Origin: a virus
Reading direction: 5' to 3' (one strand)
IMG/VR virus record: IMGVR_UViG_3300036795_000432
Span: 1-25,333 of that record
DNA length: 25,333 nucleotides
The notes under the pieces were generated by a model. That model searched no databases. It saw only the letters and a list, made by a program, of their open reading frames with translations, and had not been told where the DNA came from. This document shows positions 1-25,333 of this stretch, in pieces; within the stretch, counting starts at the first letter, position 1; each line of letters begins with the position of its first letter. The position numbers and the translations under genes are program-made.

Positions 1-411
1 ATGCCGAAGCGACGAAGCGTGCTGCACCTCTATCGCTCATACAATTTCGTGAATAAGGACCCCGTCATCGACGGCATCCGCACGATGATCCAAGACGAGG
101 GGCTGAAACAGAATCAGGTGCACGTTCTTTCGGGCGTCGCCGCTACCACACTGCACAATTGGCTCGACGGCCCAACACAGCAGCCGCGTTTTTCCACAAT
201 CGCAGCCGTCGCTGCATCCATGGGATACAATCGCATGGAAATAAAAAATGGCACCGTTCGATTCGAGAAGGTGCGGGACCTGGACTATCGAAAAGAGATC
301 GACAAGGCCGGGACGGAGATCGTCAAGGCCAATACCAAGCCGGCCAAGAAACGGCAGAGGCGCGCGTCGCGTCGCGGCACGAATGGGGTAAACGCTAACA
401 TTCACGCCTGA
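1..411 (+). CDS. Small helix-turn-helix DNA-binding protein, phage-type
   Basis: This 136-residue protein has a helix-turn-helix of Xre/Cro style at about residues 22-77. The piece NQVHVLSGVAATTLHNWLDG reads as the scaffold and recognition helices (VLSGVAATTLHNW), followed by a helix resembling the end of a repressor domain (FSTIAAVAASMGY). The C-terminal 35 residues are strongly basic (PAKKRQRRASRR), which fits nucleic-acid contact. It probably regulates transcription of the phage or of the short plus-strand gene group behind it. The first base of the window is the A of its ATG, so the ribosome binding site is not visible and an upstream start cannot be excluded. It ends 19 bases before the next gene. 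The fold is fairly sure; the target and the sign of regulation are unknown. Confidence 0.7.
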   Translation: MPKRRSVLHLYRSYNFVNKDPVIDGIRTMIQDEGLKQNQVHVLSGVAATTLHNWLDGPTQQPRFSTIAAVAASMGYNRMEIKNGTVRFEKVRDLDYRKEIDKAGTEIVKANTKPAKKRQRRASRRGTNGVNANIHA

Positions 412-430
412 TCTGGGGTGAGTCTCAGCC

Positions 431-1549
431 ATGAATCTCGCGGACCATATCCTCGCCGCCCGTGGCGGCGAGTTCGACTTGTTGGGTATCGCCACCAGCG
501 TGGGTCATTACTTGGAGCGCGCGGAGCGCTTCGAAATGGCCGACGATGTCGTGTTCGCCTGCAACGATCTGGTGCGGTCGAAGCCCTCGGCGCTCAATGC
601 CGCCCTGCCGATGTGCCGCCTGCCGTATCCGACCATGTGGATCGAATATCGCGGCGGCCTGTGCGGGCCGAACAATCGCGACAGCAAGACGGCGCCCGTG
701 CCGGTGCGGCAGGGCTTCCTGATCGAAAGCCCGCTGGGCGACATGGAGGACTTGCAAGGTCAGGTCGGCTGGGCGACCTGCGGCTGGGTCCATTCCGAGC
801 TTCACGACGGCTCGCGCGACGCCATCAATATCTCGCCGTTCTCGATCTATTTCGATTGGCGGCCCGATGGCGACGTGCGGCAGAACATTCGCATGATGCA
901 CGCGGTGATGCTGGAAAGATATCCTGATCCCGGCGGTCGCCCAGCGTTGAAGGCGATCATCGATTGGTTCGAACGGCGCTTCCTCGGCAACAGTGCGCCG
1001 GAAGAGATCGCCAAATTCTTCATGACCCGCACCGGATGGGAGAAGCATTCGAAAGACCCGAAAGAGATCGAGGCGTTGCGCGAGAGCGAGCGGCACATGC
1101 TGCCCGGCCTGTCGCCGCACGGCGTCAAGGTGTTGGCCGCTATTGCCCGGCACGCCGCCAACGGCGACGACCCGAAGGCCGACCTGCGCGTGGTCACCAA
1201 TTTCCTCACAGACATCCAGGGCGAAGGGCCGTTCATCGAGTGCTTCCTGGCCATGCTCAACTCGCGCAATTGTATCGCGCGCGAGCCGGTCGATTATGGC
1301 AAACTCAACAAGGCACGGGCGAAGCGCGGCAAGGGGCCGCTGATGAGCTTCACGAAGACCAAGCTGGTGCTCACCCGCGCGCAGCCGCGCGTCGCCGACG
1401 CCAGCGGCATCACACGCGAGGCCGCGCGCCAGCACCTTGTGCGCGGGCACTTCAAGATCAGGAGGACGGGGGTCTATTGGTGGTCGCCTTTCCTGCGGGG
1501 CGACGGAAAGCTCGGCACGGTGAAACGGGCGGAATACGAGGTGGCGTAA
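431..1549 (+). CDS. Conserved phage/mobile-element protein of unknown function
   Basis: This 372-residue soluble protein has no signal peptide or membrane segment. I do not recognise a catalytic domain. The N-terminal half (to about residue 190) is a mixed fold with several Trp/Gly-rich strands, such as QVGWATCGWVHSEL and INISPFSIYFDW. The C-terminal part is basic and ends in a motif with VRGHFKIRRTG and WWSPFLRGD, a pattern (VRGH...W...RGD) that I associate with uncharacterised proteins of phages and plasmids. A GGGGTGAG purine run lies about 8 bases before the ATG. Its TAA shares a base with the next ATG (TAATG), indicating coupling to the small ORF that follows. Position behind a helix-turn-helix gene suggests early or accessory phage functions, but that is inference only. 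Confidence 0.75.
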   Translation: MNLADHILAARGGEFDLLGIATSVGHYLERAERFEMADDVVFACNDLVRSKPSALNAALPMCRLPYPTMWIEYRGGLCGPNNRDSKTAPVPVRQGFLIESPLGDMEDLQGQVGWATCGWVHSELHDGSRDAINISPFSIYFDWRPDGDVRQNIRMMHAVMLERYPDPGGRPALKAIIDWFERRFLGNSAPEEIAKFFMTRTGWEKHSKDPKEIEALRESERHMLPGLSPHGVKVLAAIARHAANGDDPKADLRVVTNFLTDIQGEGPFIECFLAMLNSRNCIAREPVDYGKLNKARAKRGKGPLMSFTKTKLVLTRAQPRVADASGITREAARQHLVRGHFKIRRTGVYWWSPFLRGDGKLGTVKRAEYEVA

Positions 1550-1752
1550 TGACCGACGAGCAGGCAAGAGAAATGCACAAGGCGCTGGCCGAGTATCACG
1601 CCGCGCTCGCCGAAGCGTGCCGGCATGAATATCGCCTGCGAGACGCGTGGTTCATTCGGGTTCGGAGCTTAAGCGCGTCTGTGCCATGGACTCGACCGCG
1701 GAATAGGACAGGAGTTGGGAAGGTCGGGATTGCGACCTGCAGGAGGCTCTGA
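1549..1752 (+). CDS. Small ORF, possible coupled peptide or remnant
   Basis: A 67-residue ORF starts at an ATG that overlaps the preceding TAA (TAATG) and ends in a TGA that overlaps the next ATG (TGATG). Its first 40 or so residues are a charged amphipathic helix (MTDEQAREMHKALAEYHAAL), typical of a real short phage protein. The rest (after about residue 42) is Arg-rich and irregular and looks like non-selected sequence. It may be a small phage gene whose 3' end was replaced when the downstream NTF2-like gene was acquired. The coupling on both sides supports translation; the function is unknown. Confidence 0.45.
   Translation: MTDEQAREMHKALAEYHAALAEACRHEYRLRDAWFIRVRSLSASVPWTRPRNRTGVGKVGIATCRRL
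1741..1746 (+). promoter_or_regulatory. Perfect Shine-Dalgarno for the NTF2-like gene
   Basis: AGGAGG lies 5 bases before the ATG at 1752 and fixes that start rather than the second in-frame ATG at 1758. It lies inside the preceding short ORF. Confidence 0.75.
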
Positions 1753-2186
1753 TGAGCATGAGATTGATCTGTTGGTTTCCAATTGCCTGGATTGTGCTGG
1801 CCGGGCCGGTGCTGGCGCAGGACAAGGCCACCATCGAGAAGATGAATGCGGCCTTCACCGACGCCTTTAACAACGGTGATTTCGCATCGGCTGCGGCCCT
1901 GTACACGGAGGATGCATATGTCCTGGCGCCCGGCGCCGAGATCCTCAAAGGGCGCGGCAGCATCCAGTCTTTTTGGGCCAAGGCGGGCGAGAGCCTTGGA
2001 GATGTCAACCTTACGACCTTGGCGGTAACCCCGCTCGGCCCCTCGGTGGCGCGCGAGATCGGCACGTTCAGCGGCAAGACCAAGGGCTCCGAGCCGCAGG
2101 ACGTCAGCGGGAAGTACGTTGTCATCTGGCAGAAGGTCGGCGACGACTGGAAAATGAGCACGGATATCTGGAACAGCAACAAGTGA
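1752..2186 (+). CDS. Secreted NTF2-like protein (SnoaL/DUF4440 type)
   Basis: This 144-residue protein begins with a signal peptide (hydrophobic run LICWFPIAWIVLAGPVLA, probable cleavage after VLA near residue 22). A single NTF2-fold domain follows. The hallmarks are an N-terminal helix with AFTDAFNNGDFASAAALY, then YTEDAYVLAPG, the turn LKGRGSI, and C-terminal strands GKYVVIWQK and WKMSTDIWN. Families with this layout are SnoaL-like/DUF4440 proteins; members bind small hydrophobic ligands or act as isomerases, but many are uncharacterised, so no substrate is assigned. An excellent AGGAGG sits 5 bases upstream. It overlaps the end of the short ORF before it and meets the Nudix gene tail to tail. 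It is not a virion gene; a phage cargo (moron) or flanking host gene is the likely status. Confidence 0.8.
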   Translation: MSMRLICWFPIAWIVLAGPVLAQDKATIEKMNAAFTDAFNNGDFASAAALYTEDAYVLAPGAEILKGRGSIQSFWAKAGESLGDVNLTTLAVTPLGPSVAREIGTFSGKTKGSEPQDVSGKYVVIWQKVGDDWKMSTDIWNSNK

Positions 2187-2221
2187 GGGCCAAGCGCCGC
2201 GCTGTTTTGTTCAGCTCACTT
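2181..2221. terminator. Possible bidirectional terminator between convergent genes
   Basis: A 7-base inverted repeat (AAGTGAG at 2181-2187, CTCACTT at 2215-2221) spans the junction of two convergent genes and encloses a small hairpin (AGCG at 2193-2196, CGCT at 2200-2203) followed by GTTTT. The outer loop is long and the inner stem short, so this is a weak call based mainly on the convergent position. Confidence 0.25.
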
Positions 2222-2593
2222 TGAAAACAGCTTGTCCCTTATGTACTGGGATGTTGGCGTCAGACGAATGCCACGCGGCTTGCGCCATACTGCCTTATCA
2301 ATTTCCTGTTTGTCGCCAATTGCTAAACGACCGGATGCCTTGGTCGTCACGAAGATCGCGTCACTCATTCTCCGGCCCGAACGACGGTTTTTGGCTTTAA
2401 CTTCCCTCCATAGCCTCAGCCGTCCAAGTTTGAGCTTTGGAAGCTCCTCTTTGATTTCCCTGCGCAGACATTGCTTTTCGCTTTCGCGACCGCGCCTGCG
2501 TCCTCCGGGGAACATCCAAAGTCGGTCGCGCCGTCGTCTCACCAGGAGCGTCCGACCGCGCTTCGCGACCACCAGCTTCGAAGATTTCGGCAT
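2216..2593 (-). CDS. Nudix hydrolase
   Basis: This 125-residue protein contains a nearly complete Nudix box at about residues 31-53: G31, E37, R45-E46 and E49-E50 follow the GX5EX7REUXEE spacing and supply the metal-binding glutamates. The usual Gly after EE is replaced (ELPK). The sequence before it (LLVRRRRDRLWMFPGG) is the usual Nudix strand leading to the box. Such enzymes cleave nucleoside diphosphates linked to another group X; the substrate cannot be read from the sequence. The protein is very basic (many Arg/Lys), unusual for a house-cleaning Nudix enzyme and possibly a sign of RNA or nucleoprotein targets. It is transcribed away from the lysis genes and toward the NTF2-like gene. The start has only AGGGA immediately before it, so the start is less sure. 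Confidence 0.8.
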   Translation of the reverse strand: MPKSSKLVVAKRGRTLLVRRRRDRLWMFPGGRRRGRESEKQCLRREIKEELPKLKLGRLRLWREVKAKNRRSGRRMSDAIFVTTKASGRLAIGDKQEIDKAVWRKPRGIRLTPTSQYIRDKLFSK

Positions 2594-2628
2594 TCCCTGT
2601 AAGTACCGCCTTTGTCCGACTCAATAAA

Positions 2629-2657
2629 GTTGTACAATTTTAAGTCGTGAAATTCAA
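2629..2657 (-). promoter_or_regulatory. Candidate sigma-70 type promoter for the Nudix gene
   Basis: On the minus strand TTGAAT (2657-2652) and TACAAC (2634-2629) are separated by 17 bases, each matching 4 of 6 consensus bases, in an AT-rich patch that stands out from the GC-rich surroundings. Transcription would begin roughly 30 bases before the Nudix ATG. No experimental support; the match is modest. The rest of the 2594-2821 gap shows no convincing gene. Confidence 0.35.
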
Positions 2658-2821
2658 CCGTCGGGTTGCCGACATTGGACGGGCGCCCAACGCGGCGCCG
2701 AATGTTGAAGCGCCATCACGCCGCGCGGCCGATGGTGAACGTCAGATTGCAATAAGTAGATTGATGAGGACTCGCAGCACCATCGGTAAACCTTTCATGC
2801 GTCGCAGCATGGTTCACCCGC

Positions 2822-3097
2822 TTAACTTTTCTTGAGCCAGAAGGCGAGGAAGCGCGTCATGCCTTCACCGAACTGCCCCATGAGCACCACTATGGCGACA
2901 AAGGTGAGCACCAGCCACTTGCCGAATCTGCCGATTGTTTTCGCCTGCTCTTGAAAATAGATCGCCTCGTTTAAGGTCTCGATATCGTCTTCACGCAAAC
3001 CGGACAGCCACCGCCGCGTCTTGTAATTCAACTGCTCATAGCGCAAGGCGGCCTCCGCTTGGCGCTCAGCATCGATGTCTTCCGGCGAGCGTGACAT
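2822..3097 (-). CDS. Small single-pass membrane protein, holin candidate
   Basis: This 91-residue protein is mostly a charged helical region (residues 1-58, with YEQLNYKTRRWLSGLREDD) followed by one membrane segment (about residues 61-80: WLVLTFVAIVVLMGQF) and a short tail ending FWLKKS. It is the last gene of the minus-strand late block, 4 bases after the stop of the outer spanin. Position in the lysis cassette and a single C-terminal membrane helix make it a candidate holin or lysis accessory protein, but I cannot match it to a named holin family. The long soluble N-terminus is unusual for a simple holin. Confidence 0.65.
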   Translation of the reverse strand: MSRSPEDIDAERQAEAALRYEQLNYKTRRWLSGLREDDIETLNEAIYFQEQAKTIGRFGKWLVLTFVAIVVLMGQFGEGMTRFLAFWLKKS

Positions 3098-3101
3098 TTG
3101 T

Positions 3102-3332
3102 TCATCGCCCCATGTTCGGCCCCGCCTTAAAGCAACCGCGCCGGATATTGAACAGATTGGCCTCTTTGATCTGGCGCACTGTCTCAGGCGTGTCGTGCTT
3201 GCTCGAATATGTGATCGGCTTCACCCCAGCACAGATTGCGCTATTGCTGGTCCCGGTCGTACCCGTCGCGCACCCCGCCAGCAGCGTCGCGCTCAGCAGC
3301 GGCGCGATCAGCTTGCCCGGTCGCGATAGCAT
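3102..3332 (-). CDS. Outer spanin (Rz1-like lipoprotein)
   Basis: From the ATG at 3332 the product is 76 residues: a short lipoprotein signal (KLIAPLLSATLLAGC) with lipobox LLAGC and lipidated Cys21, then a mature part of 56 residues. It contains ICAGVKPITYSS, a DTPETVRQI stretch and ANLFNIRRGC, a pattern (C..KPI.....DT..T.....N....C) that I associate with Rz1-like proteins of alphaproteobacterial phages. Outer spanins link the outer membrane to the inner spanin and complete lysis by membrane fusion. The first 92 bases overlap the inner spanin gene in another frame. A longer in-frame ORF starts at 3395, but the ATG at 3332 places the signal peptide properly at the N-terminus. Confidence 0.75.
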   Translation of the reverse strand: MLSRPGKLIAPLLSATLLAGCATGTTGTSNSAICAGVKPITYSSKHDTPETVRQIKEANLFNIRRGCFKAGPNMGR

Positions 3333-3552
3333 TCTTCTCGGCGTCCCGTCGCTTTTCTTCTTCTGTGCGCTTTGCATCGGAAGCTCCCTTTGCATAGATC
3401 GCCAGGACAGCGGCGACGGTACCGGCTGCGCTCAGCGCCAAATTGCGAAACGGCGGGAGGAAGTAGGCGGCGGCCAAGCACGCGGCGATGATTGCGCCGC
3501 CGATGCCGAGCCAAGCGACGGTCGAGTGCCACAGGTAATCGAGCAAGGTCAC
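3241..3552 (-). CDS. Inner spanin-like protein (Rz-like)
   Basis: This 103-residue protein starts with GTG; the GTGA overlaps the endolysin stop. There are two adjacent hydrophobic stretches (about residues 14-33, WLGIGGAIIAACLAAAYFL, and about 38-55, ALSAAGTVAAVLAIYAKG). A highly charged helix then follows (KRTEEEKRRDAEKNA...DRAAAERDAA), which fits the coiled periplasmic arm of an inner spanin. The lipoprotein gene begins inside its 3' end in another frame, the classic Rz/Rz1 layout. AGAAGG precedes the start. Usual Rz proteins have a single membrane segment, so the second one is odd: with both crossing, the arm would be cytoplasmic unless the N-terminus is outside. The second may be only a surface helix, or the protein could instead be a holin. 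Confidence 0.6.
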   Translation of the reverse strand: MTLLDYLWHSTVAWLGIGGAIIAACLAAAYFLPPFRNLALSAAGTVAAVLAIYAKGASDAKRTEEEKRRDAEKNAIATGQADRAAAERDAAGGVRDGYDRDQQ

Positions 3553-4490
3553 GCTGCCTTCTCTTGCGTGTCATCGTCGGACAGGTGCTCGACGAGTCCG
3601 TTCACGTCGAGGCGACCGCGAATGACGAGGAACGCGCCGACCGACACCATGGTGGCAATGACGCAGAACGCGGTGAGCGAGTACGGATTGTCGAGCTTTT
3701 CAATGAACGCCGTAGCAACGCCGCTCATGCCCGACAGCCAGGCCAAAACGCCGCCCCAGATTGTTTTCGACTTGATCAAGGGCTTGACCTCGCTTTGCGT
3801 GTCGATGGCCTTCGGCGAGGCCGGCGGCGGCACGTCGGGCGGCGGGACTTCCGGCGGCTCGGGCGGCGAGGGCTTGGCCTCGTCGAAGCGCACCTCGGCG
3901 TCGAGCGCCATCATTTGCTTCAACACCGCCATGGCGCCGATCTGCGTGTCCATCACGTCGCTGTCGTATTTGCCATCGGCGATGAATTTGCCCGGCTTTT
4001 GCACCGACGTGCCGCCCCACAGATAGGGCGAGGGGATGTTGCGGGACGGCGAGCGATAGCCGAAGCCATTGAATTTTTCCGCCGCATAGGCGACGCGCTC
4101 TGGCCCCCAGTCGGTGATCTTGTCCAACTGCTCGCAGACGACCAGCGCATCATAGGCGCCATCTTCCCAGGTCACGTTCGGGTTCGGCGGGCGCCCGGCG
4201 GGCTTGTGCACGGTCTTGATCGGCTTGCCCGCCTTGTTGCGCATCGGGTCGCCGTTGTGCAGCCACGCGTCGAAATCCGGCTTGCCGTTTTTAAGCCCGC
4301 TCTCGCGCACGTGCAGGCAACCGACCACGAACCATTTGACGTTAGTCCTGGCCTCGACCGCCTTGTATCGATCCTTACAGGCGATGATGGCCCTGGCCTG
4401 GACGTTGGCCGGCGCGACCTTCGTCACGGTCATCGTCGCCCACAGGTCCGAGTATCCCTGCCGCAGCGTTTCGAACGCGTACTGGGCCAT
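3549..4490 (-). CDS. Endolysin (muramidase-like) with C-terminal membrane hairpin
   Basis: This 313-residue protein has an N-terminal lytic domain of about 200 residues. The core is GCLHVRESGL with probable catalytic Glu63, followed by LHNGDP (77-82), KPAGRPP (96-102), FNGFGYR (140-146) and SPYLWGG (154-160). This set is characteristic of a phage lysozyme-like family in alphaproteobacteria and cyanobacteria. It should cut peptidoglycan at the end of infection. A proline-rich linker (about 206-224) leads to two membrane segments (about 244-263 and 271-290) and a short charged tail. No signal peptide is visible. GAGAGG lies 5 bases before the ATG. The spanin pair and a small membrane protein follow, completing a lysis cassette. 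The catalytic assignment is by pattern only. Confidence 0.8.
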   Translation of the reverse strand: MAQYAFETLRQGYSDLWATMTVTKVAPANVQARAIIACKDRYKAVEARTNVKWFVVGCLHVRESGLKNGKPDFDAWLHNGDPMRNKAGKPIKTVHKPAGRPPNPNVTWEDGAYDALVVCEQLDKITDWGPERVAYAAEKFNGFGYRSPSRNIPSPYLWGGTSVQKPGKFIADGKYDSDVMDTQIGAMAVLKQMMALDAEVRFDEAKPSPPEPPEVPPPDVPPPASPKAIDTQSEVKPLIKSKTIWGGVLAWLSGMSGVATAFIEKLDNPYSLTAFCVIATMVSVGAFLVIRGRLDVNGLVEHLSDDDTQEKAA

Positions 4491-4511
4491 GGGTGCCTCT
4501 CGTGGTGGCGG

Positions 4512-4541
4512 AAAGCAAAACGCCGCCCGAAGGCGGCGCTG
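4512..4541 (-). terminator. Strong intrinsic terminator before the lysis genes
   Basis: On the minus strand a 7-base-pair all-GC stem (CGCCGCC/GGCGGCG, extendable by G-T and A-T pairs) closes a TTCG tetraloop and is followed by TTTTGCTTTC. This is a textbook Rho-independent terminator. It lies after the tail-fibre accessory gene and 22 bases before the endolysin start. Confidence 0.85.
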
Positions 4542-4564
4542 TGCGATGAAGGATGGTGCGGCGC

Positions 4565-4855
4565 TTAGGTCGTGCCGCTGCCCGTGGTGCCGGTGTCGTA
4601 GGTCAGAACATCGGCGGGCTGTGCAGTGATCGCAGCGATGTTGGCCTTGTTCGTCGCAAGGTCGGCGCTTGCGATTGGCGCGTTGGTGAAGTCAGCAGCG
4701 ATCACCTTGCCCGGCGGAATCGATGGCCAATACCAGAACGGCTTGCCGACGCCCGGCGTGGTCTTGACCATGTAGGCCTCTACGCCTGCCGCAGTAGTGA
4801 GAGAAGCCAAAAGCTGTTCGCCTTGCACCATGATCTCGCAGATGAGTTTACCCAT
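4565..4855 (-). CDS. Small protein downstream of tail fibre, unknown
   Basis: This 96-residue protein has no membrane segment. It contains an aromatic-rich centre (GKPFWYWPSIPPGKVIAADF) and a Thr/Ala-rich C-terminus ending DTGTTGSGTT. I do not recognise a family. It is preceded by GGGAG and lies between the fibre-associated gene and the terminator, so an accessory role at the tail tip (fibre chaperone or variable tip protein) is plausible. It is the last gene before the terminator. Confidence 0.6.
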   Translation of the reverse strand: MGKLICEIMVQGEQLLASLTTAAGVEAYMVKTTPGVGKPFWYWPSIPPGKVIAADFTNAPIASADLATNKANIAAITAQPADVLTYDTGTTGSGTT

Positions 4856-4878
4856 AGTCTGTTACTCCCGTTGTTGTC

Positions 4879-5382
4879 TTATGTGGCGATCCGATAGACC
4901 ACGGCACCGAAGGGCGGGGGATCGACTGATGCCCCGGAAGCGTCGTGTGCCTCGAATTGAAAGCCGTCTGTAGTCTTGTCCGTAACCGACATCACAGCGC
5001 CGCCGCTGAATACGACGAAGTAATTGTCATCCGGCTGCGGCGTAAGAAAGAAGATCAAGTAGCTGCCAACGCCGAGATAGGCCGCCGCGACGACATTGAA
5101 CGTGCCTTGCACTTGCCCGAAGTCGCCGTTGACGACTTGCAGGTTAAGCGCGGCAGCGACGAGCAACGGCGGGGCGGTGGAAGGCGGGGCCGAACCCGGA
5201 TCAGGTGCCGCATATGGCCGCGTGTCGGGCAAACCCGGCGGCGGCGGATCACCGACGCGTGTGAGTTCGCCGAGCGAGTCGAAGCGGATCACAGTCACGC
5301 CATCGCCATAGACGGTCGGATCGACATTTTGTTCGTCGTCGTGTGTCGCGACGACGATTCCATTTCGACAATAGGCTTTCAT
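4879..5382 (-). CDS. Tail-fibre-associated protein, unknown
   Basis: This 167-residue protein has an N-terminal strand-rich piece (MKAYCRNGIVVATHDDEQN, then YGDGVTVIRF), a proline-rich hinge (DPPPPGLPDTRPYAAPDPGS) and a C-terminal beta-rich domain with hydrophobic strands (VGSYLIFFLTPQPDDNYFVVFSGG). The plan resembles small phage proteins encoded just after the fibre gene that decorate or help assemble the fibre. No named family is recognised. It starts 14 bases after the fibre stop, so the two are probably cotranslated. Confidence 0.6.
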   Translation of the reverse strand: MKAYCRNGIVVATHDDEQNVDPTVYGDGVTVIRFDSLGELTRVGDPPPPGLPDTRPYAAPDPGSAPPSTAPPLLVAAALNLQVVNGDFGQVQGTFNVVAAAYLGVGSYLIFFLTPQPDDNYFVVFSGGAVMSVTDKTTDGFQFEAHDASGASVDPPPFGAVVYRIAT

Positions 5383-5396
5383 GTTCTAGTCCCGAG

Positions 5397-6938
5397 CTAG
5401 ACGATGACGATAGAGTTTTGGTTTCCGAGCGTGTTGGCCGCAGGCGAGCAAGCGCCGGTGACGCCCGTCGAACCGGATGCGTTCACCTTTGCCATATTGC
5501 TCGCTGCGGCACTGCCCGTTGTATTTCCGCTGAAAGCACTCTGAGGCGTGACCATATCGGCAAGCTCGACAGCTTGGGCGCCGTACTGGCCATTGTTGCG
5601 GAAGGTGCAGCCTGCGCCGAATATGCACCGGCCACTTGACGCATAAGCGCCATTGCCGCCATTGGTCTGACTTATCGAGCCGCTCGCACTTTCGACGATA
5701 CCGTTGGTATCGCCAGCAATCCCATGTGCGCCGTTGCCCTGCGAACACGCGATGCCGGTTGAATTTGCCCGGATCGTACCTGCCGTGGCCCGGATGCCAT
5801 ACGCATCATTCGTTACGCCGTAGAGCTTTGCCGTGTTGCCGAATAGAATGTCGCCGCTGTCCGAGACGGCGATGCCCGTCGTTACGCAACCGCTGCCGCT
5901 GATCTGATTGGTGACGGTGATGGCGGCGCCGCCCCCTACGGCTGCAATGCCAGCACCGCCCCCATTCGCCGCCGAGATATCGCCTACCGTTACTTGGGCC
6001 TGCGCATAGAAGAGCGCAGCATCGACGCTGCCGGTGCGATCTCCCGTGATCAACAATCGATTCCAAATCGAGCCACCGCGCTTGACGATAATTCCGGCGC
6101 CGCCGGTAAATTGAAGCTCAGTCGCGTAGACCGCGCGGAGTGCCGTCAATTGTGTGCCGCGATCTGTAGCGCGGGCGGTGGATGAAAAGCCGGTAAAGCC
6201 GAACGTCGTGGTGGTGATCGGCGCTGTGAGCAGGGTGGTGCCGTTGATGGTCACGCGGTCGGCGTTGGGATGATCGAAGACGAGGTTCGTTGCACCGTAG
6301 CTGAATTGTCCCGCGCGAATATTGAAGATGACCGAGCCGGTCTGCGTGATGCGGTACTTGCTCAGCCAATAGAACGCGTCGGTCAACGTGGCGAAGTCTG
6401 GACTTGCCCCGTGCACGGTCTTGGTGATTGGTGTGTCGATCAGGTAGAAGTCGCGCGTCGCAACCTGATCGAAGAGGACCGAAACAAGCTGATAGTTCGT
6501 GCCGTCGAAGACGAGCAGCGCGGCGGCATTGCCGAGCCATGTCCCGGATGTCAGCGTCCCGCCGGTTGCCGTGATCACTTGCACGACGGGCAACGTATTG
6601 ACGGCGATAGTCGTTGCCCCGGTGTTGGCGTTTGCACCTTTCTTCACCAGCAGCAGACGAGGATAGGTGTCGGGGATTTGCGGCAGTGTGATCGCCGTTG
6701 CATTGGCGGTCCCAGTATCCGTGCCGTAGCTCAGTGCGCCGCTCTGAATCGCTTTGGCAAACTGCGCGAGATCGGCATTGGTCGGGGTCATCCCGGCCTT
6801 GCTGATGAGATTGACGATCTCGCGCTGCGGATATTCGAACGCGCCAGCCGGCGGGATCGAGCCGGCAAGGCCGGTTGCCGGGTTTCCGTTGATGTAGGGC
6901 GAGCCGGCGGGTGTGCCGTAAGGTTGATTGTAATCCAT
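5397..6938 (-). CDS. Tail fibre/spike protein with beta-helix-type body
   Basis: This 513-residue protein has an N-terminal attachment part with the signature SPYINGNP...GSIPP...EYPQREIVNLI (about residues 13-45), frequent at the start of alphaproteobacterial phage fibres. A beta-rich region follows. About residues 175-232 (HGASPDFATLTDAFYWLSKY, then GQFSY and HPNADRVTINGT) resemble the entry of a right-handed beta-helix. The remainder is made of short Gly/Asn/Thr-rich turns (GGNGAYASSGRCIFGAG) as expected for helix rungs. It should form trimers and bind host surface carbohydrate; no enzyme site is evident. It follows the gp48-like baseplate gene, the usual fibre position in Mu-type tails. 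Confidence 0.8.
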   Translation of the reverse strand: MDYNQPYGTPAGSPYINGNPATGLAGSIPPAGAFEYPQREIVNLISKAGMTPTNADLAQFAKAIQSGALSYGTDTGTANATAITLPQIPDTYPRLLLVKKGANANTGATTIAVNTLPVVQVITATGGTLTSGTWLGNAAALLVFDGTNYQLVSVLFDQVATRDFYLIDTPITKTVHGASPDFATLTDAFYWLSKYRITQTGSVIFNIRAGQFSYGATNLVFDHPNADRVTINGTTLLTAPITTTTFGFTGFSSTARATDRGTQLTALRAVYATELQFTGGAGIIVKRGGSIWNRLLITGDRTGSVDAALFYAQAQVTVGDISAANGGGAGIAAVGGGAAITVTNQISGSGCVTTGIAVSDSGDILFGNTAKLYGVTNDAYGIRATAGTIRANSTGIACSQGNGAHGIAGDTNGIVESASGSISQTNGGNGAYASSGRCIFGAGCTFRNNGQYGAQAVELADMVTPQSAFSGNTTGSAAASNMAKVNASGSTGVTGACSPAANTLGNQNSIVIV

Positions 6939-6962
6939 CTTTCTCGCTCAGTTCATAGAGGG

Positions 6963-7649
6963 TTACGGCGTTCCCGCCATCGGGTTGGGCGTGCTCAACC
7001 CCGAATAGTCGAAGATGATGTCGGTGTGTCCTGGCTTCCAGCGACGCAGCACGCATTCGAGATCGGTCGCGAGCGATATGCGCAGGTGCGGATCGACGCC
7101 AGCCTGACCGGAGCTTGCGCGAAACCAACTCAAGCGCACCGCGCCGACCTGCACCGTCCAATAGAACCGCATTTCGGTCGGGCCGATCTGCCAGCGAAAG
7201 TCTTCGGTTGCCGCGCCGGTCGGGCGCGTGTCGCCTACTTGCGAGACGCCGACCATGAACGGCGCGTATTCGCGGATGTTGATCTCGTAGCCGAGCGCTG
7301 CGGCCACCGCGATGAAGTAGTCGCGCGACTGGCCGCCTTCGGTCGTCATCTTGACGACGAGCGCGCGCTGCCGGTCGGCGACGGTCAGCGGCTCATCGAC
7401 GCAAGGGTCGGGCAGGCCGAAGGCGCGTTCCCAGTCGGGCAGTAATTCAATGGTGACGCGCGGGTCGGCTTCGCGCTCTAAGAGATCGGCGGCGCGGCCA
7501 TCGGCATCGCCCCAAATCTGCGCAAGGCCGCTGACGGTGAGCATCAGCACCGATTGCGGATCACGCGGCCAAGCCGAGCCAGTGGGCAGCAGCGAAGCGA
7601 AGGCCGCCGCGTAGTCGTCGCCGCTGCGTCGGACGTGCCTGTCGGTCAT
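6963..7649 (-). CDS. Baseplate protein, Mu gp48/YmfQ-like (DUF2313)
   Basis: This 228-residue protein opens with DDYAAAFASLLPTGSAWPRD, the typical start of DUF2313/YmfQ baseplate proteins. A leucine-rich helix and the conserved piece LLPDWERAFGLPDPC follow, then RQRALVVKMTTEGGQSRDYF. The C-terminus has Cys and Trp in ECVLRRWKPGHTDIIFDYSG, also usual for the family. These proteins close the baseplate wedge and link it to the fibre. The ATG directly follows the TAA of the gp47-like gene (TAAATG). The order gp47-gp48-fibre matches Mu. Confidence 0.9.
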   Translation of the reverse strand: MTDRHVRRSGDDYAAAFASLLPTGSAWPRDPQSVLMLTVSGLAQIWGDADGRAADLLEREADPRVTIELLPDWERAFGLPDPCVDEPLTVADRQRALVVKMTTEGGQSRDYFIAVAAALGYEINIREYAPFMVGVSQVGDTRPTGAATEDFRWQIGPTEMRFYWTVQVGAVRLSWFRASSGQAGVDPHLRISLATDLECVLRRWKPGHTDIIFDYSGLSTPNPMAGTP

Positions 7650-8768
7650 TTATGGATACGTGATTGTGCCGATGACGCCCATGTGCCCATTCGACGGCAT
7701 GACGTGATCGGCCATGGTGAGCGTGAAGGACACGACGCCGAGGGCATCGAGGATCGCAGCGCTGACCCATTCCTGATGGATCGTCTGCGCGTCCTGCGTG
7801 ATGCCATTGACCGCCATCGCGGGCCGCGCTCGATCCAAGATCATGGCCTCGACCGACGCATAGATCGCGGCGCGCGTAGCAGCGTTGTCGGTGACCAGAT
7901 TGGCAATCGAGAAGTCGATGGGTTCGGGGATGGGCGCGACGACGAAAAAATCCTTCACCGCGACCGGGCGCTTGCTGTCGAGATAGGCCTGCACCGTCGC
8001 GATGTCGTCGGCGGTCGGGAAGCCGCTTGTCGTCGGATCATCGGTCGCGCGAACATCGTCCATCATGAAGCGGATCGTCACGGTGCCGATGCCCATTTCC
8101 AGAGGCGAGGCCCAGGCGCGCGTGACGCCGGGCACCTGTTTGGCCCAGGCGACGTAGTCGTCGGCATCGCCGCCCATCGGCGGTTTCTGGATGCGATCCA
8201 AGACGCGACCGCGCAGCAGATCGTCGTCTTCGCTGTCGATGCCATCGACAATGGATGAGATCGCCACATTGTTGATGCCGGATATGGCGACGGAAAAACT
8301 CAAAGACTCGCCAACCTGCAAGCCCGTCTCGCCGGCATCGAGCGCGACGAAGTTTACCGGCGTGGCGTCGGCGCCGACCGTGATCTCGGCGGTCGTTTGC
8401 AGCGTGACGGTGCCGGCGATGCCGGTGCCGGTGAAGATCGTGGCGTTGTCCAAAACGGTGCCGGCAATGCCGGTGACGCTGGCGACGCCGCTTGCATAGG
8501 TTGCTGTCTTCCGGCCCTTTGATCCGTCGGAATTGGTCAGCCAGATCACGCCGAAGCGGTCGAGCCATTCCGTCTCGGCGGTGTCGGGCATCAACTGCCG
8601 CGCCAGCCAATCGATGTAGAGCAGGGTGAGATAGCCAAGACCGGCATTGCCATCGGCCATCACCCGCAAGACGCTGTTGGGGACCATCGGTCCCGAGCGC
8701 AGTTTCGCGGTGATGTTGTCGCGATTGAGCGAGCGCAGTTCGTCTAGCGTGGGCGTCGTCCACGGCAT
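7650..8768 (-). CDS. Baseplate J/gp47-like protein
   Basis: This 372-residue protein belongs to the baseplate J/Mu gp47 family. The start (TPTLDELRSLNRDNITAKL) and the segment YIDWLARQLMPDTAETEWLDRFG are the family signature. The beta-rich middle (GTVLDNATIFTGTGIAGTVT) and the later helix with DDLLRGRVLDRIQKPPMGG, DDYVAWAKQVPGVTRAW and VTIRFMMDD are also as expected. It forms the wedge subunit that changes conformation when the tail contracts. It overlaps the gp46-like stop at its start (TGATG). Confidence 0.93.
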   Translation of the reverse strand: MPWTTPTLDELRSLNRDNITAKLRSGPMVPNSVLRVMADGNAGLGYLTLLYIDWLARQLMPDTAETEWLDRFGVIWLTNSDGSKGRKTATYASGVASVTGIAGTVLDNATIFTGTGIAGTVTLQTTAEITVGADATPVNFVALDAGETGLQVGESLSFSVAISGINNVAISSIVDGIDSEDDDLLRGRVLDRIQKPPMGGDADDYVAWAKQVPGVTRAWASPLEMGIGTVTIRFMMDDVRATDDPTTSGFPTADDIATVQAYLDSKRPVAVKDFFVVAPIPEPIDFSIANLVTDNAATRAAIYASVEAMILDRARPAMAVNGITQDAQTIHQEWVSAAILDALGVVSFTLTMADHVMPSNGHMGVIGTITYP

Positions 8769-9256
8769 CAGGTGTCATCCCACAGCGGCTGGAATTCGAG
8801 TTGGATGGCAGACTTCGGCCCGCGATGGAGGATCACGGTCGCATCGATGCGGCTGTCGGTGACCTGCGTCGCAGTGACCGACACGCGCGAGCAGATGCGA
8901 TTATCGATGAAAGGCTGCAGTGCGCGTTTGATGTAGTTTTCGATGCGCGTGATCGTCGCGCCCTCGCGCGCACCGGCATCGAGGATTTTTGCTCTTGAGA
9001 GCAGCCACAGCTTTGAGCCGATGGGCCAGCCGTTCCAGATCGTGTCGGCGTTGAGATCGCCCCACCAGCCGCGCCGGTTATCGTCGCGTGGATCGGGCAG
9101 CACCTCGCTGGGGTCGGCCAGCGCATCGGTGTTGAGCGCGACCAGAACGGCGCTCGCTAATTGCTGCGTCTCGTCGAGCAAGCCCGAGGGTGTCTGCAGC
9201 CAATCCAGGGTCACCGCGTAGGGCGCGGCGACGGGCACCAGACGAATGTCGGGCAT
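8768..9256 (-). CDS. Baseplate protein, Mu gp46-like
   Basis: This 162-residue protein shows the GP46 family pattern: a short N-terminus, then LPDPRDDNRRGWWGD, GSKLWLLSRAK and a C-terminal half with IENYIKRALQPFIDNRICSRV. It is the Mu counterpart of gp25/W-type baseplate proteins with a lysozyme-like fold but no lytic role. It lies between gp45-like and gp47-like genes; its ATG directly follows the previous TAG. Confidence 0.9.
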   Translation of the reverse strand: MPDIRLVPVAAPYAVTLDWLQTPSGLLDETQQLASAVLVALNTDALADPSEVLPDPRDDNRRGWWGDLNADTIWNGWPIGSKLWLLSRAKILDAGAREGATITRIENYIKRALQPFIDNRICSRVSVTATQVTDSRIDATVILHRGPKSAIQLEFQPLWDDT

Positions 9257-9874
9257 CTATGCTGTCCGTTTGCCGGTTGGTGCTGCGGACATCGCGCTGT
9301 CGGTCTCGCCAATGGAGGCGAAGACCTTTTGCGACGGACCATCGACCGTCTGCACGGCGTGCGTCACGTCCTCTTTGCCCAGGAAAAGTTTGCCGTCCTT
9401 GATCGTCACGCTGAGATCGTTGAACTGCACCTTGAGCTTGTCGGTCTTCAACTGCACATGCGCGTTGCCGACCTGCGCATGCACTTCCTTCACGCCGTTG
9501 ATCACCAGCACGTCGCGTTGGAAGTAGACCTGGTTGCCCTGATCGTCGTGATAGGCGACCTCGCCTTCCGCGAGATTGTTGAGACGATAGCGGCGGTCGG
9601 CAATCATGACCGCTATCGGGTGCGAACGATTCCCGCCGAGGAAGGCGAGGATGGCATCGGCTGCTTGCCGCATGATTCCGGTGCCTGTTGGCTTCTTAGG
9701 CACCGATGTGAAGCCGTAGGGCTGCAGATGCTCGACTTCGTCCATCTGCTCATCGTGAAACAGGCGGATGTGCACCTGTTGCAAGAGCTTGCTGTCGTCG
9801 GCTTGCTCAAGTGAAGCGCGCGATAGTGAGTTGCCGTGACGGTCGGCGCTATCGCGCGATGTGGAATGCTTCAT
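9257..9874 (-). CDS. Baseplate assembly protein V, Mu gp45-like
   Basis: This 205-residue protein begins with an Arg/Ser-rich N-terminus. The gp45/V core then shows EHLQPYGFTSVPKKPTGTG, a beta barrel with VMIADRRYRLNNLAEGEVAY and DQGNQVYF, and a repetitive C-terminal strand region (VQLKTDKLKVQFNDLSVTIKDGKLFLG) typical of the central spike helix. The product should be the trimeric puncturing spike of the baseplate. Its ATGA start overlaps the end of the gp44-like gene. Confidence 0.9.
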   Translation of the reverse strand: MKHSTSRDSADRHGNSLSRASLEQADDSKLLQQVHIRLFHDEQMDEVEHLQPYGFTSVPKKPTGTGIMRQAADAILAFLGGNRSHPIAVMIADRRYRLNNLAEGEVAYHDDQGNQVYFQRDVLVINGVKEVHAQVGNAHVQLKTDKLKVQFNDLSVTIKDGKLFLGKEDVTHAVQTVDGPSQKVFASIGETDSAMSAAPTGKRTA

Positions 9875-10998
9875 TCGTGGTCGCTCGATTCTGACTTAGC
9901 CTCTGGCGCTTCCTGATACGGCCCCTGGTCTATCAACGGCTCTTTGCCCGATCCCTTGCCATCGTCTCGGCAGAGCAGCACGTCAGTCGTCGTACCATCA
10001 GCGGTGTTCTGCCGATGGATTACGCCCTTGATCATGAATTGCATCGTGTCGCCGGGGAGGAGCGACGGCGAGTTGACGACCACCAAGTGGCGCACATGCT
10101 CGAACCAAAGAGAGCCATCCTCGCGGAGCCAGCCCGGCACGGTCACTGCACCGTCAACATCGTTATACGTCACCACGTTGGCTTCGTGATTGACACGCAT
10201 CTGTGCGCTCGACTTGTCGGTGGCGTCCTCGACGATGAACTTCATCAAGCGCGGCACCATCCCCGTCGCGCCGAACACAGGGGGGATTGTCGTTTGCGCC
10301 GAAACGTCACGGCTGGCATCAGCGGATGACTCGCCCGAGGTCTGCCCGACGCCCTGTAAGTTTTCCAAGTGCTCGTCATTGCGCAACAAGATGCGCGCGC
10401 GCAGGATGTTGCGCCCTTCCTGCAGCGGTGCCGTCGTGCCCTGCGGCCCGCGATAGGCCTCGATGCCGCCCTGGCCGTCGTCGATCATGTACAGATTGCG
10501 CAACCGACTCAGCCGCTCGATGAAGGAGAAGCACGTCTCGCCGACGCGCTCGCTGACTCGCGGGAAGGGCAGGATGGCGCCGGTCGGATTGCCGACCACC
10601 TTGAAAGCAACGCCGTACTTGCCGAACACGGCCTTGCCGATGGATTCGATTGTCTGCTTCTTGTAGGTCCCCGGCTTGGACTCGACGGTTGTCGGAATAA
10701 TCGTCTGTGCGTTGGATGCGATTCCGATCTGCACCGCGTGCGAATTCGGATCGATAGCGGCCTGTCGCAGATAGACCTTGCCGTCGAGCACCTTCCTTCC
10801 CGCGAGGGAGACTTGCGCCGGATCGCCCGGCTTCAACTTGAGCGCCGCCCACATGGCAGACGGCGAGGTGATCTCGGCGACTGTGAGCATCGCATGATCG
10901 ATGATATCGTCAGTGCTTCTATGAACTTCGACCGTTTCCCAGGTGTCGTAGCGCTGGCCGAGCGCCGTAACGACGCAAATCTCTTGCGGGTTCGGCAT
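9871..10998 (-). CDS. Baseplate hub protein, Mu gp44-like (gpD/gp27 type)
   Basis: This 375-residue protein fits the tail hub family of Mu gp44/P2 gpD. The evidence is YDTWETVEVHRSTDDIIDHA at the N-terminus, the hub piece LKLKPGDPAQVSLAGRKVLDGKVY, the central VVGNPTGAILPFPRVSERVGETCFSFIERL (short excerpt: RVGETCFSFIERL) and a C-terminal segment GDTMQFMIKGVIHRQNTADG. The C-terminus is charged and Ser/Glu-rich. It should form the ring joining tube end and spike. It follows the circularization protein and precedes gp45, the same order as in Mu. Confidence 0.9.
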   Translation of the reverse strand: MPNPQEICVVTALGQRYDTWETVEVHRSTDDIIDHAMLTVAEITSPSAMWAALKLKPGDPAQVSLAGRKVLDGKVYLRQAAIDPNSHAVQIGIASNAQTIIPTTVESKPGTYKKQTIESIGKAVFGKYGVAFKVVGNPTGAILPFPRVSERVGETCFSFIERLSRLRNLYMIDDGQGGIEAYRGPQGTTAPLQEGRNILRARILLRNDEHLENLQGVGQTSGESSADASRDVSAQTTIPPVFGATGMVPRLMKFIVEDATDKSSAQMRVNHEANVVTYNDVDGAVTVPGWLREDGSLWFEHVRHLVVVNSPSLLPGDTMQFMIKGVIHRQNTADGTTTDVLLCRDDGKGSGKEPLIDQGPYQEAPEAKSESSDHE

Positions 10999-10999
10999 A

Positions 11000-11677
11000 T
11001 CAGGCCGACAGGGCGACGCCGCTTGACGGCATGAACAGCGGATGCACCGGCTTGTTTTCGCCGATCAGTTCATCGTTGCGCGATGCGTCATAATAGAGAC
11101 GCTGCACCATCCACAGCGACGGCATGCGGTTCGGGAAAGTGTAACTGACCATGCGTGGCAACGGTCGAGCACGATTGGCGAGATCATCACTCACTGCGGC
11201 ATGGAGCGCGATCAGTGCGCGGTAGGCCACTTTGTCGAGCGCGTTGGCGGCGACCGACTCCGCGTCGTCGAAGGCCGCGTTGATCTGATTGAAGTAATTG
11301 TCGATATCTTCCCGGCTGGCGAATGTCGTCGCCGCAAGAATTTGCGCCTCTTCGGCGAGCGCCATGCGGACGGCGAAGTTCATCACCGCGATTGCGGGAA
11401 TGCCGGTCGGCGACGTGACTGACGCGGCAGCGCGCACCGCATCCATAGAGGCGACCGTCGCGCCGGCAAGGCGTGCGTTGTCGAAGCAATCGGCGAAGTC
11501 ATCCCAAAAAGTTGGATTGCGAGCATCGAGCAGCGCCCCACCGTTGGCCGCCAATTGGCCGCACGTGAAGCGCAGTTGCGCGCCGGGTGCACCGGATGTC
11601 CCGCCGAGCGTCGCGAGCAGGGCGGTGAGCACCGGCTGCATCGTCGCCATTGCCTCGTTGAGATCGCGCTTATTCAT
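11000..11677 (-). CDS. C-terminal part of DNA circularization protein (Mu gp43-like)
   Basis: This 225-residue protein is helix-rich. It starts at an ATG overlapping the TGA of the gene before it (TGATG). Features include ALLDARNPTFWDDFADCFDN, EDIDNYFNQINAAFDDAE and a C-terminal region MVSYTFPNRMPSLWMVQRLY with ARPLPR, matching the end of gp43-type proteins where short Pro-Arg and RLY segments are frequent. In Mu and relatives one protein covers this part and the DNA-circularization N-terminal domain; here they are separate ORFs. A longer reading from a TTG at 11680 is possible but the ATG is preferred. Confidence 0.75.
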   Translation of the reverse strand: MNKRDLNEAMATMQPVLTALLATLGGTSGAPGAQLRFTCGQLAANGGALLDARNPTFWDDFADCFDNARLAGATVASMDAVRAAASVTSPTGIPAIAVMNFAVRMALAEEAQILAATTFASREDIDNYFNQINAAFDDAESVAANALDKVAYRALIALHAAVSDDLANRARPLPRMVSYTFPNRMPSLWMVQRLYYDASRNDELIGENKPVHPLFMPSSGVALSA

Positions 11678-12186
11678 CAAATATCGCTCGGCATCATTTC
11701 GAGATTGGTTTTGGCCGAGTCCTTGGCCGCCGTCTTGGCGTCATCGGCGGCTTGCGCGACCGTGCTCTGGGTGTCGGTAAAGGCGCCCAGGAAAGCGTTG
11801 CTGCCGGCTTCGACGAATGTGATCTCGAAATCGGCGACGCCGCCGCGCTCGCGCCGCTCGGTGATGCTGTATTGATCGACTGCGACAAGTTGTTCACCAA
11901 ACGTCGGGTGCACGAGCAGGCCCGGCCCTTCCTGCTCAAACTGCTCGATCAGAGCGTCGCGATTGAACGTATAGTCAGGACCGAGCACATAGCAGGTGAC
12001 AGAGAAGCGCCGCGCGCGGCGGCCCATGTCTTCGGCGTAGGGCGTATCTCTCTTCGGAAACTCATGCAGCGCGATGCGCCGCCCGCTGGAGCGGGCACCG
12101 ACATCAACGTGAAATTGCACGCCGTTGAAAGAGCCGGGCAGCAAGCGCGAGCGCCACGGCGAGGCGAAGTCGAAAATGTTGCTCAC
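11677..12186 (-). CDS. DNA circularization protein, N-terminal domain (Mu gp43-like)
   Basis: This 169-residue protein is a nearly complete DNA_circ_N domain. It shows PWRSRLLPGSFNGVQFHVDV, GRRIALHEFPKRDTPYAEDMG, ARRFSVTCYVLG, a helix RDALIEQFEQEGPGLLVHPTFG and the strand GVADFEITFVEAG. In Mu-type tails this protein sits near the baseplate hub. The usual family member is longer (roughly 400-500 residues) because it continues into the part that is here encoded by the next ORF. Its start overlaps the tape-measure stop (ATGA). The split is intact at both sides with no obvious degraded sequence, so it may be a functional two-gene version. Confidence 0.85.
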   Translation of the reverse strand: MSNIFDFASPWRSRLLPGSFNGVQFHVDVGARSSGRRIALHEFPKRDTPYAEDMGRRARRFSVTCYVLGPDYTFNRDALIEQFEQEGPGLLVHPTFGEQLVAVDQYSITERRERGGVADFEITFVEAGSNAFLGAFTDTQSTVAQAADDAKTAAKDSAKTNLEMMPSDI

Positions 12187-14324
12187 GCCGTTTCGCTCGC
12201 CACGGCCATCGGGCGCCCACGGTTCAAGCGCACTTCTTTGAACAGGCCGCTATAGTTCATCGTTGTCCGGGTGCCGCGCGGGAAGCCGTTGAGGTCGATG
12301 CTTAGCGACGCATCGCCCGTGACGGTCTGCCCACCGCCGAGCAGACCGGCTTGCGCGCCGAGTTTGAGAAGCTCCAGCGGTTTTGGGCCTCCTGGGCCGA
12401 ACGTGTCGGCGCCTCTCTTCCGTTCTGCTTCCTCCGCTGCGTCAAATTCATGCTGCCGGTGCAGCCGCCACTCACGAGAGCCGGGGAAGCCCCAATCATT
12501 GAAACGCTCTCTGTTGATGTTGATGCCTACGCCGCCCTTGATGTAGTTCGGATCGCCAGCGCTGCCTTGATCGGTATATCCCTTAATGGTGTTTGAACCC
12601 GAGAGCGCACTGTCGATCAGCGCATTCATGCGTGCTCGGTATCGCGGATCGTTTCGCATTCTTCGCAAGTGCTGCTGGATGACACCTGATCGTATGGGGC
12701 CGTAAAAGCTTTTGCCGCCGCCGATGGACGGATGTCCCACGATCATGTCGCGCAAAGATAACGGAGGCAGTCCTTTTATGGCGCGCTTCTGATTGACCAT
12801 TTCAGTTCGGTTAAACAGACTTTCGATAACGGCAGTACCGGCACCGGGATTTTCAGAACTGAGAACTCCGCCGAGCAACTCTCGGGTTCCGGGATTTTCA
12901 TCAAGCTCTCTCCTGAATGCTGCGCGCTTCGCCGCCAGAAATTTAGCTCCCCCACCTTCCGGGTTGTAATGGCCAGCAGACGATGGGCCATCGCCCGGTG
13001 CGGGAAGGCTCGCGCCGCTGCCAATGCCCCGCCGAAACATCGGGCCATGACCGGGGCCTTGCGGGCCGCCTAAACCCTGAGTGTCACCGGATGATGCATC
13101 GCCACCAGTCTCGCCGGACCACCACTCGCGTAGCGCCCGCAGCGTACCCTCAAAGATGTTTTGCTTTTGCTCGCGACCATAGACGGAGTCGTGAACACCC
13201 TGCAGCGATAGCGCAGGAGCACCAATCGCACTGGTCGCGCGCCCGGCGAGGATGGCACCGCGTCCGCTTTGCAGGATGTCATCCCACAGGGTGCGACGAC
13301 CAAAGACGCGGTCGTGCACGGCCTGCAGCGATAGCTGCTGGCGCCAGCCGGCACTCTGCGCTCGCCCCCGAAAGACCGCTTCCGCAGCCGTCATCGGCTG
13401 ATCGGTTTTGCCCTCTTTGATGCGGTGCATGACCTTGTCGGCCTCGATGAAGCCAGCGGTCATAGCCTTAATTTGCCCGATAGCGCTCTCGATAAGACCG
13501 GCGAGGCGAGGGCCGAAGGCGTTGGCAAGGTCTTCTTGCACGCCCTGAATTGTCAGGCGCAGGTCGGAAAACGCCTTATCGATTTTCTCGGCGTTCTTGG
13601 TGCTGTATGGATGTTCCTCGACGTACTTGTAGCCCGCTTCCAGCGCTTCGCGGATTTCCTCCGCGCTCTTGGTGGCAAGCTCGGGCGGCAGCGATAGAAT
13701 TTGCTCGAAGAACTTGCGCTTCTGATCGTAGGGGATGTCGTGCGTCGAGAGATATTCCATCACCCGCTTGATGGCATCTTCGCGACCTAAACCTTTCAGG
13801 CTCTCTCCGAGCTTTTGATATGCGCCGCCGAGCAATTCCCAGCGCTGCCTCGCGTCCGATGCCCCGCGCGAGGTCTGATCCATGAACTCGCCGAAGCGGG
13901 CGAGAGATTCGGTCGCACGTTCCGGCGCGATGCCGAGCCGTTCCCATGCGACCGTTATGGCGCGGATCGCGTCGATCTGCAGGCCGGATCGCTTCGATGC
14001 GTCGTTTAAGACGTTGTAGGATTCACCGAGCCGCTGGACCGATTCGACGACGCCTTTGATCGCCTCGCCAACCGAGAACGCCGTGATGCCCACCGTCGCC
14101 AAGGCGGGTCCGAAGGACGACTCGAAGCCCTTCTTGACGCGTTCAATCCGTTCGCCGAGTTCTCCGTAGGCCTTCTCGTGCTCCTTGGTGTGCTTCGCGC
14201 CAGAAACATGCGCGCCGCGCGCCACGTCGGATAGCTCGCGCAGTGAGCGCTGCATATCCTTGAGCGGGCCGCTGTATTTATCGACGACCTCGGCGACGAG
14301 TCGCATCGTGTCTTCTTCGGCCAT
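12183..14324 (-). CDS. Tape measure protein with embedded muralytic-like domain
   Basis: This 713-residue protein directly follows the tail assembly chaperone extension. The N-terminal half is helical, with coiled-coil-like KDMQRSLRELSD and many Glu/Lys/Ala heptads, and a hydrophobic patch (ALATVGITAFSVGEAIKGVV, about 74-93). A 22-residue internal duplication (331-352 and 372-394) carries LSLQ(A/G)VHD. After a Gly/Pro-rich stretch, residues about 468-625 read like a peptidoglycan-cutting domain: GGVLSSENPGAGTAVIESLF with Glu491 as a candidate catalytic residue, then NR, PPLSLRDMIV and KSFYGPIR. The protein sets tail length and probably helps DNA cross the cell wall. The tape-measure role is very likely; the lytic activity is inference. 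Confidence 0.88.
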   Translation of the reverse strand: MAEEDTMRLVAEVVDKYSGPLKDMQRSLRELSDVARGAHVSGAKHTKEHEKAYGELGERIERVKKGFESSFGPALATVGITAFSVGEAIKGVVESVQRLGESYNVLNDASKRSGLQIDAIRAITVAWERLGIAPERATESLARFGEFMDQTSRGASDARQRWELLGGAYQKLGESLKGLGREDAIKRVMEYLSTHDIPYDQKRKFFEQILSLPPELATKSAEEIREALEAGYKYVEEHPYSTKNAEKIDKAFSDLRLTIQGVQEDLANAFGPRLAGLIESAIGQIKAMTAGFIEADKVMHRIKEGKTDQPMTAAEAVFRGRAQSAGWRQQLSLQAVHDRVFGRRTLWDDILQSGRGAILAGRATSAIGAPALSLQGVHDSVYGREQKQNIFEGTLRALREWWSGETGGDASSGDTQGLGGPQGPGHGPMFRRGIGSGASLPAPGDGPSSAGHYNPEGGGAKFLAAKRAAFRRELDENPGTRELLGGVLSSENPGAGTAVIESLFNRTEMVNQKRAIKGLPPLSLRDMIVGHPSIGGGKSFYGPIRSGVIQQHLRRMRNDPRYRARMNALIDSALSGSNTIKGYTDQGSAGDPNYIKGGVGININRERFNDWGFPGSREWRLHRQHEFDAAEEAERKRGADTFGPGGPKPLELLKLGAQAGLLGGGQTVTGDASLSIDLNGFPRGTRTTMNYSGLFKEVRLNRGRPMAVASETA
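13143..13211 (-). repeat. Second copy of internal tape-measure repeat
   Basis: This stretch encodes residues 372-394 (LSLQGVHDSVYGREQ...). It is a diverged copy of residues 331-352 (13269-13334, LSLQAVHDRVFGRRTLWDD); CTGCAGCGATAG is shared on the plus strand. It marks a tandem-type duplication inside the gene with about 19 residues between copies. Confidence 0.6.
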
Positions 14325-14331
14325 CCTGCGG

Positions 14332-14807
14332 CTAATCCTTCGTCTGCTTCAACCGTTCGGTGGTGAGTCGATATAGCTCCAAGACTTCGCGTTCTGGCAT
14401 GTCGAGAAACGTGAAAGGATTGCACTTGAACATGAGCGCCAGATCGATGCAGGCGTTGATCGTTTGGTCTATGGAGCCGGAATAAAAAAAGGCGACAGCA
14501 CCCAGGCCACGCCGATCAAGTCGCGTGGGTTCATGCGCTCAACGGATGACGACGGCACGCCGGAAAGGCGAGCAATCATCTGCACCATTTTCGGCATGTC
14601 GTGCTCGATCTTGACCGGGTCAGCGTTGGGATAGAACGCCACTGGATTGCCCACCCGGATCAAGTCGGAGCCGGTCGGCATGCGCAATTTGAGAACCTTG
14701 ACATCTTCGCCATAAGCGTTGATCGGCTCGGTGAGTTGGTATTCGATCCGCTCTTCTTCTTCGTCTTCTGCCTCGACTTGCGGCCCACCGCGCGGCTGCT
14801 TGACCAT
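14332..14807 (-). CDS. Tail assembly chaperone, long product by programmed -1 frameshift
   Basis: If ribosomes slip back one base on T_TTT_TTT at 14490-14484, the short chaperone is extended by 50 residues that end at the TAG at 14334-14332, 8 bases before the tape-measure ATG. The new frame has no stop and its protein is sensible. It contains INACIDLALMFKCNPFTFLD and a helix EREVLELYRLTTERLKQTKD, as in the P2 E/Mu gp42 extensions. The long product has about 158 residues. Frameshifted chaperone pairs are established in P2, lambda and Mu-like phages; here the call rests on the heptamer, the open frame and the location before the tape measure. Confidence 0.85.
14469..14807 (-). CDS. Tail assembly chaperone, short product (Mu gp41/P2 E family)
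   Basis: This 112-residue protein (from ATG 14807; a GTG nine bases upstream is a poorer start because GGGAG lies too close to it) matches Phage_TAC_7. It has EEERIEYQLTEPINAYGEDV, then VLKLRMPTGSDLIRVGNP and a helix MPKMVQMIARLSGVPSSSVE followed by MNPRDLIGVAWVLSPFF. Such proteins coat the tape measure before tube polymerisation and are not in the finished virion. The stop at 14471 lies 13 bases past the slippery run. The N-terminal stretch EAEDEEEE is very acidic. Confidence 0.9.
   Translation of the reverse strand: MVKQPRGGPQVEAEDEEEERIEYQLTEPINAYGEDVKVLKLRMPTGSDLIRVGNPVAFYPNADPVKIEHDMPKMVQMIARLSGVPSSSVERMNPRDLIGVAWVLSPFFIPAP
14484..14490 (-). other. Slippery heptamer T_TTT_TTT for -1 frameshifting
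   Basis: In the chaperone frame the codons read CCT TTT TTT ATT, so the seven T's are in the ideal X_XXY_YYZ register. The -1 frame then stays open for 50 codons up to the base of the tape-measure gene. No strong downstream structure was identified by eye. Confidence 0.85.
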
Positions 14808-14839
14808 TCTTGTCACTCTCCCACGGGATTTATCGTTGA

Positions 14840-15205
14840 TTAGATTTCAGTGCAGGTGAGGCCTTCGAAGGTCACTTCGACCTGACCGTCATGCGCGTCG
14901 ATGACGCTACCGGCGACGGTCCACGCGTCGCTGAGCACGTAGGTGCGACCGTTGGCGAGCGACACCTGCACCGTTGCGTCGGTGATCGCGTCGAGTTCGT
15001 CGATTGACAGCAAGTTGCCGATGGAAATGTTGCCTCTGATCTGAGGCACCACTGGCTCCTCGATATAGCCGTGCACCCCATCCTGGCCTGCGACGCCAGT
15101 GCGACGCACAGACGACGGTGTCACTTGGAAGTTGCCGCGAGCTTCGTATTGGTTACCATCGACGCGCAGGCTGAGAATGCCGCCGATCCGATTGACCGTT
15201 GCCAT
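14840..15205 (-). CDS. Tail tube protein (Mu gp40-like)
   Basis: This 121-residue protein belongs to the Mu-type tail tube family. It starts MATVNRIGGILSLRVDGNQY and has the conserved KG-type pattern GNFQVTPSSVRRTGVAGQDG, then VHGYIEEPVVPQIRGNIS and TDATVQVSLANGRTYVLSDA, ending EVTFEGLTCTEI. It builds the inner rigid tube inside the sheath. GGAG lies 7 bases before the ATG, a strong start as expected for a high-copy protein. It comes right after the sheath gene, as in Mu. Confidence 0.92.
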   Translation of the reverse strand: MATVNRIGGILSLRVDGNQYEARGNFQVTPSSVRRTGVAGQDGVHGYIEEPVVPQIRGNISIGNLLSIDELDAITDATVQVSLANGRTYVLSDAWTVAGSVIDAHDGQVEVTFEGLTCTEI

Positions 15206-15236
15206 GTTAGGTCTCCATGCGAATTAGGCGAGGCGA

Positions 15237-16733
15237 TCAGGCCGCCGTCGGATACATGAGGCGGAATTGCGCGAGCGCGGCGAACTGGCGCATCTGACCG
15301 GCAAGTTGCGGCGGCCACAGCACGTTCACGCGGTTCGGATCGTTGTCGTCGATCTCTACGACCAAGTTGTTCTTGAACGCGGCCAGATTCGACACCAGCC
15401 CGTCGAACATCGCAGCGTTGAACTCGCTGATGAGTTCGGCCTTGATATCGATAGGCTGAACCGCCGCCTGACCTGGGCCGAGGCGCGTGCCATCGGGCAC
15501 CAGCTTGACGCGCGGATATTTCGTGGTGATCGCCGACTTCATTCGCCGCAGCAATTCCTGCAGCGTGGTGAGGATCGTGAGCAGGCCGAATGCCGTGTCG
15601 GCTTGGCCGAAGCTGTTCAACTGATACTGCGTCTGTTCGCGCAGGATCATGGGATTGCCAGAGGGCGCGCGACCCTGCGCTGCAACGCCGCTGTTGACCA
15701 GCGCATTGTTCTGCGCCTGCGAGAAAAGATTGTTGACGCGCGCCGGGAGAAGCCCCGGCATTTCCAGCGACTGCAGAGGCCGCGCCGGATCGTCGGAGAA
15801 ACCGAGCGCCGCCACCGCGCAATAGCCCGCCGCCCATTCCCAGATCGGCGAGGGGCTGTCGGCCTCGATGCCGAGCGTCGAGACCACCGGCTGGTTTTGC
15901 GCAATGCCCCAGGTGAGCAGGTTCGCGTAGGTGTCGCGTCGCGCATTGAGCACGATGCCGTACTGTTGGCGCGTGTAATTCCAGCGCCCGGTCGGGCCGA
16001 AGCCGTATTCGGTCGCCCAGGTCGTCAGCGACGCGGCGTCGCCATAGGGCAGGGCCACGTAGTCGAATTCCAGTGCCTGGATGGCCGAGATCGCTGCGGT
16101 GAAATCCGGTTCGCCCGTGCCGCCAGAGAACGCCGTCATCGTGAGCGCCATGCCGGTCGGCAGCGCTTCGGCGCCCGACGCTCCGAGATAGTTCGCGACG
16201 ACGCTGATGTCGTTGCCGGTCACCCCGGCCCATTTGCATTCCAGCGTTACGGTGCTGGTCGCGGCGGTCGCCGTCACAGGCAAGTCGGCGATTGCGTTGA
16301 TCGCGGCGGCGAGATTGGTGGCGACATTATCGGCGGTGTCGGTCGAGGCGACAGCGACTTCGACCTTCTGGCCAGCGATATAGATCGTGAGCAGACCAGA
16401 GGTGGTCGGCGGCGAGGTGATCGCGATGCTGCCCTGCGCTTTCGTGCCGGTGCCATCGGGGACCGGAACGGCCCATAGCTGTTGCGTGGTGTTGCTGGTG
16501 AAGAACTGCTGCACCATGCGATGCAGCATCGAGCCGACGCCGAAGAATTCGCCGGCCAGCGCGACGCTGCCGACCGGCACCGGCACATTGTCATCGGCGG
16601 TGCCGCTCGCGAGCTTCTGCCCGACAAGCAGCGCGCGATGCGCTTCGCTCAAATTGCCGGCCTTGGACCCATCAACAACGGCCCAGAACAGCGGCATCTT
16701 CCACGAGTTGGGGATTCCGGTGCTGATCGCCAT
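15237..16733 (-). CDS. Contractile tail sheath protein
   Basis: This 498-residue protein is a Mu-type sheath. It begins MAISTGIPNSWKMPLFWAVV and has the sheath segments RALLVGQKL, AGEFFGVGSMLHRMVQQFFT and a later helix QALEFDYVALPYGDAASLT. The C-terminal handshake-type part contains INSFGQ-like QYQLNSFGQADTAFGLLTIL and ends LAQFRLMYPTAA. It polymerises around the tube and contracts on infection, which makes this phage a myovirus. GGAG with 7 bases spacing precedes the ATG. The full domain length for this type of sheath appears present. Confidence 0.93.
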   Translation of the reverse strand: MAISTGIPNSWKMPLFWAVVDGSKAGNLSEAHRALLVGQKLASGTADDNVPVPVGSVALAGEFFGVGSMLHRMVQQFFTSNTTQQLWAVPVPDGTGTKAQGSIAITSPPTTSGLLTIYIAGQKVEVAVASTDTADNVATNLAAAINAIADLPVTATAATSTVTLECKWAGVTGNDISVVANYLGASGAEALPTGMALTMTAFSGGTGEPDFTAAISAIQALEFDYVALPYGDAASLTTWATEYGFGPTGRWNYTRQQYGIVLNARRDTYANLLTWGIAQNQPVVSTLGIEADSPSPIWEWAAGYCAVAALGFSDDPARPLQSLEMPGLLPARVNNLFSQAQNNALVNSGVAAQGRAPSGNPMILREQTQYQLNSFGQADTAFGLLTILTTLQELLRRMKSAITTKYPRVKLVPDGTRLGPGQAAVQPIDIKAELISEFNAAMFDGLVSNLAAFKNNLVVEIDDNDPNRVNVLWPPQLAGQMRQFAALAQFRLMYPTAA

Positions 16734-16754
16734 TTTATTCTCCGTTGAAACGAC

Positions 16755-16777
16755 GAAGGCCCAACTCGAGGGCCTTC
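16755..16777 (-). other. Hairpin between DUF2635 and sheath genes
   Basis: An 8-base-pair perfect stem (GAAGGCCC/GGGCCTTC) with a 7-base loop lies in the 67-base gap before the sheath gene. On the minus strand the sequence after it (GTCGTTTC) has few T's, so it is a poor intrinsic terminator. A role as RNA processing or stability element ahead of the abundant sheath message is possible. Confidence 0.45.
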
Positions 16778-16800
16778 AAAGGGAGTGCTGTGAAGTTCGA

Positions 16801-17052
16801 TCAGCGCTGCCGCGTCTCTGCGGCGCCATCGGCGGCGGTCGGCTGCGGTGGATCAGCGGTGCGCATCGGCGGCGCCTCGTCGTGCCATGCGCGCGCCTTG
16901 TCCAAGGTGACGGCGCCATCGGACAGCATGCGCGCGGTGAAGCCGTCGCGCAGCCACTGAGCGCCGCCCTCGCTGAGCGGACCATTGACGGGATGCTTGA
17001 TCGCCAGTGCGGCGCGGCTGGTCGGGTAAACGGTGACGGTGTTGGTGCTCAT
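16801..17052 (-). CDS. DUF2635 protein (Mu gp38-like)
   Basis: This 83-residue protein fits DUF2635: VTVYPTSRAALAIKHPVNGP followed by LSEGGAQWLRDGFTARMLSDG, with the typical Trp and a short basic helix. Members are about 60 residues and lie just before the sheath gene; here a low-complexity tail (after about residue 60, rich in Pro/Ala/Glu/Arg) makes it longer. Its role in tail assembly is not known. Its start overlaps the stop of the terminator-like gene (ATGA). Confidence 0.85.
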   Translation of the reverse strand: MSTNTVTVYPTSRAALAIKHPVNGPLSEGGAQWLRDGFTARMLSDGAVTLDKARAWHDEAPPMRTADPPQPTAADGAAETRQR

Positions 17053-17612
17053 GGTCCTGCCGTGATGGTGAACGTCTCGTGGAAGTCGTCGCCGCCCTGG
17101 CGCACATCGACATCGATCTCGTGCAGGTCGTTGATGAGCTTCGGCGGGAATTTGCAGCGGAAGCGGAACGTCATCTGCAGACGCGCCTCGATGTAGTAGC
17201 GGTCGCCGTCGCGCGGGAATTGATAAGTGCGCGTGATCTGCGGCACCGACTCGATGATCGGCTGATCGGTCGCGCTTTCGCGCAAATCGAGAAAGGTGTA
17301 GTCGGTGAGCAGCGTTTCCTCGACCTGATCGATCTTGCTATCGATGCTGCCCTCCAGCACCGAGGGATCGGATGCAAGATCGATGATCATCACGCTGATC
17401 ACCGCATCGACCATGTAGCGAGGTGGGCCGACATTGTCGTCGCCGTCCGGTGACATCTGCTCGCGCAAGAGATAGACGCCGAGGCCCGGAAGCTGGTCAG
17501 CCTGGATTGTCGGGAACGGAAGTTTGCGCGTCGATAGGAATGTGCCGGCAGGGAAGGCCGCGATGATGCGGCCATACATCGCGTCTCTGATCTGCGTCGC
17601 CAATGTGCTCAC
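17049..17612 (-). CDS. Tail terminator/completion-like protein (gp37 position)
   Basis: This 187-residue protein begins with a helix (LATQIRDAMYGRIIAAFPAG), followed by LGVYLLREQMSPDG, a helix-strand alternation with VDAVISVMIID and SKIDQVEETLLTDYTF. It ends with antiparallel strands YYIEARLQMTFRFRCKFPP. This pattern resembles phage tail terminator and completion proteins (lambda gpU/Mu gp37 neighbourhood). It lies between the head-tail joining gene and DUF2635, where Mu has gp37. It probably caps the tail tube at the head-proximal end. Not assigned to a specific family with certainty. Confidence 0.7.
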   Translation of the reverse strand: MSTLATQIRDAMYGRIIAAFPAGTFLSTRKLPFPTIQADQLPGLGVYLLREQMSPDGDDNVGPPRYMVDAVISVMIIDLASDPSVLEGSIDSKIDQVEETLLTDYTFLDLRESATDQPIIESVPQITRTYQFPRDGDRYYIEARLQMTFRFRCKFPPKLINDLHEIDVDVRQGGDDFHETFTITAGP

Positions 17613-17989
17613 GTGACGCGCCTCTTGACCGTGAGCGTCAATTCACCCTGGCCGTCTGGCGACGTGTCGTCGATCACGAAATCGATCACCGAGCCGGGCG
17701 GAAATTCTGTCGGATCGAGGCCGACCGGCATGTTGGCGACTTGGGTCGTGATCCAGTCGCCGGGGCTTGGCGCGATCTGGAATTCGGCCAGCCGGATCGA
17801 TAGCGTCGTTTCACGGTCTGACACCACGCCGCCATCTTCGGTGATGATGTCCACTGACTTCACCGACCAGATGCCGCGCGCGGAATAGGCCGGCTGCTGC
17901 GGCTGCGAAGCGTAGGGCGTCACGACGACCGGCGCACCGAACACGTCCTGCGCAGGTGCGAGCACGAGAGCAGAGAAGTCGATGGTCAT
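17609..17989 (-). CDS. Head-tail joining protein-like
   Basis: From the ATG at 17989 the product is 126 residues. An upstream extension of the same frame lies inside the SGNH gene and is not used, because the ATG overlaps that gene's TGA (ATGA) and has AGGAC just before. The sequence (ALVLAPAQDVFGAPVVVTPY, then QPAYSARGIWSVKSVDI and REATTL-like ETTLSIRLAEF) resembles small head-tail attachment proteins of lambda FII style. These share a short beta-barrel and the DRETTL...R..EF signature. It should sit at the head-tail interface. The location between head and tail genes supports the call. Confidence 0.7.
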   Translation of the reverse strand: MTIDFSALVLAPAQDVFGAPVVVTPYASQPQQPAYSARGIWSVKSVDIITEDGGVVSDRETTLSIRLAEFQIAPSPGDWITTQVANMPVGLDPTEFPPGSVIDFVIDDTSPDGQGELTLTVKRRVT

Positions 17990-19257
17990 TGTCCTGCGGG
18001 CACCTTGCGCAAGTACGGCTTGTAGAACGTCATATCGGCTGCGACCGCGCCCGCTGAGAACGACATGACGCATTGGACGTTGTTGCTGGTATCCGCCACC
18101 GTGAGAGGCGTATTCGGCGGACAGCGCAGCACGCCGGTAAGCGCGTCGCTTGTCATGTTTCCCGCCTGAGTGTTGTTCATCGTCTGGCCGGTGTCGTTCG
18201 ACAGATAGACGCCGCGAAGATTCTGCGCGCCAGCCGCAAGCGAGAAGCCGACCCATGCTTCGTACTGGTCACCGATAGCACCCGAATACGGGACCGTGCG
18301 GCGGAAGTTGACAACGCGCGCCGCTGCGGATGCCGCGCCCGACACGACGATACGTTGCGCAGCTACACCGTCCGGTGTTATCGTCTTGGACGCCGCGATG
18401 TTAATGCCGGTGTCGTTTGTCTCCACCGTCCACAGGTTAGCGATGTTGCCGGTAACGGTCGCGCCGCCCTTGACGCCGGTCGTGCCGATCAACTCGGGAT
18501 TCATCGCCGCCGCTTCCATCATGTTGGAAGCGTCGTTGTAGAGGGACAGAACGTCGCTGCTCGCCATCCACGGGCTGAGCGCCGATTCGAAACCCTCGCC
18601 GAGAACGCGCGCGCCCGCGTAATTCGGATGCAGACCTTCACCCGTCATCGTTGTCGGATTGAACGTGGATTCGAGATCGACGACGTTCACGTCTTGCGCG
18701 GCCATCTGACCGATCAGACCGTTGAGCGTCTTCCTATCGGCTTCGCGGCTGGTGCCGAGGCCGGTCCAGGTGGCATCGTTGCGCGGCAAGACCTTGCACA
18801 CCACGACCCGCGCGCCCACGCCGCGATATGTGTTGATGCACTGCTGAATACGGCCAGCGATGACCGCCGGTGTATCCGACGTGCCGGCGAGATCGTTGGT
18901 GCCGCCGAGGAAGGTGACGACCTTCGGATTGAGCGCTGTGACTGCGTTGATGCGGGCAAGCATCTGCGCCGTCGTCGTGCCGCCTACGGCGTTATTCCAT
19001 CCATTCGGTCGAAAGTACCGACCGCCATCCGCGATCATGGCGAATTGCGACCACATCGGACCGTTCGATCCGGCTGTGATGCTGTCGCCTTCGCTGGCCA
19101 ATCGACTATGCAACGGCAGCGGCGAAAGGGGCGGGGCGACGACGGCTGGAGATCTCGCCCAGGCGCCGTCTAACCACGCGCCGGCAAGCCAAGCGCCGGG
19201 CGCCCACGCCCCCGGCGCCCAGACTTGTTGCTTCGACCAGTCGAAGAACTGCGCCAT
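17986..19257 (-). CDS. SGNH/GDSL hydrolase encoded among head genes
   Basis: This 423-residue protein starts with a tandem Trp repeat (VWAPGAW, APGAW, LAGAW, LDGAW; residues 12-33), then a Pro/Leu-rich linker. The SGNH core spans about residues 51-230. Block I EGDSITAG holds the nucleophile Ser59; block II has NNAVGG with Gly92; block III GGTNDL holds Asn121; block V GEGLHPN holds His210 with Glu207 in place of the usual Asp. The C-terminal 190 residues are beta-rich (sugar-binding-like, e.g. GDQYEAWVGFSLAAGA). SGNH enzymes deacylate sugars or lipids. Lying between the decoration-type gene and the head-tail joining gene, it may be a virion surface esterase; the substrate is unknown. Confidence 0.85.
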   Translation of the reverse strand: MAQFFDWSKQQVWAPGAWAPGAWLAGAWLDGAWARSPAVVAPPLSPLPLHSRLASEGDSITAGSNGPMWSQFAMIADGGRYFRPNGWNNAVGGTTTAQMLARINAVTALNPKVVTFLGGTNDLAGTSDTPAVIAGRIQQCINTYRGVGARVVVCKVLPRNDATWTGLGTSREADRKTLNGLIGQMAAQDVNVVDLESTFNPTTMTGEGLHPNYAGARVLGEGFESALSPWMASSDVLSLYNDASNMMEAAAMNPELIGTTGVKGGATVTGNIANLWTVETNDTGINIAASKTITPDGVAAQRIVVSGAASAAARVVNFRRTVPYSGAIGDQYEAWVGFSLAAGAQNLRGVYLSNDTGQTMNNTQAGNMTSDALTGVLRCPPNTPLTVADTSNNVQCVMSFSAGAVAADMTFYKPYLRKVPAGQ

Positions 19258-19270
19258 CAGGTCCGGTGGC

Positions 19271-19600
19271 TTAGTAGCCGCCGAGGCGCACTTCGCCGGT
19301 CAACGTCCCGGCGGTTGGCACCGCCTTGGTCGCAAGACCGACGCGCAACAAGGTGCCGGCGACGTTGGTGCAGGCCTTGTTCGCGTTGTCCCAATAGATC
19401 GCGTCGCCTGCCGCCCAGACTTCGTTCTTCTTTGGCAGCGTGAAGACGCCCCTGACCCAGAGGGCATACGTATCGCCGACATTGGCGTCGCGACCGGCCA
19501 CGCCGAACAGGCCGGCGCCGACTTGGACAGGGTCGCCACTTTTGACCGCTGCCGTAGCGGTGACGTAGACCATATGGCCTTCTTGCACGAAGTTCTTCAT
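19271..19600 (-). CDS. DUF2190-type capsid decoration protein
   Basis: This 109-residue protein begins MKNFVQEGHMVYVTATAAVK and continues SGDPVQVGAGLFGVAGRDAN, then ALWVRGVFTLPKKNEVWAAGD with IYWDN and ends TGEVRLGGY. This is the DUF2190 pattern, known as capsid cement/decoration proteins that stabilise expanded capsids. A perfect AGGAGG 5 bases before the ATG indicates high expression. It directly follows the capsid gene in the transcript, the usual position. Confidence 0.88.
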   Translation of the reverse strand: MKNFVQEGHMVYVTATAAVKSGDPVQVGAGLFGVAGRDANVGDTYALWVRGVFTLPKKNEVWAAGDAIYWDNANKACTNVAGTLLRVGLATKAVPTAGTLTGEVRLGGY

Positions 19601-19605
19601 GCGAT

Positions 19606-19611
19606 CCTCCT
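19606..19611 (-). promoter_or_regulatory. Perfect Shine-Dalgarno for the decoration gene
   Basis: AGGAGG (minus strand) 5 bases before the ATG at 19600, the strongest ribosome binding site in the late block. Confidence 0.8.
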
Positions 19612-19642
19612 GATGACTGATTGATGGCTGCTGGTGCGATCA

Positions 19643-21868
19643 CTACGCGCCGGCATTGCGATACGTGCCGCGATAGTCGATGGCACCGCAGCCGTAGTCG
19701 TGCTCAAGAGACATGCGCACGCCCTGCAGGCCGAACGGCTCTTCCGTGCGGATGCGCGGGCCGGTCGCGCCGCCGAGGAAGCCGTACACGAAGTTGGGCA
19801 ACGCGCCCGGTTCGGCGAACAGGTACCAACTGGTGTCGGTGATGTTGGCATCCGACACCGAGCGCAGCCGACCCGAGAACGGGTTGACCGACGTGGTCAG
19901 GGTCGGAGAGATCGCCGTCACCATCTGATCGGCGGCGGTTTCCTGCGCGGGGCCGGTGAGGATGATGCGCGGCGGCACGTTGAGGAAGTTGCCCGCCAGC
20001 GACCTTTGCGCACGCATGGCCGCGCGCGCGGTGCCGATTGACGCCACGGACGGCACGCCGCCGGCACCGGCAGCGCTCGCGTTGCCATGGTTGGTGGCGT
20101 CGTAGACGTTGCGGGTGTCCTGATTGAGCACCGGCCCTGCACCAGCGTTCGCGCGGAACATGGTGAAGAAGGTGGTGTTTTCGAAGATCAACACCGCATC
20201 GCCAGCCGATCCGAGAATTTGATCGATGGCTCCCATTTCGTCGTTGACGATCATGTGCCGCGAGATCGAGAAGATCACGCCATAGGGCAGCACCGACACG
20301 GTCTCTTTGCTATCGAGCGTCGTGCCGTAACGCAGTTCTCCGGTTTCAGTGACCGGCTGCGGCTGCGGGAAGTCACCGGCGCGCACCTGCGGGTGCGGGC
20401 GGAAGTCGTTGAACGGGCGCTCGACCGAGATTTCGCGATAGGTCGGCATAGCCAACTGGTATCGCGCCAACAGCGTCTTATTCAGCGTGTTTTCGAAGAT
20501 CGCCGGGAAGTCGCTGGTCGAGTGGAAGGCGCGTTGCAGGATGTCGTAGGCCTGCGCCGGGGTGCGGATGTTGCCGCGATGGTTCAAGCACTCGGCGGCG
20601 ATCTCGACGAGGCCCATGCCGAGATACTGCCGGGTGCGGTCATATCTCGGCTTGTCGTGGCCATCATAGATGCGCCACGCAGCCGACACCTGATCGGTCA
20701 GACCGCGCATCTTGACCCACTCGGCTTGCTCGGGCGTGCGCACCGCCGGTTCGCGGCGCGAGGAAAGGACGCGAATGAGCATCGCCTCCTGCATCGCCTC
20801 GGCGCGGCCCTGGGTCTCGTCGCGGATGACTTCGAACGATGCACCGCCGCCGTTGCCGGCGCCCGCCGCGCCCTTGATCTCGGCCTCGCCCCTGGCGAGC
20901 GCGGTGATGACCTGGGCGCGGAAGGCATCGATGGTGACATCGTCCTTGATCGCGCGCTCGATCACGTCGAGCGGCATACGCGCTTCGCGGCCCGTCGCCA
21001 TGATCTCGGCGACGCGCTGGCGCTCGACCTCGACGGGGTTGCCGGAAGTATCGGCGGAACGCGAGCGGGTGCGAGTGCGCTCGAGCGAAGTGGAGCGCTG
21101 CTGCTTGTCCTCGCCTTCCTCATCCTCGTCGTCGGCCATGTCGTCCTGATCTTCGGCGTCGTCCTCTTTCTTGCTCGCCGATTGCTCGGCAGCGGCGCGC
21201 TTCCTGATCTCGTCTGCGGTCAACTCGTTGCGGACACGAGTCTTCTCACTTTTGTTTGGCATAGCGTTGCCTTTCGATGCTGTGGGCGAAGCCCGTGTGG
21301 ATTCATGCTGGCGCACATACGCGTCCGCCTCGGCGGCAATTGGCGCGATGCTGACCTCTAATGGCTCCCAATCGACCGCCGTCCGCGTCTCTGGCGAACT
21401 TCGCGTGTTTCGAACTTCGCGATGCGTGCGGTAGCCAGCCGACACGTTCATGCGAATGCCATCGGCAAGGTCTTGCGCGAGGCGCACGGCCTTCGCGCTG
21501 CCCCGCGATAGCTGGATGCGCGCGAGCAACTTGCCGTCTTCGATGCGGGCAGTACCGGGGATGACACCGCCGAGCATGGAATCGATGCCATCGTGATAGT
21601 TATGGCCGTCGAGCAGCGGTGCGCCGGCATTCAGCCGGGCAAGCCGCACCGATTTGGGCGAGATATCGAGGACTTCATCCCACTCCTCGCCCGACCACAT
21701 ATCGCGGCGGCGCACGGCGGCGCCGGTCGAGATCATCACATCTGCGGTGCGCGTCTTCGCATCGTAGGTGTTCTTCGCGCCGCTGATCGTCATGTCGCGA
21801 TGACGAATCTCGCTATCTTCTTCGGTGCTCTCGTTGCGGCTCGGTGCGTCCGAAGTTTTCGAAGGCAT
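19643..21868 (-). CDS. Prohead protease-scaffold-major capsid fusion protein
   Basis: From the ATG at 21868 (GGAG 6 bases upstream; further upstream in-frame Met codons lack such a site) the product is 741 residues. Residues 1-190 are an S78-like prohead protease: PLLDGHNY with likely catalytic His89, RMNVSAGY with Ser143, and the family end LEVSIAPIAAEADAYV. Residues about 203-366 are a highly charged scaffold-like part (DEDEEGEDKQQ, VERQRVAEIM). Residues about 366-741 are an HK97-type capsid protein with IRTPAQAYDILQRAF, YGVIFSISRHMIVNDEMGAI, PPRIILTGPAQET and LEHDYGCGAIDYRGTYRN. The fusion layout is known in some phages; self-cleavage should release the mature capsid subunit. Confidence 0.92.
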   Translation of the reverse strand: MPSKTSDAPSRNESTEEDSEIRHRDMTISGAKNTYDAKTRTADVMISTGAAVRRRDMWSGEEWDEVLDISPKSVRLARLNAGAPLLDGHNYHDGIDSMLGGVIPGTARIEDGKLLARIQLSRGSAKAVRLAQDLADGIRMNVSAGYRTHREVRNTRSSPETRTAVDWEPLEVSIAPIAAEADAYVRQHESTRASPTASKGNAMPNKSEKTRVRNELTADEIRKRAAAEQSASKKEDDAEDQDDMADDEDEEGEDKQQRSTSLERTRTRSRSADTSGNPVEVERQRVAEIMATGREARMPLDVIERAIKDDVTIDAFRAQVITALARGEAEIKGAAGAGNGGGASFEVIRDETQGRAEAMQEAMLIRVLSSRREPAVRTPEQAEWVKMRGLTDQVSAAWRIYDGHDKPRYDRTRQYLGMGLVEIAAECLNHRGNIRTPAQAYDILQRAFHSTSDFPAIFENTLNKTLLARYQLAMPTYREISVERPFNDFRPHPQVRAGDFPQPQPVTETGELRYGTTLDSKETVSVLPYGVIFSISRHMIVNDEMGAIDQILGSAGDAVLIFENTTFFTMFRANAGAGPVLNQDTRNVYDATNHGNASAAGAGGVPSVASIGTARAAMRAQRSLAGNFLNVPPRIILTGPAQETAADQMVTAISPTLTTSVNPFSGRLRSVSDANITDTSWYLFAEPGALPNFVYGFLGGATGPRIRTEEPFGLQGVRMSLEHDYGCGAIDYRGTYRNAGA
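21262..21274 (-). promoter_or_regulatory. Candidate internal start for scaffold-capsid product
   Basis: Inside the fusion gene an ATG at 21262 (Met203) is preceded at 7 bases by AAAGG. It opens with MPNKSEKTRV right at the border between protease and scaffold parts. Use of this start would give a 539-residue scaffold-capsid protein without the protease. Confidence 0.4.
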
Positions 21869-21936
21869 AACGATCTCCATACGGAAACGGGCCGGGCACG
21901 GCGGTGCCAGGGCGTCACAGCGGATTGTCGATGTGG

Positions 21937-22179
21937 TTAGTCTTGCTGCGCCTTGCGCTTCGCGAGCCACGTGGCGCGGTGCTTGTCGCGAATGGGAGCC
22001 ATCAGCTTTTCGTCGATTGGCGGTGCAGGCGCGCGCAAGCCACGGAGCCGGTCACCGCTCGCGATGATCGGCTCATGCAGGTCGGCGTCCTGCTTGTTGC
22101 CGTCATCGTCGAGATAGAAGAACTCGTCACTGGCTTGGGGCTGTTGCGGCGGCAGGTTTTGCTTTTCCGACATAGGCAT
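21937..22179 (-). CDS. Small hydrophilic protein between portal and protease genes
   Basis: This 80-residue protein starts at 22179 (or at the second ATG at 22173) and overlaps the 3' end of the portal gene by about 50 bases in another frame. It is rich in Gln/Pro/Asp/Lys with a DEFFYLDDDGNKQDADLHEP segment, then PAPPIDEKLMAPIRDKHRA and a basic end (WLAKRKAQQ). No family is recognised. No strong ribosome binding site is visible; coupling to the portal gene is likely. A small head-assembly or accessory role fits the position. Confidence 0.6.
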   Translation of the reverse strand: MPMSEKQNLPPQQPQASDEFFYLDDDGNKQDADLHEPIIASGDRLRGLRAPAPPIDEKLMAPIRDKHRATWLAKRKAQQD

Positions 22180-25100
22180 TGAAACGGTCCATCGACTCTT
22201 TGTCGTTGAGGTTCAATTCGCCGTACCAATTGGTGCCGAGCAACAAGTCCTTGCCTTGCGGGCTATCGGCGATGGCCCACACCGCTTTCGGATTGCTGCT
22301 CGCGGCGAGCTTGGTCAGATCGTCGGTCTGGGTCGGCGCGGCCTCGACGGGCGGCTGCTCTTCGCCGTCGTCTTCCTCATCGTCGGGCAGGTCGTACTCG
22401 GGCAACAAGCCATTGCGCTCGGCCTGCCGGTAACGCTCATCGTCATCCATCTGATCCCAGTATTCTTCCTGATACTCGGCCACGCTCTCGGCGAGATATT
22501 CCGGAGGGTCGATGTCTTGGGCGTCGCTCTCGGCCTTGTCGTTGAAGGCCTTGGTCAGCACGTCGGTGATCTCTTCGCGCATGCGGTCGGTCAGATGTGC
22601 GGACAGATCGGGCGCCTCGATGCCCGGCAGGTTCATCTGCTCGGGCGGCGGTGCGTTGCTCGGCTCTTTCAGCTTATCGTCATCGAAGGTGAACTCGGGG
22701 TCTTTGCTGCCCTCATATCCGGTCTGGTACTCTTCAATCGACAGCGCATTGAGCAACTGTTCGTTGGTGTAGGGGATGCCGTCGTCATCGTGACGGAATT
22801 CATCGAGCGCTTCGACCGCCCACTCTGCGCCGCTGTCGAAGTTCTGCGCGAGCGAATACTTCGCGTCGTCGAGGGCCTGCCCGTTCTCGCGCCAGCTCGT
22901 CACTTCGTTGTCGTAGAACTCGCTGCGCGTTTCGTGCATCCAGCGGTCGCGAATGTCGGCCTGATCCGACTCGTTGATCTCATCCCAGCTTTCCGGTGTG
23001 TAGCCGTTGCCGGTTCTGCCGGTGCTGCTGGTGCGGCGGCTACTGCCAAGCCCGCGCGCGATCTCGCCCGACAGCGACGACCACGATTGCCGCGTCGGCA
23101 CATAGCCGTACTTCGCCCAGGCGTAACCGCCGACATCGATGTTCGCGTGCACCTTGACGCGCTCGATGCCGAGCCGCCGATAGAGATCGACGTTGCCGGC
23201 GAGCACGCGCTTGCCGATGTCGTTGCGCCGGGAATCCCTATTGAGTTGGAAATATGCGCTCTCGGCGACCTTGTTGCGGAAGTCGATGCTGCGCGTGTAG
23301 TCGCCGATGGACTTGCCGTCTGGCCCGAGGATTTTGCCGGTGACGTGCCAGTGATCGCTGCCGGCGCGATCAATCGTCATGGTCGCATCGACGCCGCCGA
23401 GGAAGTCGTGCTTGAAGTCTTCGGGAGACATACCGCCGAGGTTCTTATCCCATTCGTCGGCCAGCAACGCGACGCCGGTATCGTTGGCGGTAAGATTGAT
23501 CTTCGCCTTGGTGAAGTCCTCGCGCTTGAGCTTGGTTTTTGTCTTCTTGTCGCTCGACGATGCCGTGCTCGCTGGCGCCGGTGCGCTCGGCTTGGCTGTC
23601 GTCTGCGCTGCCGGCGCAGCGGAGGCCGGCGCGCTGCTGCTCGCCTTGGGATTCTGCTTGGACACCTTCGGCGAGGCGGCGGCGTCAGACGTACCGCTGC
23701 TTCCGCCTGTCCCGCCACCACCGCCATCACCGCCGCCCGCGTCGGTCCAGCGGCCATCTTCATCGCGCGGCTGGTTCGGATCGAATTCACGCGAATGATC
23801 GCTGGCACGTGCACCGCCGTCGCCGTCGTTGCTCAGCGAGTCGAGATCGATCTGATTGCCGCTCTCGTCGTACAGTTCGGGGCCGGCGCCACCACCATTG
23901 CCATCGCCATCACCGCCACCGGGGCCGCCGGCAGGGTCACCCGGCTCCTTCGGCGCCGGCTGCGCGGAGCCGGCCCGCGTGCGCGTGCGCGGATCGATAT
24001 CGAACACCACGCCCTTGGAGTCGCAGTATTCGTTGAACTCGGACCAATCGTCTACGATCTGCTGCCAATCGTTGCCCCACTCGGCGATGTACTGCTGCGG
24101 CGACTGCCGACCGGAGCGCACCACGTGCTGCTCGGCGTCGTAGTCGAACTTAGGATTGACCGCTGCCCATGCCGGTGTGACCCAGTCGCACTGATAGCCC
24201 TTGGCGCGCTCTTTCAATTCGCCGGCAATGATCCCGCGCGAGATAAACCGATCCCAGATCGGCTGACACATCTGCGGAATGATCGTGTGCTGCTGCAGTT
24301 CTTCGACCAGCGCACGGAAGTCGAGCTTGCCGGCGCGCAGCGAAGAGTAGTTCGCTTGCCTGAGATCGCCCGAAAGCTGGTCGTAGGTGATGCCCAGGCC
24401 GGCGGCGAAGGCCATCAGGCCGAACAGCAGCATCGGCTCGACCTGCGTCGCCGTCGTCGGCTGCGCAAACTTGATATCCTGGCCGGTGCGCAATTCCTTG
24501 ATCATGCCCGGTTCAAGGGTCGTGACCAGCGCGTCGGGATTGGACGCGCTCGAATAGCCGCTACCGAAGCCTGCGGACTGATCGAGCAGCGGCGACGTTT
24601 CGTCGGAATTCGTCACAAACGCTGCAAAACATGCTTCGACTTTCGCTTTGACGCGCACGGCGTCGATAAAATCGCTCAAATCCTGCGCGGTGATGATTAC
24701 GGGCGCGAACCACGATACGCCGCGCACCTGACCGGGCCGCGCCTGCGAAAACATATGCAGCACGGTGTCGCTCGGATAGAATTTCGAGAGCGCCGACTGC
24801 ACGGTGTAGGTCGTGTATTCGCCGGGGTGCCACGGCCACAGCCACAGGCCGGTGCGGCGGTCGAATTCGCCGAGGCCAACGCCAAGGCGCGAGCGTTCGG
24901 TGTCGCGCGTGAGGCCTTCTTCGGGGCTACCCTGATAATAGCCGTCGCGTGACTCGTCGATGAAGTCGGCTTCGAGCAATTGCAGCCGCAGCGGCACGCG
25001 CGAGGATGTGTTGCCCGGCTTCTGGTCGATCATGCGGCAGACGATCTCGCCGCTTTCGATCATCGAGCGCAGCGCCAGTGCCTGCATCGCCGGAAACGAC

Positions 25101-25333
25101 AGGCGGCCCTCGACATCGCAGGACTTCTCCCACGCCCTCCACAACTCGGTCACGCGCTTGTTCAAGCCGGATGAGCCAGTGCGCGGCACCGGGCGCAAGC
25201 CCGTGCCGATGGCCTGCGACACGATGATGTCCATGGCGCGCTTGGCGTGCGGCGTGTTGCGCACGAGTTCGCGCGCGCGGTCGCGCAGCGGTTTGAGCGC
25301 GCTGCTGATCTCGGTATTGGCCGAGGATTGCCG
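22127..25333 (-). CDS. Portal protein (lambda B type) fused to GNAT-like domain, 5' partial
   Basis: The frame stays open to the window edge, so the start is missing; residues counted from the GTG at 25264 are 1045, with 23 more before it. Residues 1-about 420 are a lambda-B-type portal: ELVRNTPHAKRAMDII, ALRSMIESGEIVCRMI, YPSDTVLHMFSQARPGQVRG, SGDLRQANYSSLRAG and DWVTPAWAAVNP. A low-complexity linker (430-582) contains FDPNQPRDEDGRW. Residues about 585-725 resemble a GNAT acetyltransferase: YFQLN, RRNDIGKRVL and LYRRLGIERVKVHAN then GGYAWAKYGYVP. An acidic part and a short Trp/Asn-rich end (LLLGTNWYGELNLND) follow. Portal proteins are normally about 500 residues. The portal identity is sure; the acetyltransferase activity is not. 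Confidence 0.9.
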   Translation of the reverse strand, partial: RQSSANTEISSALKPLRDRARELVRNTPHAKRAMDIIVSQAIGTGLRPVPRTGSSGLNKRVTELWRAWEKSCDVEGRLSFPAMQALALRSMIESGEIVCRMIDQKPGNTSSRVPLRLQLLEADFIDESRDGYYQGSPEEGLTRDTERSRLGVGLGEFDRRTGLWLWPWHPGEYTTYTVQSALSKFYPSDTVLHMFSQARPGQVRGVSWFAPVIITAQDLSDFIDAVRVKAKVEACFAAFVTNSDETSPLLDQSAGFGSGYSSASNPDALVTTLEPGMIKELRTGQDIKFAQPTTATQVEPMLLFGLMAFAAGLGITYDQLSGDLRQANYSSLRAGKLDFRALVEELQQHTIIPQMCQPIWDRFISRGIIAGELKERAKGYQCDWVTPAWAAVNPKFDYDAEQHVVRSGRQSPQQYIAEWGNDWQQIVDDWSEFNEYCDSKGVVFDIDPRTRTRAGSAQPAPKEPGDPAGGPGGGDGDGNGGGAGPELYDESGNQIDLDSLSNDGDGGARASDHSREFDPNQPRDEDGRWTDAGGGDGGGGGTGGSSGTSDAAASPKVSKQNPKASSSAPASAAPAAQTTAKPSAPAPASTASSSDKKTKTKLKREDFTKAKINLTANDTGVALLADEWDKNLGGMSPEDFKHDFLGGVDATMTIDRAGSDHWHVTGKILGPDGKSIGDYTRSIDFRNKVAESAYFQLNRDSRRNDIGKRVLAGNVDLYRRLGIERVKVHANIDVGGYAWAKYGYVPTRQSWSSLSGEIARGLGSSRRTSSTGRTGNGYTPESWDEINESDQADIRDRWMHETRSEFYDNEVTSWRENGQALDDAKYSLAQNFDSGAEWAVEALDEFRHDDDGIPYTNEQLLNALSIEEYQTGYEGSKDPEFTFDDDKLKEPSNAPPPEQMNLPGIEAPDLSAHLTDRMREEITDVLTKAFNDKAESDAQDIDPPEYLAESVAEYQEEYWDQMDDDERYRQAERNGLLPEYDLPDDEEDDGEEQPPVEAAPTQTDDLTKLAASSNPKAVWAIADSPQGKDLLLGTNWYGELNLNDKESMDRFNAYVGKAKPAAATAPSQ

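Follow-up and report, generated by a model that had tools for sequence, protein, structure and literature searches.

Background

As described in the sections of Iyer et al. 2017 (PMC5512222) considered here, polyvalent proteins are multi-domain proteins of phages and conjugative elements that are encoded near packaging genes and presumed to be delivered together with the DNA. Their domains include GNATs (two RimI-like families), ADP-ribosyltransferases (ARTs), ParB-like and RelA/SpoT domains, and fusions to portals are reported for PBECR, 2H and InPase domains; according to these sections, effector-like domains on portals, and GNATs as parts of polyvalent proteins, are already published. In the MuF polymorphic toxin systems (Jamet et al. 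2017, PMC5576092) the effector is encoded directly downstream of the portal gene and is followed by a small ORF, and no acetyltransferase is mentioned.

We report that a viral record of 25,333 bases, a soil-phage fragment (referred to below as the window, i.e. the whole stretch of DNA analysed), encodes a portal protein fused to a GNAT-like module, that this fusion is conserved and paired with a small gene, here called EFFY, and that the module has repeatedly been joined to virion proteins.

Results

The fusion frame and its gene context

The fusion frame is open over all its codons and exits the right end of the window; judged from the alignment to a related fusion, L003, approximately 45 N-terminal portal residues are absent from the window protein. 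The original prediction had placed the frame correctly, while its strand is here corrected to minus (Table 1). The chain consists of a portal, a Gly/Ala/Ser/Pro linker and a conserved module of approximately 470 aa (residues 605-1068). The portal part is that of a lambda-type phage portal, with both profile scores exceeding the curated cut-offs: PF05136 matched residues 2-347 (E = 9.5e-91; 305 bits vs a cut-off of 32.9) and TIGR01539 residues 3-446 (8e-76; 255 bits vs 172.7). Moreover, phrog_21 matched residues 2-468. The genes past the fusion ORF on the same strand encode the 80-aa EFFY protein, a fused protease-major capsid protein (protease-MCP), a GDSL lipase-like protein, a tail sheath and a tape measure. 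The presence of a portal and a GNAT-like domain in one chain, as originally predicted, is borne out by the portal profiles and by the predicted fold (see below), and the motifs pointed out at that time were located to residues 517-529 (FDPNQPRDEDGRW), 702-711 (RRNDIGKRVL) and 735-746 (GGYAWAKYGYVP).

Table 1. Features of the portal-GNAT locus, with positions in the window
Feature	Position	Strand	Evidence or remark
Portal-GNAT fusion ORF	22127..25333	minus	1068 aa, stop-free; N-terminus cut off by contig end
Lambda-B-type portal, residues 1-459	23957..25333	minus	PF05136, TIGR01539, phrog_21
Low-complexity linker, residues 460-604	23522..23956	minus	62% G/S/A/P/T
Tag FDPNQPRDEDGRW, residues 517-529	23747..23785	minus	Relatives: same place upstream of GNAT
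GNAT core (predicted), residues ~605-760	23054..23521	minus	41-module alignment, AlphaFold model, fold searches, compact relative
Presumed CoA pyrophosphate loop RRNDIGKRVL (R-x-x-D-x-G-K), residues 702-711	23201..23230	minus	Column counts
Invariant beta5-alpha4 block ANIDVGGYAWAKYGYVPT, residues 730-747	23093..23146	minus	Alignment
Acidic, mostly helical insert, residues 766-1005 (~240 aa)	22319..23038	minus	68 D/E, 19 K/R
Conserved C-terminal segment, residues 1008-1057	22163..22312	minus	PKAxWAIADSxxGKxLLLGTxWxGxLxLxD...RFxAYV
Small EFFY protein, 80 aa	21937..22179	minus	Overlaps end of GNAT ORF; constant neighbour of module
Fused head protease / major capsid protein (MCP)	19643..21970	minus	PF25209 1.2e-45; phrog_4523 3.9e-159

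Integrity and origin of the fusion

An assembly error or a frameshift uniting two genes, a possibility raised in the original prediction, would be in keeping with the two overlapping ORFs of the sister phages L005 and L006. However, L002 (contig 3300036829_000003, a separate assembly) reads through the portal-GNAT join with 100% identity to the window, and L003, diverged by 17-20% (83% identity to the window in the portal and 80% in the extension), keeps the fusion in frame and without stops. The dN/dS values between the window and L003 (0.19 for the portal and 0.25 for the extension) indicate purifying selection. Since L002 is identical at the join and L003 is fused with low dN/dS, we conclude that the frame is kept by selection and is no error; together with the independent fusions to other portal types (see below) this rules out an artefactual join for practical purposes, and we regard it as extremely improbable.

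The portals of L005 and L006 are 55-56% identical to that of the window, and their portal and GNAT genes are adjacent and overlapping. In L006 the stop of the portal gene and the start of the GNAT gene overlap, short start-stop overlaps of this kind being present also in others, and in L005 a CTG overlapping the portal stop is the only candidate GNAT start at the tag (see below). Two overlapping ORFs, as in these sisters, likely represent the ancestral state, and the window fusion is most simply explained by two overlapping genes that lost the intervening stop.

The conserved module is carried by 55 loci (IMG/VR). It is fused to a lambda-type portal in the window, L003 and L041, to Phage_portal_3 in L034 and L035, to an HK97-type portal in L049, and to MuF in L054, L055, L056 and Alteromonas phage R7M. 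The joins to the lambda-type portal of L041, to Phage_portal_3 and to the HK97-type portal arose independently of that in the window. On the tree (50 rows), where the unfused L005 and L006 are sister, the portal-fusion label changes at least four times, as forced by the starred branches; these counts do not separate gain from loss of the fusion. L048, in which the GNAT frame continues into the protease-MCP, was dropped as a fusion because an EFFY ORF lies there in another frame and the joining stretch looks untranslated.

Most relatives of the GNAT module are separate proteins, and the partner domains found in the same chain include MuF, Zeta toxin, ADP-ribosyltransferase and DUF7178. A full-length module is present in a Bradyrhizobium genome (L069); among the 266 Bradyrhizobium genomes searched, two have the full module and two the insert only. 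Compact forms were detected in Flavobacterium, Dyadobacter, Lutibacter, Pararobbsia and others. In R7M the compact form constitutes the N-terminus of a minor head protein encoded by the gene after the portal; this GNAT-bearing ORF is not named among the R7M virion data in the main text. Compact relatives outside head genes are present on a Skermanella plasmid and in a Micromonosporaceae MAG, in the latter within a multidomain protein of very large size.

Predicted fold of the module

The 41 modules aligned along their length. The AlphaFold model of the window module has a pLDDT of 82 and that of the insert-free compact relative L071 a pLDDT of 88.9 (pTM 0.84). For both models the top PDB matches, among the matches listed by Foldseek and VIA-align, were GNATs or GNAT-containing proteins, with the best VIA-align matches at Z 8.9 (2z10, rmsd 6.3, 143 aligned) and Z 8.1 (8gxk_D, rmsd 4.0, 135 aligned). 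These Z-scores are modest, and hence they support the fold and not a function. Structure prediction and fold search, proposed earlier as a check, thus returned a GNAT fold for the window module as well as for the compact relative, and the domain first delimited as 23090-23512 agrees with the GNAT region at 23521-23054. The profile search proposed at the same time gave weak GNAT matches in relatives, but no GNAT model above the gathering score in the window protein, for which Pfam returned nothing besides the portal. GNAT Pfam models were the commonest weak matches in the family, with Acetyltransf_10 matching 9 of the 41 members (best 0.0042), the MuF-linked relative L056/L071 matched a GNAT model at 3.1e-4, and the best GNAT score in relatives was 21.1 bits vs a cut-off of 23.6; sequence-only PDB searches gave no significant match for the module. 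Chance resemblance to GNATs is ruled out by the fold and family evidence taken together, and according to the models the module core is a divergent GNAT fold. The structural matches include the tRNA-acetylating toxins TacT, AtaT and KacT at Z 6.3-6.5, and since NatD-, PA3270- and TacT/AtaT-like structures are nearly tied (Z within about two units of one another) no acetylation target can be named.

The last GNAT strand is predicted to be supplied by the extreme C-terminal segment, past the acidic insert. The structural alignment range reaches the C-terminus (module positions 39-469), and the compact relatives, from which the insert is missing, carry the segment PKAxWAIADSxxGKxLLLGTxWxGxLxL shortly after the core. 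As the extreme C-terminus (~1008-1057) completes the GNAT fold in the model, the stretch after the acidic region belongs to the putative enzyme domain. Therefore, of the acidic region originally described as following the domain, residues 766-1005 stand as a separate module, whereas the remainder is to be assigned to the GNAT. In L108 the insert is present without a GNAT and is followed by an apparent ADP-ribosyltransferase.

The original prediction took the Asp that replaces the first loop Gly as a sign that CoA binding may be weak or lost. In the 41 relatives position 705 is D in 17, G in 13, N in 10 and S in one, while G707 is kept in 40 and K708 in all of them. The canonical R/Q-x-x-G-x-G form is present in some family members where the window has R-x-x-D-x-G, and distant relatives mostly have the canonical QGxGxxK. 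Because D is common at this position in the family, and because G, N and D tolerate the backbone shape of such loops, Asp705 does not indicate loss of CoA binding. The beta5-alpha4 block is nearly invariant in the 41 rows. GNATs usually have a catalytic Tyr four residues before G-F/Y; at this presumed position, equivalence being deduced from spacing only, W739 is invariant, and a Tyr is present two residues earlier. Given this Trp, the chemistry may differ from that of usual GNATs.

Linker, tag and small EFFY gene

The linker contains FDPNQPRDEDGRWT, and neither an in-frame ATG nor a Shine-Dalgarno-like site was found in the linker of the window; the window and L003 are without a usable internal start. 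On these grounds we rejected an internal start from which the GNAT would be translated separately, and a free GNAT would need proteolysis. The tag in the linker reads [FYW]D[PE]xxxPRDExGRW or HPRxxxGxxxGGQF, with Gly-rich sequence after it. Of 51 relatives, 40 have it 17-88 residues ahead of the GNAT, compared with 0.2% in shuffles; the expression was tuned by eye on the same set. A pattern scan independent of the GNAT revealed that the tag precedes many unrelated domains, by eye ART-like, ParB-like and Zeta-like, and Pfam confirmed the Zeta toxin in L031 and L033. Among 76 tag-bearing stretches, 37 have a detectable head or packaging gene and seven have the tagged ORF in direct fusion with portals, MuF or protease-capsid; the tag is absent from the window's own protease-MCP. 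Such a tag, placed near head genes and ahead of Zeta-toxin, ART-like and ParB-like domains, is as expected for polyvalent effectors as these are presented in the sections of PMC5512222 referred to above.

In 34 loci a relative of EFFY adjoins the GNAT module, in most cases with an overlap of the module's stop. Scanning for EFFY...D..LH with a DNA pattern blind to the GNAT identified 19 stretches in 2.9 million contigs, some of them read from an overlapping locus of the same contig, and the module is directly upstream in all 19. A looser pattern gave 20 stretches, 19 with the module, and the sole exception (L098) was discarded as a 7-residue chance ORF; such scans could miss more divergent EFFY proteins without a GNAT. 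In L049 EFFY is fused in cis to the portal-GNAT, and in L009, L011, L031 and L069 it forms the N-terminus of the next tagged effector. No PHROG matched the EFFY protein, and its Pfam matches did not exceed chance.

Discussion

Proposed role and alternatives

We consider it reasonably probable that the portal-GNAT is a polyvalent, head-delivered acetyltransferase, with the portal doubling as effector carrier; this reading is favoured by the effector company of the module and by the polyvalent-protein and MuF precedents. For the activity, release, delivery and target of the module, and for the role of its partner, we infer the following route. An effector gene directly downstream of the portal gene, and overlapping it, would have become fused to it when the intervening stop was lost. 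According to PMC4992974, the C-termini of the P22 portal probably form a barrel that points inward; assuming the same orientation, the GNAT modules would be inside the head, where the C-termini of a 12-subunit portal ring would hold up to 12 of them. The module would thus co-assemble with the portal and might be released when a protease cuts the linker close to the PRDExGRW tag, or remain tethered for display; the head protease, encoded two genes downstream, is a candidate processing enzyme. Proteolytic release is a guess, and we know of no direct precedent for ejection of a portal-tethered domain. The module would then enter the host along with the DNA and acetylate a host cytoplasmic target early in infection, and the EFFY protein would most likely bind the module, either as an inhibitor protecting the producing cell or as a loading factor.

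Alternatively, the GNAT might act in the producing cell during head assembly and never be delivered: anchored to the portal it would acetylate a phage head protein or a host factor, or merely space or nucleate the portal. The direct fusions to portals and MuF proteins fit such a role, and the strongly acidic insert could suit scaffold contacts, but separate proteins predominate among the relatives, the module is combined with Zeta-toxin, ART-like and ParB-like domains in the modular manner typical of effectors, and there are compact relatives outside head genes (the Skermanella plasmid and the Micromonosporaceae MAG); we find a role confined to assembly unlikely. That the domain is a non-catalytic remnant retained for binding only is likewise improbable in our judgement. 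The Asp in the loop, the Trp at the canonical position of the catalytic Tyr and the weak Pfam scores could be read this way; against it stand the G/D/N/S variation of the loop position throughout the family with the next G and K kept, the near-invariance of the beta5-alpha4 block, the QGxGxxK of distant relatives and the purifying selection.

It is somewhat unlikely that the module is a toxin and EFFY its antitoxin or immunity protein, acting in prophage-host or phage-phage competition like the MuF polymorphic toxins. The constant small gene directly downstream, the structural matches to TacT, AtaT and KacT and the full-length members in Bradyrhizobium genomes would all be accounted for; yet other GNATs score equal to the toxins, and an EFFY that is fused to the portal-GNAT, or to the N-terminus of the next tagged effectors, appears more adaptor-like. 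Returning to head delivery, we tentatively suggest that the portal-GNAT is one case of an undescribed modular head-loading system, in which a generic N-terminal tag ([FYW]DPxxPRDExGRW or HPRxxxGxxxGGQF, then Gly-rich) precedes unrelated effectors that are linked by small EFFY adaptors, which would allow effectors to be swapped among free proteins and fusions with portal, MuF or protease-capsid. Should the head carry the module, the portal would be both DNA gate and effector carrier, with a fixed copy number and a defined enzyme dose per infection. Sequence searches for such cargo in metagenomes could start from the recurrent tag and the small partner, and so could tests of protein loading into phage heads, which is still poorly understood.

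Comparison with known systems

The window protein shares with the lambda gpB portal family (PF05136, TIGR01539) a full-length, strongly scoring portal domain, but has approximately 600 extra C-terminal residues. With the GNAT superfamily (RimI/RimL, NatD and PA3270; TacT/AtaT/KacT) the module has in common the predicted fold, a putative CoA-loop pattern and the beta5-alpha4 block; unlike typical GNATs it has D at the first loop Gly, an invariant Trp at the usual position of the catalytic Tyr and a 240-aa acidic insert before the last strand. The partner in TacAT/AtaRT/KacAT is a ribbon-helix-helix antitoxin; the partner here is the EFFY protein. The gene arrangement is similar to that of the MuF systems, and distant relatives of the window GNAT reside on MuF proteins; in contrast to these, the carrier is the portal itself and the window protein is without a MuF domain (PF04233). 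As in polyvalent proteins, disparate domains (portal and GNAT) are present in one chain encoded beside the protease-MCP. The sections of PMC5512222 covered here mention no portal-GNAT fusion, no GNAT family described with an insert like that in the window, no EFFY partner and no PRDExGRW tag (GRW/GRF, 0 matches). In the literature searched, no portal-acetyltransferase fusion, GNAT family with a split last strand, EFFY partner or shared tag was found. New here are the constant EFFY neighbour and the PRDExGRW tag, which is common to many other effector-like domains.

The PRDExGRW/GGQF tag and its effector-like domains

Among the relative and pattern-scan loci, runs of ORFs carrying the PRDExGRW or GGQF motif (HPRxxxGxxxGGQF; hereafter the tag) were seen in L018, L022, L066, L069, L100 and L110-L185. 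Each tagged ORF in these runs has a short basic helix at its start, followed by the tag, a Gly-rich stretch and an effector-like domain, and the latter differs among ORFs: Zeta toxin, ParB-like and ADP-ribosyltransferase (ART)-like domains are present, together with domains that were assigned by eye as RelA/SpoT-like, JAB-like, topoisomerase IB-like and metallopeptidase-like. The tag has the appearance of a marker shared generally by effectors linked to the phage head.

The acidic insert, the stretch of about 240 aa before the last GNAT strand, also occurs without the GNAT core, in a minus-strand ORF of L108 where it lies between the tag and an ART-like C-terminus.

Protease-capsid ORFs and the GNAT reading frame

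Features of the window outside the portal-GNAT ORF
Feature	Position	Strand	Matches
Fused protease and major capsid protein (MCP), one 775-aa ORF	19643-21970	-	
GDSL lipase-like protein, between capsid and tail genes	17986-19257	-	PF13472 2.1e-23; phrog_6102 9e-49

Longer reading frames were observed at two loci. L062:5113-8532 is a single 1140-aa ORF comprising a start resembling the EFFY protein (the small protein encoded beside the GNAT module), the tag, a ParB-like domain, an S78 protease and a capsid protein. At L048:6969-11114 the GNAT frame lacks the usual stop and continues via a second tag into a protease-MCP, which may represent either true read-through or an indel.

In L005 (7824-7848) the GNAT frame has no ATG, GTG or TTG ahead of position 8190, which falls within the GNAT domain, and a CTG overlaps the portal stop; translation of the GNAT frame therefore requires either initiation at CTG or frameshifting out of the portal.

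Other arrangements of GNAT domains

A second GNAT-looking domain type (GGRRLDAFDTxLPxLYxxxGFxxVAR...PDVVFMxxD) is carried by L022, L047, L065, L069:10367-12022 and L086; it sits behind the same tag as the window-type GNAT, and in L065 the two types are in tandem. L088 has a tandem pair of GNAT modules (at 4892 and 6478), the second with an EFFY domain fused at its N-terminus.

Finally, L106:4663-7229 is an IS-flanked GNAT copy on a Skermanella plasmid. A downstream 211-aa gene with no assigned function overlaps the GNAT gene, a layout resembling that of toxin-immunity pairs.
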